From Haloferula helveola (lineage in GTDB: Bacteria > Verrucomicrobiota > Verrucomicrobiia > Verrucomicrobiales > Akkermansiaceae), in NCBI RefSeq assembly GCF_037076345.1, contig NZ_AP024702.1, positions 1,178,001 through 1,242,000 of the forward strand: a DNA stretch of 64,000 bases, given 5' to 3'. The notes beneath the pieces are model-generated. The model had not been told where the DNA came from. It saw only the letters and a program-made list of their open reading frames with translations, and did not search any database. The position numbers and the translations under genes were made by a program. This document shows positions 1 to 64,000 of this stretch, piece by piece (within the stretch, counting starts at the first letter, position 1; every line of letters starts with the position of its first letter).

Positions 1-1
1 G

Positions 2-802
2 GAGGAACTCGAAAAACGCGGGCTTCTCGACAACACCATCATCATCGTGACCGGCGACCACGGCATGCCCTTCCCGCGCTGCAAGGGCAACCTCTACGAC
101 TCCGGCACACGCGTGCCCTTCGCGGTGCGCTGGCCGAAGGGCATCAAGGGCGGGCGGGAGGTCGAAGACTTCGTGTCCTTCACCGGCGTCGCTCCGACCT
201 TGCTCGAGCTCTGCGGGGTCGAGGTGCCGGCAGAAATGACCGGCCAAAGCTTTGTCAGCCTACTCAAGTCGGAGAAGTCGGGCCTGCTGGAACCGGACAA
301 GCGCCTCGACATCGTCTTCGGCCGAGAACGTCACGCGCCGGCTCAGGAGAAGCCCAACATGGGCGGCTATCCCTCGCGCGCCATCCGCACGCGCGATTTC
401 CTCTACATCCACAATTACCAGCCCGACTGGTGGCCGGCGGGCACCGGCGACACGGAGAAAAGCAACGGACCCGGACGGACGTATGCCGACTGCGACGGCG
501 GCCCGACCAAAAACGACATCATCGAGAACCGGGACAAGGATGAGGCCCACAAGCGCGCCTTCGCACTCTGTTTCGGCAAGCGCCCCGAACACGAGCTCTA
601 CGACCTGAGCAAAGACCCCGAGCAACTGCACAATGTCGCTGACGACCCCGCCTACCAACAGAAGCTGGGCGAGCTGCAGCAGCGCCTCGAACAGCGCCTG
701 ACGGAACTCAAGGACCCCCGCGTGAAGAATCCCAAGACGCTCGAGTTCGACGGCCACCCCTTCCTAGGCGGCGGCTTCGGCGCGCCCCGGGTTGGCAATT
801 AG
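2..802 (+). CDS. Sulfatase, C-terminal part (5' end outside the window)
   Basis: The frame is open to the left edge, so the N-terminus with the formylglycine site is missing. What remains is the second half of an alkaline-phosphatase-fold sulfatase: the TGDHG metal-binding motif near the start, then an SGTRVPFAVRWPKG stretch, the usual sulfatase segment shortly after the metal site, and the typical C-terminal ELYDLSKDPEQLHNVADDP block. Family knowledge: periplasmic or secreted hydrolase of sulfate esters, in this phylum usually on algal or animal polysaccharides. It sits upstream of a DUF1592-DUF1552 pair on the same strand, 142 bp away. Substrate cannot be told from the fragment. Confidence 0.92.
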   Translation, partial: EELEKRGLLDNTIIIVTGDHGMPFPRCKGNLYDSGTRVPFAVRWPKGIKGGREVEDFVSFTGVAPTLLELCGVEVPAEMTGQSFVSLLKSEKSGLLEPDKRLDIVFGRERHAPAQEKPNMGGYPSRAIRTRDFLYIHNYQPDWWPAGTGDTEKSNGPGRTYADCDGGPTKNDIIENRDKDEAHKRAFALCFGKRPEHELYDLSKDPEQLHNVADDPAYQQKLGELQQRLEQRLTELKDPRVKNPKTLEFDGHPFLGGGFGAPRVGN

Positions 803-866
803 CGGAGCCGTTGGACGGTCACCCAGGCTTCCCCCACCCTTCCGAGCGAGCGGGGCCGTGCCCGAT

Positions 867-895
867 GCTGAATTGCAAGGAGCGACCCCTATGAC
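867..895 (+). repeat. Degenerate copy of the GACCGACCCC repeat next to a possible start
   Basis: The segment around AATTGCAAGGAGCGACCCC closely resembles the AATTGCGAGGACCGACCCC unit found intact near 9330 and in variant form near 12370 and 15600. Its AAGGAG (877-882) lies 8 bases before an ATG at 891, so the repeat may by chance serve as a ribosome binding site for a longer form of the next gene. Confidence 0.45.
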
Positions 896-944
896 ACTCG
901 GGAGAAAGCTCGCCGCCAGCCCCCCCGTAGGCAGGCGATTCGCG

Positions 945-3338
945 ATGTCCACCCGCTCCTCGAGAATTTCCGTCATGATCGCTCTGCTGGCAGCGACGGC
1001 CACGCTGCAGGCGGAACCGCTGAGGAGCTTCTTCGAGCAACACTGCATCGCCTGCCACGGTCCCGACGAAACCGAGGGTGACCTACGCCTTGATACGCTG
1101 CCGCCGCTCGATGGGGCGGACGACGAGACCCGCGAGCATTGGCTGACGGTGCTCGAGGTGCTTGAGGACGGGGACATGCCGCCGAAGAAGGAACCACAGC
1201 CGGAGGCCGTCGAGGTGGCGAAGGTGACCGGGCACATCGCCGCCGGTCTCGCGCGTCTCGAGGAAGGGCCACCACCCGCACTGCGCCGGATGAACCGCCA
1301 CGAGTACGAGAACACGCTTCACGATTTGCTGGGCATCGACACGCCGCTCGCCGAGATGCTTCCCGAGGACGGCAAGGTGATGGGCTTCGACAATGTCGCC
1401 GACGGCCTGAGCATTTCTCCGGTGCTGATGGAGCGCTACCTGGAGGCGGCCGACGTCGCCTTCGACGCGGTGATCCGGCGCTTTCCTCCGCTGCCGTCGA
1501 GCACCCGCCGCTCGGTGCTGATGGAACGCAAGGAAAACCGCGACTCGGTGGACAGGAAGAAGGGAGGCTCGATTGAGTCCCACGGAGCCTTCGTCGACTT
1601 CTCGCCAGGATGGCCGCCGGCGCGGGTCGACGAGGTCAATGCCACCGAACCCGGCCGCTACGACTGTCGGCTGGCGGTCTGGCCGCACCAGCCGGGCGAG
1701 CGCCTGATTGCCGTCGAAGTGTTTGTCGGTCCTCTGTTCGGAACCGGGAAGCGCCGTTTCGTCGGGGTCTTCGACGTGACCGGGAAGCCGGGCCAACCGC
1801 GGGTCATCGAGTTCTCGACCTGGATGGACACCGGGGACTCCTTTCACGTGCTCCCGCGGATCTTCCCCGAGCATGTCACTTGGCGCGACAAGCATGAGGA
1901 ACGGCCCGGGCTGGCGATCGAGTGGATGGAAGTCCAAGGTCCGCTCGACCAGGACTTCCCCTCCCTGTCGCAGATCCGGCTGTTCGGTGACCGGCCGACC
2001 CTTTCCATGGAGCCAGGCACGCCGATCTGGATGCGTCACCGCAAGGACGTGAAGCACCACACCGTGGTGTCAAGCCAGCCGGAGGAAGACCTGCGGGCGA
2101 TCCTCCTCGAATTCATCCCGCGCGCCCTGCGCCGACCGGTCCCCGAGCCGCTGGCCGAACAGTTCGTCGGACTGGCCCTCGACCGGCTGGAAGCGGGTCG
2201 GAGCTTCGAGGAATCGGTCCGGGCGGGTGTCACTGCAGTACTGTGTTCACCGTATTTCCTCCTGCTGAATCGGGAGAATGAGATCGACGACTACGCGTTG
2301 GCTTCGCGGCTCTCTTACTTCCTGTGGTCTTCGATGCCCGACGAAGAGCTGCTGGCGCTGGCTGCAGAAGCACGGCTTTCCGACCCGGCGGTGCGCCGCG
2401 CGCAGGTCGAACGGATGCTCGCGGACCCGAAGCGCGAGCGCTTCGTCGAGAGTTTCACCGGCCAGTGGCTCGATCTCCGCGAAATTGAGTTCACCACGCC
2501 GGACCCGAAGCTCTACCCGGAGTTCGACCCGCTGCTGCAGCACGCGATGCTCGGTGAAACGCGCGGCTTCTTCCGTGAGGTCCTCGATCGCGATCTGGCG
2601 GCCGACGTGTTTCTCGACTCGGATTTCACCGTGCTCAACCGCCGGTTGGCCGAACACTACGGGCTCGAGGGGCCGGACAGCCACGAGCGATTCGAGGTGA
2701 CCGCACTTCCCGCCGACAGCATCCGCGGCGGCCTGCTGACCCAAGGCAGCGTGCTGAAGGTCACCGCCAACGGCACCACCACCTCGCCGGTCCTGCGCGG
2801 TGTCTGGGTGCTCGAGAAAATCCTCGGCCGGCCCGCCCCGCCGCCGCCGCCCGGCGTCCCGGCGGTGGAGCCGGACATCCGCGGGGCGACCTCGATCCGC
2901 GAACAACTGGCGAAGCACAGCCACGACCCGTCCTGCGCCCGTTGCCACGACCGCATCGATCCGCCAGGCTTCGCACTGGAGTCATTCGATCCCGTCGGTG
3001 GCGTCCGCGACCGCTACCGCACGCTCGGCGAGGGTGACAAACCGCCCGGCAACAAGAAGAACTACCGCCTCGGCTTGCCGGTGGATGCCTCCGGGGAGAC
3101 CCGCCACGGCCGGGATTTCGCCGGTTTCACCGAGTTCCGGGAAGCGCTGCTGGCCGACTCGGACGACGTCGCCCGAGCGCTTGCCGAGAAGCTGCTCGTC
3201 TACGCCACCGGGCGGGCGATCGGCCCCGGCCAGCGGGGCGAGGTCGACGCGATCCTCGACTCGACACGCACCGGTGGCCACGGCCTGCGCTCGATGATCC
3301 ATGCCGTGGTCGAGAGCGAACTTTTCCACGAGCCATGA
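945..3338 (+). CDS. Planctomycete-type cytochrome c protein, DUF1587/1595/1592/1588/1585
   Basis: A 797-residue secreted protein. After a signal peptide (a hydrophobic run beginning MIALLAATATLQAE) comes a c-type heme motif CIACH, then DUF1587 (MNRHEYENTLHDLLGID), DUF1595 (LRRPVPEPLAEQFV), DUF1592 (LASRLSYFLWSSMPDEEL), DUF1588 with a second heme-type motif CARCH, and DUF1585 at the C-terminus (YATGRAIG). This is the canonical domain order of the family. The ATG at 945 puts a short basic segment before the hydrophobic run; ATGs at 891 (with AAGGAG upstream) and 975 are alternatives. The gene overlaps the following DUF1552 gene by four bases, so the two are co-translated. Presumed periplasmic electron-transfer or oxidoreductase role; the actual reaction is not established. 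Confidence 0.93.
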   Translation: MSTRSSRISVMIALLAATATLQAEPLRSFFEQHCIACHGPDETEGDLRLDTLPPLDGADDETREHWLTVLEVLEDGDMPPKKEPQPEAVEVAKVTGHIAAGLARLEEGPPPALRRMNRHEYENTLHDLLGIDTPLAEMLPEDGKVMGFDNVADGLSISPVLMERYLEAADVAFDAVIRRFPPLPSSTRRSVLMERKENRDSVDRKKGGSIESHGAFVDFSPGWPPARVDEVNATEPGRYDCRLAVWPHQPGERLIAVEVFVGPLFGTGKRRFVGVFDVTGKPGQPRVIEFSTWMDTGDSFHVLPRIFPEHVTWRDKHEERPGLAIEWMEVQGPLDQDFPSLSQIRLFGDRPTLSMEPGTPIWMRHRKDVKHHTVVSSQPEEDLRAILLEFIPRALRRPVPEPLAEQFVGLALDRLEAGRSFEESVRAGVTAVLCSPYFLLLNRENEIDDYALASRLSYFLWSSMPDEELLALAAEARLSDPAVRRAQVERMLADPKRERFVESFTGQWLDLREIEFTTPDPKLYPEFDPLLQHAMLGETRGFFREVLDRDLAADVFLDSDFTVLNRRLAEHYGLEGPDSHERFEVTALPADSIRGGLLTQGSVLKVTANGTTTSPVLRGVWVLEKILGRPAPPPPPGVPAVEPDIRGATSIREQLAKHSHDPSCARCHDRIDPPGFALESFDPVGGVRDRYRTLGEGDKPPGNKKNYRLGLPVDASGETRHGRDFAGFTEFREALLADSDDVARALAEKLLVYATGRAIGPGQRGEVDAILDSTRTGGHGLRSMIHAVVESELFHEP

Positions 3339-4612
3339 ACTACTTGAACCGTCGTACGTTTCTCAAGGGAGTCGGGGTGAGCCTCGGCCTGCCGCTGCTC
3401 GAAGGCATGCAGCCGGTGTTCGGCCGCGCGTCCAGGGCTGCAGCCGCGGGCTCCGACGTCCGGCGGATGGTTGCGATCAATTCGCCGCTCGGCATCCACA
3501 CTCCGAACCTCTTTCCGGCCGGCACCGGACGTGACTACGAAGTGACACCGTACCTCGAGCCGCTGCAGGCGCTGCGCGAGAAATTCACGATCATGTCCGG
3601 CCTGATGCACCCGGACGTCGACGGTGGCCACGCCGCCGAGCAGAGTTTCCTGACCGGCGCGGCCCACCCCGGGCAGCCGAGCTTCCGAAACACGATCTCG
3701 GTCGACCAGTTCGCCGCCGAGCGGATCGGTCATCTCACACGGGTGCCCTCGCTGTCGCTTTCCGCCAACAACGCGGGGCTTTCCTACAGCCGCTCCGGAG
3801 TGAGGATCCCACCGGAGTCGCGCCCGTCACGGCTGTTCGCGAAGCTGTTCCTCGAGGGATCCGAACAGGAAAAGGCCGCGCAAATGCGCCGGATCCAGGA
3901 CGGTCAGAGCATCATGGACTTGGTGCGCGAGCAGACTCGCGGAGTGATGAAATCGGCCAGTCAGTCCGACGGCGAGACACTCGACCAGTATTTCACCAGC
4001 GTCCGTGAACTCGAAGAGCGGCTGGTGCGCGCCGAGGACTGGGCGCGCCGCCCGAAACCGGAAGTCGATCAGGAGGCGCCGACCGACATCGAGGACCGGG
4101 CCGACTTCACCGGCCGGATGGAACTGATGTATGACCTCATCTTCCTGGCCCTGCGCACCGACTCGACGCGGCTGGTCACCTTCGCCGGGGCGGGAGGCAA
4201 CGAGGTCGTCGACCTCGAGGGGGTCGATGACGGCTGGCACAACCTCAGCCATCATGGCAAGGACCCGGACAAGATCGGCAAGCTGGCGATCATCGAACTG
4301 GAGGAAATGCGGCTGTTCGGCGAGTTCCTGAAGCGCCTCGAATCGGTGGAAGAGGGCGGGCGCACGTTGCTCGACCAGACCGCCATCGTGCTCGGCTCGA
4401 ACCTCGGCAACGCCTCAAGCCATAACAACACCAACCTCCCGATCCTCGCGGCGGGGGGGCGCTTCCGCCACGGCCAGCACCTCGCCTTCAATCCCGACAA
4501 CCCGCCGCCCCTCTGCGATCTGTTCGTATCCTACCTGCAGCACCTCGGGCTGGAGGCGGGCGAGTTCTCGACCGGCAAGCGGACACTCGAAGGGCTGGAA
4601 GTCGTCTCCTAA
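3335..4612 (+). CDS. DUF1552 domain protein, Tat-type signal
   Basis: A 425-residue DUF1552 protein, which in PVC bacteria is nearly always encoded directly after a DUF1592/1588 cytochrome, as here (ATGA overlap). The N-terminus NRRTFLKGVGVSLGLPLLEG is a twin-arginine signal, so it is exported folded to the periplasm. The body shows the family pattern: an INSPLGIHTPNLFPAG segment, a SGLMHPDVDGGH motif, and a C-terminal GSNLGNASSHNNTNLPILAAGG block reminiscent of the DUF1501/alkaline-phosphatase-like fold. The function is unknown; the fixed pairing implies it works with the cytochrome, and the nearby sulfatases suggest a shared polysaccharide or organosulfur context (inference). Confidence 0.93.
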   Translation: MNYLNRRTFLKGVGVSLGLPLLEGMQPVFGRASRAAAAGSDVRRMVAINSPLGIHTPNLFPAGTGRDYEVTPYLEPLQALREKFTIMSGLMHPDVDGGHAAEQSFLTGAAHPGQPSFRNTISVDQFAAERIGHLTRVPSLSLSANNAGLSYSRSGVRIPPESRPSRLFAKLFLEGSEQEKAAQMRRIQDGQSIMDLVREQTRGVMKSASQSDGETLDQYFTSVRELEERLVRAEDWARRPKPEVDQEAPTDIEDRADFTGRMELMYDLIFLALRTDSTRLVTFAGAGGNEVVDLEGVDDGWHNLSHHGKDPDKIGKLAIIELEEMRLFGEFLKRLESVEEGGRTLLDQTAIVLGSNLGNASSHNNTNLPILAAGGRFRHGQHLAFNPDNPPPLCDLFVSYLQHLGLEAGEFSTGKRTLEGLEVVS

Positions 4613-4704
4613 GCCGGTTTCCCGGCAGCCTCCCTGCACGCCGCATGGAGGAACCTTTTCGCCTCGTCTGCCGCCCCCCGTACCCTAGCATCGGCGAGAT
4701 CCCC

Positions 4705-7700
4705 ATGATGCCCCTTCCCTCCGTGGCGCTGCTGGCGGCGCTTGCGCTCCCGGCACTCGCTTCCTTTCCCGAGCCGCCCGAACGGCCGAACTTCATCGTC
4801 ATCCTCATGGATGACTGGGGCTACAACGACATCGGCTGCTACACGTATCCCGACAAGACCGACTACTACCCGAACGCCGGTCCAGCCCCGAACTTCCCGC
4901 AGACCGATCCCGACATCCCGGCCCCCAACCTCGCCCGCACCCTCACCCCGCGGCTCGACCAGATGGCCGACCAGGGGATCCGCTTCACCAGCTACTACTC
5001 GTGTGCCCGGAACTGCACGCCGGCCCGGGCCAGCCTCGTCACCGGTTGCTATGCGCCAAGGGTCGACATGCCGGACGTCATCAACCCGAACACCAACTTC
5101 GGGCTCAACACGACCGAGATCACCATCGCTGAGATCCTGAAGACGCAAGGCTACGCGACCGGCATGGTCGGCAAATGGCATCTCGGCTACAACCCGGGCC
5201 AGCTACGAGCTTCGCAGTACCTACCGATCCGGCACGGCTTCGACTCGTGGCTCGGGATCCCCTACAGCAACGACATGTTCCAGGTGGAGAATTTCCTCAT
5301 CGAGGACGAAACCCCGGTCCTCACCATGGGCACCGGCTGGGCCAATGCCGGGGACAACCAGCACACCATCAACTGGCGTTACACCGAGCGCGCCCTCCAG
5401 TTCATCGAGGATCACCAGGCCGGGCCGTTCTTCCTCTATCTCGCCCACAGCATGCCGCACGTGCCGACCTGGCCGTCGCTCACCACCTTCACCAATGCGG
5501 ACGGCACCACCTGGCCGCAGTTCGCCGGCGCCAGCGGCCATGGTTACTACTACGACATCGTCATGGAGATCGACCACTCCATGGGCCGCATCCTCGACCG
5601 GCTCGAGACGCTCGGCATCGACGACCGAACGATGGTCATCTTCACCTCCGACAACGGACCGTGGCTCAGCAAGGCCGGCATCGACCTCGATGACGTCGCG
5701 GTCGGCTCCGCCTACCCCCTGCGGGAGTCGAAGTCGACCACGCTGGAAGGCGGCCCGCGCGTCCCCTGCATCGTCCGCTGGCCGGGAATGATTCCCGCCG
5801 GGCAGGTCACCGACGAAGTGGCCGGCCACATCGACCTGCTCCCGACCCTCGCCAGGCTCGCGGGCACCGAGGCCCCGACGGACCGGGTCATCGACGGCAA
5901 GGACATCTGGCCGGTCCTCGCCGGACAACCGGGCGCCGCCTCGCCCCACTCGGAGCTCTACTATTACTCTGGCAACACGATGCACGGGGTTCGCCAGGGG
6001 CCTTGGAAATTCCGCCGGCCGAATGCCACCACCCGCCAGCTCTACCACCTCGACAACGACATCCAGGAGCGCGACAACGAGTTCGCCAACGAGCCGGTTC
6101 TGGCCGCCGAGCTCGAGGCGCTGATCGACAGCTTCGAGACCGGACTGAAGGCCGGCGAGCGGCTCCACGGCAACTACTCGGATCAGGAGATCGTCATCGA
6201 CACCACGCGCCTCACCCTCGTCGAAGGCGGGAGCGCCAGCTTCCAGGTGAAACTCGCCCAGGCCCCGGCGGGCACCGTCGGGGTCAGCGTTGCCCCGGTC
6301 TTCGGCGACGACGGAATCGTGGTGTCGAGCGGGGCCGATCTCGAGTTCGACGCGGCGACTTGGGACACCTGGCAAACCGTCACGGTGAGCGCCGAGGAGG
6401 ACACCGATACCCTCGACCGCGGGGTCATGCTCCGCTGTTCCTCGACCTCCTTCCAGCCGGTGCGGGAGGTCTTCGCCTTCGCCACCGACAACGACGCCGT
6501 CCCGCAGGTGGAAGTCGCCCTCGTCTGGCCCCGGATCCCGAGCAGCCGGATTGCCGGCACCGACGTCCTGCTCCATGCCGAGGCCTCCGCCGCGGTCAAC
6601 ACCATCGAAGACCCACCCGGCACGACCTACCTCTGGTCCCAGCCGGGCGGCCCGGGCAGCGTCACCTTCAGCGATTCGACATCCCCCGCCACCGGTATCA
6701 GCTTCCCGCTCGACGGGGCTTACACGATCGGCCTGACCGCCTCCTATCCGGGCGCCGGATCCGGGGCCGTCAGCTTCGACATCGAGGTCGGAGCCACATC
6801 CGTCATAACCCCGGCCGCCACCATCGCCCATGCCGCCGACGCCGACCCCGGGGGCGGACCGACGTGGGAAGACTCCCTCGGCGACAGTGCCCGAGATTGG
6901 TCGCTGGCCCCCGGTGTGACCCGCACCACCACCGACCCCGCGCCGTCCCTGCCCGGACTCGACGCCGCCTACGACTTCGGCGGCGGAAGCATCCCGGCCG
7001 GCGGACGCTCCCTCCATCTGGACGCCTTCAGCACCGGATCGGCCACCATTGACCTCTGGCTCCGGCCGGACGACCTGCTCGCGGCGGGCCAGCAGGTAAT
7101 CTGGGAAACCGGCGGCGACATCGGTGCCAGCTTCACCCGGCAGGGCTCCACGGTGTCGTTCGCGGTCGACGACGGCGGCTCCAGCACGGCGACCGGAGCG
7201 GTCGCCGCCGCCACTCTCGCCGCCGCGACCGGCAGCGACGGTTTCATCCACCTCGCCGGGGTGATCGACCTCGCGGGCGACGTCATCCGGCTCTACCTCA
7301 ACGGCACCGAGGCGGCCACGGCACCGATCCCGGCCGTCAACGACTGGTGCGGAACCTCTTATTCGGGCCTGGCCACCATCGCCGACTCGGTCGGCAGTGA
7401 AACGACCGCCGACGGCCACCTTGGCGGCAACGACCTGCTCGGCGGCGGGCCATGGACGACCTTCGACGGCCAGATCGCCAGTATCGGATTCTACGACCGG
7501 GTCCTCAGCCCGGCCGAGGTCGGCGACCTCTTCAGCGCGACCGCCACCGGAGGGGTCGGCCCGCAGGTCGACGCGGGTCCGGACCGCAGCATCGCCTTCA
7601 CCGCCACCGCCCTCCTCTCCGGCAGCGCCAGCGACGACGGACGCCCCGGACCCGGCCCGACCACCGAATGGACGAAGGCCGAAGGTCCGGGAATCGCCAC

Positions 7701-8217
7701 GATCGCCGACCCCTCGTCCGCCGCCACCAGTGCAACCTTCAGCCTTCCCGGCCTCCACCGGATGCGCCTTTTCGCCGACGACACGCAGGTCCGGGTCTAC
7801 GACGACGCCGAGGTCAGTGTCGCACCCCTGACGTATGCCGAGTGGGCGAGCGGGATCGCCTTCGGCCCCGGAGAAGACGGCCCCCTGGACAACCCGGACG
7901 GCGACGAGAGGGTCAACCTCTGGGAGTGGACCTTCGGGCTCAATCCCCTCTCACCCGACCCGCCCGAGGCGGGTCTCGACGTCCGCTCCGAACCGATCAG
8001 CGGCGGCATCCGGATGATCTTCGAATTCACTAAACCCCGCGACCGCCAACCGTCCATCGTCTTCCAGGAAAGCGCCGCACTCGACCAATGGGACGACATC
8101 ACCACTCCCACTCCCGTCGTCACCAACGTCTCCGCCACCCACGAGCACTGGAGCTTCACCTACGACATCCCCGACTCCGTCCCCCGCCTCTTCCTCCGCG
8201 CCAAGGTGACTGAATAA
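4705..8217 (+). CDS. Large secreted sulfatase with Calx-beta, PKD-like and LamG modules
   Basis: About 1170 residues. A signal peptide (MMPLPSVALLAALALPALAS; start chosen because the upstream ATG at 4645 would put 20 extra residues before it) precedes a complete sulfatase domain: NFIVILMDDWGYNDIGC metal site, formylglycine motif C-T-P-A-R with Cys104, GKWHLGY, TSDNG. After about residue 490 follow a Calx-beta-like module, a PKD-like module, a LamG/concanavalin-like module (IDLWLRPDDL ... GFYDRVLSPAEV), a second PKD-like module and a C-terminal segment with the NPDGDERVNLWEWTFGLNP signature common in verrucomicrobial surface proteins. The tail probably binds carbohydrate or anchors the enzyme near the cell. 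Most sulfatases stop near 500 residues, so this one is unusually long. Last gene of the same-strand group. Confidence 0.92.
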   Translation: MMPLPSVALLAALALPALASFPEPPERPNFIVILMDDWGYNDIGCYTYPDKTDYYPNAGPAPNFPQTDPDIPAPNLARTLTPRLDQMADQGIRFTSYYSCARNCTPARASLVTGCYAPRVDMPDVINPNTNFGLNTTEITIAEILKTQGYATGMVGKWHLGYNPGQLRASQYLPIRHGFDSWLGIPYSNDMFQVENFLIEDETPVLTMGTGWANAGDNQHTINWRYTERALQFIEDHQAGPFFLYLAHSMPHVPTWPSLTTFTNADGTTWPQFAGASGHGYYYDIVMEIDHSMGRILDRLETLGIDDRTMVIFTSDNGPWLSKAGIDLDDVAVGSAYPLRESKSTTLEGGPRVPCIVRWPGMIPAGQVTDEVAGHIDLLPTLARLAGTEAPTDRVIDGKDIWPVLAGQPGAASPHSELYYYSGNTMHGVRQGPWKFRRPNATTRQLYHLDNDIQERDNEFANEPVLAAELEALIDSFETGLKAGERLHGNYSDQEIVIDTTRLTLVEGGSASFQVKLAQAPAGTVGVSVAPVFGDDGIVVSSGADLEFDAATWDTWQTVTVSAEEDTDTLDRGVMLRCSSTSFQPVREVFAFATDNDAVPQVEVALVWPRIPSSRIAGTDVLLHAEASAAVNTIEDPPGTTYLWSQPGGPGSVTFSDSTSPATGISFPLDGAYTIGLTASYPGAGSGAVSFDIEVGATSVITPAATIAHAADADPGGGPTWEDSLGDSARDWSLAPGVTRTTTDPAPSLPGLDAAYDFGGGSIPAGGRSLHLDAFSTGSATIDLWLRPDDLLAAGQQVIWETGGDIGASFTRQGSTVSFAVDDGGSSTATGAVAAATLAAATGSDGFIHLAGVIDLAGDVIRLYLNGTEAATAPIPAVNDWCGTSYSGLATIADSVGSETTADGHLGGNDLLGGGPWTTFDGQIASIGFYDRVLSPAEVGDLFSATATGGVGPQVDAGPDRSIAFTATALLSGSASDDGRPGPGPTTEWTKAEGPGIATIADPSSAATSATFSLPGLHRMRLFADDTQVRVYDDAEVSVAPLTYAEWASGIAFGPGEDGPLDNPDGDERVNLWEWTFGLNPLSPDPPEAGLDVRSEPISGGIRMIFEFTKPRDRQPSIVFQESAALDQWDDITTPTPVVTNVSATHEHWSFTYDIPDSVPRLFLRAKVTE

Positions 8218-8307
8218 CTGCTGGGAAATTGCTTCTTCAGGAGCCGGCCGGTCCGGCAATCCGCGTCGACGCCGCATTTCGCGGCCAACCCCCTCTCACC
8301 CGATAAA

Positions 8308-9060
8308 TCAGTCGTCAGCCGGAACATTGATGACATCGCCGATCTGCAGACGCGACGGGTCCGCATCGGGATTGGCATCCAGTATGGCCTGCAATTCGAT
8401 TCCCAAGCGGGTCGCAATTTTCCCGAAGGTGTCGCCCGACCGAATGACGTAGGTCGTGGTAGCGCCCGGTGTGTCGCCTTCACTCGGTGTGTCAGGGACG
8501 CTTGGTGTATCGGGAGGAGTTGCTGTGTCAGGCTCTCCTGGCGTATCAGGCTCTCCTGGGGTGTCAGGCATTTCGGGTTCGTCGGGAGTCGTTGGTGCAT
8601 CGGGCAGACTCTCCGGGGAAGTGGGCAAATCGGGCATGCTGGGGGCAGCAGGCGAAACCGCAGGAACCTCGACACGCGTCAGTTTGGAGATCGACTCTGC
8701 ATTCTTGATGATCTGCGTACGGTTCACCTGCAGTGCCGTCGCCAGTTCGGTGACCGCTCCACCACGTCGCTCGCTGTCGTCACTGGCCCGTTTCACGGCA
8801 CCTTCGAATTCTTTGACGACACCCTCGAATCTCTCCACCTGAGCACCGAGCTCAGCCCCCTGGGTCTCGTAATCCTCCATGCGGCTCTCGAGGCCTCCGA
8901 GCCTCGTGCTTCCGGCCTCCATCGACTCACCAATCGCCACAAGCCGCTGGTTGGCCGCCACGCCAAAATACAGCCCGGCGGCACCAAGGATCATACCGAA
9001 CACGGCGAGAGCCATTGGAATCCTCAAGTTGCCGGAGCGTGGATCAACGCCTTTTTCCAT
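8308..9060 (-). CDS. Membrane-anchored coiled-coil LysM protein, copy 1
   Basis: 250 residues: short N-terminal cytoplasmic segment, one transmembrane helix (ALAVFGMILGAAGLYFGVAA), a predicted coiled coil (roughly 37-130), a Pro/Asp/Thr-rich linker built from DTPGEPDTP-like repeats (about 140-200), and a C-terminal LysM domain (TYVIRSGDTFGKIATRLGI ... LQIGDVINVP) expected to bind peptidoglycan. A second copy with the same length lies at 14777-15529. About 45 bases upstream of the ATG are also conserved between copies, including TTGCCA and TAGGCT spaced 16 bases apart, a possible shared promoter. Likely role: tethering the inner membrane to the wall or sensing it; no enzymatic domain is visible. 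Confidence 0.85.
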   Translation of the reverse strand: MEKGVDPRSGNLRIPMALAVFGMILGAAGLYFGVAANQRLVAIGESMEAGSTRLGGLESRMEDYETQGAELGAQVERFEGVVKEFEGAVKRASDDSERRGGAVTELATALQVNRTQIIKNAESISKLTRVEVPAVSPAAPSMPDLPTSPESLPDAPTTPDEPEMPDTPGEPDTPGEPDTATPPDTPSVPDTPSEGDTPGATTTYVIRSGDTFGKIATRLGIELQAILDANPDADPSRLQIGDVINVPADD

Positions 9061-9221
9061 AAACGGCTGAGCCTAGAAGATTCAAGTGGCGTGGCAAGCC
9101 GCCGTTGAAGGCCTTTCGCAGGGTTGCGCGATGGAGCCGGCTTGGACCGTGTTGCCGATGCGGAGGCTCTTGTCGCTCTTCGCCCCCGGCAGCAGAATGC
9201 TGGTGACAGACAGCAAGGCGA

Positions 9222-9350
9222 GCAGGACCTTCATGACTTCAGAGAGCGACAGACTCCTCGAATCGAGCGCAAAATCGAAAGGACTTACCGCTCCCAAAGA
9301 CCGACCGGCTTCTACTCCCCTCTGTTAAATTGCGAGGACCGACCCCTTTC
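9222..9350. repeat. Direct repeat unit, copy 1 (second copy at 12263)
   Basis: About 128 bases are shared, at roughly nine in ten positions, with 12263-12390. The unit starts GCAGGACCTTCAT and ends with CTGTTAAATTGCGAGGACCG, here running on into ACCCCTTTCAC, which is the same motif found around the RAYT transposase gene. Read on the minus strand it holds an ATG followed by MKVLLALLSVTSILLPGA, a signal-peptide-like stretch of a 50-codon frame (9234-9085) with no good ribosome binding site. The second copy keeps the ATG but not the following frame. The rest of 9061-9485 shows nothing recognisable. Confidence 0.7.
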
Positions 9351-9485
9351 ACGGACTCCTTTCACTACGTCGTGATCTCGCGGAGAAGCGGCGTGCTGTC
9401 GGTTCGTGATCCCGCCACAGGGCAACTTGACGCCCCTTCCGGCCATCGCTAGCCTCAGCGGCTTCGCTTGATGATCCCTGCCCTG

Positions 9486-12131
9486 ATGAAACAATGCAGC
9501 TCCCCGACCCCGATCGTCTGCCTGATCCCGCTGTTCGGAGTCCTGCTCCTGGATCCCTCGCCGGCGGCAGAGATCGTGGTCACCACGAACCTCGACTCGG
9601 TCGGCGATCCGGCCGGCCCTCCCGCAGGCTCGCTGCGCAAGGCGGTCGAGGATGCGCAGCCCGGCGACACCATCACCTTCGCTCCAGCGCTTTCGGGGGC
9701 GACCATCGCGCTCGACGGCCAGGCGATCTCGGCGAACAAGTCCCTCACCATCGATGCTTCGGCACTGGCTGATCCGGTTTCCATCGACGCCGGCGGATCG
9801 TCGCGGGTCCTCGAGACCACTGCAATCGCCTCGGTTACGCTCCGCAAGCTCGTGCTGGCCGACGGCGATGCAATGACCACCGGCAATGGTGGAGCGGTGT
9901 ATTCTCAAGGGAATCTCTACCTCGAGGAAACCACCATCACCGGCAGCAGTGCCGACAATGGCGGCGCCATTTTTCAAGAGGGTAATGACTTTAGTCTTTC
10001 CGCCTGCACCCTCTCAGGAAACTCCGCTTCGTCCTTCGGCGGAGCCATTTTCGTCTCAAGTGTCCTGGACCTCGACACATGCACGCTCGCGAACAACTCG
10101 AGCGGAGTCAATGGCGGCGCCATCTACCTCGATTCCGGGGCTCCGCTCGTTGCCAGCTCCTGCACCATTTCCGGCAACGAGACGGGGCCGGGAGCGGCGA
10201 TCGCCGGGCCCAGCGCGGTCACGCTGAACCGCACCATCCTCGCCGGCAACCTCAACGATTCCGCCATGGAGTCGAATCTCTCAGTGCTCGCCGTCAACCC
10301 GATCGGCATGAATTTCATCGGTGATACCGGAGGCCTGCCCAACCTCGGAACCCCGGGGATCGACTACCTCACCGGCGACCCGATGCTGGGCCCCCTCGGC
10401 GACCACGGAGGCCCGACCGCCACCATGCTGCCGTTGGCGGGATCGCCGGTCATCGACGCCACCGTCGATTGGTGGCTCCCGCCGTTTGATCAGCGTGGGC
10501 TCCCGAGGCCCAAGGACGGCGACGGGGATGGACTGGCGCGCACGGACATCGGTGCGGTGGAATACTACCTCGGCACCGTTGACACCGCCACCGACGAGAA
10601 CGACTCCCCGGCGGGAACGCTGCTTTCGCTGCGCGAGGCGGTCGCCGACCACTCGCTCGACGGCATCGTCTTCGCCCCGGCTCTCTCCGGAGCGACGATC
10701 CTCCTCGACCACGGGCCGCTCGTCATCGACCGGTCGCTTGCCGTGGATGCCTCGGGTCTAGTGGACCCGGTGGTCATTGACGCCGGCGGACTCTCGCGAG
10801 TCATGCAGGTGAATCCTTCGCGGGTTGCCACGCTCGAGGGTGTGGTGATCACCGGTGGCAGGACGGCGGATGGCTCGGGGACGGCCCCCGGCCAAAAGGC
10901 GGCTCCAGGGGGCGGGATCCTCAACCTGGGTACGCTCACGTTGCGCGAGGTCACCATCACCGGGAACACGACCGGCCGCGGCTACGAGCAGGCCGAGGGT
11001 GGCATCGTGGGGCCGGGCGGCCGGGGAGGCGGCATCTCGAACGCGGGCACCCTCGTCATCGAGCGCTCGAGCATTTCCGGAAATTCGACCGGACGCGGTG
11101 GCAACGGGCTGGCCACAGCGCCGGGCTGGGAGGGTTACGGATACGACGGTGCCGATGGGGGATCCGGCGGCGGAATCGATCAGCAGGGCGGCTCGCTGCA
11201 GATCCACAACTCGACCATCGCGGGCAACACCACCGGAGCGGGCGGAAACGGAGGCGACGCCGGAAGCGGTGGAGATGGCGGGCATGGAGCCGGGATCCAT
11301 ATCTCCGGCGGCACGCTGCTCGTCACCGAGACCACCATCTCCGGCAACGCGACCGGCAGCGGAAATCCGGTCGGCGGAACGGGTGGCGGCAGCAGAGGGC
11401 AAGGCGGAGCGGTTTATCTAGGTGCAGCGACGAATCTCTCCATCGTGGGCAGCATCGCCGCCGCCAACCTGCCGGAAGATGTCGCCGGACCCGGTGCTCT
11501 CTCGCTGGATGGTCCCAATCTGATCGGCGGCGATCCGGTGCTCGCTCCTCTCGGCGACTACGGCGGCGCTACGGCGACCATGCCTCCGCTGCCTGGATGC
11601 CCCGCCATCGACGCCTGGGGAGGACTCGGTCCCGAACAGTCGCCAACCGACCAACGGGGATTGCCGCGGCTTGTCGGAGATGGAGTGGACCTCGGGGCCG
11701 TCGAGTCCCAGGGCTTGCTCAGCGACCTCGGCCTGTTCTGGGACAGCGACTTCGACGGCGATGGCAATGGCTTCGGCGCCGAGTACGCCTTGGGCACGAA
11801 TCCGAGCGTCGCCGATCCCGGGAATTCCCGCAACCTCACGGCACCGCGGATCAACGGTTCGGGGGAGCGGAAGATGTTCTTTGGGCTCAATCCCGCCGCC
11901 GGACCCCACACGATCTGGATTCTCAGCCGCTCGCCCGACCTGTCTCCCGGGAGCTTCGTGCCGATCTTCCGCTACGACGGCTCCACCGATTTGCTCGAGG
12001 TGCAACCGGGCATCGAGGCCAGGTTTACGCCGGCTTATGCGCCCGGCATGATCCAAGTGACCGACACGAATCAACCGATGTCGCGAGCCTTCTACCGAGT
12101 CGAGGCCAGACTCGTCCCGCCTTCGCCCTGA
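9486..12131 (+). CDS. Secreted parallel beta-helix protein, choice-of-anchor Q type
   Basis: 881 residues from the ATG at 9486, which gives a signal peptide (KQCSSPTPIVCLIPLFGVLL). Two CSLREA-like openings (VTTNLDSVGDP ... GSLRKAVEDAQPGD and VDTATDENDSPAGTLLSLREAV) each start a run of short beta-helix rungs with repeated TITGNTTG, STIAGNTTG and TTISGNATG motifs, as in pectin-lyase-fold and polymorphic outer membrane proteins. Each half ends in the choice-of-anchor Q pattern PVIDATVDWWLPPFDQRGLPR or CPAIDAWGGLGPEQSPTDQRGLPR, with IGAVEYY or LGAVES. The C-terminus carries the verrucomicrobial FDGDGNGFGAEYALGTNP segment. The internal duplication of helix plus anchor is visible. Probably a cell-surface adhesin or glycan-binding protein; no catalytic residues recognised. 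Confidence 0.85.
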   Translation: MKQCSSPTPIVCLIPLFGVLLLDPSPAAEIVVTTNLDSVGDPAGPPAGSLRKAVEDAQPGDTITFAPALSGATIALDGQAISANKSLTIDASALADPVSIDAGGSSRVLETTAIASVTLRKLVLADGDAMTTGNGGAVYSQGNLYLEETTITGSSADNGGAIFQEGNDFSLSACTLSGNSASSFGGAIFVSSVLDLDTCTLANNSSGVNGGAIYLDSGAPLVASSCTISGNETGPGAAIAGPSAVTLNRTILAGNLNDSAMESNLSVLAVNPIGMNFIGDTGGLPNLGTPGIDYLTGDPMLGPLGDHGGPTATMLPLAGSPVIDATVDWWLPPFDQRGLPRPKDGDGDGLARTDIGAVEYYLGTVDTATDENDSPAGTLLSLREAVADHSLDGIVFAPALSGATILLDHGPLVIDRSLAVDASGLVDPVVIDAGGLSRVMQVNPSRVATLEGVVITGGRTADGSGTAPGQKAAPGGGILNLGTLTLREVTITGNTTGRGYEQAEGGIVGPGGRGGGISNAGTLVIERSSISGNSTGRGGNGLATAPGWEGYGYDGADGGSGGGIDQQGGSLQIHNSTIAGNTTGAGGNGGDAGSGGDGGHGAGIHISGGTLLVTETTISGNATGSGNPVGGTGGGSRGQGGAVYLGAATNLSIVGSIAAANLPEDVAGPGALSLDGPNLIGGDPVLAPLGDYGGATATMPPLPGCPAIDAWGGLGPEQSPTDQRGLPRLVGDGVDLGAVESQGLLSDLGLFWDSDFDGDGNGFGAEYALGTNPSVADPGNSRNLTAPRINGSGERKMFFGLNPAAGPHTIWILSRSPDLSPGSFVPIFRYDGSTDLLEVQPGIEARFTPAYAPGMIQVTDTNQPMSRAFYRVEARLVPPSP

Positions 12132-12187
12132 CCGCGCGAAGTAGGATGACGGGGCGGGATCGCGAGGTTTTGTTGCCGGCGGACGTG

Positions 12188-12224
12188 CAGGTGGGGTCAC
12201 AGGTGGGGTCAGCAGGTGGGGTCA
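12188..12224 (+). repeat. Three tandem copies of CAGGTGGGGTCA
   Basis: Three back-to-back copies start at 12188, 12200 and 12213 (one base inserted before the third). The sequence then continues GTCC, so the last copy reads GGGGTCAGTCC, the complement of the GGACTGACCCC motif that surrounds the RAYT gene. It lies between a beta-helix gene and the second 128-base direct repeat. Confidence 0.7.
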
Positions 12225-12262
12225 GTCCTAACTTTCGAACATTCGCTCCAACTGCAAGGGGT

Positions 12263-12390
12263 GCAGGACCTTCATCACTTCAGAGAGCGACAGACTCCTC
12301 GAATCGAGCGCAAAACCGAATGGACTTACCGCTCCCAAAGACTGACCGGCTTCAACTCCCCTCTGTTAAATTGCGAGGACCGTCTCCTTT
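12263..12390. repeat. Direct repeat unit, copy 2 (first copy at 9222)
   Basis: Matches 9222-9350 almost base for base up to the GCGAGGACCG end, after which the two diverge (TCTCCTTTCG here). The copies bracket the beta-helix gene 9486-12131. The remaining spacer to the next gene (12391-12656) contains no gene I can support. Confidence 0.7.
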
Positions 12391-12656
12391 CGCTTTTCAG
12401 AGGAACTTCACACCCCGAAAGCAAAGCCGTTCCCGGGTGCGTCACCCCTTCAGCGGTCAGCAAACCTGACGGAGAGCGAAAATTTCTTGTCGGGTTTTGG
12501 GCCCGTTCGCGGTTCTTCAATTGGATCCTTCTTGGCAGGCACTCTTGGCAGAGGGATCCGGTTGGCCATACCCCATAAGCTACCTGCAGAAATTCTCGAA
12601 GGCGTCTGTCCGGCCGACACGGCTGGGTGGCGAAAAGATTCAATCATATCAAATAG

Positions 12657-13391
12657 ATGAAGAAACCCACGAAGACGGGACGTCCAAGTGTCGCCCTGGG
12701 CATAGCCGCCGCCGCTTTGCTCACAACGTCAGCTCATGCCGCTGTCATCATGTGGCTCGATAATGACGACGTCTATAGCTTCGCCAGCGCCGCTGACTTT
12801 GCGACCAACACAGGTGGTACTTTCCTCGGCAATGCGTCGGCTTCCGGGGGCACCGGGAACGACGCCTCACTCTCCATAAGTGATGATGGAACGGTCTATG
12901 CCTTCTACAACGGGGGCGACGTTTGGACGGCGGCGACCATTGGTGACTTCATCACCAACACCAATGTTACCTTTGTGGGCAACCGCGGCGGACTGAATGG
13001 TGGTGACACCGACCTCGCCATCGGTCCGGGCGGTAGCGTCACCGCCTTGCTGTGGAACGGCGATGTGTGGCAGTGGTCGTCCATGGCCAACTTCATCAGC
13101 GACTCCGGTGCCGCGTTTATGGGTACTCGGCCCTTCGGTCAGAATGGCGGTAACACGTCCATCGCGATCGACGATTCCGGCGCTGTGACCGCGTTCTTCG
13201 GTGACGGATCGGTTTGGAGCTTTGCGGACGCTGCCAGCTTCGGGAATGACACGAACAACTCGTTCCTGGGCAATCGCTCGGGAAATGGTTCGATCAACCG
13301 TATCGCCGCCTCCACGGTTCCCGAACCGGCGACCTTGTTGCCCTTGCTCGGCGCCCTCGGCATGCTCGCGCTCCGCCGCCGTAGAGCCTAG
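12657..13391 (+). CDS. PEP-CTERM sorted protein of four short repeats
   Basis: 244 residues with a signal peptide (VALGIAAAALLTTSAHA) and a textbook PEP-CTERM tail: VPEPATLLPLLGALGMLAL followed by RRRRA. Family knowledge: the tail is recognised by an exosortase and the protein is released or anchored at the surface, often with extracellular polysaccharide. The mature part is four imperfect repeats of about 45 residues, each with a pattern like G-x-V-W-x(5)-DF-x(3)-T-x(3)-F-x-GN. They resemble short beta-propeller or beta-strand units. No exosortase gene is in the window. No clear Shine-Dalgarno precedes the ATG. Confidence 0.85.
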   Translation: MKKPTKTGRPSVALGIAAAALLTTSAHAAVIMWLDNDDVYSFASAADFATNTGGTFLGNASASGGTGNDASLSISDDGTVYAFYNGGDVWTAATIGDFITNTNVTFVGNRGGLNGGDTDLAIGPGGSVTALLWNGDVWQWSSMANFISDSGAAFMGTRPFGQNGGNTSIAIDDSGAVTAFFGDGSVWSFADAASFGNDTNNSFLGNRSGNGSINRIAASTVPEPATLLPLLGALGMLALRRRRA

Positions 13392-13476
13392 TCACAAGCT
13401 CCGTGCTTGCAGCTTTGGCGAGGTGGCGTCCAGCCCGGTGCCGCCTCTCTTCTTGTCACGAGTTCCGGCCTCTCCC

Positions 13477-13612
13477 AAAGGGGTCCCAAAGGGGTCTCTC
13501 GCCAAAGGGGTCAGTCCGCGGCAAAGGGGTCCGGCAAAGGGGTCGCAAAGGGGTCGCAAAGGGGTCGCAAAGGGGTCCGCAAAGGGGTCAGGCAAAGGGG
13601 TCAGTCCGTGAT
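13477..13612. repeat. Tandem array of AAAGGGGTC units ending in the RAYT repeat
   Basis: Ten copies of AAAGGGGTC start at 13477, 13488, 13504, 13523, 13536, 13547, 13558, 13569, 13581 and 13594, mostly at an 11-13 base period with GC, CC, CCG or CAGG linkers. Two copies (13504 and 13594) extend into AGTCCG, giving the complement of CGGACTGACCCCTTT. The array abuts and overlaps the 3' end of the transposase gene, whose TGA stop lies inside the last unit. Units are too short and unspaced for CRISPR. Confidence 0.85.
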
Positions 13613-14623
13613 TTGTTGCACAACTGCCCTCTCCAACTTTCTCCCTCGTTTCGCCAGATCCGGTTCCACCCGCACCCTGGCCGCCGCCCGGCTCACGCTG
13701 GTCGGGTGACCCATCGCCAACCTTTCCGCGACCCAGTCCCGTGAAACCGACGTGAGCTTCCGCGACAACCACGCCAGCAGCGCCTTCTCATCCCTGAAGG
13801 CCCCCCTCCCGGCCAGGTTCCCTGGCTCTGAAGGAATCCCCAACTCAATCCACCCGCAGCGCACGATCCTCTCCGCCTCCGCCTCGTCGTGAGCCCGTGC
13901 GGCCCCACCCGACACGCTTCCCTTTCGGCGTTTGGGCCTGATTCCATCGGCCAGAGCATCGACCAATCGGTCGCGGAAGCCCTCGTCGCCCAAATACCAC
14001 CCCCGTCTGAGAAACCGCAGCGACTCGTCATTGAGAGCACCCTCACGGTCCCTCGCACGCTCCTCCAGATATCCGGCATAGGCTCTTCTGCCTCGTCGTT
14101 CCGGCGAAAGCTCGAACGCACCGAGCACCTTCTCAGTCGCCAGCCATGCCGGTGCTTTCCGTCGTCCGTAATACGGAAAGCTACTCCATCGCCATTCGGC
14201 GAGCGGCTTCCCCGTCGTCCCTCCGACCCAACCGCTGCGCACGGGATTGAGATGGATGTAGTCCGCCACGATCCTGAAATACCCGGCGCCGTCCTCACCG
14301 TTGACCACCACGGCCTTGTAGCGGCCCTGATACACATGGCCACGTCGCTTGCGCTTGCGGTTCCAGTCCTGCGAATGCACCCCCATCAACCACTTCATGC
14401 CCGACACCAGATTCGGCTGCGGCGTTTCGAGCAGCAGGTGGAAATGATTACCCATCAGAACGTAAGCGTGCACCCGCCAGCCATACTTCCCGCAAACCTC
14501 CGCCATCCGGTCCAGCCACTTCAACCGGTCCCGATCGTCCTCAAACACATCGCGCCCCCCGTCCCCACGGGCCATCACGTGGTAGACCGCTCCCGCCGCC
14601 TCGTATCTGGCCTGCCGCGCCAT
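13601..14623 (-). CDS. REP-associated tyrosine transposase (RAYT, Y1_Tnp)
   Basis: 340 residues from the ATG at 14623, which gives the usual RAYT opening MARQARYEAAGAVYHVMARG; a GTG at 14650 would add nine. Family landmarks: the HUH motif GNHFHLLLE, the LVSGMKWLMGVHSQDWN block, GHVYQGRYKAVVV, and YIHLNPVRSGWVGG. A C-terminal extension of about 130 residues ends in a helix-turn-helix-like segment. RAYTs cut and join single-stranded palindromic repeats (REPs). Here both flanks carry GGACTGACCCCTTTC repeats in inverted arrangement (array at 13477-13612, copies at 14668-14718), making them the likely substrates. The stop codon lies within the left repeat. Confidence 0.92.
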   Translation of the reverse strand: MARQARYEAAGAVYHVMARGDGGRDVFEDDRDRLKWLDRMAEVCGKYGWRVHAYVLMGNHFHLLLETPQPNLVSGMKWLMGVHSQDWNRKRKRRGHVYQGRYKAVVVNGEDGAGYFRIVADYIHLNPVRSGWVGGTTGKPLAEWRWSSFPYYGRRKAPAWLATEKVLGAFELSPERRGRRAYAGYLEERARDREGALNDESLRFLRRGWYLGDEGFRDRLVDALADGIRPKRRKGSVSGGAARAHDEAEAERIVRCGWIELGIPSEPGNLAGRGAFRDEKALLAWLSRKLTSVSRDWVAERLAMGHPTSVSRAAARVRVEPDLAKRGRKLERAVVQQITD

Positions 14624-14667
14624 GGGGGAGGGAAACAGCGCCGCTCCCACAGGTCAATGCCACTTTT

Positions 14668-14718
14668 CACGGACTGACCCCTTTCACGCGGACTGACCCC
14701 TTTCACGACCCCTTTCAC
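14668..14718. repeat. RAYT-flanking repeats (right side)
   Basis: CACGGACTGACCCCTTTCAC is followed directly by GCGGACTGACCCCTTTCAC and a shortened GACCCCTTTCAC. These are in opposite orientation to the GGGGTCAGTCC units on the other side of the transposase gene, so the gene is enclosed by inverted repeats typical of REP/RAYT modules. Confidence 0.8.
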
Positions 14719-14776
14719 CTCCCGGAAACACTCCTAAGGAAGCGCCATTCAGGACCGCCCCCCTTCACTCGAGAAA

Positions 14777-15529
14777 TCAGTCGTCAGTCGGAACATTGAT
14801 GACATCGCCGATCTGCAGACGCGACGGGTCTGCATCGGGATTGGCATCCAGTATGGCCTGCAATTCGATTCCCAGGCGGCTCGCAATTTTCCCGAAGGTG
14901 TCGCCCGCACGAATGACGTAGGTCGTGGTAGCGCTCGGTGTGTCGCCTGCACGGGGTGTCTCAGCGATGCTTGGTGTATCGGGGGAAGTTGGTGTTTCAG
15001 GCACTCCTCCTGTGTCAGGCGTTCCTGCTGTGTCAGGCATTTCGGGTTCGTCGGGAGTCGTTGGTGCATCGGGCAGACTCTCCGGGGGCGTGGGCAAGTC
15101 GGGCATGCTGGGGGCAGCAGGCGAAACCGCAGGAACCTCGACACGCGCCAGTTTGGAGATCGACTCTGCATTCTTGATGATCTGCGTCCGGTTCACCTGC
15201 AGTGCCGTCGCCAGTTCGGTGATCGCTCCACCCCGTCGCTCGCTGTCGTCACTGGCACGTTTCACGGCACCTTCGAATTCCTTGACGACACCCTCGAGTT
15301 TCTCCACCTGGGCACCCAGCTCAGCCCTCTGGGTCTCGTAATCCTCCATGCGGCTTTCGAGGCCTCCGAGCCCCGTGCTTCCCGCTTCAATCGACTCGCC
15401 AATCGCCGCAAGCCGCTGGTTCGCCGCCAGGCCAAAATACAGCCCGGCAGCACCGAAGATCATACCGAGCACGGCGAGAGCAATTGGAATCCTCATGTTG
15501 CCGGAGGGTGGATCAGCGCCTTCTTCCAT
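14777..15529 (-). CDS. Membrane-anchored coiled-coil LysM protein, copy 2
   Basis: Paralogue of 8308-9060 with the same 250-residue length, same strand and same domains: transmembrane helix, predicted coiled coil, Pro/Thr/Asp-rich linker, C-terminal LysM (TYVIRAGDTFGKIASRLGI). I count roughly 35 differences, about 86% identity; many fall in the linker, whereas the LysM domain and most of the coiled coil are nearly unchanged. Upstream bases are conserved for about 45 positions (GGCGGCTTGCCACGCCACTTGAAT on the minus strand), so promoter and gene were duplicated together. The two copies bracket the beta-helix, PEP-CTERM and RAYT genes. Confidence 0.85.
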   Translation of the reverse strand: MEEGADPPSGNMRIPIALAVLGMIFGAAGLYFGLAANQRLAAIGESIEAGSTGLGGLESRMEDYETQRAELGAQVEKLEGVVKEFEGAVKRASDDSERRGGAITELATALQVNRTQIIKNAESISKLARVEVPAVSPAAPSMPDLPTPPESLPDAPTTPDEPEMPDTAGTPDTGGVPETPTSPDTPSIAETPRAGDTPSATTTYVIRAGDTFGKIASRLGIELQAILDANPDADPSRLQIGDVINVPTDD

Positions 15530-15588
15530 AAACGACTGAGCCTAGGGAATTCAAGTGGCGTGGCAAGCCGCCGTTGGACGGCTTGAAC

Positions 15589-15704
15589 GCTGTTAACTTG
15601 CGAGGACTGACCCCTTTCAGACCATGGAACGAACCGACCGCCACAACCATCCAACCGTCCACACCCGTTCTCGAGGACCGACCCTTTTCACCGACCCGTT
15701 TCAC
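15589..15704. repeat. Further GGACTGACCCC-family repeats
   Basis: CTGTTAACTTGCGAGGACTG with CCCCTTTCAG (15589-15620) matches the ends of the 128-base repeats at 9222 and 12263. A second variant at 15671-15704 reads TCGAGGACCGACCCTTTTCA followed by CCGACCCGTTTCAC. They lie upstream of LysM copy 2. Between 15705 and 15957 I see no gene, RNA or clear promoter. Confidence 0.7.
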
Positions 15705-15957
15705 GGCTCTTCAGCGTTACGGCGGCTAATGACGCACCTCTACGACGGAACCTTCCTCCCGCGCCCAAACCCGCCCTTGACCACAGGAAAAGCACGAACC
15801 AGCTTTGTAGGATGAACGAGCAAATTCCAACACGGTCCCGCAGACGCAGTATACCGGCGCACCCTTTCATTGCCCTACATTACAGCAACCTGGCCCCTAG
15901 CCCTTCCCGGGGCAATTCATCCAGCCCTGTTTAAAACACCAAACGAACACCGATCAA

Positions 15958-16899
15958 ATGTGGGGTTCAATGTCAGGCTCTGCCATCCTAACAACACCGG
16001 AGGAAACCTCGGTGCTACACACTGTTACCGTTACTGTCAACAACGCTTGCAATCTCAGATGCACGCACTGCTACCTCCAGTATCAATCCGACACAAACGA
16101 GCTACTCGACCCAAAGACCGTTACGTGGCTAGCAGCGTCGGAATTTGCGCACATCGCAATCGTCGGCAAAGAGCCATTGGCAAATCGTCGATCCGCAGAG
16201 TTCGTCTCCCAAGCAGTCGAACAATTCACACGGTCCGGCAAATCGGTTAGCCTGATAACGAACGGCCTCAACGCAAGACTACTCGGCTCGGAAACCGTCC
16301 AACAACTCGCTTGGATCGACATAAGCGTCGATGGTGGCATTGAGAGCTTTGGTCGGCACGGACGCGGCCCTCTTGCCTCGCTAGAACGAGCTGTGGATCA
16401 CTTCAGGGAGAAAGGGTGCAAAAAGCTTCGGAGCCTGAATACAATATCAGCCGCCAACATCAAAGACATCCCTGACATCCTCTCTCTATCAGACCATCTA
16501 GACTTTGATTTGACAATCTTTGCTCCCTACTTCCGAACCGCGAGTCTCAGGCCGCAATACGCCGAAATGGTCGCACCCAGCAGCTACTTGAAGGGTTTCG
16601 CCTCTATAAACCTCGAAAAGCGCGCGGGAAAAGTCGTCATTCTGATCGGAAGTAAATACTTTGACGCTTTCAATGAAAGCCGTAGTGACTCAATCAAAGC
16701 AATGCTCCCGCTCATGCAAGCGGGGATCCTCAAGGAAATCGATGGCGATCCGATTGATCGGGGTCTGATGAGAGTAACTTTCGATGACCTTGTTCTGAAA
16801 CCATTGGAATCTCTGCACACGGTGGGATACCAGGGTAGCGGGAGACGTGTAAACCGACTTCAAACGGCCGAGGAAACTTTTGCACGCCTCCGGAACTAG
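15958..16899 (+). CDS. Radical SAM protein linked to an ABC transporter
   Basis: 313 residues with the radical SAM iron-sulfur motif NNACNLRCTHC (Cys31, Cys35, Cys38). The next motif, normally GGEP, reads GKEP (residues 70-73), then SLITNGLNA and DISVDGG follow the usual barrel order. No second cysteine cluster (SPASM or twitch) is visible, so it is a minimal enzyme of the MoaA/PqqE superfamily. Start at 15958 or 15970; neither has a strong ribosome binding site. Its stop is 53 bases before the ATP-binding gene, and the four genes from here to 19387 look like one operon. Reaction unknown; the context suggests it modifies something moved by the transporter or uses the imported compound (inference). 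Confidence 0.85.
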   Translation: MWGSMSGSAILTTPEETSVLHTVTVTVNNACNLRCTHCYLQYQSDTNELLDPKTVTWLAASEFAHIAIVGKEPLANRRSAEFVSQAVEQFTRSGKSVSLITNGLNARLLGSETVQQLAWIDISVDGGIESFGRHGRGPLASLERAVDHFREKGCKKLRSLNTISAANIKDIPDILSLSDHLDFDLTIFAPYFRTASLRPQYAEMVAPSSYLKGFASINLEKRAGKVVILIGSKYFDAFNESRSDSIKAMLPLMQAGILKEIDGDPIDRGLMRVTFDDLVLKPLESLHTVGYQGSGRRVNRLQTAEETFARLRN

Positions 16900-16951
16900 T
16901 CACCCCGGGAACGAATTCGCCCAAATCCTGGCAAGAGTGGGTGCACTCCAA

Positions 16952-17566
16952 ATGCAATCGGACCCAACCACACATGGAGTAGAGGCAAGCAATCTAAGCT
17001 TCTCGTACGGCAGCACCCCACTGTTTTCAGACCTTAATCTGAACGTACGAGAACGTTTGGCGCTCTTTGTTGGGCCTTCTGGCTGCGGCAAGACCACCAT
17101 CTTAAAACTAATTGGAGGCTACCTTAAGCCGACCGACCAATCCACGTTCATTAACAATCCGTTCCGCACCGGCATGATTCTCCAGAATGATATGCTGGTT
17201 CCATGGCTGTCCGGAACGCGGAATATCGAACTGTTCCTGAAGCGCCCGATCGCATCCTTCCGCTCACACCCCCTCTTCGGCATGATCGAGCCGATACTCA
17301 ACCAGCCGGTCTACACCTTGTCGTTTGGACAACGCCGGATGATCGAGCTCGTTCGCGCCTTCTGCTCTGATCGAGAACTACTCCTGCTAGACGAACCGTT
17401 TAACTATCTTGACGAGAATAGAAGGGAGCGGTTTGCGAACCATATCATCAATAACACCAAAATCCGTATCATCTGCACCTCACACTATTTTGGGGAATTC
17501 ACCAACACTCACTGGGAACAGTTTCGATTTGAAGGAGACCCTCCGCACACCCACCTAATTTCATGA
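16952..17566 (+). CDS. ABC transporter ATP-binding protein, NitT/TauT type
   Basis: 204 residues from the ATG at 16952; a TTG at 16880 overlapping the radical SAM gene is an alternative. Walker A GPSGCGKTT begins near residue 41, the Q-loop is in MILQNDMLVPW, the signature is LSFGQRRMIEL (LSGGQ variant), Walker B LLLLDEP, and the H-loop TSHY. It is shorter than the usual 240-270 residues of SsuB/TauB proteins, with a compact helical region. Followed after four bases by the permease gene. Energises import through 17571-18317 (inference from operon). Confidence 0.92.
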   Translation: MQSDPTTHGVEASNLSFSYGSTPLFSDLNLNVRERLALFVGPSGCGKTTILKLIGGYLKPTDQSTFINNPFRTGMILQNDMLVPWLSGTRNIELFLKRPIASFRSHPLFGMIEPILNQPVYTLSFGQRRMIELVRAFCSDRELLLLDEPFNYLDENRRERFANHIINNTKIRIICTSHYFGEFTNTHWEQFRFEGDPPHTHLIS

Positions 17567-17570
17567 TCGA

Positions 17571-18317
17571 ATGAAATCAGCGATCAGGCAATTCATAACC
17601 AAGGCCATCGCATGGACACTACCGCTCACCATCTGGTTGGCGGTGAAGTACGGATTTCAAATCTCCGATCGTTACCTTCCAAGCCCCATAGGGGTGTTCT
17701 CAGCAGCGAATTCGTTGGGGCCAGCGCTACTGATAGACACCCTTCACACCTCCATCCGTATCATTCTAAGCTTCGTTCTCGGCTTGGGATTCGGCCTCAC
17801 CACGGCTCTTCTCTGCTTTCGAGCTTCACTCTTACGTCATCTCATCCCGATGGTGAATGCGCTACGCGCCGTCCCCCCGATCGCAATGGTGCCGTTCTTC
17901 CTACTTTGGTTCGGTTTCTCAGAATGGGGTAAGATCCTGCTGCTTACCGCTGGTCTAGGGCTCAATGTATTCGTCGCAATCGCCGACAAACTTGAGTCTC
18001 CGGATAGGGACGCTACTATAATGTTTAAATCGTTCGACATTGAACCAAGAACCCTGGTTTCACAGTACTGGTTCCAAGCTACCTTAGAGGGCTTGCTACC
18101 CACACTGCGGTTCGGCCTAGCTATGGCAATTGGCGTAGCACTTGTCGCCGAAATGCTAGGCTCACAGACTGGCCTTGGTCACGTCATACAAATTTCTCGC
18201 GCCACGTTCTCAATGGACGTAATTTTCTTAGCTGCTGCAATTCTCGGCACCATAACGGTAGCCTTCGACCGCCTCTTAATCGTATTCTGGAGACATCTGA
18301 TTTACTGGAAACAATGA
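17571..18317 (+). CDS. ABC transporter permease, SsuC/TauC family
   Basis: 248 residues with the arrangement of a binding-protein-dependent inner membrane component: about six hydrophobic segments, the opening ...RYLPSPIGVF, and the family block LRAVPPIAMVPFFLLWFGFSEWGKI. The EAA-like loop follows in the C-terminal half (ALVAEMLGSQTGLGHVI). Four bases separate it from the ATPase gene, and its stop overlaps the start of the binding protein gene (ATGA). Permeases of this family serve nitrate, sulfonate, taurine, aromatic acid or thiamine-precursor importers; the substrate here is unknown. Confidence 0.93.
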   Translation: MKSAIRQFITKAIAWTLPLTIWLAVKYGFQISDRYLPSPIGVFSAANSLGPALLIDTLHTSIRIILSFVLGLGFGLTTALLCFRASLLRHLIPMVNALRAVPPIAMVPFFLLWFGFSEWGKILLLTAGLGLNVFVAIADKLESPDRDATIMFKSFDIEPRTLVSQYWFQATLEGLLPTLRFGLAMAIGVALVAEMLGSQTGLGHVIQISRATFSMDVIFLAAAILGTITVAFDRLLIVFWRHLIYWKQ

Positions 18318-19387
18318 ACGCCTCAAAACAGAAGCCACGTCGCATCAAATTCACGATGGCCACTCTCGGCCTCGTTACGCTACTTACGCTAGCGGCAGCA
18401 ATCGTTTGGACCAATCGCGATGGGAATTCGGGAAAACAGTCGATAACAGTCGCCATAGCGCCATACCAGGACCAAGGCATGCTCGTTAACTACAAGCATC
18501 TTGGACTTGAGGAAAAATACGGCGTTTCAATCAACCTTATTACACTCCCATTTGAAGATATTGTTCCCTCGGTAGCAAGCGCCAGCGCGGGCGCAGACAT
18601 TGGATTTGGAAGCTTCATAGGCTACTTAAACCAATACAAGAACCTGAACACCGACTCCGACGACCCTGTTCTATTTGTCTATCCTGCCTATGTCTTCAAA
18701 GGTGGTGGATTTGTGACTTTCGATAAGGGCATCAAACCACTCCGCGAAACTGGAGTAGTATCACAATATGCGTCTGACATTCTCCAGAACGAGAAATTCG
18801 GTTATCCTGATAAGAGCATCTACGAACTGGTGCTAGCCCATGTCGCCAGATCAAACGATGTACCATTATCCGAAATCGACACCCACAAGATTGTCATCGA
18901 AGATGGCCTACTAGCCGCTCAATCCGGCGCCCTCGACATTGCCGCCGCAGGACTCACCCAACTCAACGAGACAAAGAGACGCGGCGGCGAAATTGTCTTC
19001 ACAATGGACGATGTTGGATTCGCGGACATTACCGGATTCCTAGTGAAGGAGAGTACAATGCGCGAGCGGGGTGACGACGTACGTGCGGTCATCCAAATGT
19101 GGTTTGAATGCGTCGCATACGTTATGTCAGACATTGAAGGCAATAGCCGGGAAACCATTGACTATCTGGACAGGCAAGCCGCAACGAAGTACACTATAGA
19201 TGAATTCAAGGCTGCGATTGAGCAGGAGTATTTCCCTACCACAACTGCCGAGGCTTACAACGAAACGATGACAGAAGAAGGGAAGTTCTCACACCAAGGT
19301 ATTCAAGAGACAGTAATCGCTTTCTTTGGCCTTAGCGAGACCATACAGATAACCCCACTGCCTCCAGGCTCATTCAAGACACCTTGA
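18314..19387 (+). CDS. ABC transporter substrate-binding protein, NMT1/SsuA-like
   Basis: 357 residues. A basic N-terminus and one hydrophobic segment (MATLGLVTLLTLAAAIVW) without a lipobox suggest a membrane-anchored or cleaved periplasmic protein. The body opens ITVAIAPYQDQGMLVNYKHLGLEEKYGV, the NMT1/SsuA pattern, and continues with a VASASAGADIGFGSF hinge region. Overlaps the permease gene by four bases. Unusual: the region around residues 240-330 is acidic and longer than I expect for SsuA. The ligand cannot be inferred; the upstream radical SAM gene argues against a plain sulfonate system. Confidence 0.85.
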   Translation: MNASKQKPRRIKFTMATLGLVTLLTLAAAIVWTNRDGNSGKQSITVAIAPYQDQGMLVNYKHLGLEEKYGVSINLITLPFEDIVPSVASASAGADIGFGSFIGYLNQYKNLNTDSDDPVLFVYPAYVFKGGGFVTFDKGIKPLRETGVVSQYASDILQNEKFGYPDKSIYELVLAHVARSNDVPLSEIDTHKIVIEDGLLAAQSGALDIAAAGLTQLNETKRRGGEIVFTMDDVGFADITGFLVKESTMRERGDDVRAVIQMWFECVAYVMSDIEGNSRETIDYLDRQAATKYTIDEFKAAIEQEYFPTTTAEAYNETMTEEGKFSHQGIQETVIAFFGLSETIQITPLPPGSFKTP

Positions 19388-19461
19388 TGCGCCGCCGATA
19401 AAGCACTCGGGGCTACCCTTCGCTTCGAGCAAGAGTAAAGGGCGACAAACATGCTTAAGCC

Positions 19462-21501
19462 ATGCCTCAAAATGTAGCGAAAAGCAGATGCTTGCGGTGC
19501 AAGCAGCTTTCAGAGGAAGGTTCGCCGGTATCAGGCTTGGACTGGGCATTTCATATCACGCCCCATCCGAATATTTTCTCCCTCGGATACTTTCTCACAA
19601 CCCAGGTATTTGACAAACCCTCCGGAATTCCAAAGGATCTTAAGGAGAGCGCTAGTTTACTAAGAAGCGCTTTGGCCCGACAACCCACGCTTGAACGCAT
19701 CATCCTGATGGAGTTCGACACTCGAGAGACCCGAACGCCCGAGTTCCGGTGGTGTGATTGCGAGTTTTTTGTAGGGACCGATGATTCCGTACAGTCCCTC
19801 GTTGAGCAGGGGCACCGTATACTACGAGTCCCACTTACCAATTATAAGCTGCATGCGATCTTCAGACGAAAACATGGAGAGCAAACTCACGCCGAGGATA
19901 CGGAAACCGACGATGCGGAAACCGAAGATAAGGTAATAATCACCGATAGTAGGCCATTGGTGGATACACTTATCACAGCACTCAAAGAACTCAAAGAACT
20001 TAAACCTAAGCACAAGCTACTGGAAATCATCGACCCGGAGACCAGCCCCGAACAGGCAAGGCTTCCGTCAGAAATCACATTCAAAGACGCGTGCAACTAT
20101 GATTCTCCAAAACTGTATATTCTTACAGCACCAGGAGTTGACGTCTATGTGGATAAGGCGAAGCAACCTGACACCCTCATTTCCGAGCACCTAATAGACA
20201 TCAGTGTTCCAACTTTTATCTGCGCTCGAATCAACACGGGACTTCTCCAAGATGAGAACAAAGTCCTCAAATGCCTCACCAGCCTACAAGGGATTTTTGC
20301 TTACATCGTTGAGCGCTCGGTAGACTTCGCTAAGCTTACCCCTGATTCCCCAAAGGCCGACGATTTTTGGGTCGAATATTTTAAGAATTCTTCAGAAGTC
20401 TACGATCGCATCACCCGTGATCATGAGAATCTGATTAGCCCTTTCGTCCGGTATCGGTTCGACATCGATAGAGGTCGAACCATAAGCGATGATAGATTTA
20501 GGGAACAACTGACGCGGCCTAGACGTTTTGCGAATATCATATCACGTCACGCAGAACCCCCGGATTCCATCGATTCCGAGAAAGATGGACCTCGATCTGA
20601 GGATATCGCCGCACAGGTGCTCGAGCTTCATCGCCTAAGACCTGCGGCAGGTTCAAAGTTAGTGCTCACACACTACTGTGATCTGGATACTGTTTGGGCA
20701 ATGCTGAACTCCGCCAAAGATGATTCGAAACGCAGCAATCCGGGGCTCCGCCTCTGGGCGACGCCAGTGAATCTGCTGAACGATGAAATGGAGGGCCAAG
20801 AACTTTTCAAGTGGATCGAGAAGGCACTTTCCAAGAACCAAGGGGCATCGAAACTCTCCAACTATCTCCAATGGATTCGAGAGCCTCCTGGGACAAACTC
20901 ACGAGGACTGATTACAGTTACCACAAGCTTTTCCTTGGAAGACAGCTTTGAAGAGGCTGGAGATAACTTGGACATGTGGAGGGCGTATGGAGGCAATAAT
21001 GGCGTTGCCCTAACGATGGAGCTTGATCACGGTTTCGACGAGTTGAGTCAACTCTACGCAGTAAAATACGCCGATGACGAATTCGCTCGGACTTGGGCAC
21101 TACTTCAACGGGAGTGTGTTAGTTGCCCGAAGGAAGTTGAAGGTCACCCTGATTCGTTTTGGATGAATTTGGAGATGCTGCGTTTTTGCTATAAACATCC
21201 TCGCTGGCAAACGGAACGCGAAGCACGGATAATCAGACCGGTGACGATCAATGAACTCAGATCAGTCGAAGGTTGCCAAGATGGCGATGCTTCCAAAGCT
21301 CGATTCTTTGAACCTTCCGAGCCTTTTTTTATGAGAAGATCGGTTACGAATCGAACGAAAGTAACTCTAGGCCCTCTACTAAGTCAGAACAAGATTGGGA
21401 GGCATCGCGTAGCTTTGCGTGTCCGAAAGATATTCCAAGAGACGCTTGGATATGAACCTTATGTTGATTTTTCAAAGACCAAGTATCGACTGACGCAATA
21501 A
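19462..21501 (+). CDS. DUF2971 protein with a long unassigned N-terminal region
   Basis: 679 residues. From about residue 398 it matches DUF2971: KLVLTHYCDLDTVWAML, LRLWATPVNLLNDEMEG, ITVTTSFSLEDSFEEAGDNL, MWRAYGGNNGVALTMEL, and a basic RWQTEREARIIRP stretch. The first ~390 residues fit no family I recognise; they include a CLRC pair near the start, an acidic patch (AEDTETDDAETEDK, about 140-153) and a LKELKELKPKHK segment. No signal peptide or membrane segment, so cytoplasmic. The function of DUF2971 is unknown; such genes are frequent in variable genomic islands. It is convergent with the TIR-like gene, 90 bases apart, and shares the island's lower GC. Confidence 0.75.
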   Translation: MPQNVAKSRCLRCKQLSEEGSPVSGLDWAFHITPHPNIFSLGYFLTTQVFDKPSGIPKDLKESASLLRSALARQPTLERIILMEFDTRETRTPEFRWCDCEFFVGTDDSVQSLVEQGHRILRVPLTNYKLHAIFRRKHGEQTHAEDTETDDAETEDKVIITDSRPLVDTLITALKELKELKPKHKLLEIIDPETSPEQARLPSEITFKDACNYDSPKLYILTAPGVDVYVDKAKQPDTLISEHLIDISVPTFICARINTGLLQDENKVLKCLTSLQGIFAYIVERSVDFAKLTPDSPKADDFWVEYFKNSSEVYDRITRDHENLISPFVRYRFDIDRGRTISDDRFREQLTRPRRFANIISRHAEPPDSIDSEKDGPRSEDIAAQVLELHRLRPAAGSKLVLTHYCDLDTVWAMLNSAKDDSKRSNPGLRLWATPVNLLNDEMEGQELFKWIEKALSKNQGASKLSNYLQWIREPPGTNSRGLITVTTSFSLEDSFEEAGDNLDMWRAYGGNNGVALTMELDHGFDELSQLYAVKYADDEFARTWALLQRECVSCPKEVEGHPDSFWMNLEMLRFCYKHPRWQTEREARIIRPVTINELRSVEGCQDGDASKARFFEPSEPFFMRRSVTNRTKVTLGPLLSQNKIGRHRVALRVRKIFQETLGYEPYVDFSKTKYRLTQ

Positions 21502-21591
21502 CTCGGATCGACCGCGTTCTAGGAATCAAGATATCCAGGAAACGCCGGTTGAATGTTCCGAGCAGCATGAGGAGCAGATCACCGATTTCAT

Positions 21592-22785
21592 TCACTCTTC
21601 AACTCGTTCGGGAGATTCTCTCTCAACCCAGCCCGGATCAATTCCCAATCCGGCAGCCGAGATTTCCCTCGCAAGGCTCTTCTTCCACTCACCCTCCTTA
21701 TCGAGTTCGAGATAGAGCGGACCACGGTAATTGGTGGGCAGCTCAATATTCGGTGTGCATAGGCAACAAACACGTTTGTCGCCCAGTAGCGCTAAGAAAA
21801 AACCAAGTTCAAAGATAGCGTTTTGGCGGGCTCGAGGTCGTTGCCCATTTGGCCCGTCGCCAGCAAAACCTCCACGATCTTTGCCGGTAAGCACTACGAC
21901 AGCAAATCCAACATCAGCGTAGTGTCGGAGCTTGGCGAGAATTGTGCTACCAACATTTGGCTGATCATCGAGTATGACCGCCTCGAGCGACAAGTCCCGC
22001 ATCAAAGAAGCGACCTCGTTCCGCTCATCGCTGCCTCTTTCATGTACTATAAAGACCTTTCGATGCGGAGTCACACGGTCGACGACTGACCGCAGCATCT
22101 CTGTCTGAACAATCTGCGCGAACAATACGGCCAATTGGTATGGATAGTATCGACTGCAAAACTTACTATCGGGATTCGGCCAATCAAACTCCTCATTGTT
22201 GTAGAGCTCTGACCTCGTATCGATGACATCAATCCGACCATTTGGAAACGCCACACCTGCCATTCTCCGTCTTTGCTCCATCGATCCTGTTGCAACATGT
22301 GCACCTTGCGGGGTATAGGTGTGGAGATAGACGGCGCCTTCAAGCAGGAAAAGATTCTCAAGAATCCTCGCCTGTATCTTTCGTTCGACACCGTCGTGGC
22401 TGGCAACCCAATCGCGGAGATGGCTCGGGTTTAGAATCCGTCGCTTGAGTTCCGCCTCTGAGATTTTGGTGTGTGTTGATCTTTCTGCAAAATACTTTGA
22501 GACCACCCCATCAATGTAGATGTAATCAACTAGCACCATATCTGCTTTTTTGCGTGACGCACGCTCAAGCTGGGCAAGAGTATCTGGGTGAAAGGTCCAT
22601 GAGTCCCTCTCTGGAGATTCATCCAGATACTGTCTCTCCAAGACAATATGCACCATTGACACCAACACGGAGAGGCTCTGGCCTGCATTGACGGCAACTC
22701 GCATACCCGACAATCGCTCCATGACTCGGTCGCAGGTTTCCAGTTTGTCATCTATGACGACCACATGGAATTCTGTATCCGCCAT
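21592..22785 (-). CDS. Receiver-like domain fused to a CAP12/PCTIR-type TIR-like domain
   Basis: 397 residues from the ATG at 22785 (MADTEFHVVVIDDK); an upstream in-frame start at 22902 would overlap the preceding micro-ORF and add only low-complexity basic residues. Residues ~5-115 resemble a response-regulator receiver: acidic pair VVIDD and a candidate phosphoacceptor in MVLVDYIYIDG. Residues ~243-390 match the TIR-like nucleotide-binding family (PF10137): KVFIVHERG, LDDQPNVGSTILAKL, DVGFAVVVLTGKD, RARQNAIFELGFF with Glu326 as the presumed catalytic residue. In characterised CBASS and Pycsar effectors this domain degrades NAD+ once triggered. I see no cyclase or kinase beside it, so whether this is an immune effector is inference. 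Confidence 0.8.
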   Translation of the reverse strand: MADTEFHVVVIDDKLETCDRVMERLSGMRVAVNAGQSLSVLVSMVHIVLERQYLDESPERDSWTFHPDTLAQLERASRKKADMVLVDYIYIDGVVSKYFAERSTHTKISEAELKRRILNPSHLRDWVASHDGVERKIQARILENLFLLEGAVYLHTYTPQGAHVATGSMEQRRRMAGVAFPNGRIDVIDTRSELYNNEEFDWPNPDSKFCSRYYPYQLAVLFAQIVQTEMLRSVVDRVTPHRKVFIVHERGSDERNEVASLMRDLSLEAVILDDQPNVGSTILAKLRHYADVGFAVVVLTGKDRGGFAGDGPNGQRPRARQNAIFELGFFLALLGDKRVCCLCTPNIELPTNYRGPLYLELDKEGEWKKSLAREISAAGLGIDPGWVERESPERVEE

Positions 22786-22873
22786 CCTATTAGGCTTTGT
22801 CGATTTAGCAGACCCAAAATTGCAGCGGCAGAGGCGGCGCGCTCTCACCCATCGTAAGTTGACGTCGCGGAGT

Positions 22874-23026
22874 TCACTGACACGCCTCGCACGGCCCTCC
22901 ATTCAGCGTTGCATCGATCGAACACGCGTTCTTCTTGGCTTCCCCCGTCGCCACCACCGCCGCCAAGGCTTTGGTGGTCATGAAGGCTACGAAGGACAGG
23001 TCGGTGTTTTCGAGTGAGAGCTTCAT
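22874..23026 (-). CDS. 50-residue ORF repeating the NrdA redox tail
   Basis: Its ATG overlaps the nrdA stop (ATGA at 23026-23023) and it ends at a TGA at 22874. The last 20 residues, KKNACSIDATLNGGPCEACQ, match the end of NrdA at 17 positions, including all three cysteines and the terminal CEACQ. Across those 20 codons I count nine synonymous and three amino-acid-changing differences, which argues for selection on the peptide rather than recent or decaying duplication. The first 30 residues (MKLSLENTDLSFVAFMTTKA and on) do not match NrdA. Family knowledge: the NrdA tail shuttles electrons from thioredoxin to the active site. A free tail might do this in trans or compete; unproven. Confidence 0.7.
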   Translation of the reverse strand: MKLSLENTDLSFVAFMTTKALAAVVATGEAKKNACSIDATLNGGPCEACQ

Positions 23027-26000
23027 TGGCACGCCTCACACGTGCCGCCATTGAGCATCGCATCGATGGAGCACGCGTTCTTTTCAGCTTCCGTATACTG
23101 CTTTCCGGCCATGCCGCCGCGGACTTCTTTTTTGACCGAGATGGTCGCCTTCTCGATGTTGGAGGCTTGGAGGGTGCGCAGGTAGTAGGTGGTCTTGAGG
23201 CCTTTGTCCCAGGCGCGGCGGTACATGTGAGACAGGGTCTTCATGTCCGGCTGGGCGAGGAAGAGGTTCACGCTCTGGCTCTGGTCGATCCACTTCTGGC
23301 GCCTTGCGGCCGCATCGACGATGAACTCGTAGCCGACACCGAAGACGGTGCGGTGCTTCTGCTTGATGGCCTCGGGGATGTCGTCGATGGAGTCGAGCTC
23401 GCCGTCGAAGTACTTCAGCTGGTCGAGCATTTCCTGATTCCAAAGACCCTCCTTCTTGAGGTCGTTGACCAGGGTGCCGTTGAGGACGATGAAGTCGCCG
23501 CTCAGGTTGCTCTTCACGTAGAGGTTCTTGTAGTTCGGCTCGATGCACGGGGTGGTGCCCATGATGTTCGAGATCGTGGCGGTCGGGGCGATCGCCAGGA
23601 CGTTCGAGTTGCGCATGCCGTGCTCGGCGATCTTCTCGCGGACCACGCTCCAGTCCATCTTGCCGCCGCGCGGGACGTCGAGCTCCTTGCCGCGCTCGTC
23701 CTCAAGCAGGTCGAGGGTGTCCTGCGGCAGCAGGCCGCGGTCCCACTTCGAGCCCTTGTAGGTCGAGTAGGTGCCGCGCTCGCCGGCGAGGTCGCTGGAC
23801 GCGCTGTAGGCGTAGTAGGCGATGGCCTCCATGAACTCGTCGTTGAACTCGACGGCGGCGTCGGAGGCGAAGCTCAGGCCGCGCTTGTAGAGCGCGTTCT
23901 GCAGGCCCATCACGCCCATGCCGATCGGCCGGTGGCGCGAGTTCGCGGTCTTGGCGGCATCGGTCGGGTAGAAGTTGATGTCGATGACATTGTCGAGCGC
24001 GCGGATGGCGACGGTGATCGTCTCCTTGAGCATCTCGTGGTCGAGCGCGCCGTCGGGCGTGATGTGGGTGTCGAGCACCACCGAGCCGAGGTTGCAGACC
24101 GCGGTTTCCTCATCGGAGGTGTTCAGCGTGATCTCGGTGCAGAGGTTCGACGAGTGGATGACGCCGGCGTGGTCCTGCGGCGAGCGGACGTTGCAGGGGT
24201 CCTTGAAAGTGATCCACGGGTGGCCGGTCTCGAAGAGCATCTTGAGCATGCCCTTCCAGAGGTCGATGGCCGGGATCTGGCGGGACCAGACCTTGCCCTC
24301 GGCGGCCATCTGCTCGTACTCGACGTAGCGTTGCTCGAAGGCCTTGCCGTAGAGGTCGTGCAGGTCGGGGCACTCGTTGGAGCGGAAGAGCGTCCAGTGC
24401 TCGCGGGCCTCCATGCGCTTCATGAACAGGTCCGGGATCCAGTTCGCGGTGTTCATGTCGTGGCAACGGCGGCGGTCGTCACCGGTGTTCTTGCGCAGCT
24501 CGAGGAAGTCCTCGATGTCGTTGTGCCAAGACTCGAGGTAGGCGCAGCCGGAGCCGCGGCGCTTGCCGCCCTGGTTGACGGCGACGAGCTGGTCGTTGTG
24601 CAGCTTGAGGAACGGAATGATGCCCTGCGACTCGCCATTGGTGCCCTGGATGTAGGATCCGGTGCCGCGGACCGCGGTCCACGATCCGCCGAGACCGCCG
24701 GCCCACTTCGAAAGGAAGGCGTTTTCGGCGATACCGCGGTGCATGATGCTCTCGATCGAGTCATCGACCTTGTAGAGGTAGCAGGACGAGAGCTGGCTGT
24801 GGAGCGTGCCGGAGTTGAACAGCGTTGGGGTGGACGAGCAGAAGCGGCGGCCCTTGTAGAGGTTGTAGAGGCGGATGACCCAGCCTTCGGCGTCGGTCTC
24901 CTCGCGCTTGAACAGGCCCATGGCGACGCGCATCCAGAAGAACTGGGGCGTCTCAAGGCGGCGCGGCTTGGTGCCGGTCTTGTCGACGATCAGGTAGCGG
25001 TCGTAGAGCGTCTGGATGCCGAGGTAGTCGAAGTCGAGGTCGGCGGTCGGGTCGAAGGCCTCGGCGAGCTTGTCGAGGTCGTAGGTCTCGAGCAGCTCGG
25101 GGTTGAGGCGTTTGATCGCGATGCCGTGCTTGAGGTACTGCTTGAAGGCGGCCTGGTGGGCGGCCTTGAGCTTCTCGATGCCGTCACGCTGGATCGACCA
25201 GTCGAGGACCTCCTCGTAGATGTAGGAAAGCAGGATGCGGCCGGCGAACTTGGCGAAGTCGGCGTCCTTCTCGATGAGTGACTTGGCGTTGAGGATGACC
25301 GTGTTGCGGAGGTCGCGCTCCTTGATCTCGGCGCCGACCGAGCGGCGGAGTTCGCGTTCGATCTCGGCCTCGTCGAGGCACAGGTCGAGGCCGATCGAGG
25401 CGAATTGGATGCGCTTCTTCAGCTCAAGGCCGTCCCAAAGTCTGGTTTCGCCGTCGTCGGTGGTGACCGAGATGAAAAGGTCCTGCGCCGACTCGTCGGG
25501 CGAGGCTTCCTCGTCGATGCGCAGGCGGGCGCGCTCGTCGCGGTAGCGGATGTAGTGCGCGGCGGCCTTGAAGTGGCCCTGGCGCATCAGTTCCTCCTGC
25601 ACCATGTCCTGGACGTCCTCGATGTGGACGAACGACTGGTCACCGGTGCGGACGAGCTCGGTCACCGCCTTGGCGATGTCGGCCGCTGGCTCCGGGATCT
25701 CGTGGATGGTGAGGAAGGCCTTGCGGACGGCGATCTCGATCTTGGTCTCGCTCCACGGCACCACGTTGCCATTGCGGCGGATCAGGCGGACCGGCAGCGC
25801 GTGCGGCTGGGTGCCCGCGGCGATAGAGCCGCCCTGCTCCATCGAGCGGCGGAAGGCGAGCGACTTGGCGACATCGTAAGCGTCGTTGTCGAGCAGCGCC
25901 TTCTCGATGAGGAGGTAAAGATCGGCCTCGGAAAGACGGAGGCGGCCGCCTTCGTCGATCGACTTGGTCAGCGAGTTGGCGACGGCGTGAGCGACGTCGG

Positions 26001-26304
26001 AGACGAACTTGCGGTTCTCCTCGGTGAAGATGCTGTCTTCCTTCTCCTTGCGGGCGATCAGCAGGTCGGTGAGCGAGTGGCCGATCGCGTCGGCGACGTC
26101 ATCGAGGGTGAAATTGGCTTCCTGATTGCCGCGCAGCACGACGATGTCGGGCATCGGCTTGCGGCGGTCGGTCGAGAGCACGCCGCGCCAGTCGAAGCTC
26201 CGGCTTTCCGGTCCCCCACCCCCTTCGCCGGCGGCTTGGGCGAAACGGTCGGTGATGACTTGCTTGAGCAACAGATCTTCGTCGAGGGTGAGGTTGGAGT
26301 ACAT
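23023..26304 (-). CDS. nrdA: Ribonucleoside-diphosphate reductase, large subunit (class I)
   Basis: 1093 residues, against about 760 for E. coli NrdA; the extra N-terminus holds ATP-cone-like domains (around residues 50-160, the clearest at ~170-265 beginning LPVRLIRRNGNVVPWSETKI, and possibly a third). Long multi-cone large subunits are also seen in chlamydiae. Catalytic landmarks: SSCYLYKVDD (first active-site Cys), SNLCTEITL with Asn720, Cys722 (thiyl radical) and Glu724, AVCNLGS (partner Cys), radical-transfer pair Tyr1040-Tyr1041 in KTTYYLRTLQAS, and a C-terminal tail NACSIDAMLNGGTCEACQ. Reduces NDPs to dNDPs with NrdB, encoded 259 bases upstream on the same strand. No Shine-Dalgarno is visible. 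Confidence 0.97.
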   Translation of the reverse strand: MYSNLTLDEDLLLKQVITDRFAQAAGEGGGGPESRSFDWRGVLSTDRRKPMPDIVVLRGNQEANFTLDDVADAIGHSLTDLLIARKEKEDSIFTEENRKFVSDVAHAVANSLTKSIDEGGRLRLSEADLYLLIEKALLDNDAYDVAKSLAFRRSMEQGGSIAAGTQPHALPVRLIRRNGNVVPWSETKIEIAVRKAFLTIHEIPEPAADIAKAVTELVRTGDQSFVHIEDVQDMVQEELMRQGHFKAAAHYIRYRDERARLRIDEEASPDESAQDLFISVTTDDGETRLWDGLELKKRIQFASIGLDLCLDEAEIERELRRSVGAEIKERDLRNTVILNAKSLIEKDADFAKFAGRILLSYIYEEVLDWSIQRDGIEKLKAAHQAAFKQYLKHGIAIKRLNPELLETYDLDKLAEAFDPTADLDFDYLGIQTLYDRYLIVDKTGTKPRRLETPQFFWMRVAMGLFKREETDAEGWVIRLYNLYKGRRFCSSTPTLFNSGTLHSQLSSCYLYKVDDSIESIMHRGIAENAFLSKWAGGLGGSWTAVRGTGSYIQGTNGESQGIIPFLKLHNDQLVAVNQGGKRRGSGCAYLESWHNDIEDFLELRKNTGDDRRRCHDMNTANWIPDLFMKRMEAREHWTLFRSNECPDLHDLYGKAFEQRYVEYEQMAAEGKVWSRQIPAIDLWKGMLKMLFETGHPWITFKDPCNVRSPQDHAGVIHSSNLCTEITLNTSDEETAVCNLGSVVLDTHITPDGALDHEMLKETITVAIRALDNVIDINFYPTDAAKTANSRHRPIGMGVMGLQNALYKRGLSFASDAAVEFNDEFMEAIAYYAYSASSDLAGERGTYSTYKGSKWDRGLLPQDTLDLLEDERGKELDVPRGGKMDWSVVREKIAEHGMRNSNVLAIAPTATISNIMGTTPCIEPNYKNLYVKSNLSGDFIVLNGTLVNDLKKEGLWNQEMLDQLKYFDGELDSIDDIPEAIKQKHRTVFGVGYEFIVDAAARRQKWIDQSQSVNLFLAQPDMKTLSHMYRRAWDKGLKTTYYLRTLQASNIEKATISVKKEVRGGMAGKQYTEAEKNACSIDAMLNGGTCEACQ

Positions 26305-26563
26305 GTTCTTTGGAGGCGGTGTGGTTTTTTGGAGGCGGCGGAAGCGGGAAAAGTGCGGAGCGGGTGAGCGGCTGAGGCTTTGGTGATGAGTGGTCAGGGG
26401 CCGGTGGTCAGTTCTTTGGGAGTGACGTTGGGGACGGCTTGGACCGGAATTGGAGGAGACAGGGTGGGACAGTGTCGGGACTTTGGCATTTCATGCCCTC
26501 TGACCACCGGCCACCGAACACTCATCACCGGAGTCGGCAGCCAGGGTCAGGAAGGACACACCA

Positions 26564-27655
<1,092 letters not shown>

Positions 27656-27797
27656 GGGACAGGGATCGGTCGAAGGAAGGGTGAAAAAAGAGGTTGAAGA
27701 GGCGCTGTTTCGGACAGGTGAAGTGCTTTTCCGCGCAGGGCGCAGCGTCAGGGAGACTGAGGGATCGGTGAAAATCGGACAAGACGTTTTTGCTCAT

Positions 27798-27826
27798 ATG
27801 GTATTCACAAATCTATTCACATACAA
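27798..27826 (-). promoter_or_regulatory. Candidate promoter for nrdB-nrdA
   Basis: On the minus strand TTGTAT (27826-27821) and TACCAT (27803-27798) are 17 bases apart, in the only AT-rich stretch upstream of nrdB, about 145 bases before its ATG. The direct repeat TGTGAATA occurs twice here at a 12-base period (27802-27809 and 27814-27821). I could not identify a convincing NrdR box. Confidence 0.35.
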
Positions 27827-28170
27827 GATGTAGTATGAATTGCGTTACAATGGACTCTTGACAGCACCACGCGTTTTCGCCACGTGCTGGTCTTTCAATG
27901 AGTTACGTCAGTCAGCGGCTTGAGGCTTGGTGCCACGATAGGGCCAAGAAAATCTTTCAGCCCGATTTCGACGTTCCGGCCGATCCCGGAATTTTAAAAT
28001 GTTAGTCGGCTTTTGGGCCGATTCGGGACCGGTTTGTTGCCCTTTCGCGGAAAAGCGCGGGGTAAAAGTTTGAGGGGGGATGGATGGCGGAATTGGGGGG
28101 TGAGACTCGGAGTCGGGGTAGGTGGAGCAAGATCAGGGAGTTATGGAGGATCCGAAGATCGTGGCGCAGC

Positions 28171-28239
28171 GGACCGCGCGAGCCCACTCGCGCATTTGGA
28201 GGGCCGGGGTTCCGGGGCGCGAGTGGGCTCGCGCGGTCC
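28171..28239. repeat. Composite palindrome, 22-base inverted arms
   Basis: A perfect 22-base inverted repeat: GGACCGCGCGAGCCCACTCG at 28171 with its complement ending at 28239. Each arm is itself partly palindromic (CGCGAGTGGGCTCGCG). The right arm is preceded by GGGGTTCCGGGGCG, a header seen again at 28418 and 29968 and, with CTCC for TTCC, at 30123 and 33360. It lies in the 1.1-kb gene-free spacer between nrdB and the M42 peptidase; 27840-28170 holds nothing recognisable. Confidence 0.8.
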
Positions 28240-28344
28240 TTTCTTGAGGTAGGGCGGACCGCCCTCGGTCCGCCGCGGCCGGAAGGATGGTGACGGGCGG
28301 AAGATCCGGACAGTCGACCTTGCCCCATGTGATCCGGGTAGGAG

Positions 28345-28407
28345 ATGGACCGCGAGCTTCAGCTCGCTTCGCCGGACCGGATCAGCGAGCTGAAGCTCGC
28401 GGTCCAT
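28345..28407. repeat. Composite palindrome, 24-base inverted arms
   Basis: Perfect 24-base inverted repeat beginning ATGGACCGCGAGCTTCAGCT (28345-28368 and 28384-28407). Each arm contains the inner palindrome GCGAGCTTCAGCTCGC. A close relative stands at 33328-33389. Confidence 0.85.
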
Positions 28408-28522
28408 GGGTTGCACGGGGTTCCGGGGCGGACTGAAGTCCGCGCACCATCACCCTTGTTACGGGCGGCAAGGGCGGTGACGGCCGGAATGACCGACACG
28501 GTCGACCCTACTTGGAGAAAGG

Positions 28523-28553
28523 TAGGGACAAGCGCCCTCGCTTGTCCGTGGAA
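28523..28553. repeat. Palindrome GGGACAAGCGCCCTCGCTTGTCC
   Basis: Header GGTAGGGACAAGCGCCCTCG followed by CTTGTCCGTGG. The same element recurs at 47489-47519, and with GACGAG/CTCGTC stems twice at 35057-35203. Compensating stem changes between copies (ACAAG/CTTGT versus ACGAG/CTCGT) keep the palindrome. Confidence 0.75.
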
Positions 28554-28609
28554 GGAACGATGAGAACGGCCGGAGGAGCAGAGAAGGTCGACCCAACTTG
28601 CTGGGTTCC

Positions 28610-28692
28610 GGTCCGTAAGACCCCGTAAACGGGGAACTACAAACCCCAGTAGCGGGCTGCAGGGGTTCGTAGTTCCTCCTTTAGGAGGGCCA
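28610..28692. repeat. Nested palindrome of the CCCCGTAAACGGGG family
   Basis: CCCCGTAAACGGGG is followed by AACTACAAACCCC, a 14-base spacer, and the complementary GGGGTTCGTAGTT, then CCTCCTTTAGGAGG. Nearly the same block stands at 33395-33470, and related ones at 55231-55302, 57817-57847 and 58770-58803. A GGTCGACCGGGGGCGGTCGACC palindrome (28703-28724) follows it. Confidence 0.8.
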
Positions 28693-28783
28693 CCGCGTCC
28701 ACGGTCGACCGGGGGCGGTCGACCCTACCCGGCGGCTGGAAGCCGCCGCTCCATGGGTATGGCGCTCGCAGAGCGCGACTCCG

Positions 28784-29842
28784 TCAGAGGGCCCACTTGC
28801 CTTTGTCGAGCTCGCAGACGCAGGCGGCGAGGAGGTCGATGCAGGCTTCGATGTCGGCCTTGTGGGAGGTCTCGATCGATTGGTGGATGTGGCGGGTCGG
28901 GATCGACACAGCACCGGCGATCGAGCCGCCGGGGACCATGCGCTGGAGCGCGGCGGTGTCGGTGCCGCCGGCCGCGAGGATCTCGGGCTGCCACTTGATC
29001 TTGTTCCGCTTCGCGACCTCTTTCATGTAGGTCACCATGCGGTAGTCGCAGATCACCGAGGAATCCATGAGCTTGATGCCGGCGCCCTCACCGAGCGAGG
29101 TGCAGCGCTCCTGGGGCTGCGAGCCCGGGACGTCGTAGGCGATGGTGGTATCGAGGCCGAAGCCGAAGTCCGGCTTCACGTCGAGCGCGGCGACGTTTGC
29201 GCCACGCAGGCCGACTTCCTCCTGCACGGTGAAGGCGGCGTAGAAATCGTAGGCCGGCTTCTTGCGCGACTTCTTGAGCTTGCGGAGGGTCTCGATGAGC
29301 ACGAAGACCGACACGCGGTTGTCGAGCGACTTCACCGTGACGCACTCGCCCATCTCTTTGAGCTCGGTGTAGCGGGTGATGAAATTGCCGACCTCAACGA
29401 GTTTCTCGACCTCCTTCTTCGGCATGCCGGTGTCGATGAAGTAGTCGGAAATCTTGAGGTTCTTGCCGCGCTCCTCGGGCGACATGATGTGGATCGGCTT
29501 GCAGCCGAGCACGCCGAGGACGTCCTTCTTGCCGTGGACGAGCACGCGCTGCGAGGTGAGCGTCTTCGGGTCGAATCCACCGACCGGGTTGAAGCGGATG
29601 AAGCCCTTGTCGTCGATGTGGGTGACGATGAAACCGATCTCGTCCATGTGCGCGGCGGCCATCGACTTCTTGGCCGACGAGCGGCCCTTCTTGAGGGCGA
29701 TCACGTTGCCCATGTTGTCGGTGGTCACCTTGTCGGCCAGGCTCTTGACCTCGGCGAGGACGACCTTGCGGATCTCCTTTTCGAATCCGGGGGCACCGGG
29801 AGCTTCACAGATCTTGGCGAGAAGAGGGACGTCGATGGGCAT
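28784..29842 (-). CDS. M42 family aminopeptidase, copy A
   Basis: 352 residues, the usual length of M42 (FrvX/glutamyl aminopeptidase-like) cobalt/zinc exopeptidases, which form dodecameric cytoplasmic tetrahedra that trim peptides. Visible metal and catalytic positions: AAAHMDEIGF (His, Asp), SLDNRVSV (bridging Asp), TVQEEVGLRGA (catalytic and ligand Glu), GFGLDTTIAYD (Asp), and RHIHQSIE (His). No signal peptide. It stands alone between two palindrome-rich spacers. A second, divergent M42 gene lies at 55334-56413. Confidence 0.95.
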   Translation of the reverse strand: MPIDVPLLAKICEAPGAPGFEKEIRKVVLAEVKSLADKVTTDNMGNVIALKKGRSSAKKSMAAAHMDEIGFIVTHIDDKGFIRFNPVGGFDPKTLTSQRVLVHGKKDVLGVLGCKPIHIMSPEERGKNLKISDYFIDTGMPKKEVEKLVEVGNFITRYTELKEMGECVTVKSLDNRVSVFVLIETLRKLKKSRKKPAYDFYAAFTVQEEVGLRGANVAALDVKPDFGFGLDTTIAYDVPGSQPQERCTSLGEGAGIKLMDSSVICDYRMVTYMKEVAKRNKIKWQPEILAAGGTDTAALQRMVPGGSIAGAVSIPTRHIHQSIETSHKADIEACIDLLAACVCELDKGKWAL

Positions 29843-30031
29843 GGGAAAAATCAGCAGAGCGGAGGCGGGGATGGCCAGCGGGAAGATTGGAAATCGTCAT
29901 CTAACTCGCCGGATTCGGCGGAAAAGCGACTGATTGGTGGGGAAGGCGCGGTCCATGCCCTCCTAGGGGTTCCGGGGCGCGAGTGGCAACGCGCAGTCCG
30001 TTTTTTGGCGGGCTTCGCTGCGAGAGAGCTG

Positions 30032-30151
30032 GTGCGCGGACTTTAGTCCGCTTATCGAGGCCGGGGGCTCGGCGGTAAGACTTGTGGGAGTGTCCGACCC
30101 GATACTCGTGGCAAGGCACTCGGGCTCCGGGGCGGACTAAAGTCCGCGCAC
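30032..30151. repeat. Inverted repeat pair GTGCGCGGACTTTAGTCCGC
   Basis: Perfect 20-base arms at 30032-30051 and 30132-30151, 80 bases apart, each with an inner GCGGACTTTAGTCCGC palindrome. A GGGGTTCCGGGGCGCGAGTG header copy lies just upstream at 29968. Together they occupy most of the spacer between the M42 peptidase and the sulfatase (29843-30229), which holds no gene. Confidence 0.8.
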
Positions 30152-30229
30152 CACATTGCCCGAGGCTCAGGGGCGATCTGCCGCCGACAGGTCGAGGGAC
30201 AAGCTCGCGGTCGATTGCCACGCGCCCGA

Positions 30230-31630
30230 TCAGAGCTTGGAATACACGGCCTTCAGATCGACGCCGTCGCCGAGGCGCTTGAGCTCATTGACCAGCACCG
30301 GGAAAAGCTCGGCGGCAATCTTCTTGCCCTCGGGGGTGTCGATGAGGTCATTCATTTCGTGCGGATCGCTCTTGAGGTCGAAAACGCGCGCGACCTTGGC
30401 CTTCGGGTAAAGGATCAGCTTCTTGCCGTCCTTCTCGATCATCCGCTGCAAGTCGCGGTAGGCACCGAAGGCGAACTCGCGCGGCGTCCCCTCCCCTTTG
30501 ATGTGCGGGTTGAGCGACTCGAACTCGACGCTGTCGGGCACCTCGGCGCCGGCCAGTTCGAGCGTGGTCGGCATGATGTCCTGCAGGTAGATCGGCGCAT
30601 CGATCTTGCCGCCGGCTTTCACGCCGGGACCGGCGACGATGAAGGGCACGCGGACCGAGTGGTCGTAGAGGTTCTGTTTCCCGAGCAGTCCGTGCTCACC
30701 GCAGCCGAGTCCATGGTCGGCGGTGAAGCAGATGAAGGTGTTCTTGCCGTCGGGGCTCTTCTCAAGCCGGTCGAGGATCTTGCCGATCTGCTCATCGAGG
30801 TGGGTGATGATCGCGTAGTACTCGCGGCGGTGCGTCTTCACCGCGAAGGGCGTGCGCGGGCTCGGGGCGAGCTTTTCATCGCGGAGGCTCTGCGGTGCGC
30901 CCATCGGGTCGCGGTGCGGGTAAACGGGAAGGAAGTTCTTCGGCAGCTTGATGCGATCGAGCGGGTAGCGGTCGAGGAACTCCTGCGGCGCCTGACGCGG
31001 GTCATGCGGCGCGTTGAAGGCGAGATACATGAACCACGGGCGGTCGTCGTCGGAGCCGAGGAATCCTTCGAAATCATCGACGATCACCTCGGACCAGTGC
31101 TTCCCACCCTGCCAGAAGCCACCTTCGGCGGTATCGGTCGGGCTCCACGGATCCGGCTTGCCCTCGACGGGACGCTCGTAGGCGTTCTTGCGGTCGCGTG
31201 GCATACCGGGCCGGATGTTCACGGCCTCGTCGAAGATCTGATCGGCCGGCATGCCGACGTGCCACTTGCCCGAAATGCAGGTGCGGTAGCCGGCGGCGCT
31301 CATCAACTGCGACCACGAGCGCTTCTTGCCGGCGTAATCCTTCTTCAGCGACTTCTCGGCCGCCTGGGCGTTCCAGAGTTGCAGGCCGGTGTTGAGCATC
31401 GTCCGGCTGGCCACGCAGATCGCCCCGTGCCAGCCGCCGGAGTTGTAGGCATGGGTGAAGGTTGTGCCGCGTTCGGCGAGGCGATCGAGGTTCGGCGTGT
31501 CGATGTCTTCGTCGGACAGCGCGTTGACCGCCTTCCAGGTCATGTCGTCGGCGAAAAGGAAGAGCACGTTCGGTTTCTCGGCGGCGACCGCCGACAGGCC
31601 GGCGAGCAAAAGAATCAGCAGGGCTTTCAT
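30230..31630 (-). CDS. Secreted sulfatase, iduronate-2-sulfatase-like
   Basis: 466 residues with a signal peptide (MKALLILLLAGLSAVAA). Metal site PNVLFLFADDMTWKAVNAL, formylglycine motif C-V-A-S-R with Cys72 (Ala instead of the common Pro at the third position, allowed in the family), GKWHVGMPADQIFDE, DHGLGCGEHG and a C-terminal FDLKSDPHEMNDLID. Length and motifs fit the iduronate-2-sulfatase-like branch of the family, acting on sulfated glycans in the periplasm. Divergently transcribed from the squalene-cyclase-fold gene at 31821, with 190 bases between them that could hold both promoters. Confidence 0.95.
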   Translation of the reverse strand: MKALLILLLAGLSAVAAEKPNVLFLFADDMTWKAVNALSDEDIDTPNLDRLAERGTTFTHAYNSGGWHGAICVASRTMLNTGLQLWNAQAAEKSLKKDYAGKKRSWSQLMSAAGYRTCISGKWHVGMPADQIFDEAVNIRPGMPRDRKNAYERPVEGKPDPWSPTDTAEGGFWQGGKHWSEVIVDDFEGFLGSDDDRPWFMYLAFNAPHDPRQAPQEFLDRYPLDRIKLPKNFLPVYPHRDPMGAPQSLRDEKLAPSPRTPFAVKTHRREYYAIITHLDEQIGKILDRLEKSPDGKNTFICFTADHGLGCGEHGLLGKQNLYDHSVRVPFIVAGPGVKAGGKIDAPIYLQDIMPTTLELAGAEVPDSVEFESLNPHIKGEGTPREFAFGAYRDLQRMIEKDGKKLILYPKAKVARVFDLKSDPHEMNDLIDTPEGKKIAAELFPVLVNELKRLGDGVDLKAVYSKL

Positions 31631-31820
31631 GGATGGATCGGGCAGTTCTACGGCAAGCGCCGTGGGACTCCATCAATTCTTTCCAAAGAGAACGCGGGGT
31701 CGTGCGTTCCTGATGGTGAACGGCGCCGCGTTCGCGGAAACGCGCGGTGCCGGGAGTTTCCGCAAATCGATCGCGACGGGCATGGGGCCCGCCGCGCCCT
31801 GTCTCCAACCACGATTTGCC

Positions 31821-33311
31821 ATGAGCCTCCATGCCCAACTGTCCCCGGAAGCGCGCGCCGCGCTCGAACGCCAGCAGCGGTCCTCGAAAGCCGCGAGCCT
31901 GGTCATCGCCATCCTCTGCACCACGCTGCTTGCCCTCGTCATGGGCTTCGTGCTGATGCCTGCGTTCGAAAAGGCCACGCCATGGCCGCAGGCCCAGTAT
32001 GTCTATCCCGAGACCGACGAACCCATCGACGAACCCAGGGTGAAGGTCAGCTCCACGAAACCGGCCAGCCCGAGCGCCGCATCGGCGAACCTCCTCCACG
32101 TCGAAGCGAGCGGTCCGGTTGCGATCCCCGTGCCCGACAACCCGGTGGACTCGGAAGCACCCTTCGGAACCGGCGACGGCTTCGGCACGGGATTCGACGA
32201 CGGCATGGATGATGGAGCAGGGCCCGGTGGATGGACGCGACTCGAACCCGACTTCCGCAAGCGTTGCTCGAAGGAGGACCGGATCGCGCAGCTTCAGCAA
32301 GGCGGCGGCACCGCGGAGATCGACGAGCGGGTGATCCGCGCGCTGAGATTCCTCAAAAGCACGCAAGCTGCCGACGGCGGCTGGGGCACGAGCAACCGCG
32401 AGGCGATGACCGGATTGGCCGTGCTCGCCTACCTCGGCCACTGCGAGACGGCGCTCAGCGAGGAATTCGGCGACTCGTGCCTGCGCGGAATCACTTTCCT
32501 CACCGACAAGGGCATGAAGGGCAACGGGCGTCTGGTCGAAAACGCGGCCGACAAGCATTGGCCCTACCAGCAGGCGATCGCGACCTACGCCCTTGCCGAG
32601 TCGGAAAGCATCCATCACGCGCTCGGCATCGACATCCCCGGACTGCGCGGGACGGTGCAGAAGGCGGGGCAGTTGATTATCGACAGCCAGCACAAGTCGG
32701 GCGGCTGGGACTACGGCTACGACGAGTCCAGTAGCCGCGGAGGAGACCTCTCGATCACCGGCTGGCATGTGCAGGCGCTGAAGGCCTGCAAGCTGACGAA
32801 GATCGACTTCCGTAACCTCGAAGGCTGCGCGCGCAAGGCGCTGGACTACGTGGAGGCGAGGCAGGGCAGCGACGGCGGCTTCGGCTACACCGGCACCGCG
32901 CCGGTCGGCAATGCCGGCTACTGCACCCTGACCGGGGTCGGCATGCTCTCGCTGCAGATGTGGGACAAGGGCTCGCGGGCATCGGTGCGGAAGGGGGCGA
33001 AGTATGCGCTGGCGAAGATGCCGTTCGAGTGGGACAGCGCGGATTGCGATCTCTACGGCCACTACTATCTCGCGCAGGCGATGTTCCAGCGCGGCGGGAC
33101 CGACTGGGAGAAATACCAGCCGATGTTCCGGGATGCATTGATGGATCATCAGAATGCCGATGGCTCATGGCCGGTGCCGGGTGGCGGGAACAAGCCGGCG
33201 GCGGCCGGCGCGCTGTATGCCGAGAACAATGCGAACGGCCTGCACTACCGGACCGCCCTCGCGACGCTGATGCTGGAGGTTTATTACCGGTATCTGCCGA
33301 CGGGGAAGTGA
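31821..33311 (+). CDS. Membrane-anchored squalene-cyclase/prenyltransferase-fold protein
   Basis: 496 residues from the ATG at 31821 (MSLHAQLSPEARAALERQQR); the frame is open further upstream but only as antisense to the sulfatase. One transmembrane helix (ASLVIAILCTTLLALVMGFVLM), a Pro/Gly/Asp-rich linker with GFGTGFDDGMDDG, then alpha/alpha-barrel repeats with terpene-cyclase-like QW motifs: STQAADGGWG, SQHKSGGWDY, ARQGSDGGFGYTG, NADGSWPV. I see no DxDD motif, so cyclase activity is unlikely; such proteins are common and uncharacterised in planctomycetes and verrucomicrobia. The barrel should face the periplasm. Confidence 0.85.
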   Translation: MSLHAQLSPEARAALERQQRSSKAASLVIAILCTTLLALVMGFVLMPAFEKATPWPQAQYVYPETDEPIDEPRVKVSSTKPASPSAASANLLHVEASGPVAIPVPDNPVDSEAPFGTGDGFGTGFDDGMDDGAGPGGWTRLEPDFRKRCSKEDRIAQLQQGGGTAEIDERVIRALRFLKSTQAADGGWGTSNREAMTGLAVLAYLGHCETALSEEFGDSCLRGITFLTDKGMKGNGRLVENAADKHWPYQQAIATYALAESESIHHALGIDIPGLRGTVQKAGQLIIDSQHKSGGWDYGYDESSSRGGDLSITGWHVQALKACKLTKIDFRNLEGCARKALDYVEARQGSDGGFGYTGTAPVGNAGYCTLTGVGMLSLQMWDKGSRASVRKGAKYALAKMPFEWDSADCDLYGHYYLAQAMFQRGGTDWEKYQPMFRDALMDHQNADGSWPVPGGGNKPAAAGALYAENNANGLHYRTALATLMLEVYYRYLPTGK

Positions 33312-33327
33312 AGGAGGGGACGAGCAG

Positions 33328-33470
33328 ATGGACCGCGAGCTTTAGCTCGCATCCACCGGGGCTCCGGGGCGAGCTGAAGCTCGCGGTCCGTGAGGCCCCG
33401 TAAACGGGAAACTACAAACCCCAGTCGCGGGCTGCAGGGGTTCGTAGTTCCTCCTTTAGGAGGCCCACCG
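33328..33470. repeat. Composite palindrome followed by CCCCGTAAACGGG block
   Basis: ATGGACCGCGAGCTTTAGCT (33328) with its near-complement GAGCTGAAGCTCGCGGTCC ending at 33389, spaced by GGGGCTCCGGGG, then the same nested palindrome as at 28610-28692. Two families thus sit side by side in the same order as in the nrd/M42 spacer. Confidence 0.8.
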
Positions 33471-33542
33471 TTCCCGCGGTCGGCCGGGGGCGTCCGACCC
33501 TACCTTGAAGAATCGGCGGAGGCCGCCACGTATGGCCTCGGC

Positions 33543-34226
33543 ATGCAACGACTGCTCGCCTTTTGCTCCCTCGCCTGCGTGCTTCACGCCGGTGAGCCGG
33601 TTTCGCTCTTCGACGGCAAGACGCTCAACGGTTGGGAGGGCGACCCGACCTACTGGCGGGTCGAGAACGGCTGCATCGTCGGCGAGGTCACTCCCGACAC
33701 GCTCCTCAAGCGGAACTCGTTCCTGATCTGGCGCGCCGGCACGGTCGAAGACTTCGAACTGACGGTGGAATACCGCGTCTCCGACAAGGGCAACTCCGGC
33801 ATCAACTACCGCAGCATCGACACGCCCGACGTCAAATGGGCGCTGACCGGCTATCAGGCGGACATCGATGGCGGCGACCGCTGGACCGGCCAGAACTACG
33901 AGGAACGCGGTCGCACCTTCCTCGCCTACCGCGGCGAGTCGGTCGTGCTCGAACCGGGGCAGAAGCCGAAGGTCGTCAAGCAGCTCGGCACGAGGGAAGA
34001 GCTGCAGAAGTCGGTGAAGAAGGAGGACTGGAACACCTACCGGATCGTCGCGAAGGGAAACCTGCTCCAGCACTACCTGAATGACGTGCTGATGAGCGAG
34101 GTGAACGACCTCGATCCCGAAAAGCGCAAGCTCTCCGGCCTGCTCGGCGTGCAGGTGCATGTCGGGCCGCCGATGAAGATCGAATACCGCAAGATCGACC
34201 TCGTCCGCCTCGATCCGGAGCCCTGA
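33543..34226 (+). CDS. DUF1080 (3-keto-disaccharide hydrolase-like) protein
   Basis: 227 residues from the ATG at 33543, which begins a signal peptide (MQRLLAFCSLACVLHAGE); the longer frame from 33390 runs through the repeat and is not believable. Family signature: VSLFDGKTLNGWEGDPTYWRVENGCIVGE, then NSFLIW, FELTVEYRVSDKGNSGINYRS, and the beta-sandwich tail IEYRKIDLVRL. DUF1080 proteins have a concanavalin-like fold; some hydrolyse 3-keto-glycosides. Periplasmic. Together with the FAD oxidoreductase at 44493 and the SDR next door it could belong to keto-sugar metabolism (inference). Confidence 0.93.
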   Translation: MQRLLAFCSLACVLHAGEPVSLFDGKTLNGWEGDPTYWRVENGCIVGEVTPDTLLKRNSFLIWRAGTVEDFELTVEYRVSDKGNSGINYRSIDTPDVKWALTGYQADIDGGDRWTGQNYEERGRTFLAYRGESVVLEPGQKPKVVKQLGTREELQKSVKKEDWNTYRIVAKGNLLQHYLNDVLMSEVNDLDPEKRKLSGLLGVQVHVGPPMKIEYRKIDLVRLDPEP

Positions 34227-34285
34227 TGCCGCAATCCGGGGAACGCCCCCTTCCCTTCGCGAAATACGCCGACTAAACCCTGTCC

Positions 34286-35056
34286 ATGATGAACGACTCC
34301 CACCCCTTCCGCCTCGACGGCCGCGTCGCCTGGGTCACCGGATCCAGCCGCGGGCTTGGAAAGATCATTGCCGAAACACTCGCCGCCGCGGGCGCCAAGG
34401 TCGTGGTGAACTGCTACTCCAGCCGCGAGCAGGGCGAGGCGGTGGTCGAGGGAATCCAGGCCGCGGGAGGCGAGGCGATGCTGGTGGCGGGCGACGCGAC
34501 CGACGCCGAGTCGATCGATCGCATGGCGGGTGAGATCGAAAGCACCTTCGGGCCGGTCGAGATCCTCGTGGCGAACGCGACGCCGTTTCAGCCGATGAAG
34601 GATCTCGAGGATTATACGTGGGAGGAGCACCAATCGATGCTCGACGCCTTCGTGAAGAGCCCGTTCCTGCTGGCCAAGCGACTTTTCCCTTCGATGAAGG
34701 AGCGTGGCTACGGACGTTTCGTGAACATCACCAGCGAGGTCTTCCACGCCGGCATGCCGGGATTTTCGGCCTACGTCGCGGCCAAGGGCGGCCAGATCGG
34801 CTGGACGCGTTCGGTGGCCAACGAGGTCGCGCCGTTCGGGATTACAGTGAACACCGTAGCGCCCGGGTGGATTCCGGTGGAACGCCACGAGGACGTTCCG
34901 GCCGAGGACAAGGACGGTTATCTGAAGACGGTGCCGGTCGGAAGATGGGGCACCCCGGTGGATATCGCCAATGCGGTTTGTTACTTCGCCAGCGAGGCGT
35001 CGGGCTTCGTGACGAACCAGACGCTATTGGTGAACGGCGGGCGGATTCCTTGGTGA
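34286..35056 (+). CDS. SDR-family oxidoreductase, FabG-like
   Basis: 256 residues, classical short-chain dehydrogenase. Cofactor motif VTGSSRGLG (TGxxxGxG), NCYSS after the second strand (suggesting NADP), VANATP in place of NNAG, catalytic Ser in NITSE, Tyr-x3-Lys in YVAAK, and the VNTVAPGWIPVERH loop. Ends in NQTLLVNGGRIPW. The ATG at 34286 is followed directly by another. It is 59 bases downstream of the DUF1080 gene on the same strand, so co-transcription is plausible. Substrate unknown; 3-oxoacyl or sugar ketone reduction would both fit. Confidence 0.93.
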   Translation: MMNDSHPFRLDGRVAWVTGSSRGLGKIIAETLAAAGAKVVVNCYSSREQGEAVVEGIQAAGGEAMLVAGDATDAESIDRMAGEIESTFGPVEILVANATPFQPMKDLEDYTWEEHQSMLDAFVKSPFLLAKRLFPSMKERGYGRFVNITSEVFHAGMPGFSAYVAAKGGQIGWTRSVANEVAPFGITVNTVAPGWIPVERHEDVPAEDKDGYLKTVPVGRWGTPVDIANAVCYFASEASGFVTNQTLLVNGGRIPW

Positions 35057-35272
35057 GGGTAGGGACGAGCGCCCCCGCTCGTCCGTGGTCCGAGGCGAAT
35101 CGCCGGCCGTCCCCTTCCTTCGCGGTCGACCGAGGACGGTCGACCCTACCTTCCGCACGATCCCAACCACGGTAGGGACGAGCGCCCCCGCTCGTCCGTG
35201 GCCCGAGGCGGATCGCCGGCCGTCTCCTTCCATCGGGGTCGACCGAGGGCGGTCGACCCTACCTTTCCCGTT
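35057..35272. repeat. Twofold repeat of CGAGCG and GGTCGACC palindromes
   Basis: The block GGTAGGGACGAGCGCCCCCG + CTCGTCCGTGG, then CGAGGCG.ATCGCCGGCCGTC, then a GGTCGACCGAGG.CGGTCGACC palindrome occurs twice in tandem (35058-35153 and 35171-35263). The spacer between the convergent SDR and DUF1501 genes consists of nothing else. Confidence 0.85.
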
Positions 35273-35278
35273 CGAGCC

Positions 35279-36715
35279 CTACGCGATGATCTCCTTGATC
35301 GGCTCGGCGCCTTCGACGCCAACCAGCTTGTGGTCGAGTCCGCCGTAGAAGTAGGTCAGGGCGTTCGGATCGAGGCCCATCTGGTGGAGGATCGTGGCGT
35401 GGAGGTGCTTCACCTGCACGCGGTCACGGACCGCTTCGGCGCCGAGTTCGTCGGTCTCGCCGAAGCTTGTGCCGCCTTTGATTCCGCCGCCGGCCATCCA
35501 CTGGGTGAAGCCATACGAGTTGTGGTCGCGACCGGTTCCCTCGGCGTACTCGGCCGTCGGCTGACGTCCGAACTCACCGCCCCAGACGACCAGCGTCTCG
35601 TCGAGCAGACCGCGCTGCTTGAGATCCTTCAGCAGACCGGCGATCGGCTTGTCGGTATTGCCGGCGTGATGCTCGTGGTTCTTCACGAGGTCGCCGTGGG
35701 CGTCCCAGTTCGCGTCGTTGTGGGCGCCGCCCGAGTAGATCTGGATGAAACGCACACCGCGCTCGACCAGGCGACGGGCGAGGATGCACTTGCGCGCGAA
35801 GTCGTCGGTGCGCGGTTCGTCCATGCCGTAGAGCCGCTTGACGTGCTCGGGTTCGTTGTCGACGTCGATCGCCTCTGGCGCGGTCGCCTGCATGCGGTAG
35901 GCGAGCTCATACGACGCGATCCGCGCCGCGAGGTCGGAGTTGTGCTCTCGGCCCTTGAGGTGCCCGCGGTTGATGTCACCGACGAAGTCGAGCAGCGAGC
36001 GCTGCTGGACACGGTCCATGCCGTGCTGGTTCGAGAGATTGAGGATCGGGCTACCTTGCGAACGGAAGACCACGCCCTGATACGACGCCGGCATGAATCC
36101 CGAGGTCCAGTTCTTCGCCCCGGAGATCGGGCCGCCGGTCTTGTCGAGCATCACGACATAGCCCGGCAGGTTCTCGTTCATCGAGCCAAGGCCATAGTTG
36201 AGCCACGAACCGAGCGACGGACGGCCGCTGATCAGCGAGCCGGAGTTCATCATCAGCATCGCCGAACCGTGGATCGGCGAGTCGGCCGTCATCGAGTGTA
36301 GGAATGCGATGTCATCGACGCACTCGCCGACATGCGGAAACAGACTGGAGACGTGCTTGCCGCTCTCGCCGTACTGCTTGAAGTCCCACTTCGGACCTAC
36401 CACGCGGCCTTCGTTCTTTTTCCCGCCGCGGCCGAAGGTCTTCACCGGGATCGTCTTGCCGTCGAGCGGGTAGAGCTTCGGCTTGTAGTCGAAGGTATCG
36501 ACGTGGCTCGGCCCGCCATACATGAACAGGAAGATCACCGCCTTGGCCTTGGCCGGCAGTTGCGGTTCCTGCGGAGCGAGCGGGTTCGGGAAATCGAGAT
36601 CGTCGGCGAAGGCACCGTCGCGGGAAAGCATGCCGGCGAGAGCCAGCGAGGTGAAACCTCCTCCGAGCTGGTGGATGAATTCGCGGCGGCGGACGCGGTT
36701 GCAGAAGTCAGGCAT
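35279..36715 (-). CDS. DUF1501 protein, copy A
   Basis: 478 residues. N-terminus RRREFIHQLGGGFTSLALAG is a twin-arginine-type signal. The body has the DUF1501 pattern: KAVIFLFMYGGPSHVDTFDYKP, SGKHVSSLFPHVGECVDD, GRPSLGSWLNYGLGS, LPGYVVMLD, GVRFIQIYSGGAHNDANWDAHGD, LVVWGGEFGRQPTAE, GRDHNSYGFTQWMAGGG, IMHHIP-like end ILHQMGLDPNAL. The fold is related to alkaline phosphatase and sulfatases, but the sulfatase cysteine motif is absent. It follows the PSD1 gene after two bases, so they form an operon and probably a periplasmic complex. Reaction unknown. Confidence 0.95.
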   Translation of the reverse strand: MPDFCNRVRRREFIHQLGGGFTSLALAGMLSRDGAFADDLDFPNPLAPQEPQLPAKAKAVIFLFMYGGPSHVDTFDYKPKLYPLDGKTIPVKTFGRGGKKNEGRVVGPKWDFKQYGESGKHVSSLFPHVGECVDDIAFLHSMTADSPIHGSAMLMMNSGSLISGRPSLGSWLNYGLGSMNENLPGYVVMLDKTGGPISGAKNWTSGFMPASYQGVVFRSQGSPILNLSNQHGMDRVQQRSLLDFVGDINRGHLKGREHNSDLAARIASYELAYRMQATAPEAIDVDNEPEHVKRLYGMDEPRTDDFARKCILARRLVERGVRFIQIYSGGAHNDANWDAHGDLVKNHEHHAGNTDKPIAGLLKDLKQRGLLDETLVVWGGEFGRQPTAEYAEGTGRDHNSYGFTQWMAGGGIKGGTSFGETDELGAEAVRDRVQVKHLHATILHQMGLDPNALTYFYGGLDHKLVGVEGAEPIKEIIA

Positions 36716-36717
36716 GG

Positions 36718-39666
36718 CTAGTCGAGGTAGAGGAATTCGTTGAGATTGAGCAGCGCGAGGCAGAAGCGGTCGACAGCGGTCTCCTCGTCGAGTTGGTGCT
36801 CGGTCTTCATCGTTTCGATGAACTTGAGCGAGCGGTCGATTTCGTCGGCCGAGGCGGGACGGCTGACCATCAGCTCGAAGGCACGTTCGACCTGCGCCTT
36901 GAGGTCGGCTCCGCCTTCCTTCTGGATCCGGTCAGCGAGCACGGTCGCCTTCTTGTTGGTGAAGTCACTGTGGAGCATCGCCAGCGCCTGGGTCGGCACC
37001 GTGGTGGTGAACCGGACCGGGCAGGAGTTGTCGATGTCGCTCAAGTCGAAGTCGGCGAACATCGGCGGCATCAGCGAGCGCTTGAGCTTCACATAGATGC
37101 TGCGGCGGTTCGCCTGGTCTTCCGGGCTCTTGCCCCACTTGCCGGCCTTGGTCGACGAGGTCGCGAGGACTTCCGCCGGGAGGTCGACGTAAACCGACGG
37201 ACCGCCGGCTTCGAGATTGAGCTCGCCGGTCGCCAGCAGGATCGAATCGCGGATTTCCTCGGCGGTGAGACGTCGCGGATTGAAGCGCCAGAACAGGTCG
37301 TTCGACGGATCCTTCTCGGCTTCCTTGTAGCGGGACTCCGACGACATCCGGTAGGCGCGCGACGTCATGATCAGGCGGTGCATTTTCTTCACACTCCAGC
37401 CGCGCTCGACAAACTCGGTCGCGAGCCAGTCGAGAAGTTCCGGATGAGTCGGCTCGGTGCCGAGGTATCCGAAGTCGTTCGGCGTCGGGCAGATGCCGCG
37501 TCCGAAATGGTGCTGCCAGATGCGGTTGACCATCACCCGGGCAGTCCGCGGGTTGTCCGGACGGGTCAGCCAGTTCGCAAGGGCTAGGCGACGCCCGGAC
37601 GAGTTGAGTTCGTCGGGCAGAGGTTCGACCTTGGCATCTTCGCCACCCCAGATCGCCGGGAAACCGGGCACGACCTCGTCTTCCGGGGCGTGCGCGCTGC
37701 CGCGGATCAGCAAGTGGGTCGGCGGAGCCTTGCGCCCGACTTCCTGCACCGCCAGAACCTCCATTCGGGGGTTGCGCAGTTTCTCGGTGGCCGACTTCAG
37801 CTTTGCCGTGAGCTGGCGATATCGACGGACCTTCTCCTTCGGCAGATTCACCTTCGTCACGAGGTCGGCGGGCAAAAGGCCGCCGGCTTCGAGACCGAGA
37901 TCGAAGTACTGCCCGCCGCCGGTCTGCGAAACCTTGACGGCGAGAACGTTCCGCCCGGTCTGCAAGGCGCCGAGGAATTCCTCGTCCATCTCCAGAGTGA
38001 GGTAGTCCTTCACGTGCCCGGTGCGTGCGAGAACCGGTCGGCCGTTGAGGAAAACCTCGATATCCTCGTCGTGGTAAAGGTGCATCACGACCTGCTCCGG
38101 CACCTCTTCGAGACCGAAGGTCGTCTGCAGCCAGATCGTGCCGACATTCCACAGCGTCTTCGCCGCGGCCCCGGGCACGGTGGTTCCAAATCCGGCCAGC
38201 CCGCGTTCCCAACCTTCCTGTTCGGCGCGGAAACTGACGGCCGACCAGTCTTCCGCCGGTTGCTGGGTCGTGTAGTGCCAGGTCCACGGATTCGTCCTGG
38301 CATCGGTGACGAGATGCCGGTTGCCACCGCCGCCGATCAGGCGCACGGCGAGTTCCGGATGCTTCTTGCGGGCCAGTTCGACCGCCTCACCCTCGATCCT
38401 CTCGACTTGCTTGCGCAATTCTTCCAGCTCGTCCTGCAGCTTCTCCTGCTCCGACTCGTGACGGGACTCGCCCTCGGGCAGATCGACCATCACGAGATTC
38501 GCATTCCCCTTCTGCATCGGCTTGATGCCGCGCACGAAGGCCGTGAAGCGATAGTAGTCCGTCTGCGGCATCGGATCGCCCTTGTGATCGTGGCAGCGCG
38601 CGCAGCCGAGGGTCATTGCCATGAAACCCTCGCTGATCACCCGTACGTTGTCGTCGAGAACATCGAACTCGTACTGCTTCGGATCGGCCGGCTCGTCGTC
38701 CCACTGCATCAGCCGGTGGAAACCGGTCGCGATCATCGAATCGGCATCGCGGTCGGGCAATTCGTCCCCGGCGATCTGCTCGGCGACGAAGCGGTCGTAG
38801 GGCTTGTCCTCGTTGAAGGCGTCGATCACCCAGTCACGGTAGCGCCAGACGTAGGTCTTCTCGGCATCGCGCTCGAAGCCGTTCGACTCGGCATAGCGAA
38901 CGACATCCAGCCAGTGACGCGCCCACTTCTCGCCGTAGTGCGGCGAGGCGAGCAGGCGTTCGACCTGCTTCTCCCATGCATCGGGCGACTTGTCTTCGAC
39001 GAACTGACGGATCTCCTCAAGCGTCGGCGGCAGACCGGTCAAATCGTACGACGCACGCCGTAGCAGCTCCGCGCGGCCGGCCCCGTCGTTCGGAGTGAGC
39101 CCCTCGGCCTCGATCTTGGAAGCGATGAACGCGTCGACCGGGTTCTCGTTCCACTTCGAGTCGGCCGCCTTCGGCACCTCCGGACGTTCCATCGCGCGAT
39201 ACGACCAATGGTTCCGCGTCGTCTCGTTGACCTCGGTCACTCCGGCAAGCGGATCGTGGACCTCGACCAGCAGGTCGGCGTCCTCCGGCGTCCACGGCGC
39301 GCCCATCTCGATCCACTTGCGGACCGTCTCGATCTTCGAATCGTCGAGCTTGCCGCGCGGCGGCATCTCGAGGTCGTCGTTCTCGTAGGAAAGCGCCATC
39401 AGGATCACGCTCTCCTCCGGCTTCTCGAGATTGATCGCCGGGCCGTGATCGCCGCCGATCATCATGCCCTTTCGGCTGATCAGCTGCAGCTCACCGCGCA
39501 CCTTGACCTCGCCACGCGAGTCGGTGCCGCCGTGGCACTTGAAGCAGTTCTCTTCGAAGATCGGGCGGACCTCGTTCTTGAAGAACTCGATCCCGGCGTC
39601 ATCGGCCGCAAGCGGAACGGCGCCCGCGAGCAGAAGTGGAAGTGAAATTGGAAAAGGTCGATTCAT
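36718..39666 (-). CDS. PSD1/DUF1549/DUF1553 cytochrome c protein, copy A
   Basis: 982 residues: signal peptide (ISLPLLLAGAVPLAADD), c-type heme motif CFKCH in the PSD1 (planctomycete cytochrome c) domain, DUF1549 (NPVDAFIASKIEAEGLTPND ... RHWLDVVRYAESNGFERD), second heme-type motif CARCHDHKGDPM, a coiled segment, an inserted beta-sandwich of about 150 residues (IWLQTTFGLEEVPEQVVMHL ... LNGRPVLARTGHVKDYL) like a galactose-binding domain, and DUF1553 (RRLALANWLTRPDNPRTARV ... YRMSS). Followed by DUF1501 after two bases. The inserted module suggests contact with a sugar polymer (inference). Confidence 0.95.
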   Translation of the reverse strand: MNRPFPISLPLLLAGAVPLAADDAGIEFFKNEVRPIFEENCFKCHGGTDSRGEVKVRGELQLISRKGMMIGGDHGPAINLEKPEESVILMALSYENDDLEMPPRGKLDDSKIETVRKWIEMGAPWTPEDADLLVEVHDPLAGVTEVNETTRNHWSYRAMERPEVPKAADSKWNENPVDAFIASKIEAEGLTPNDGAGRAELLRRASYDLTGLPPTLEEIRQFVEDKSPDAWEKQVERLLASPHYGEKWARHWLDVVRYAESNGFERDAEKTYVWRYRDWVIDAFNEDKPYDRFVAEQIAGDELPDRDADSMIATGFHRLMQWDDEPADPKQYEFDVLDDNVRVISEGFMAMTLGCARCHDHKGDPMPQTDYYRFTAFVRGIKPMQKGNANLVMVDLPEGESRHESEQEKLQDELEELRKQVERIEGEAVELARKKHPELAVRLIGGGGNRHLVTDARTNPWTWHYTTQQPAEDWSAVSFRAEQEGWERGLAGFGTTVPGAAAKTLWNVGTIWLQTTFGLEEVPEQVVMHLYHDEDIEVFLNGRPVLARTGHVKDYLTLEMDEEFLGALQTGRNVLAVKVSQTGGGQYFDLGLEAGGLLPADLVTKVNLPKEKVRRYRQLTAKLKSATEKLRNPRMEVLAVQEVGRKAPPTHLLIRGSAHAPEDEVVPGFPAIWGGEDAKVEPLPDELNSSGRRLALANWLTRPDNPRTARVMVNRIWQHHFGRGICPTPNDFGYLGTEPTHPELLDWLATEFVERGWSVKKMHRLIMTSRAYRMSSESRYKEAEKDPSNDLFWRFNPRRLTAEEIRDSILLATGELNLEAGGPSVYVDLPAEVLATSSTKAGKWGKSPEDQANRRSIYVKLKRSLMPPMFADFDLSDIDNSCPVRFTTTVPTQALAMLHSDFTNKKATVLADRIQKEGGADLKAQVERAFELMVSRPASADEIDRSLKFIETMKTEHQLDEETAVDRFCLALLNLNEFLYLD

Positions 39667-39854
39667 GAAAAAACCGTCGGTGCACCGCTACGACACGAGC
39701 CTGGAAACGTTGTCAGAAAACGGCTTCAGCCGCCATTCCGAAGGGTTCTGCGTCAGCACATCACCCGCCACCGGCGCGGTTTCTTTTTCCCCTTGCCAAA
39801 CCCCATGCCCCTCCGTAGACAACCGGCCCCGCTGCAAAGCGGACCAAGGGTTAC

Positions 39855-39940
39855 GGGTAGGTGGCCGAGTGGTTAAAGGCGGCAGACTGTAAATCTGCTC
39901 TCGTATGAGTACGCTGGTTCGAATCCAGCCCTGCCCACCA
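39855..39940 (+). tRNA. tRNA-Tyr (GTA)
   Basis: 86 bases including an encoded CCA. Acceptor GGGTAGG pairs with CCTGCCC (one G-T pair), anticodon loop CTGTAAA with GTA at 39889-39891 on a GCAGA/TCTGC stem, a long variable arm as expected for a class II bacterial tRNA-Tyr, and GGTTCGAATCC in the T arm. The flanking spacer (39941-40265) contains a small hairpin ACTCGTG/CACGAGT at 40115-40132 but no gene. Confidence 0.97.
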
Positions 39941-40265
39941 TCCCCCTTCCGGGGATGGCGACGCGACTGAGTCGGTGAGGTCGTTGAAGAAAGCACGGAG
40001 CGATTCGGGAGGTTCGTGATGAGGAAGCCGGCCGGAACAAGTCCGCCACCCTCCACCCTACCATCTCACCATTCGGCCAAGCGTTCACCCGATTTGGGCC
40101 GCCGACGCTTCCGCACTCGTGGATTCACGAGTTTCGCCGTCGCAAATGAGGGACGATGATTGATGCGGTGCAGTGCGCCCGCATCGGCGCAAATGCACTT
40201 CACTTTGATTCGAATCAACGATCGAAAGTGCCTGAAAAATCGCCTGAAACCCCGACAGTGGCATC

Positions 40266-43200
40266 GTGAAACCCATTCATTCCCTGTGTCTTCCGCCGCT
40301 GATTGCAGTGATCCTGCCGCTCGTTCACGCCGGCAGTGTTACGATCAGCAGCACCCCACCGACCATTGACGGTGCCGATATCGGAAACCTGACGTCGACG
40401 ACGAATCACGACGATAAAACGTGGACGGACACGACCAACCACGGGCAGGCGTTCACCACGGGCAGCGACGCCAGCTACACGCTCTACTCGTTCTCGATGC
40501 AGGTCAGGACGACCAGCCAAACGGCTCCGGCGCCCGCGGACAAAACCTGGAGCATCCGGGTGGTCGAGATCGACCCGAACAACGCCGACACGACGACGGT
40601 GGTTCTTGAGACCGGTCACGTTTCGAGCGGAACTTGGGTCGGAGGCGACTGGTTCACTTGGACCCTCGACACCCCACTCAGCCTTTCTCCGAACACCCTC
40701 TACGGCATCGATGTCGAGATGACGTCCGGCGGCGCCTACCAGCCCGGCATTCCCTATCTCTACTACAACCGCGCCGACGAGGTCGCGAACGGCTACCGAT
40801 ACTCGAGGGGCGACGGCGACCCGGCCACCATCAACTCAACCACCAGCTGGGACCGGGTTTTCCACCTCAACCTCGCCTCGGCATCGGACACGGTGCCGCC
40901 CGCCATCCTGAATCTGAGTCCCGCGGACGACGCCACCGACGCTCCGGCCGTCGACAACCTCGCGATCACGTTCGATGAGGTCGTCCAGGCCGGCAGCGGA
41001 GACATCGTGATCACGGAGACGGGCGTCGGTGTTTTCGAAACGATCCCGGTCACCGACCCGCGGGTCTCGTTCAGCGGCAGCGTGGTCACCATCGACCCCA
41101 CCGGAACGCTGGCGACCGAAACCGACTACGATGTCCAGATCGCCGCCGGTGCAATCCTCGACACCGCGCCGACGCCGAACGTCTTCGCCGGCATCGCGGA
41201 TGCGACGACCTGGAACTTCACCACCGCGCCGCCCGACATCACACCACCGGGCATCGCATCGCTGAGTCCTGCGGACGACGAGATCGATGTCGCGCTCGGT
41301 GCGAATCTCGTCCTGACCTTCGATGAAACGGTCGTCAAAGGCACCGGTGACATCCTCATCGTCGAAACCGGGAGCGGCACCTTCGAAACCATCCCGGTCA
41401 CCGACGCCCGGGTAACGATCGCGGGCGGGCAGGTCACGATCGATCCGAGCGGCAACTTCACTTACGGCACCGACTACCATGTCGAGATTTCGGCAGGCGC
41501 GTTCGAGGACCTCGCCGGTCTGGCTTTCGCCGGCTTTGCCGCATCCACGGATTGGAATTTCAGCACGCTCGCCGCTCCGCTGATCGGCACGCTTACGACC
41601 AGCGCGTCGGCTCCGATTCCCAGCGGCCTCGATCAGTCGAATCTTGATGCGGCCACCGGCGGCCAGTCCATCTGGACCGACCGTCCCGCGCAGGGCAACA
41701 CCTTCACCAGCGACGCCACCGGCGGTGCGCTGAAGTCGATCACCGTCCAGCTGACCGATGGAGATGGCACGATCAGCGGCTGGAAGGACTACATCGTCCG
41801 CGTCGGCACCGTGACACTCGGCAGCCCGAACGTCTTCAACGAGATCAGCTCGGAAGTCATTCGCCAGGATGCCGACATCCCGAGCGGATCCTACTACACC
41901 TTCACGCTCGGAGCGCCGGTCGAACTCGCACCCAGCACGCTCTACGCCTTTCAGGTCGGCCTTGCGGGATCGCAGCAGAGCCACACCGCCGGCATTCCCC
42001 AGCTCCGCAGCACCGGCGACGTGTTCGCGGGCGGGCAACGATTCACCGGCGAGAACCCGGGTGCCGGTCTCGGCACGGCGTTGAACCTCACCTCGGGTGA
42101 CCTTGTGTTCCATCTCGCCATCGAACACCCGATGGACCCCTCGCCCTTCCGGGTGGTGACCGCCGGCGGCGACCTCGACCTGATGTGGACCAATCTCCTG
42201 CCGAATGTCGGCTCGGACGTGTGGGTCGATGTCTGGTTCGGCACCGATCCGGTTTCGGATTTCACGAAAGTCGTGGATGCCGGCCTGAACGTCACCAGCG
42301 TGACCGTCAATGCGCCTGTCGCTGACACCTACTACTGGCGCGTCGATTCCTACCTCGAAGGCAGCCCGACCGGGGTGCCGGTGGAAAGCGACATCTTCGA
42401 GTTCTACATCACCGACACCGACCTCGATGGCTTCCCGGACGACTACGAGCTGGCCAACACCGACCCGCCCTCGAATACCGGCCTGAATCCGGGCGACGAC
42501 CTTGAGAACGGCGGCGCGGGAGACGGCCTGACCAACTGGGAGGAATACCAGCTCGGCACCGATCCGAACGATCCCGACACCGACGGTGACAATCTCGAGG
42601 ACGGACCGGAAACCGTCGGCGCCGGCTTGCGGCCGATCACCGATCCGCTCAATCCCGACACGGACGGCGACGGGCTGGATGACGACGTCGAAAGCAACAC
42701 GGGCGTCTGGGCCGGCGCCGCCGACACCGGCACCGATCCGACCGACCCCGACTACGACAAGGACGGCCTCAAGGACGGGATTGAATCGAACAGCGGGACC
42801 TTCGTCGACCGGACCACCGACACCGGCACCAATCCCTACCTCCCCGACTCCGATTCGGATGGCGCGGGCGACTGGTACGAGGCCACCGCCTCCTTCACCG
42901 ATCCGAATGACGGGCTGGAGAAGCCGAACGTCCCCTACCCCCTTCCGGACCCGGTTGGCACCGACACCGGTGTCACCACCAAGCCGGTCAAGGTCTACAT
43001 CATGTCCGGCCAGTCGAACATGGTCGGGATCGGCTACATCGACGGCAACGAGCCGGGATCGATGGAATCGGTCCTGATGCGCGAGAACAAGTTCCCGAAC
43101 ATGGTCGACGGCGGCGCCTACACCCAACGCAACGACGTTTATTACCGAGGTGTCGTCACCGCGATCGGCGATGGCCCGTTGAAGGTCGGCGTGCAGGGCA

Positions 43201-44402
43201 ACCGCATCGGCCCCGAGCAGGGATTCGGCCACGTGATGGGCTACTACCACGACGAGCCGGTCCTCATCATCAAGAGCTCGCAGGGGAACCGCGGCCTCGC
43301 GTGGGACTTCATGCCGCCGGGCAGCCCCAGCTACACGGTGGACGGGATCACCTACGCCGGCTACGGCGACCAGGACAAGCAGTGGGACGAGATCGAGCCG
43401 ATCGATACTCCGCCCGGGCCGTATGATCCGACTTCCGAGGGAGGCTGGTATGCGGGCAAACAGTACGACGATTGCTTCCTCGACGAAGCCGATTGGCATC
43501 CGAGCGGCTCCGGCTTCTCGTCCATCACCAACGTCGCCGACGTCCTCGCCGACTTCGCCACCCACTACCCGGACTGGGCCGCCCAAGGCTACGAAATCGC
43601 CGGCTTCGTCTGGTGGCAGGGCCACTGGGACGGCGGCGAACAGGGCACCGGCACGGCAAGCCTTTACGCCACGCGCTACGAGCAGAATCTGGTCAACCTG
43701 ATCAACGCCCTGCGGACGGAATTCAACTCACCGAACGCTCCCTTCGTGGTCGCGACTGTCGGCTTCGGCGGCGGCACGTGGGATCCGGGCAGCAGTGGCG
43801 ACACGATCTTCAACGCGCAGATGGCGGTCGGAAACCCGACGCTGTATCCGGGCTTCGCCGGCACGGTGGCATCGGTCGACACCACCGGCTACTGGCGCGA
43901 TGTCTCGGAGTCGCCCGGCGGGCAGGGTTTCCACTACAACAACAACGCGGAGACCTACACGCTGGTGGGTGACGCGATGGGCCGCGCGATGATCGACTTG
44001 CTGGAAAGCGGCACGACGCCGGACGACTACGATGCGTGGGCTGCCGGCTATCCCGGCGCCGACCTCAGTGATCCGAATGCCGACTTCGACAACGACGGCC
44101 TGAACAACGACGAGGAGCGGATCTGGGGACTCAACCCGACCAGCGGTCAGTCGCCGAGCCCGATCTCGGTCGGACTCGATGCGGCCGTCGGAACGCTGAG
44201 CTACACCCGCCGCACGCCGTCGCTGAGCGGTGCGACCTTCAGCTACGAATGGTCGACCGACCTCTCGCCCGGCGGCTGGACGACGTTCACGCCGGTCAGC
44301 GAGACGTCCGACAACGGCAATCCGGTGGAAACGGTCGAGATCACGCTCGATGCCGCCTTGCTCGCCAATCCGGCCTTGTTCGTCCGGGTCGTCGCCAACT
44401 GA
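40266..44402 (+). CDS. Giant surface protein: Big_5 domains, TSP3 repeats and SASA esterase
   Basis: 1378 residues from a GTG start with a signal peptide ([20 protein letters not shown]). Order: a choice-of-anchor-like beta domain (~20-200), two Big_5 Ig-like domains ([20 protein letters not shown] and [20 protein letters not shown]), a second choice-of-anchor-like domain, thrombospondin-3-type calcium repeats ([38 protein letters not shown]; ~720-880), then a SASA/sialate O-acetylesterase domain with nucleophile Ser917 in [20 protein letters not shown] and [17 protein letters not shown], and a verrucomicrobial C-terminal segment. Predicted to deacetylate acylated polysaccharides at the cell surface. 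Unusual in putting the enzyme after the calcium repeats. Confidence 0.92.
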
Positions 44403-44492
44403 ACGGGCCCGCCGGAGCAACACCCGATGGCCTTTGCGCACGACGACGCCGGACTCGCCTGAGCCGGTGTCGGCGTGCTAGGCCTACGCACC

Positions 44493-45755
44493 ATGAGCGA
44501 TTCCCCCTCACCCGGTCGCAGAAGGTTCCTGCAAAGCTCGCTGCTGGCTCCGGTGGGGGCGGCACTTGCATCAACGACCCACGTCGAGGCGTCAGCCCTA
44601 CCTGATGCCGGAAAGGCGGACATCTCGACCGATGTCGACGTGCTGGTGGTCGGTGGAGGGACGGCGGGCACGATCGCCGCGATCCAGGCCGGTCGCGCCG
44701 GAGCGAAGACGCTGCTGCTCGAACGCGGCGCCCAGCTTGGCGGGATGACAACCACCGGCGGTGTCGCCTTTCCCGGGCTCTTCGATGCCTGGGGCAAGCA
44801 GGTGATCGCGGGCATCGGCTGGGAGCTGGTGAAGGAATCGGTCGAACTCGACGGCGGCAAGCTCCCGAATTTCGCCAAAGTCCCCCAGCGTCACTGGATG
44901 AACCAGGTGCACGTGAACCAGTTCCTCTACGCCATCCTCGCCGAGGAGAAATGCGCGAAGGCGGGCGTCACGATTTGCTACTATGAGTTCCCGACTTCGG
45001 TCACGCCTGTCGATGGAGGATGGCAGGTCGAGTGCACCGGCTTCGGCACCCGCCGGCAGATCCGCTGCAAGCAGATCATCGACTGCACCGGCGGCGCCGA
45101 GGTGGTCGGCATGGCGGGCTTCGAGCGGATGCGGGAAGACGAGACACAGCCGGGCTCGATGCTTTTCCATCTCGGCGAAGCGAATGATCCGGGACGCCAC
45201 CAGCTTCACCAACTCTACGTGCATGGTGCGGACTCGACGAACTCGCGGACCGTCACGCAGGCGAACCTGACCGGCCGCAAGTCGGTGCTCGAGAAGCTCC
45301 GCAAGGACAAGAAGCGACTGATGCACCTGCAACCGGAGGCCGCCTTTCGCGAGAGCTTCCGGATCGTCGGCGAAACGGTGATCACCGTGAACGACTACAC
45401 CGGCGGCCGGCTCTTCGACGATGCGGTGTCGAACGCGTTCTACCCCGTCGACCTGCACACCAAGAGCGGCGTGAAGCCGAAGCCGCTGAAGCCGGGCACC
45501 GTGCCGACCATCCCATTGAGCGCCTTGGTCCCGAAAGGCAGCCGCAATCTCATCGTCGCCGGCCGCAGCGTCTCGAGCGACCGTCTCGCGAATTCCGGCC
45601 TGCGGGTCCAGGCATCGTGCATGGGCATGGGCCAAGCCGCCGCGGCCGCAGCCGTGCTGGCGGTCAAGGGCGGGACGACGCCGCTCAAAGTCCCGCTCGA
45701 CGATATCCACCGGCTCCTTTCCGATCACGGAGCGATCCTTCCGGGCAAAGCCTGA
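44493..45755 (+). CDS. Tat-exported FAD-dependent oxidoreductase
   Basis: 420 residues from the ATG at 44493; a GTG at 44475 would add six. Twin-arginine signal GRRRFLQSSLLAPVGAALAS, then the dinucleotide fold DVLVVGGGTAGTIAAIQAGR and LLLERGAQLGGMTTTGGVA, the FAD-dependent-oxidoreductase family (PF12831) pattern. Later QIIDCTGGAEVVGMAG and, near the end, NLIVAGRSVSSDRLANSGLR with VQASCMGMGQAA for FAD. Exported enzymes of this type in the phylum are often annotated as xanthan lyase-like or sugar oxidases. The membrane protein gene begins four bases after its stop, implying electron transfer to the membrane (inference). Confidence 0.92.
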   Translation: MSDSPSPGRRRFLQSSLLAPVGAALASTTHVEASALPDAGKADISTDVDVLVVGGGTAGTIAAIQAGRAGAKTLLLERGAQLGGMTTTGGVAFPGLFDAWGKQVIAGIGWELVKESVELDGGKLPNFAKVPQRHWMNQVHVNQFLYAILAEEKCAKAGVTICYYEFPTSVTPVDGGWQVECTGFGTRRQIRCKQIIDCTGGAEVVGMAGFERMREDETQPGSMLFHLGEANDPGRHQLHQLYVHGADSTNSRTVTQANLTGRKSVLEKLRKDKKRLMHLQPEAAFRESFRIVGETVITVNDYTGGRLFDDAVSNAFYPVDLHTKSGVKPKPLKPGTVPTIPLSALVPKGSRNLIVAGRSVSSDRLANSGLRVQASCMGMGQAAAAAAVLAVKGGTTPLKVPLDDIHRLLSDHGAILPGKA

Positions 45756-45759
45756 GGCC

Positions 45760-46701
45760 ATGCGCAAGACCAACCTCGGGACCCTGCGGCGAAGGTCGAC
45801 CTCGCTGTTCATCACGCTGACCTTTCTGGTGCTCGCGGTGACTGGAGTCGTGGCCTTTGTCGGGCCGTTCTCCATCGGGGTCGTCGGACTGCACGCGCTG
45901 ATGGGGTTTCTCTTCATCGGCATCGTCGGCCTGCACGTGCTCAACAACATCCGCCCGTTGAAGGGCTACACGCACGGCCGGGCGATCTGGGCAGTTCTGG
46001 TCATCACCGGCGGACTCACGGCGCTGTTCTATTTCCAGCCGGGACCCGTGAAGACATTGCTCGGGCTGAGTGGCAACCTCGGTCCCGCCGTCGACCGGTT
46101 CGAGATTTCGGACGACCGCATGGTTTACCGCTACCGCCCGTTGCCCGACTACCGGATGGAACTGACGGTGAAAGCGGGCCCGTCCTTCGATGCGGCCAAC
46201 CCGCCCGACTTCGCCATCTGGCTCGAGAACCAGGGTGCCTATCATATCAAGACGCTGCACGGTCCCGACACCGCGGACGCTGTCGGACTGCCCTATTGGA
46301 GTTTCAAGAGAAAGGGCTGGGAGCAGGCCAAGCGCGAAGCGGAAGAGATGGGAGAGATCGACGTCGTGTCGTCCCCCACTCCGAACGGGTCCTTCGATCC
46401 GGCCGATTACATCCTGCCTGCCGATCCAGAGAACTCGACACCCTGCAAGTTGCTGATCGAGATCAACCAGCGCGGCGACGCCCACGCGAATAACCCCGAT
46501 CAGGCCTCGCTTGTCTACTCGGTCGAAATCGACCCACGCCATCCGAAGGCGTTCCAGACACTCGACCTTGTCGGCTACCCGAAGCGCGAAGACGATGACG
46601 GCAAGGAAGCGTGGGCGCTCTACTTCGTCGACGACACCTTCGGCTCCGCCCTCGACCTTATTGACAGCGCCCTGCTGACGATCGAGCGGGGGGAACCATG
46701 A
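45760..46701 (+). CDS. DUF4405 membrane protein with a long periplasmic tail
   Basis: 313 residues. Three to four transmembrane helices in the first ~105 residues (LFITLTFLVLAVTGVVAFV, GVVGLHALMGFLFIGIVGLH, IWAVLVITGGLTALFYF), with histidines in GLHALMGF and GLHVLNN spaced as in DUF4405/cytochrome b561-like heme proteins. The remaining ~205 residues are soluble, opening GNLGPAVDRFEISDDRMVYR, and match the DUF2271-like style of periplasmic domains only loosely. Four bases after the FAD oxidoreductase gene: probably its membrane electron acceptor. Confidence 0.82.
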   Translation: MRKTNLGTLRRRSTSLFITLTFLVLAVTGVVAFVGPFSIGVVGLHALMGFLFIGIVGLHVLNNIRPLKGYTHGRAIWAVLVITGGLTALFYFQPGPVKTLLGLSGNLGPAVDRFEISDDRMVYRYRPLPDYRMELTVKAGPSFDAANPPDFAIWLENQGAYHIKTLHGPDTADAVGLPYWSFKRKGWEQAKREAEEMGEIDVVSSPTPNGSFDPADYILPADPENSTPCKLLIEINQRGDAHANNPDQASLVYSVEIDPRHPKAFQTLDLVGYPKREDDDGKEAWALYFVDDTFGSALDLIDSALLTIERGEP

Positions 46702-46838
46702 GAGTCCGTGCGGAGCGCTTCGAAGGAGGCCGCGGGGAAACACACCGGACCCCGCAGGATCGAGCCTCGCAAATCGCGGGATCAAACCTCGCAAACCGCA
46801 AGGTCGCATTTGGAGGATCGCGGGATCATCGGCTCTTC

Positions 46839-47039
46839 AGTCCCGAAGGGACGCAGGCACTTAGCCCCGGGGTTCACCCCGGGGAAATTCAGTGCACGCG
46901 ATATTGAGCGCCGAAGGTGCGTAGGCAAACGCGTTTGGGGCATTCGGTCCGCGCCTGCGCCCCTCCGGGGCTTGAATCCCTCTCGGTTCCTGAACCACGG
47001 GGTAAACCCCGTGGCTAAATGCCGACGCACCTTCGGCGC
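46839..47039 (+). repeat. 201-base repeat element, copy 1
   Basis: Directly repeated at 47116-47316 with the same 201-base length. The inner 132 bases (46908-47039) are bounded by perfect 14-base inverted ends GCGCCGAAGGTGCG / CGCACCTTCGGCGC and carry inner palindromes (GCCCCTCCGGGGC; CCACGGGGTAAACCCCGTGG). The outer left part has CCCCGGGGTTCACCCCGGGG. No protein is supported. Confidence 0.88.
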
Positions 47040-47115
47040 TTGCTTTCGAACCGAACAATGGCGCTCGCACGATGATCTGCTGAGCACTCTTCAGTCCCGG
47101 AGCCCCGCTCTCTTG

Positions 47116-47316
47116 AGTCCCGACGGGACGCAGGCACTTAGCCCCGGGGTTCACCCCGGGGAAAATCGGTGCACGTGATATTGAGCGCCGAAGGTGCGTA
47201 GGCAGACGCGTTTGGGTCATTCGGTCCGCGCCTGCGCCCCTCCGGGGCTTGAATCCCCTCTCGTTCCCAAACCACGGGGTAAACCCCGTGGCGAATTCCA
47301 CCGCACCTTCGGCGCT
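47116..47316 (+). repeat. 201-base repeat element, copy 2
   Basis: Same structure as copy 1, about nine in ten bases identical, with inverted ends at 47185-47198 and 47303-47316. Together with copy 1 it fills the spacer 46702-47387 before tRNA-Leu. An inverted copy lies at 52088-52291. Confidence 0.88.
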
Positions 47317-47387
47317 TTTTCCTCACATGCTCACCGCCACTTTCGCTGGCCAGACTCGGCAAGACCTGCGAGAAGCCCCCGACCCTC

Positions 47388-47469
47388 GCCGGGGTGGCGG
47401 AATTGGTAGACGCACCTGACTTAGGATCAGGCGCCGCAAGGTGTGCAGGTTCGAGTCCTGTCCCCGGTA
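47388..47469 (+). tRNA. tRNA-Leu (TAG)
   Basis: 82 bases, class II. Acceptor GCCGGGG pairs with CCCCGGT, D arm GGAATTGGTAGACGC, anticodon loop CTTAGGA with TAG at 47422-47424 on CCTGA/TCAGG, variable arm CGCCGCAAGGTGT, T arm CAGGTTCGAGTCCTG. CCA is not encoded. It lies between the 201-base repeats and a GGGACAAGCGCCCTCGCTTG palindrome at 47489-47519. Confidence 0.97.
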
Positions 47470-47679
47470 CTTTCTCTCTTCAAGCAAAGGTAGGGACAAG
47501 CGCCCTCGCTTGTCCGCGGTGGGCATTGCACCAGCAGCCTTTCCTCCAAATCGCTGCCGGCCGAGGACAAACGCCCCCCCACATTTGCTTCGCGGGTGAG
47601 GCGCTCCGCGGCATATTGTCCTGAAAATCCGGGCCTTTCCTGCCGTATTCAGGGTTTCACGGCCTCGGCCTGCCCGTTC

Positions 47680-50550
47680 ATGTCCTGCTTTCGCTCCATC
47701 CTGCTCGCTTCAGCCTGCCTGAGCTCGCTCGGTATCGCATCCGCGCAGCCATCACCGGAGGATCTCGCATTCTTCGAAAACAAGATCCGCCCGGTCCTCG
47801 CGTCGGCCTGCTATGAGTGCCACAGCGTCGATGCCAAGAAGCTCAAGGCGGATCTCTTCCTCGACTCGCGGGCTTCCATCCTCAAGGGCGGCGACAGCGG
47901 ACCTTCGATCGTCGTGGGCAAACCCGACGAGAGCCTGCTGATCGAAACCATCCGCTACACCAACGTCGACCTGCAGATGCCGCCGAAGACGCGTCTCACC
48001 GACGAGCAGGTGGCAGACTTCGAAAAATGGGTCGAAATGGGCGCACCGTGGCCCGACGAAGAGCCGCCGAAACCCGGCAAGAATCGCGACGCCTTCGACA
48101 TCCAGGCACGCCGCGCGACACATTGGTGCTGGCAGCCGGTCAAGGAGGTGCGGCCGCCCGCGGTCAAGGACTCCGATTGGCCTCTGCAACCACTCGACCA
48201 GTTCATTCTCGCCAAGCTTGAAGCAGCCAATCTGAAGCCCGCACCGGATGCCGACCGTCCCTCATGGATCCGTCGCCTGAGCTTCGACCTCCGCGGCCTG
48301 CCACCGACTCCGGAAGAAGTCGACGCCTTTGTCGCCGACACCTCCGACGATGCTTTCGAGAAGGTCGTCGACCGCTACCTCGCGTCATCCGACTACGGCG
48401 TGAAATGGGGCCGCCACTGGCTCGACCTCGCACGCTATGCCGAGAGCTACGGCCATGAATTCGACTACAACATCCCGGAAGCGTGGAAATACCGCGACAC
48501 CGTCGTGCGCGCCTTCAACGCCGACGTGCCGCACGACCAGATGATCCGCGAGGCGATCGCCGGCGATCTCTTGGAAAGCCCGCGTGTCGACGAGAAGTCC
48601 GGCCTCAACGAATCAGTGGCCGCCACCGGCTTCTGGTGGCTTGGCGAGGCGACCCACGCCCCGACCGACGTCCGTGGTGACGAAGCGACACGCATCGACA
48701 ACCAGATCGATGCGTTCTCGAAGTCGTTCCTCGGACTCACGGTCTCGTGCGCGCGCTGCCACGATCACAAGTTCGACGCGATTTCCGACGAGGACTACTA
48801 CTCGCTCACCGGTTTCCTGCAGAGCTCGCGCCGCGAACTGACGCCCCGCGATCCGGGCGGAAGAATCGCTGAAGCCGCCACACGGCTGCGCCAGCTTCAG
48901 AAGGAAACGACTGTAAGTGCGGCAGGCACCGTGAAGGCGTCGCCGTCCGCCAAAGGAGAAGGCGTTCTCTGGGATTTCCAGGGAGGCGAGACCGATGGCT
49001 GGCTGAAGAGTGGAGAAGCGTTTCCGGATCAACCATCGGGCGCTGCACCGCTCGAAATCGCGCTGCTGCCGGGACAGACCGAACACATCCCGGCCGGCGT
49101 GTGGCACAGTGGCCTCTACGGCTCGCAACTTCACGGGGTGCTGCGGACGCCGACCTTCACCCTTGAGAAACCCGAGCTGCACATCCGGATCGCGGCGACC
49201 GGCAACGTGCGGGCCCGGGTGATCATCGACGGCTACTTCATGGACGAGTTCAACGCCCTGCTCTTCCGAGGCATCGACCTGAAGGACAAGGGCATCGACA
49301 CCGGAGGCAAGTGGCAATGGAAACGCTTCGCCGGCGACCTGAGGAAGTATGTCGGGCATCGCGTGTATGTGGAGTTCCTCGACAAGGGCGACGGCTACAT
49401 CGCGGTCGACGAGGTCGGCTACCAGCCACGCAAGGGCGAGCCGGCACTTACACCGATTGCCGATCCCGCGGTTGCGGCTTCCGCCGTGGAGCAGGCCAAG
49501 GCGATCTGGAAGGATATGCCGGCGCCCGACTACGTCCTGGCGATGACCGAGGGAACGCCGGAGAACGACCGGCTGCACATCCGCGGCGGACACAAGAATC
49601 TCGGTGACGAACTGCCGCGTCGATTCCTCACGGCTCTCGGTGGCAAGGAGAAGGCCGCACCGAAGACGTCGAGCGGCCGACTCGAACTCGCGCGCGATGT
49701 AGCATCGCCCGACAACCCGCTCACCGCCCGCGTCCAGGTCAACCGGATCTGGCACCACCTGACCGGCCGCGGCATCGTGCCGACCGTCGATGACTTCGGC
49801 GTGATGGGCGAGGACCCGTCGCACCCCGAGCTGCTCGACTGGCTCGCTCGTCGCTTCGTCGAGAACGGCTGGTCGAACAAGCAGATGATCCGCTCGATCG
49901 TCCTATCCCGCACCTACCGGATGTCCTGCGTGGCGCATCCGGAAGTCAGCGAGAACACGATCGCCGAGGTCGATGCCGACAACGCGCTGCTTCACAAGTT
50001 CCGCGTGCGGCGTCTGACGTCCGAGTCGATCCGCGACGGTATCCTCGCCATCTCCGGCCGACTCGATCCGAAACTCGACGGTCCTTCCGTGGCGGTCCAC
50101 CTGACCTCGTTCATGGAAGGCCGCGGTCGACCACCATGCGGACCGCTCGATGGCGCGGGCCGGCGCAGCGTCTTCACCGCGGTCCGGCGCAATTTCCTTC
50201 CGCCGTTCCACCTCGCCTTCGACTACCCCACCCCGTTCAGCACGATGGGCCGTCGCTCGCGCTCGAACGTCCCTGCGCAGTCGCTGGTGCTGATGAACGA
50301 TCCGTTTGTCGCCGAGCAGGCGAAGATCTGGGCCAAGAAACTCGAGGCCGAACCGAATCCCGATGCCCGGCTGGCGAAGGCCTACCGTCAGGCGTTTTCC
50401 CGCGAGCCGGATGCGAAGGAAAAAGAGATGCTCCTGTCCTTCCTCGAACGCCAGGCCGGGCTTTACTCCACGGGAGCCGAGGACCCACGGGTGTGGGCCG
50501 ACCTCTGCCATTTGCTGTTCAACAAGAAAGAGTTCATCTTCCTCCGCTGA
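47680..50550 (+). CDS. PSD1/DUF1549/DUF1553 cytochrome c protein, copy B
   Basis: 956 residues from the ATG at 47680 (MSCFRSILLASACLSSLGIA, a signal peptide); the longer frame from 47596 is not favoured. PSD1 heme motif CYECH, DUF1549 (LDQFILAKLEAANLKPAPDA ... RHWLDLARYAESYGHEFDYN), second motif CARCHDHKFD, an inserted beta-sandwich (VLWDFQGGETDGWLKSGEAF ... DGYIAVDEVGYQ), and DUF1553 (LELARDVASPDNPLTARVQV ... YRMSC). Paralogue of 36718-39666 with a different inserted module, so the two probably meet different substrates. Followed after four bases by its DUF1501 partner. Confidence 0.95.
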   Translation: MSCFRSILLASACLSSLGIASAQPSPEDLAFFENKIRPVLASACYECHSVDAKKLKADLFLDSRASILKGGDSGPSIVVGKPDESLLIETIRYTNVDLQMPPKTRLTDEQVADFEKWVEMGAPWPDEEPPKPGKNRDAFDIQARRATHWCWQPVKEVRPPAVKDSDWPLQPLDQFILAKLEAANLKPAPDADRPSWIRRLSFDLRGLPPTPEEVDAFVADTSDDAFEKVVDRYLASSDYGVKWGRHWLDLARYAESYGHEFDYNIPEAWKYRDTVVRAFNADVPHDQMIREAIAGDLLESPRVDEKSGLNESVAATGFWWLGEATHAPTDVRGDEATRIDNQIDAFSKSFLGLTVSCARCHDHKFDAISDEDYYSLTGFLQSSRRELTPRDPGGRIAEAATRLRQLQKETTVSAAGTVKASPSAKGEGVLWDFQGGETDGWLKSGEAFPDQPSGAAPLEIALLPGQTEHIPAGVWHSGLYGSQLHGVLRTPTFTLEKPELHIRIAATGNVRARVIIDGYFMDEFNALLFRGIDLKDKGIDTGGKWQWKRFAGDLRKYVGHRVYVEFLDKGDGYIAVDEVGYQPRKGEPALTPIADPAVAASAVEQAKAIWKDMPAPDYVLAMTEGTPENDRLHIRGGHKNLGDELPRRFLTALGGKEKAAPKTSSGRLELARDVASPDNPLTARVQVNRIWHHLTGRGIVPTVDDFGVMGEDPSHPELLDWLARRFVENGWSNKQMIRSIVLSRTYRMSCVAHPEVSENTIAEVDADNALLHKFRVRRLTSESIRDGILAISGRLDPKLDGPSVAVHLTSFMEGRGRPPCGPLDGAGRRSVFTAVRRNFLPPFHLAFDYPTPFSTMGRRSRSNVPAQSLVLMNDPFVAEQAKIWAKKLEAEPNPDARLAKAYRQAFSREPDAKEKEMLLSFLERQAGLYSTGAEDPRVWADLCHLLFNKKEFIFLR

Positions 50551-50554
50551 CGCC

Positions 50555-51991
50555 ATGCACTGCCGAAACTTCCGACCCAACCCGATGACCCGCCGCGAAG
50601 CGCTCCAGACCGGAGCGCACGGATTCGGCGCGGTCGCGCTGTCCGCACTGCTCGGAGATCGCGCCTTTGCCGGAATTCCGTCGGGCACCAACCCGCTTGC
50701 GCCGCGCGCCCCCCACTACGGACCGAAGGCACGGAGCATCATCTTCCTCTACATGGACGGCGGTCCGTCGCAGGTCGACACCTTCGACTACAAGCCGCTG
50801 CTGAAGAAGCATCACGGCGAGGATCCGCGGAAAGCGATCGGCAAGCTCGAGCCGACGCAGTTCGACGCGGTCGGCAAGGTGATGGCCTCGCCGTGGGAGT
50901 TCAAACAGTACGGGGAAAGCGGCCACTGGGTCAGCGATCTGTTCCCGCATGTCGCGAAGCACGTCGACAAGCTGGCGATGCTGAAGTCGTGCACCTCCAA
51001 ATTCTCCGAGCACACGGCGGCCAACTATTTCCTCCACACCGGCTCCGGGATCCAGGGCCGCCCGAGCATGGGCGCGTGGGTCGGCTACGGACTCGGCAGC
51101 CTAAACCAGAACCTGCCGGGATTCGTCGTGCTGAATGGCGGACTGATCCCTCCGGGGGGACTCGACAACTTCAACTCGGGCTTCCTGCCCGCCAGTTTCC
51201 AAGGCTCGGTCTTCAAGCCGAAGGGCGAAGCGGTGGCGAACATCACGCCGATCGAGAATTCGTCGGCCTTGCAACGCAGCAAGCTCGACGCGCTGCGCTC
51301 GCTCGACGGGCTTTCACTCGACGGATTCGGCGGCGCCGAGCCGATCGAGTCGGCCATCCGCAACTACGAGACCGCCTACATGATGCAGACGGCGGTGCCG
51401 GACCTGATGGACTTCGATGGCGAAACCGAAGCGACCAAGAAGCTCTACGGCTTCGACGGAAAATGGCAGGGCACCCAGATCTTCGCGCGCCAATGCCTTG
51501 CCGCTCGGCGGCTGGTCGAGCGCGGCGTGCGTTTCATCGAGCTGACCTGTCCGGGCGGGGCCGGCGACCGCTGGGACCAGCACAACAATCTGAAGGACGG
51601 CCACGAGAAGAACTGCGCGGCGGTCGACCAACCGATCGCCGGGTTGCTGGCCGACCTCGAAGCGCGCGGGTTGCTGGAGGAAACGTTGGTCGTGTGGGCC
51701 GGCGAGTTCGGCCGCACGCCGTTCGCACAAGGAGGTAACGGGCGCGACCACAACCCGTTCGGCTTCACCATGTGGATGGCCGGCGGCGGCGTGAAGGGCG
51801 GCATCAGCTACGGCGAGACCGACGAGTGGGGCTACAAGGCGGTCGAGAACCGGATCGAGATGCACGACATCCACGCGACCATGCTGCACCTGCTCGGCGT
51901 CGAGCACACCAAGAGCACCTTCCGCTTCGGCGGCCGCGACATGCGCCTGACCGACGTCCACGGCCACGTGTTGCACGACGTGTTGGTTTGA
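50555..51991 (+). CDS. DUF1501 protein, copy B
   Basis: 478 residues from the ATG at 50555, the same length as copy A; the ATG at 50585 (MTRREALQTGAHG) is the alternative and gives a tidier twin-arginine-like signal. Motifs as in copy A: RSIIFLYMDGGPSQVDTFDYKP, SGHWVSDLFPHVAKHVDK, GRPSMGAWVGYGLGS, GVRFIELTCPGGAGDRWDQHN, LVVWAGEFGRTPFAQ, GRDHNPFGFTMWMAGGG, MLHLLGVEHTKSTF. In the conserved H-x-DxNWD/H region copy B reads DRWDQH, a variation from copy A (DANWDAH). Last gene of the operon. Confidence 0.94.
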   Translation: MHCRNFRPNPMTRREALQTGAHGFGAVALSALLGDRAFAGIPSGTNPLAPRAPHYGPKARSIIFLYMDGGPSQVDTFDYKPLLKKHHGEDPRKAIGKLEPTQFDAVGKVMASPWEFKQYGESGHWVSDLFPHVAKHVDKLAMLKSCTSKFSEHTAANYFLHTGSGIQGRPSMGAWVGYGLGSLNQNLPGFVVLNGGLIPPGGLDNFNSGFLPASFQGSVFKPKGEAVANITPIENSSALQRSKLDALRSLDGLSLDGFGGAEPIESAIRNYETAYMMQTAVPDLMDFDGETEATKKLYGFDGKWQGTQIFARQCLAARRLVERGVRFIELTCPGGAGDRWDQHNNLKDGHEKNCAAVDQPIAGLLADLEARGLLEETLVVWAGEFGRTPFAQGGNGRDHNPFGFTMWMAGGGVKGGISYGETDEWGYKAVENRIEMHDIHATMLHLLGVEHTKSTFRFGGRDMRLTDVHGHVLHDVLV

Positions 51992-52087
51992 TCGGCCGGG
52001 CGAGCGGTGGCCGGTCGCGCATGCGCGATGACGGCGGCCCCGGATCCACGCCGGTGGCGGGCGAACCCGACCGCCGGCACCATCACA

Positions 52088-52291
52088 AGCCCCGGAGGGG
52101 CGTCGGCATTTAGCCCCGGGGTTCACCCCGGGGGTTGGGAACCGGGAGAGAATTCGAGCCCCGGAGGGGCGCAGGCGCGGACCGAATGACCAAAACGCGT
52201 CTGCCTACGCACCTTCGGCGCTCAATATCGCGTGTACCGAATTTCCCCGGGGTGAACCCCGGGGCTAAATGCCGACGCCCCTTCGGAGCTG
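52088..52291 (-). repeat. Inverted copy of the 201-base repeat element
   Basis: Contains the same blocks in reverse: GAGCCCCGGAGGGGCGCAGG, ACGCACCTTCGGCGCTCAAT and CCCCGGGGTGAACCCCGGGG followed by TAAATGCCGACG. The left end deviates (an extra CCCCGGGGTTCACCCCGGGG at 52113). With the copies at 46839 and 47116 it encloses tRNA-Leu and the PSD1-DUF1501 operon. The rest of 51992-52353 holds no gene. Confidence 0.8.
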
Positions 52292-52353
52292 AATGCCTGC
52301 GCGATGGGCTGGCGCGGGCACCGCACGTCGGCGAATCGAATCGCTTCTCACAC

Positions 52354-53379
52354 TCACAACTTCCCCACCTTCACCGCCGCACCGACGTTGGCCATGGCGG
52401 GACCTCGGTAATCTTTTCCGAGCGGCAGGATCATCGGCTCCTCGAACGGACGGTTCGGCAGCATCGCCGCGATCTCGTCGAGCTCCCTGAGCACATCTTC
52501 AGGCAAGCTCCCCCGCTCCGCCGCCACCACACTCGACTCGAGTTGCTCCACCGTCTTCGGCCCGATGAGGATGCTCGACGGTTCCTCCTGCGAAAGCGCC
52601 CAACGCACACCGAGTTCGGCGAGCGGCATGCCGTCGAGTTGATCCAGCAGCGCGTAAAGCCGAAGCAACTGCTGTTGCCGGTCGTGCGACATCCAATTCG
52701 GCCGCTCACGAACGGCGTCGTCGTAGCGACGTCCCAAGCCTCCCTGCCCCAGCACCGAGCCGATCACGATGCCCATTCCGCGACTCCTCGCTTCAGGGAT
52801 CAGCTCGGCGGCGGCTTCACGAAACAGGATGTTGAAGTTGAAGGCCGTCAGCACCACATCGAAGAGTCCCGACCGGATCAGGTGGGTCATCTCAGACACC
52901 GTCGTGCCGCCCAGTCCCGTGTGCTTGATTTTCCCTTCCGACTTCAGTGCGTCGATGACCTCCAGCACCGGTCCGGCGTAAGGCTCGTAACTGGTCCACC
53001 ACGGATACTGCAAAGGGCGGTCCGGCTCGTGGATCATCAGGATGTCGATCGTCTCGCGCTTCAGCAGCCGCAGGCTTTCCTCGACCGATCCTCGCAGCGC
53101 CGCCGCGTCCTGCGGATCGAATGGCTGCGGCCGCCCGCCGAGCTTGGTCGAGAGAACGAACGCGTCCTGCTGCCCATCCCATGCCTCCCCGAGCGTCGCC
53201 TCGCTGTCGCCGTAGGCCGGGGCGGTGTCGATGTAGTTGATCCCTGCCTCCCGCGCGGCCGTCAGGATCCGTCGGCTTTCCTCCACGCCACCACCCAGCG
53301 ACGAGGTGTAGAGCGATCCGAGCGCGAGCTCGCTGACATGCAGGCCGGTGGAACCGAGGGGGCGCGACTTCATCGCCAT
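52354..53379 (-). CDS. Aldo/keto reductase
   Basis: 341 residues in the AKR TIM-barrel family. KSRPLGSTGLHVSELALGS opening, catalytic Asp and Tyr in YIDTAPAYGDSE, Lys in LSTKLGG, His in LMIHEPD, and a C-terminal NADPH-binding segment WALSQEEPSSILIGPKTVEQ. The overall pattern resembles the D-threo-aldose dehydrogenase/L-galactose dehydrogenase branch (IDILMIHEPDR), so a sugar is a likely substrate. Starts at 53379 or at a second ATG two codons on. Cytoplasmic; stands alone, downstream of the tRNA-Ala gene on the same strand. Confidence 0.93.
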   Translation of the reverse strand: MAMKSRPLGSTGLHVSELALGSLYTSSLGGGVEESRRILTAAREAGINYIDTAPAYGDSEATLGEAWDGQQDAFVLSTKLGGRPQPFDPQDAAALRGSVEESLRLLKRETIDILMIHEPDRPLQYPWWTSYEPYAGPVLEVIDALKSEGKIKHTGLGGTTVSEMTHLIRSGLFDVVLTAFNFNILFREAAAELIPEARSRGMGIVIGSVLGQGGLGRRYDDAVRERPNWMSHDRQQQLLRLYALLDQLDGMPLAELGVRWALSQEEPSSILIGPKTVEQLESSVVAAERGSLPEDVLRELDEIAAMLPNRPFEEPMILPLGKDYRGPAMANVGAAVKVGKL

Positions 53380-53457
53380 GAGCCTACGCCGGAGCAGCGG
53401 GGCACGGTCAACGGATCATTGTTTCCAGCCGCTCGAAAACAGGGTCGGGCGACGGCG

Positions 53458-53530
53458 TGGAGCATAGCGGAATCGAACCGCTGACCTTTTCATTGCGAAC
53501 GAAACGCTCTACCAACTGAGCTAATGCCCC
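53458..53530 (-). tRNA. tRNA-Ala (CGC)
   Basis: 73 bases, CCA not encoded. Acceptor GGGGCAT pairs with ATGCTCC and includes the G3-T70 wobble that is the alanine identity element. Anticodon loop TTCGCAA gives CGC; T arm AGCGGTTCGATTCCGCT. The anticodon stem TTTCG/TGAAA is weak but complete. Confidence 0.95.
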
Positions 53531-53678
53531 TTCGCGCCGCGACGGCGGATGGGTGACATTCCGAAGACCCGAAATCAAGGTCAAAGGATGGTCGGGAGGC
53601 CCGGCACAGAAGGGCAAATATCGTTAAGAAATCCTAAACATGCTTTGCAAGTGGCGGAGAACCCGCATACTTCAGGCC

Positions 53679-54134
53679 ATGCCGAAATGGATCGCCCCGT
53701 TGATTGCCGCACCCTTGGCGTTCGCGCTGTCGGGCTGCGGCGGCTTCAGCGGCCCGAACCCGACCGGCACCGGCCCGTTTGACAGCCGCGGCAACTACGT
53801 CGAGGCCTGGGCCGACAATCCGGAGAAGTGGAACGGCCGGTCCGTGCCGAAACCGACCGAGACTCAACCCGAGACCCAGTCGGAAGCTCCGCCGATCGTT
53901 CAGGCGGATCCGCAGCCGCAGCGCACGAGTTCGCCGACTCCCCCGCCGCCCAAGCCGAAGCCGAAACCCAAGCCGAAGCCTGCTCCGAAGTTCGCCTACC
54001 ACACGGTGCGCAAGGGCGACACGCTCTACGGTCTGGCCAAGCGCTACGGCACCACGGTCGGTACGATCCAGAAGACCAACGGCATCAGCGGGTCGGTGAT
54101 CCGCATCGGGCAGAAGCTCAAGATTCCTCGCTGA
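53679..54134 (+). CDS. Small LysM lipoprotein
   Basis: 151 residues from the ATG at 53679: signal peptide with a lipobox LSGC (FALSGCGG), so lipidated by Lgt, encoded next door and convergent. A GPFDSRGNYVEAWADNPEKW segment follows, then a Pro-rich linker with KPKPKPKPKPAPK, and a C-terminal LysM domain (YHTVRKGDTLYGLAKRYGTT ... RIGQKLKIPR). Expected to attach an outer or inner membrane to peptidoglycan. Its last 17 bases overlap the end of lgt on the other strand. Confidence 0.9.
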   Translation: MPKWIAPLIAAPLAFALSGCGGFSGPNPTGTGPFDSRGNYVEAWADNPEKWNGRSVPKPTETQPETQSEAPPIVQADPQPQRTSSPTPPPPKPKPKPKPKPAPKFAYHTVRKGDTLYGLAKRYGTTVGTIQKTNGISGSVIRIGQKLKIPR

Positions 54135-55128
54135 CCTTGCCGCGCTTCATCGCAACGGCGACGAAGACGAGGCCGCCGACGATCATGAAGATCGACAGGA
54201 ACTGACCGCTTGTCAGCGGACCGATCATCTTGGCATCCGGTTCGCGGAATTGCTCACCGATGATCCGGAACACCGCATAGAAGATGAAGAACAGCCCGGT
54301 GAGCACGCCGTGCGGCAGTTTCGGATAGCGCAGGCGGACGGTCCACAGGATCGCGAAAAGCAGGCCGCCTTCGAGCGCGGCTTGGTAGAGCTGCGACGGG
54401 TGCCGCGGCAGCAGAAACGGCTCGAGCGCCGCCGAGACCTCCGGGTTCATGCGTTGCACCGTCTTCACCTGCTCGAACAGGGCGCCGGCGGGATAACTCC
54501 CGTCCATCCATGCGTTGAGCGCGGGCAGCAGGCGTTCGTCCGCCGAGGCCGCCGCCTTCATCGCCTGTTCGAACTCCGCCTCCTCGGGAAGCTTCGGATC
54601 GACCAGCGTGTTCGGGAATTTCATCGCCCATGCCACGCCCTGCGCCGTCCTGCCGTAGAGCTCGCCGTTAATGAAGTTCGCGAGACGGCCGAACATCAGC
54701 CCGAGCGGCGCGACCACGCACAGGCCGTCGCCGAGACCGGTCCACGAGACCTTTTTCCGGCGGGCGTAGAACCAGGTGAAGATCACGAGCCCGAGAATCC
54801 CTCCGTGGCTCGCCATGCCGCCATCCCACACCCGGAAGATCATCAGCGGATCCTCAGTCACCCAGCCCCAGCCGTGCTTCAGCGTCTCGTAGTAAAGCAT
54901 GTAACCAAGCCGCCCGCCGATGAAGACCCCGAAGATGGCCGCGGCGGCGATGAAGTCACCGGCGGAACCCGGCGGCAGCACCCAGAGCTTCCGCTTGGAC
55001 AGGTGGTTCAGCAGAACCACCGCCACGATGAACGCCATCAGGTAGCTGAGCCCGTACCACCGCAGCTTGATCTGGTCGGTGATCGAAAAGATGACCGGAT
55101 CAAGGTCATGGACGTAAGTGGCGAGCAC
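54118..55128 (-). CDS. lgt: Prolipoprotein diacylglyceryl transferase
   Basis: 336 residues starting at a GTG (55128). Seven hydrophobic segments, an RWYGLSYLMAF opening, the HGG-containing loop WDGGMASHGGILG, and the Lgt signature GRLANFINGELYGR. The usual R/Y late motif appears as RHPSQLYQAALEG. Between the signature and that motif lies an insertion of about 60 residues (EAEFEQAMKAAASADERLLP and on) not found in E. coli Lgt, plausibly an enlarged periplasmic loop. Transfers diacylglycerol to the lipobox cysteine of prolipoproteins. Convergent overlap of 17 bases with the LysM lipoprotein gene. Confidence 0.96.
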   Translation of the reverse strand: MLATYVHDLDPVIFSITDQIKLRWYGLSYLMAFIVAVVLLNHLSKRKLWVLPPGSAGDFIAAAAIFGVFIGGRLGYMLYYETLKHGWGWVTEDPLMIFRVWDGGMASHGGILGLVIFTWFYARRKKVSWTGLGDGLCVVAPLGLMFGRLANFINGELYGRTAQGVAWAMKFPNTLVDPKLPEEAEFEQAMKAAASADERLLPALNAWMDGSYPAGALFEQVKTVQRMNPEVSAALEPFLLPRHPSQLYQAALEGGLLFAILWTVRLRYPKLPHGVLTGLFFIFYAVFRIIGEQFREPDAKMIGPLTSGQFLSIFMIVGGLVFVAVAMKRGKVSEES

Positions 55129-55171
55129 GGGCGGAGCAGAGACGATTTTCCGCCGGCGGGCAAGTGGTCAT

Positions 55172-55302
55172 GGGAGGCGGGACGCCCCCGTCCCGCGATC
55201 TGGCGGCCGGTCGCCGGGTTCCGGCCACTTGACCCCCTGAAGGGGGAACTACGAACCCCATTGGCCGGCCACAAGGGTTTGTAGTTCCCCGTTTACGGGG
55301 TC
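55172..55302. repeat. GGGACGCCCCCGTCCC palindrome and CCCCGTTTACGGGG block
   Basis: GGGAGGCGGGACGCCCCCGT + CCCGCG at 55171 is the single-arm form of the element at 56455-56565. It is followed by GACCCCCTGAAGGGGGAACT, ACGAACCCC, a spacer and GGGTTTGTAGTTCCCCGTTTACGGGGTC, the family first seen at 28610. Fills the spacer between lgt and the M42 gene. Confidence 0.8.
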
Positions 55303-55333
55303 CCCTGCGGAGCCACCAGCGTCCCGCCGCCCA

Positions 55334-56413
55334 TCACAGATACCGCGTCAGCGAAGCCACCGTCTCTTCATCGAGCCTGCGGGCGAGCGCGGTCGCGAGC
55401 TGCACCATGTGCAGGTGGTCGTTGAGATCGATGATCGCATTGTGCGAGTGGATGTAACGGGCCGGCACGCCGAGCACGACGCAGGGAATGCCATTGTTGG
55501 CCAGATGGAAACTGCCGGCATCGGTGCCGCCGCTGCGCCGGACGGTCATCTGGAACGGAATCCCCTCCTCCTTCGCGACGTCCTGAGCGAGACGGGCGAA
55601 GTTCGGATTGCCGATCGCGCTGGCATCGAAAAGCCGGATCTGCACACCGCCACCGAGCCGACCTTGGCAATCGGCGCGGGAAAAGCCGGGGGTGTCATCC
55701 GCTGGAGGACCTTCCAGAACCACCACCGCGTCCGGCTTCGCGAAGTTCGCCGCCGATCGCGCGCCCCGCAGGCCGACCTCTTCCTGAACGGTGCCCGCCA
55801 ACAGCAAGCGGTTGCCGCGTTCGTCGCCACCGGCAAGCAGACCCGCATGGATCGCTCCCGCCATCCCGACGCGGTTGTCGAAGGCCTTGGCCATGTAGAG
55901 ATCCTTGCCCGCCATCGGGGTGAAGGCACTCACCGGCGCGATCGGATCGCCAAGCGAAATACCGAAGTCCTCGATTGCTTCCGCGCGCGACGAGGCACCG
56001 ACGTCGATGAACATCCGGTCGATGGGCATCACCTGGCGGCGTTCCGCTTCGGGAAGGAAATGCGGCGGCTTCGAGGCGACCACACCGAGGATCTTGCGAC
56101 CGTCGCGCGTTCGCACCTCGACGCGCTGCGAGAGCAGGTTGTGCTCCCACCATCCGCCGACCGGATGGAACTGGATGAAACCGTCGAGCGTGATGTTCTG
56201 AACGAGAAAGCCGATCTCATCCATGTGCCCGGCGATCATCACCCGCGGTCCGTCGCCACCCGCGTCGCAGAAGACCGAGCCGTTGCCGTCGGTCGAGAGT
56301 TCGCCGCTGTTCTCCAGTTCGTCGGCGAATATCGCCCGCACCTCTTCCTCGTGGCCCGGCACTGAGTGGGCTTCCGTCAGCTCCTGCAGCAGGGAAATGG
56401 CCTTGTCGCGCAT
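55334..56413 (-). CDS. M42 family aminopeptidase, copy B
   Basis: 359 residues, paralogue of 28784-29842 with the same landmarks: MIAGHMDEIGF, AFDNRVGMAGA, TVQEEVGLRGARSA, VVVLEGPPADDTPG and RYIHSHNAIID. The fourth metal motif (LEGPP) differs from copy A (LDTTIAYD), so substrate preference may differ. FHPVGGWWEHNLLSQRVEVR after the first motif is typical of the family. No signal peptide. Followed downstream by the large inverted palindrome and preceded by no co-oriented neighbour. Confidence 0.95.
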   Translation of the reverse strand: MRDKAISLLQELTEAHSVPGHEEEVRAIFADELENSGELSTDGNGSVFCDAGGDGPRVMIAGHMDEIGFLVQNITLDGFIQFHPVGGWWEHNLLSQRVEVRTRDGRKILGVVASKPPHFLPEAERRQVMPIDRMFIDVGASSRAEAIEDFGISLGDPIAPVSAFTPMAGKDLYMAKAFDNRVGMAGAIHAGLLAGGDERGNRLLLAGTVQEEVGLRGARSAANFAKPDAVVVLEGPPADDTPGFSRADCQGRLGGGVQIRLFDASAIGNPNFARLAQDVAKEEGIPFQMTVRRSGGTDAGSFHLANNGIPCVVLGVPARYIHSHNAIIDLNDHLHMVQLATALARRLDEETVASLTRYL

Positions 56414-56454
56414 GGCGACGACGCTAGCCCGTCGCCCGCCCCCGCCAAGCCCGA

Positions 56455-56565
56455 ATGGGAGGCGGGACGCCCCCGTCCCGCAATAAAGCGGTCCGCACTC
56501 GGGAAAGCAACGGCCGAGGCCACAACGGCATTACCATCGCGGGACGGGGGCGTCCCGCCTCCCAT
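56455..56565. repeat. 27-base perfect inverted repeat, arms palindromic
   Basis: ATGGGAGGCGGGACGCCCCC (56455-56481) and its exact complement (56539-56565), 57 bases apart. Each arm contains GCGGGACGCCCCCGTCCCGC. Same design as the composite palindromes near 28.2, 28.4 and 30.1 kb. It lies between the M42 gene and the terminator of the beta-barrel gene. Confidence 0.85.
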
Positions 56566-56570
56566 GAACC

Positions 56571-56602
56571 AAAAAGGAGCCGCTCGGGTTGGAGCGGCTC
56601 CT
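56571..56602 (-). terminator. Rho-independent terminator of the beta-barrel gene
   Basis: Minus-strand stem AGGAGCCGCTC / GAGCGGCTCCT (11 base pairs, 6-base loop) followed by five T, 55 bases after the stop codon at 56657. The clearest intrinsic terminator in the window. Confidence 0.85.
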
Positions 56603-56656
56603 CGGACGTTGAGGTTTGCGCAACTGTGGGAGAAGGGTTCTTCCCCTCTCTGAAAC

Positions 56657-57610
56657 TCAGAACGTCCAGACCAGGTCGACCGTCACGCGGTCGTCGATGA
56701 TGCTCGACTGCTCGTCGGTCAGCGGGATCTCGTAGGCGATCCCGGCGTCGATGCTGTCGGTGATCCGCGACCGGAATCCGATCGCAGCGGTGACGAGGTC
56801 GCGGTTCTGCGAGGCATTGGCGGCACCGAAATTGAGCAGGTCGTTGCCTTCGAAGGTCGCGACCACCGGAGTCAGGCCGAGGGCCTGGCTGAAGTAGTTC
56901 GGCCGGCCGTTGCCCGTGGAGAGGACATGGTGCCAGTTCACTTCGACCAGCGGGATGAACCACGGCACGACCTCGTAGCTGGCATGCAGGCTAACGAAGC
57001 TGTTGGTCGACTGCTGCCCATCGAACGGCAGACGGACACCCGCACCGCCGGCGAGTTGGAAGTCATCCCAGAGCTTCACGCCCGACAGGATCAGGTTGAG
57101 CACGCCGTTGCCTTCTCCCTGGTAAACATCGTGGTTGCCGGTCGGAAACTCGTAGGTCGCCGTGCCGCTGACCGCGCAGGAACTTTCGGGGTCATAGATG
57201 AAGGCATACTTCAGACCGGCCGCGATGTTGGCGAAACCGCTCTGCTCGGTCCACAGGCCGACCGCCTGCGGGTTCAGATCGACGTAGCCGTCCTTGGTCG
57301 CGACCAGAGAAAGGCGCTCGGTGAAGGCGATCTCGAACTGCAGCGCGAAGATCTGCACGTCACCACCCATCGGCAGCGGACCGAGAGTCGTATCCACCCG
57401 GCTCGGCAAGCTGTGGTGCATGTAAATCGGGTGCACGTTGGTGGTCGGCAGCGCGAGGTCGAACAGCGTCGGGTTCGAGATCGGACGACGTGCCTTCTCG
57501 AAGCCACCCGTCGTCGCAACGGGGGTCGAGGGTTCGATCATTACGGTTCCGGCGGTGGCGACAGTGGCCAAGGCCCCGACAAGCGCGGTGGCGGCTAGGG
57601 TTGGTTTCAT
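56657..57610 (-). CDS. Outer-membrane beta-barrel-like protein
   Basis: 317 residues: signal peptide (MKPTLAATALVGALATVATA), then alternating hydrophobic/polar strands ending in a C-terminal Phe (VDLVWTF), the usual signal for outer-membrane assembly. Strand-like segments include ALQFEIAFTERLSLVATKDG, TATYEFPTGNHDVYQGEGNG, VSLHASYEVVPWFIPLVEVN and AAIGFRSRITDSIDAGIAYE. Resembles the transporter/MetA-pathway-of-phenol-degradation type of barrel, but I cannot name a family. Has its own terminator; no operon partner. Confidence 0.78.
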   Translation of the reverse strand: MKPTLAATALVGALATVATAGTVMIEPSTPVATTGGFEKARRPISNPTLFDLALPTTNVHPIYMHHSLPSRVDTTLGPLPMGGDVQIFALQFEIAFTERLSLVATKDGYVDLNPQAVGLWTEQSGFANIAAGLKYAFIYDPESSCAVSGTATYEFPTGNHDVYQGEGNGVLNLILSGVKLWDDFQLAGGAGVRLPFDGQQSTNSFVSLHASYEVVPWFIPLVEVNWHHVLSTGNGRPNYFSQALGLTPVVATFEGNDLLNFGAANASQNRDLVTAAIGFRSRITDSIDAGIAYEIPLTDEQSSIIDDRVTVDLVWTF

Positions 57611-57816
57611 GGTTTGAGCAATTCCGGGTGGTTCCGGTTGGCAGGAGGATCACGCGATCCACCGTTAGGGCGCCATGCACCGCCCCGCTGACACTGCGCA
57701 TATTTTGCTCAGGGAGATGACAACCCGCCTCAGCTCGTCGTGCTTGGGTGATGAGGGGTCAGTGGCCGGTGGCCGGATTTCGCGGTACAGTCCGCACCCT
57801 GCAAACCGGCCCGCAA

Positions 57817-57847
57817 CAAGCGTTCGTAGTTCCCCGTTTACGGGGTC
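57817..57847. repeat. Repeat holding the stop codon of the next gene
   Basis: CGTTCGTAGTTCCCCGTTTACGGGGTC belongs to the CCCCGTAAACGGGG family. The TAA of the gene ending at 57838 is the TAA of CCCCGTAAACGGGG. Confidence 0.75.
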
Positions 57848-58659
57848 GGCGGAGTCTCGGCGACCTCGTCGTCGCCCGCCAGTTCCCGTCGCGGGAAAAG
57901 CGCCTCGCAAAGGAACATCCCCGGGATCACCGCAAGCAGTCCGTAGCCGGTGCACTTGGCGATGAGGATGGCCCACGGCGGCACCGATTTCCACCAAGCC
58001 TTCCCGGAAACCCCGGGAGCAGCCGAAATGCCCCTCAAACCGCCGACGGAGTCGTCGCGGATGCGACCGAGAGTCATGGCAAGGAGCATCCATCTTTCGC
58101 CCAAGGCAACAAGCTCAGCGGAGGGATTTTCCTCTTGAAGCTCACGACTTCGGATACGGTTATCCACGTCTTCGAACTCGTTCTCCATCTCCGCCGCCCA
58201 CTGATCGACATACTCGTTTCGGATGGGCGCGATCACATCGTGCGTGATGGCCTCGAATGCGCGAATCTGCTGAATCTGGCCGACCTCGGAATGATGAGTG
58301 AACCTCATGTGTATCCTTCCCTTCAAACCGTCTACACTGGAGGAAACGGCTCTGACCCTCGACCGGAGCCAAAAACGTGGTCGCCAGCCACCCCCGTCTT
58401 CCTCCAGTTGGTCCTGGAGTGACGCAATGACCTCGTCGCTCCCGAGCTTGGAGCGAACTCGCTCCAAGTAGGTGATGCCGTCCGCGTGGTCGGGAACGAT
58501 GCCCGCATAGACATCCAAGGATTGGACCTCATTGCCTTTTAAAAACCCGAGCACCAGAGCAAGCCCCGTTGACAGCCCCACCACCGGCGCGATCCACAGC
58601 AACACTTCCCAACGCCGAACGAGGCAAGCGGGTAGCCAGCGGTTCCGCACGGATTGCAT
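57838..58659 (-). CDS. Wzz-like two-transmembrane protein
   Basis: 273 residues from the ATG at 58659; the longer upstream frame is basic low-complexity sequence and is not used. One transmembrane helix near the N-terminus (VLLWIAPVVGLSTGLALVLG), a ~165-residue, charged, partly coiled periplasmic region, and a second helix near the C-terminus (ILIAKCTGYGLLAVIPGMFL). This is the topology of polysaccharide chain-length determinants (Wzz), but I see no clear Wzz motif, so the match is structural only. Its last codons (ETPPTP) and stop run into a dispersed repeat. Confidence 0.6.
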   Translation of the reverse strand: MQSVRNRWLPACLVRRWEVLLWIAPVVGLSTGLALVLGFLKGNEVQSLDVYAGIVPDHADGITYLERVRSKLGSDEVIASLQDQLEEDGGGWRPRFWLRSRVRAVSSSVDGLKGRIHMRFTHHSEVGQIQQIRAFEAITHDVIAPIRNEYVDQWAAEMENEFEDVDNRIRSRELQEENPSAELVALGERWMLLAMTLGRIRDDSVGGLRGISAAPGVSGKAWWKSVPPWAILIAKCTGYGLLAVIPGMFLCEALFPRRELAGDDEVAETPPTP

Positions 58660-58769
58660 CGTGTCGACGCTCGCCCGGCCTCTTCGGGTTGCCAAGCGCG
58701 AACCGCAAGCGCCCGCGCATGAGAACCATCTCGATGAGGACCGCCCGACGGAATCGGAGCGTCTCCGGA

Positions 58770-58803
58770 CCCCGTGAACGGGGAACCACAAACCCCGGTC
58801 GCG
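58770..58803. repeat. CCCCGTGAACGGGG-family repeat
   Basis: GACCCCGTGAACGGGGAACC + ACAAACCCCGG, one base different in the loop from the other copies (TGA instead of TAA on this strand). Lies upstream of the Wzz-like gene. Confidence 0.7.
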
Positions 58804-58843
58804 AACACCGCACGAGGGGACCAACCCCGACGCTGCGTCGCTC

Positions 58844-59632
58844 TTACTTCGCCCCCTGCCAGGCCGCCTCCATCTCGTCGAGCGATGCGTCATCGAGTGA
58901 GCTGCCCGCATCCTTGAGCGCCTGCTCCATCGCGGCGAAGCGGGTTTCGAACTTCGAGTTCGCGTCAGCCAGCAATACCTCCGGGTCGAGCTTCCGGAAA
59001 CGGGCGAGGTTCACCACGGAGAACAACAGGTCGCCGATCTCCTCGGCAGCGGCCTCAGGCGTCCCGGCGTCGGCGAATTCGTCGAGTTCCTCGCGGATCT
59101 TGTCGCGCACGCCGTCCTCGTCCGGCCAGTCGAAGCCGACCTTTGCCGCCTTCTTCTGCAGCTTCGCCGCCCGCAACAAGGCGGGCAGTCCTTTCCCGGT
59201 TCCATGCAGGTAGGGTTTCTCGCCGTCTCCCTTTTCCGCCCGCTTGATCTCATCCCACTGGCGAAGTACGGCATCCGACGTATCAGCACCGCTCGAAGCG
59301 AACACGTGCGGGTGGCGGCGGACAAGTTTCTCGCTGATACCGCGCGCGACCTCATCGAGATCGAAGGCGCCGTCTTCCGATGCCAGCTCGCTGTGGAAAA
59401 CGACCTGCAACAGCAGATCGCCGAGCTCCTCCTTCAGGTGCTCGCGGTCGCCACGCTGGATCGTGTCGACCGTTTCATAGGTCTCCTCGATCAGGTTCGG
59501 GATCAGGCTTTCGTGCGTCTGCTCGGCATCCCAAGGGCATCCTCCGGGAGCACGCAGCCGGTGCATGATCGCACGCAGGCGTTCGAGCTGCCGCTCCTTC
59601 TCCCCGCATCCGATCATCTCCTCGTCGTTCAT
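58844..59632 (-). CDS. mazG: Nucleoside triphosphate pyrophosphohydrolase
   Basis: 262 residues from the ATG at 59632, with tandem MazG domains: LRAPGGCPWDAEQTHESLIPN, EELGDLLLQVVFHSELASED in the first, EEIGDLLFSVVNLARF in the second; both keep the ExxE...ExxD magnesium-binding pattern. Hydrolyses (d)NTPs to monophosphate and pyrophosphate, a house-cleaning and stringent-response-linked role. The ATG shares one base with the rhomboid stop (TGATG), so the two are translationally coupled. Confidence 0.95.
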   Translation of the reverse strand: MNDEEMIGCGEKERQLERLRAIMHRLRAPGGCPWDAEQTHESLIPNLIEETYETVDTIQRGDREHLKEELGDLLLQVVFHSELASEDGAFDLDEVARGISEKLVRRHPHVFASSGADTSDAVLRQWDEIKRAEKGDGEKPYLHGTGKGLPALLRAAKLQKKAAKVGFDWPDEDGVRDKIREELDEFADAGTPEAAAEEIGDLLFSVVNLARFRKLDPEVLLADANSKFETRFAAMEQALKDAGSSLDDASLDEMEAAWQGAK

Positions 59633-60525
59633 CACTTCCGTTTGGCCATTTCTTCCAGGATCCGGCGCTCTTCCGCCGTCAGGCTGCCGACGCCCTCGTC
59701 GCGCACCTTGTCGAGAATCCGGTCGACCTCGCTCTCCTGGTCGAGATCCACCGTCGTCCGCGGACGCACCTTGGCATCCTGCACACGGCGGCGTCTGAAC
59801 TGCTTCGGCCGCACCACCTTGCGATCGATCTCGCTCTTCTTGCCGAGCAGTTGCGGCGCCTTCATCAACAGCAGACCCATCAACGCGCCTCCGAGATGGC
59901 CCGCCTCACCACCGCTGTTCCAGAAGATCTTCGCCTCGGGAAAGATCAGGCCGCCGAGAATGATCAGCATCGCGAGGCCGGCCAGCGCGAGGGCGAGCTG
60001 GCGAATCGTCAGCTCGACCGGAGGAATGAGCAATCGGACCCGGACCGCAGGGGCCAGCTGATAGATCGCGAACAGCAATCCGAAGACTCCCGCCGAAGCA
60101 CCGACGAGCGGCGTGTAGATCGTCGCGCTGGGAAGCAGCCCGATCCCGAGCAGGATCGCGTAAAACACCGCCCCCGCCGCGCCACAGAGAAGGTAATAGG
60201 CAAGGAATCTGCGAGTGCCCCACCAGCGTTCGACGTGGGGTGCGAAGACAAAGATGCCGAGACAGTTGAAGGCGACGTGTCCGAGCGACGCGTGAAGGAA
60301 CTGGAACGAGAGGAATTCCCAGATGTGTCCGTGGAAAATGCCGGTGGCCACCCGGAAGGCGCCGAACGGAACAAGCCCGCCGGGATTCGTCGGAGTCCGC
60401 ATCAGCAGATCGAGCACGAAGATCCCGAGATTCAGGATCAGCAACCATTTCGTCACTACCGGCATCGGCGGCATCGCCCGGCGCCGCGCATCGTTTCTTG
60501 TGTAGTCCCGGTCATTGATTCCCAT
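59632..60525 (-). CDS. Rhomboid-family intramembrane serine protease
   Basis: 297 residues from the ATG at 60525 (MGINDRDYTRND); the frame extends further upstream without a better start. Six hydrophobic segments, the HIWEFLSFQFLHASLGHVAF loop, catalytic Ser in GASAGVFG, and His in EAGHLGGALMG. A soluble basic C-terminal tail of ~80 residues (KVVRPKQFRRRRVQDAKVRP and on) ends in SLTAEERRILEEMAKRK. Cleaves transmembrane helices of unknown partner proteins. Overlaps mazG by one base. Confidence 0.95.
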   Translation of the reverse strand: MGINDRDYTRNDARRRAMPPMPVVTKWLLILNLGIFVLDLLMRTPTNPGGLVPFGAFRVATGIFHGHIWEFLSFQFLHASLGHVAFNCLGIFVFAPHVERWWGTRRFLAYYLLCGAAGAVFYAILLGIGLLPSATIYTPLVGASAGVFGLLFAIYQLAPAVRVRLLIPPVELTIRQLALALAGLAMLIILGGLIFPEAKIFWNSGGEAGHLGGALMGLLLMKAPQLLGKKSEIDRKVVRPKQFRRRRVQDAKVRPRTTVDLDQESEVDRILDKVRDEGVGSLTAEERRILEEMAKRK

Positions 60526-60678
60526 GGCCGGGATGTCGTTAGCACGGGCGGCGCGGACCGGCAAGGCACCCCCCGCGATCCGCCGCCGTCGACCCACAAA
60601 AAAGTCACTATCGGTGAAATGTATTTCGCGGTCGTTGCGTTAAAAGCCGCCCGTTCCCCCGCTTCACCCCATCATCCG

Positions 60679-61062
60679 ATGAAACAAGCACACACCACCG
60701 CCCTGCCTGACATCGCTCAGGTTGAGACCGAACTGAGCTTCGAAGACCTTTGGGATTCGGCCGCCGTGTCCGATCTCATCCGCTCGAAGTCCAGCCTCGG
60801 CGAAACACCCGCGTTCCTCTTTCTGGGACGCCGGGAAGCCGAACTCCTCCGTGGCCACCTGGCCGCGGCTTTCGGCAGTGACGCCGTCACCTCGCTCAAA
60901 GGGACCTACTACATGGGTCTCGAAGTGATCGAGATCGACTGCGACACCTTCCTGCGGGCCGCCGGTCGCAAGACCGTCCGCACCCTGCAGGACCCGATCG
61001 CACGACGCCCCGACTGGCGCGACCGCGACTCGGACGCACTCTGGCAGTTCCGCCTGCGCTGA
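60679..61062 (+). CDS. Small conserved-looking protein of unknown family
   Basis: 127 residues from the ATG at 60679 (MKQAHTTALPDIAQVETELS). I do not recognise a domain. Central segment PAFLFLGRREAELLRGHLAAAF and GTYYMGLEVIEIDCDTFLRA suggest a small alpha/beta cytoplasmic protein; it lacks a signal peptide or membrane helix. Base composition and codon use match the surrounding core genes. A hairpin follows 86 bases after the stop. Confidence 0.65.
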   Translation: MKQAHTTALPDIAQVETELSFEDLWDSAAVSDLIRSKSSLGETPAFLFLGRREAELLRGHLAAAFGSDAVTSLKGTYYMGLEVIEIDCDTFLRAAGRKTVRTLQDPIARRPDWRDRDSDALWQFRLR

Positions 61063-61148
61063 TGGCAAGCTTTCAGGGCGGCCACCGCTTCAACGGTCCG
61101 TGGGATCGGGAGAGGCGTGGGCGGCCCGCCCCATCAGCAGGACAACGG

Positions 61149-61187
61149 ACTTCAACCCGCATCCGGCACGACCGAGCGGGTTGAAGT
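61149..61187 (+). terminator. Hairpin between the small gene and pckG
   Basis: ACTTCAACCCGC (61149-61160) pairs with GCGGGTTGAAGT (61176-61187), 12 base pairs with a 15-base loop. No T run follows on this strand, so it could be a terminator, an mRNA 5' structure of pckG or another dispersed palindrome. Confidence 0.45.
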
Positions 61188-61300
61188 TCGGGGTCCGACG
61201 GACGGATGCTGTGCCGGTTCTCCGCGAATCCGGGACAAATCCTGCCATATTTTCGGATGGGATTGTCTCCGCACAGGCATCGGGTTGATATGCCGATGCC

Positions 61301-63145
61301 ATGAGCACTCCCACCCGTCACGAAAGCCTCGCCAAGTGGGTCGAGGAAATGACCGCCCTCTGCCAACCTGATGCCGTCGAATGGTGTGACGGCTCCCAGG
61401 AGGAATGGGACCGCCTGACGCAGCTTCTCTGCGACAAGGGCACCTTTACCCGACTGAATCCGGAGAAACGTCCGAATTCCTTCCTCGCACGTTCGACCCC
61501 GTCGGACGTCGCGCGCGTCGAAGACCGCACCTTCATCTGCTCGCGCCGCAAGGGCGCGGCCGGCTCCACCAACAACTGGATGGACCCGCACGAAATGAAG
61601 GCGCTTCTCAAGCCGAAGTTCAAAGGTTCGATGAAAGGGCGCACGATGTATGTGATCCCGTTCTGCATGGGTCCGCTCGACTCGCCGCTGGCAAAGATCG
61701 GCGTGCAGGTCAGCGACAGCGCCTACGTCGTGGTCAACATGCGCATCATGGCCCACATGGGCAAAAAGGTGCTCGACCGCCTCGAGGCCGAAGCCACCGG
61801 CGAGATCAACACCCACCGCGACGGCCACGGCCATTTCATCCCGTGCCTGCACTCGATCGGCGCGCCACTCGAACCCGGACAGGAAGACGTCGCGTGGCCG
61901 TGCAACGAGGACAAGTACATCAGCCACTTTCCCGACACCCGCGAGATCTGGTCGTATGGGTCCGGCTACGGCGGCAACGCGCTGCTCGGCAAGAAGTGCC
62001 TCGCCCTGCGCATCGCGTCGAACATCGCCCGCGAGCACGACTGGATGGCCGAGCACATGCTCATTCTCGGCCTCACCGCTCCATCCGGCGAGAAGACCTA
62101 CGTCACCGCGGCCTTCCCGAGCGCCTGCGGCAAGACGAACCTGGCGATGATCGTTCCGCCGAAGTCGTACGCCGAGGCCGGCTGGAAAACGACGATCGTC
62201 GGCGACGACATCGCATGGCTGTGGCCGCACGAGGACGGCAAGCTGCACGCGATCAATCCCGAGACCGGCTACTTCGGTGTCGCACCCGGAACGTCCTACG
62301 ACACGAACCCGATCGCGATGGATTCGATGACCGAGAACACCATCTTCACCAATGTCGCACTGACCGACGACGGCGACGTCTGGTGGGAAGGCCTGACCAA
62401 GGATCCGCCGGCCCACGTCATCGATTGGCAGGGCAACGACTGGACGCCCGCGGATGGTGAGGCCGGCAAGAAGGCCGCGCACCCGAACGCGCGCTTCACC
62501 GCCCCCGCCGCCCAATGTCCGACCATCGACCCCGAATGGCAGAACCCGGACGGCGTGCCGGTTTCCGCGGTCATCTTCGGTGGCCGCCGTCCGACCACCA
62601 TGCCGCTTGTCTATCAGGCCTTTAACTGGTCGCACGGCGTTTATGTCGGTGCGACCATGGGCTCGGAAGTCACCGCCGCGGCGATCGGCCTGAAGGCCGG
62701 GGTGCGTCGCGACCCGATGGCGATGCTGCCGTTCTGCGGCTACAACATGGCCGAGTACTTCCACCACTGGCTCGACATGCGCGGGTTGGTGAAGCACCTG
62801 CCGCGTTTCTTCCACGTCAACTGGTTCCGCAAGGATGCCGAGGGCAATTTCCTGTGGCCCGGCTTCGGTGAGAACATGCGCGTTCTCGAGTGGATCGTGA
62901 ACCGCTGCAACGGCAAGGTCGCCGGCCACGAAACGCCGATCGGCTGGACGCCCGAGTGGCAGGACTTCAATGCCGAAGGACTCGACGGCTTCGACAAGGA
63001 AACCTTCGCCGCCTGCATGGCCTACAATCCCGAAGAGTGGAAAGAGGAGATCCTCAGCCAGGGCGAGATGTTCCTGAAACTCTACGACCTGCTGCCGAAG
63101 GAAATCGTGTTCCAACGCGAACTCCTCGCCGCGCGCCTGGCGTAG
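61301..63145 (+). CDS. pckG: Phosphoenolpyruvate carboxykinase (GTP)
   Basis: 614 residues, full length for the GTP-dependent family. P-loop FPSACGKTN, kinase-2 GDDIAW, substrate-binding [27 protein letters not shown] (Mn and PEP site), and [17 protein letters not shown]. Catalyses oxaloacetate + GTP to PEP + CO2 + GDP, the first step of gluconeogenesis, in the cytoplasm. Monocistronic, with hairpins before and after it. Confidence 0.98.
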
Positions 63146-63201
63146 TCTCCGGTTCGCGGGCTGCCCCCGTTCCTCGCGTCCTAAATGGGCGCATCCTTAC
63201 C

Positions 63202-63224
63202 AGCCCGGCACGAAGTGCCGGGCT
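63202..63224. terminator. Bidirectional hairpin between pckG and the last gene
   Basis: AGCCCGGCAC / GTGCCGGGCT, ten base pairs with a GAA loop, 57 bases after pckG and 12 before the end of the convergent gene. No T run, so termination is presumed from position. Confidence 0.55.
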
Positions 63225-63235
63225 GACAAGCGGCC

Positions 63236-64000
63236 TCACTTGAGAACCGTCACGTGCCCGTAGAACGCCCGGGTCTGGCTGCCCAAAGGCGCGAGAACTT
63301 CCCACTCCCAGCGCCACCGGCCATCCGGCTGGAGGTTGTTGGAGATGAGCCGGAACTGCGAGGGATCCTCGTTCCAAATCTGCAGGTCGCTGGTCGAGCG
63401 GAGAATGACATCGGCCCCCTCGACATCCGCCGTGTGATAGACCAAGCGGATCAGCTCGGAACCCGGCGGACCCGCAACGGTGCTGAAGGCCACGCCCTGC
63501 CCCGCCGTGTTGTCGGGGACCCGGGGATCCGTCCCTTCGATGAACTCGCAGACGTCCGGGCAGCCGTCGCCATCGAAGTCTCCTTGGAAATTCTGCGAGG
63601 CCATCACCTCGATCTCCGCAGGAGTGAAATGCAGCTGCAGCCAGGTGATGAAGTCGTTCTTCGGAAGTCCCGTCATGACCAGCGATGGCAACGACGACAG
63701 CGAAGGATTGTCGCGCACCGTGAGGTCGAACTGGTAGGTTCCCGCGGTCTGCGGAACCACGCTTACCGCATCGCCTTCGGGGTAGATCAGGATCTGGTTC
63801 CCAACAAACCCGCTGCCGGGAGCAGCTCCGGGCGGTATGCAGTCGATCGGCACTTCCCATATATCCGACCAGTGGGCTCCTTGGCTCCCGCGGCTGGCGT
63901 GATATCCGCAACCGGTCAGCACCACGGGACCGCCCGCCGAACGCACACGGCCGACAACTACCGGATGCACGGGATCGCCATGGATGAACTCTCCGACAAA
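63236..64000 (-). CDS. Secreted protein C-terminus (5' end outside the window)
   Basis: The frame is open from the right edge (FVGEFIHGDPVHPVVVGRVR) to the TGA at 63236, so at least 254 residues; a GTG at 63970 is internal in my view. Visible are two beta-rich stretches and the segment FQGDFDGDGCPDVCEFIEGTDP, the verrucomicrobial calcium-binding-like FDGDGxxDxxEFxxGTDP motif also seen in other large surface proteins here, followed by an immunoglobulin-like C-terminal block ending AFYGHVTVLK. Probably the end of an exported surface or autotransporter-like protein; no enzyme domain within the part seen. Confidence 0.75.
   Translation of the reverse strand, partial: FVGEFIHGDPVHPVVVGRVRSAGGPVVLTGCGYHASRGSQGAHWSDIWEVPIDCIPPGAAPGSGFVGNQILIYPEGDAVSVVPQTAGTYQFDLTVRDNPSLSSLPSLVMTGLPKNDFITWLQLHFTPAEIEVMASQNFQGDFDGDGCPDVCEFIEGTDPRVPDNTAGQGVAFSTVAGPPGSELIRLVYHTADVEGADVILRSTSDLQIWNEDPSQFRLISNNLQPDGRWRWEWEVLAPLGSQTRAFYGHVTVLK

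Follow-up and report, generated by a model that had tools for sequence, protein, structure and literature searches.

The window, a stretch of 64,000 nucleotides from Haloferula helveola, carries the ribonucleotide reductase genes nrdB and nrdA on the minus strand, and a second copy of the nrdA 3′ end lies just past the nrdA stop codon. The names nrdA and nrdB were taken from the sequences and from an earlier reader. The features at the locus are:

19462 to 21501, plus strand: a 679-aa protein with DUF2971 (PF11185, E 1.6e-6; weak PADLOC match to PDC-S31, E 2.1e-5).
21592 to 22902, minus strand: a TIR-domain protein with a TIR of the CAP12/Pycsar type (PF10137, E 2e-23; PADLOC PDC-S35, E 8.4e-48).
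22873 to 22943, minus strand: the second copy of the nrdA 3′ end, displaced or duplicated, about 23 codons long and recognised by a 71-nt repeat and by alignment score.
22874 to 23026, minus strand: a 50-codon ORF made of a spacer and the tail copy, its ATG overlapping the nrdA stop.
22946 to 23022, minus strand: the spacer, 77 nt from the nrdA stop to the tail copy, which makes up the early part of the ORF.
23023 to 26304, minus strand: nrdA, an ORF for the large subunit (1093 aa), whose own tail has CEACQ at its end.
26564 to 27655, minus strand: nrdB, an ORF for the small subunit (363 aa), used as the control for the 3′-end test.

The original prediction had described a free-standing copy of the NrdA redox tail in an ORF beginning on the nrdA stop codon, and this ORF is indeed present. 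Its ATG overlaps the TGA of nrdA, and its product of 50 aa, MKLSLENTDLSFVAFMTTKALAAVVATGEAKKNACSIDATLNGGPCEACQ, ends in NACSIDATLNGGPCEACQ. We refer to the tail copy inside the ORF as the mini tail and to the current nrdA end as the present tail. The first 27 residues or so are spacer and not tail. The frame is open over 53 codons, and the ORF listing begins it at a GTG, which gives 52 aa. The mini tail matches the NrdA redox tail at 17 of 20 residues and keeps all three cysteines, as had been claimed. Local alignment of nrdA tails against the 20-kb flank gave a best score of 42, the maximum for codon-shuffled tails being 23.0. At the DNA level, the two tails form a direct repeat of 71 nt with 80% identity and a start-to-start spacing of 149 nt. 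They differ in 14 codons over 23, and in 12 over the last 20; nine of these 12 differences are synonymous, the count reported before, and the three replacements are E to K, M to T, and T to P. The TIR ORF as listed overlaps the tail copy, and its protein likely starts at an ATG near 22785. Further downstream, at 15958-19387, inspection by eye finds a radical-SAM-like protein, an ABC ATPase, a permease, and a substrate-binding protein.

Within the spacer, 27 nt resemble the equally placed spacer of G183, which belongs to the same family but to a different genus (score 32, against at most 23 in 2000 shuffles). Two candidate identities of the spacers were rejected. The window spacer is single-copy in its own genome (G000) and its next best match is weak and short (E 0.03), so it does not behave as a dispersed repeat; the palindrome in the G183 spacer, considered as a REP element, has no copy in G000 and 0 to 7 copies across eight genomes with up to 2 mismatches.

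Free tails recur elsewhere. nrdA was matched in 34 of 38 relatives, the window's own genome counted. A scan of the order (191 genomes, 126 with a tail match) found a second tail in eight genomes, namely G000, G008, G101, G147, G172, G180, G183, and G194, and a scan of the family (260 genomes, 122 with a tail match) found extra tails in 14, namely G000, G008, G172, G180, G183, G194, G250, G259, G266, G273, G295, G349, G359, and G360. These counts leave out a second G012 match (34% identity, in a frame of 841 aa that contains a stop), as well as single matches in short frames at contig edges or with nrdA unseen (e.g. G128, G154, G155, G196, G245, G257). At the DNA level, 20 extra copies were examined. 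Thirteen of them, from 11 genomes, share contig and strand with nrdA and follow it at distances of about 0.1 to 3.1 kb, and the other seven are on other contigs. Ten copies keep the three cysteines and a final in-frame stop (G000, G008:C5, G172:C4, G180, G194:C74, G250, the first copy of G295, the far copy of G349, G349:C20, and G359); in two of them, G250 and G349:C20, a stop immediately precedes the tail. The other ten are damaged in a cysteine, the reading frame, or the stop. Specifically, G008:C2 has indels, G101 has lost the stop, G266 is frameshifted, G273 has an in-frame stop, and the near copy of G349 begins past the first cysteine; the first cysteine is changed to Gly in G183 and G259, and a cysteine is changed to Gly in the second copy of G295, to Arg in G147, and to Ser in G360. 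In four copies (G295 first, G359, G147, and G349 far), an ATG stands no more than three codons from the point at which the homology to nrdA begins.

A search with a profile built from 21 tails retrieved 366 tail-length proteins from metagenomes, among them OKA05_14080 of Luteolibacter arcticus. Many sit on short contigs and may be cut genes, and some are on contigs of 161 or 192 kb. Of the 40 proteins examined among 120 listed, which were picked mainly by length and contig size, nine start with M[PST]TI[DN][VIL]KKE; such starts are biased by gene callers, which select for starts, a bias of which the genome copies are free. The pattern M[PST]TIDVKKE as the mark of a widespread gene was rejected, as the genome collection gives one real case (the contig of G295) and three others in unrelated organisms, the chance expectation being about 0.5 by our own arithmetic. 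Carriage by plasmids or phages was likewise dropped: neither the plasmid nor the phage collection contains a match to P0003, and the start pattern is absent from viral contigs. CTGAACACTGAAAACT, considered as a cassette mark, occurs exactly before three extra tails (G295, the near copy of G349, and G266), but it also precedes nrdA itself in G295 and L015 and is hence taken for a dispersed leader.

We then inspected the flanks of nrdA. The downstream flank is hypervariable. Within 3 kb downstream, none of the 25 ORFs of at least 100 aa from eight congeners has a counterpart in another's same flank, compared with 19 of 25 within 3 kb upstream, largely nrdB and its neighbours; within 12 kb, counterparts exist for 13 of 83 ORFs downstream and 33 of 68 upstream. 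A 132-aa gene common to G015, G002, and G006, at 3.0, 8.3, and 13.9 kb downstream, respectively, is a candidate far border. Families of defence type adjoin nrdA in seven of the ten congeners scanned with Pfam, G000 included: TIR and DUF2971 in G000; C5 methylase, HD-CE, and ORC-CDC6-like in G002; E2, ThiF, JAB, and patatin in G006; PRTase-CE, ORC-CDC6-like, and methylase in G008; two DCD, GmrSD_N, and AAA in G009; M78 peptidase and aGPT-Pplase3 in G011; and C5 methylase and MTaX1 in G015. We take these families to be defence genes partly on the strength of their Pfam names, PADLOC having been run on ten proteins only. The Pfam scan of nrdA-adjacent proteins returned no family in G007 and G014, and HATPase in G012. 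G003, G013, G016, and G017 were outside the scan.

Defence-like genes also follow eight of the nine extra tails, out of 20, whose next genes were scanned (G000 and G008:C5 included). Behind the tail lie CD-NTase and TIR-STING in G250, C5 methylase in G147, C5 methylase and GmrSD_N in G359 (away from nrdA), AAA and C5 methylase in G183, a TPR protein with a PIN-TPR-GreABC match in G273, and a PADLOC PDC-S60 match in G008:C2; G180, with a weak ABC match only, is the exception. In G259, the followers look pilin-like by eye.

The relationships of the tails bear on which copy is older. In G008, the displaced tail matches those of G006, G007, and G011 at 53, 52, and 51 of 60 positions, and the present tail at 46, 48, and 43. 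As the displaced tail is closer to the near relatives, the present tail of G008 looks imported. In the window, the four best matches of the present tail (52/60) are in other genera and its best congener reaches 48, while the mini tail has its best match (50/60) in another genus and two congeners next with 49. The direction agrees with displacement, with rank tests on the origin of the two tails being non-significant (p 0.125 and 0.15). By BLAST, the present tail is 88.7% identical over 62 nt to an extra tail of G295, and together with the first part of the spacer it is 78% identical over 105 nt to G183, both of other genera; the mini tail is 83% identical over 65 nt to the nrdA end of the congener G002.

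Exchange of nrdA ends was also examined by synonymous differences, for which the genome pairs share genomes and hence are non-independent. In every one of the 12 congeneric pairs that are closest to each other, synonymous differences are more frequent at the nrdA 3′ end than in the body (median +0.218); the nrdB end shows such an excess in four of the 12 (median -0.021). In the 13 pairs with the window's genome, the excess occurs at the nrdA end in 13 (+0.132) and at the nrdB end in ten (+0.062); in 79 other pairs, the two ends are alike (+0.047 and +0.054). The step seemed general at first sight, and the nrdB control limits it to the closest pairs. In addition, the nearest neighbour is congeneric by the tail in 0.52 of 28 genomes, and by windows of the body in 0.57 to 0.96 (mean 0.77), which suggests a moderate loss of genus signal in the tail relative to the body.

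Taken together, we consider it probable that the mini ORF is a scar, and that cargo DNA, anti-phage genes included, has repeatedly landed at the nrdA 3′ end in this family. The incoming DNA would consist of a donor nrdA end followed by cargo and would pair with the resident nrdA. One crossover would be homologous, giving the resident gene a new working tail together with the cargo. The other end would be joined at the old tail or slightly ahead of it, with no homology involved, either by homology-facilitated illegitimate recombination or by insertion-duplication. The old tail would stay downstream as a displaced 3′ end, which in the window may be the segment of about 23 codons starting about 80 nt past the present stop. 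The open spacer and the old tail would then be read together as the 50-codon ORF, which is perhaps translated, a function not being required. The spacing (149 = 3 x 49 + 2) and the sequence at the stop, CAATGA, put the ATG in frame with the old tail. By our own estimate such a match is not rare, the requirements being the right one of the three frames and about 27 codons of spacer without a stop. Several observations count against the scar. The flanks of G003 and G017 resemble ordinary genes on inspection, seven of the 20 copies are on other contigs, and the single best match of the mini tail is in another genus. The same holds for the non-significant rank tests in the window, for the likeness of nrdA and nrdB ends outside the closest pairs, and for the merely moderate loss of genus signal. 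Moreover, the four near-start ATGs and the nine common starts among 40 short proteins amount to more order than scars require.

In another reading, NrdA-tail minigenes would form a mobile module of this family, carried by defence cassettes at their upstream edge. The minigene would serve as a homology arm through which a cassette lands behind nrdA and restores its end, and intact copies, of the M[PST]TIDVKKE type and perhaps the ORF of the window, would be translated as free redox peptides. A role as portable arm, and at low probability a translated function, is kept alive by the near-start ATGs, the common starts, a small cassette found next to the tail in G250 and again in G295 (70% over 1272 nt), and the boundary between G183 and G259, which are alike until the stop of the second tail and different beyond. 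We regard this module as unlikely overall; were it real, a redox peptide acting in trans would be part of ribonucleotide reductase.

The original prediction had suggested a separate tail peptide, coupled in translation to nrdA, that could act in trans, bind thioredoxin, or compete with the tail of NrdA. As a rival to the scar, this would be a stand-alone redox-tail gene whose product carries electrons to NrdA in trans or competes with the enzyme's own tail. The free tail is real and looks coding, it has its three cysteines and the preponderance of synonymous differences, free tails recur with plausible starts, and the ATG-on-stop overlap is found also in G183 (ATG) and, as GTG, in G259. The copied segment carries the same cysteine motif as the redox-active C-terminal tail of class I enzymes, in which CXXC occurs in 1737 of 2022 sequences; the passages of that source dealing with the tail place it within the large subunit and describe no separate tail peptide (PMC9531940). 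Conservation of such a gene is not supported. A search of the protein collection requiring shared five-residue words returned for the 50-aa peptide only itself, and the ORF occurs in none of the 13 other congeneric genomes with a readable nrdA end, four further congeners having no match. One of the 13, G008, holds a different tail copy about 1.1 kb downstream of nrdA. An 8-codon scrap in G014 was dropped as a tail copy (score 15, control 21.5), and a slight excess over the shuffle control in G003, G006, G011, and G030 (up to 2.5 points) was taken as noise. Copies farther out could be missed where the flank is short, i.e. in G013 (162 nt), G016 (1.8 kb), G007 (3.5 kb), G014 (4.7 kb), and G003 (7.9 kb).

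The state of the copies also speaks against a gene of this kind. The N-terminal half of the ORF is not common to other copies, half of the 20 copies are damaged by frameshifts, stops, or lost cysteines, and those of G183 and G259, which have the overlapping start, lack the first cysteine. Both grounds on which the prediction could be refuted, absence of the ORF from close relatives and frameshifts or stops, apply in large part. The Met to Thr replacement of the mini tail falls in a column that is invariant across 21 NrdA tails, and the same change occurs in the G008 copy; a search with the Met-to-Thr tail pattern gave no match. The state of the extra copies, this change included, looks like relaxed constraint. 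Purifying selection on the ORF, also part of the prediction, has the synonymous excess in its favour, but the same excess is expected if the tails diverged beforehand as working nrdA ends. Only tails that diverged in place would make it evidence of selection on the peptide; otherwise the signature is inherited. Some copies may be translated, several of them keeping a neat start codon, yet a dedicated redox-tail gene seems to us quite improbable.

We give equally little credence to two further routes. A local tandem duplication of the nrdA end within the lineage, without foreign DNA, would fit the close spacing of 149 nt, and in G180 a 244-nt direct repeat of 99% identity includes the tail. The copies of the window, however, differ at 20% of sites with nine synonymous differences per 20 codons, a divergence larger than that of the nrdA body from G012 or G013, for which 100-nt windows are mostly 0.86-0.98 identical. 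The changing cargo is also left unexplained by duplication, which makes this route a poor candidate.

Alternatively, a site-specific integrase could insert elements at the nrdA 3′ end, as at tRNA genes, and leave copies of the attachment site. Gene 3′ ends are classical attachment sites, the copies are mostly downstream on the same strand, and the similarity of G183 and G259 stops exactly at the stop of the second tail. Integrase-borne islands reportedly enter the end of a protein gene, dusA, at its 5′ end and by a known integrase; the nrdA insertions resemble them in lying at a gene end and differ in using the 3′ end and in that no integrase is seen. Among the 40 cargo proteins scanned with Pfam, which are part of the cargo, no integrase or recombinase family was found, and the repeats are 46, 71, 87, 168, and about 178 nt long with differing start points, so that there is no fixed core. 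Integron-type integrases above the NCBIfam cut-off occur in 8 of 18 congeneric genomes and 0 of 14 control genomes. Those of G000 are at G000:C1:972093-973034, 3255688-3256605, and 3457223-3458161; none is beside nrdA, where an integron cassette array would have its integrase, and all are at least 228 kb away. The lack of a recombinase in the scanned proteins and the varying repeat lengths render an integrase improbable.

We then compared the probable landing site with known systems. Passages on T6SS effector/Rhs loci describe C-terminal displacement with orphan 3′ ends, for which homology-facilitated illegitimate recombination is the proposed route (PMC5361080). The nrdA locus is like the loci of those passages in having a constant upstream gene, a 3′ end that probably changes, old ends downstream, and foreign cargo (PMC5361080). 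It is unlike them in that nrdA is an essential enzyme gene whose end, if swapped, keeps its function, and in that its cargo consists of independent defence genes instead of a new toxin end with an immunity gene (PMC5361080). At nrdA, the 13 copies downstream on the same strand, with G008 the clearest case, correspond to the old 3′ ends; as for cargo that would arrive with a new end, the cargo differs from genome to genome. In Pseudomonas aeruginosa, core defence hotspots are flanked by core genes, and nrdA similarly is a conserved gene bordering a stretch with a different defence system per genome (PMC10250203). Unlike in these hotspots, the end of the border gene itself is copied and left behind, and the abstract of that report has no mention of such copies (PMC10250203). 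In a library of open-licence papers, the titles retrieved include none on a stand-alone NrdA tail or a hotspot at the nrdA end, and no paper there pairs Luteolibacter with nrdA.

Should the scar reading be right, defence systems across a bacterial family would share one point of arrival, the end of an essential housekeeping gene, and each displaced tail would record an earlier insertion. Tail copies could then serve as markers in the search for defence cassettes, also away from nrdA, as in G359, G008:C2, and G273. The case would also illustrate that an excess of synonymous differences in a duplicated peptide is compatible with a scar, since both copies may have evolved within working genes first.

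Aside from these results, several individual loci were inspected. In L157 (G250), a CBASS-like pair of a CD-NTase and a TIR-STING effector occupies 4361-6483, directly behind the extra nrdA tail. G250 (L157, 8317-10498) and G290 (L171, 2700-4881) share the same methylase-like two-gene cassette behind nrdA, with 86% identity over 2182 nt, in flanks that are otherwise different. In L013 (G008), a repeated fragment from about 155 to 958 nt past nrdA has a weak match, below cut-off, to PF18762 (polyvalent-protein kinase), and similar stretches occur in L161 and L171 and partly in L007 and L016. The direct repeat of G180 (L136, 1105-1348 and 2304-2547) consists of the nrdA tail and the start of the next gene; its two copies enclose about 1 kb that contains an EngB-like ORF, close to the contig end. 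The repeat may be an insertion-duplication or an assembly artefact. In L140 (G172:C4), at about 1870-2075, the nrdA tail is fused in frame behind what appear by eye to be the remains of a REP-associated transposase.
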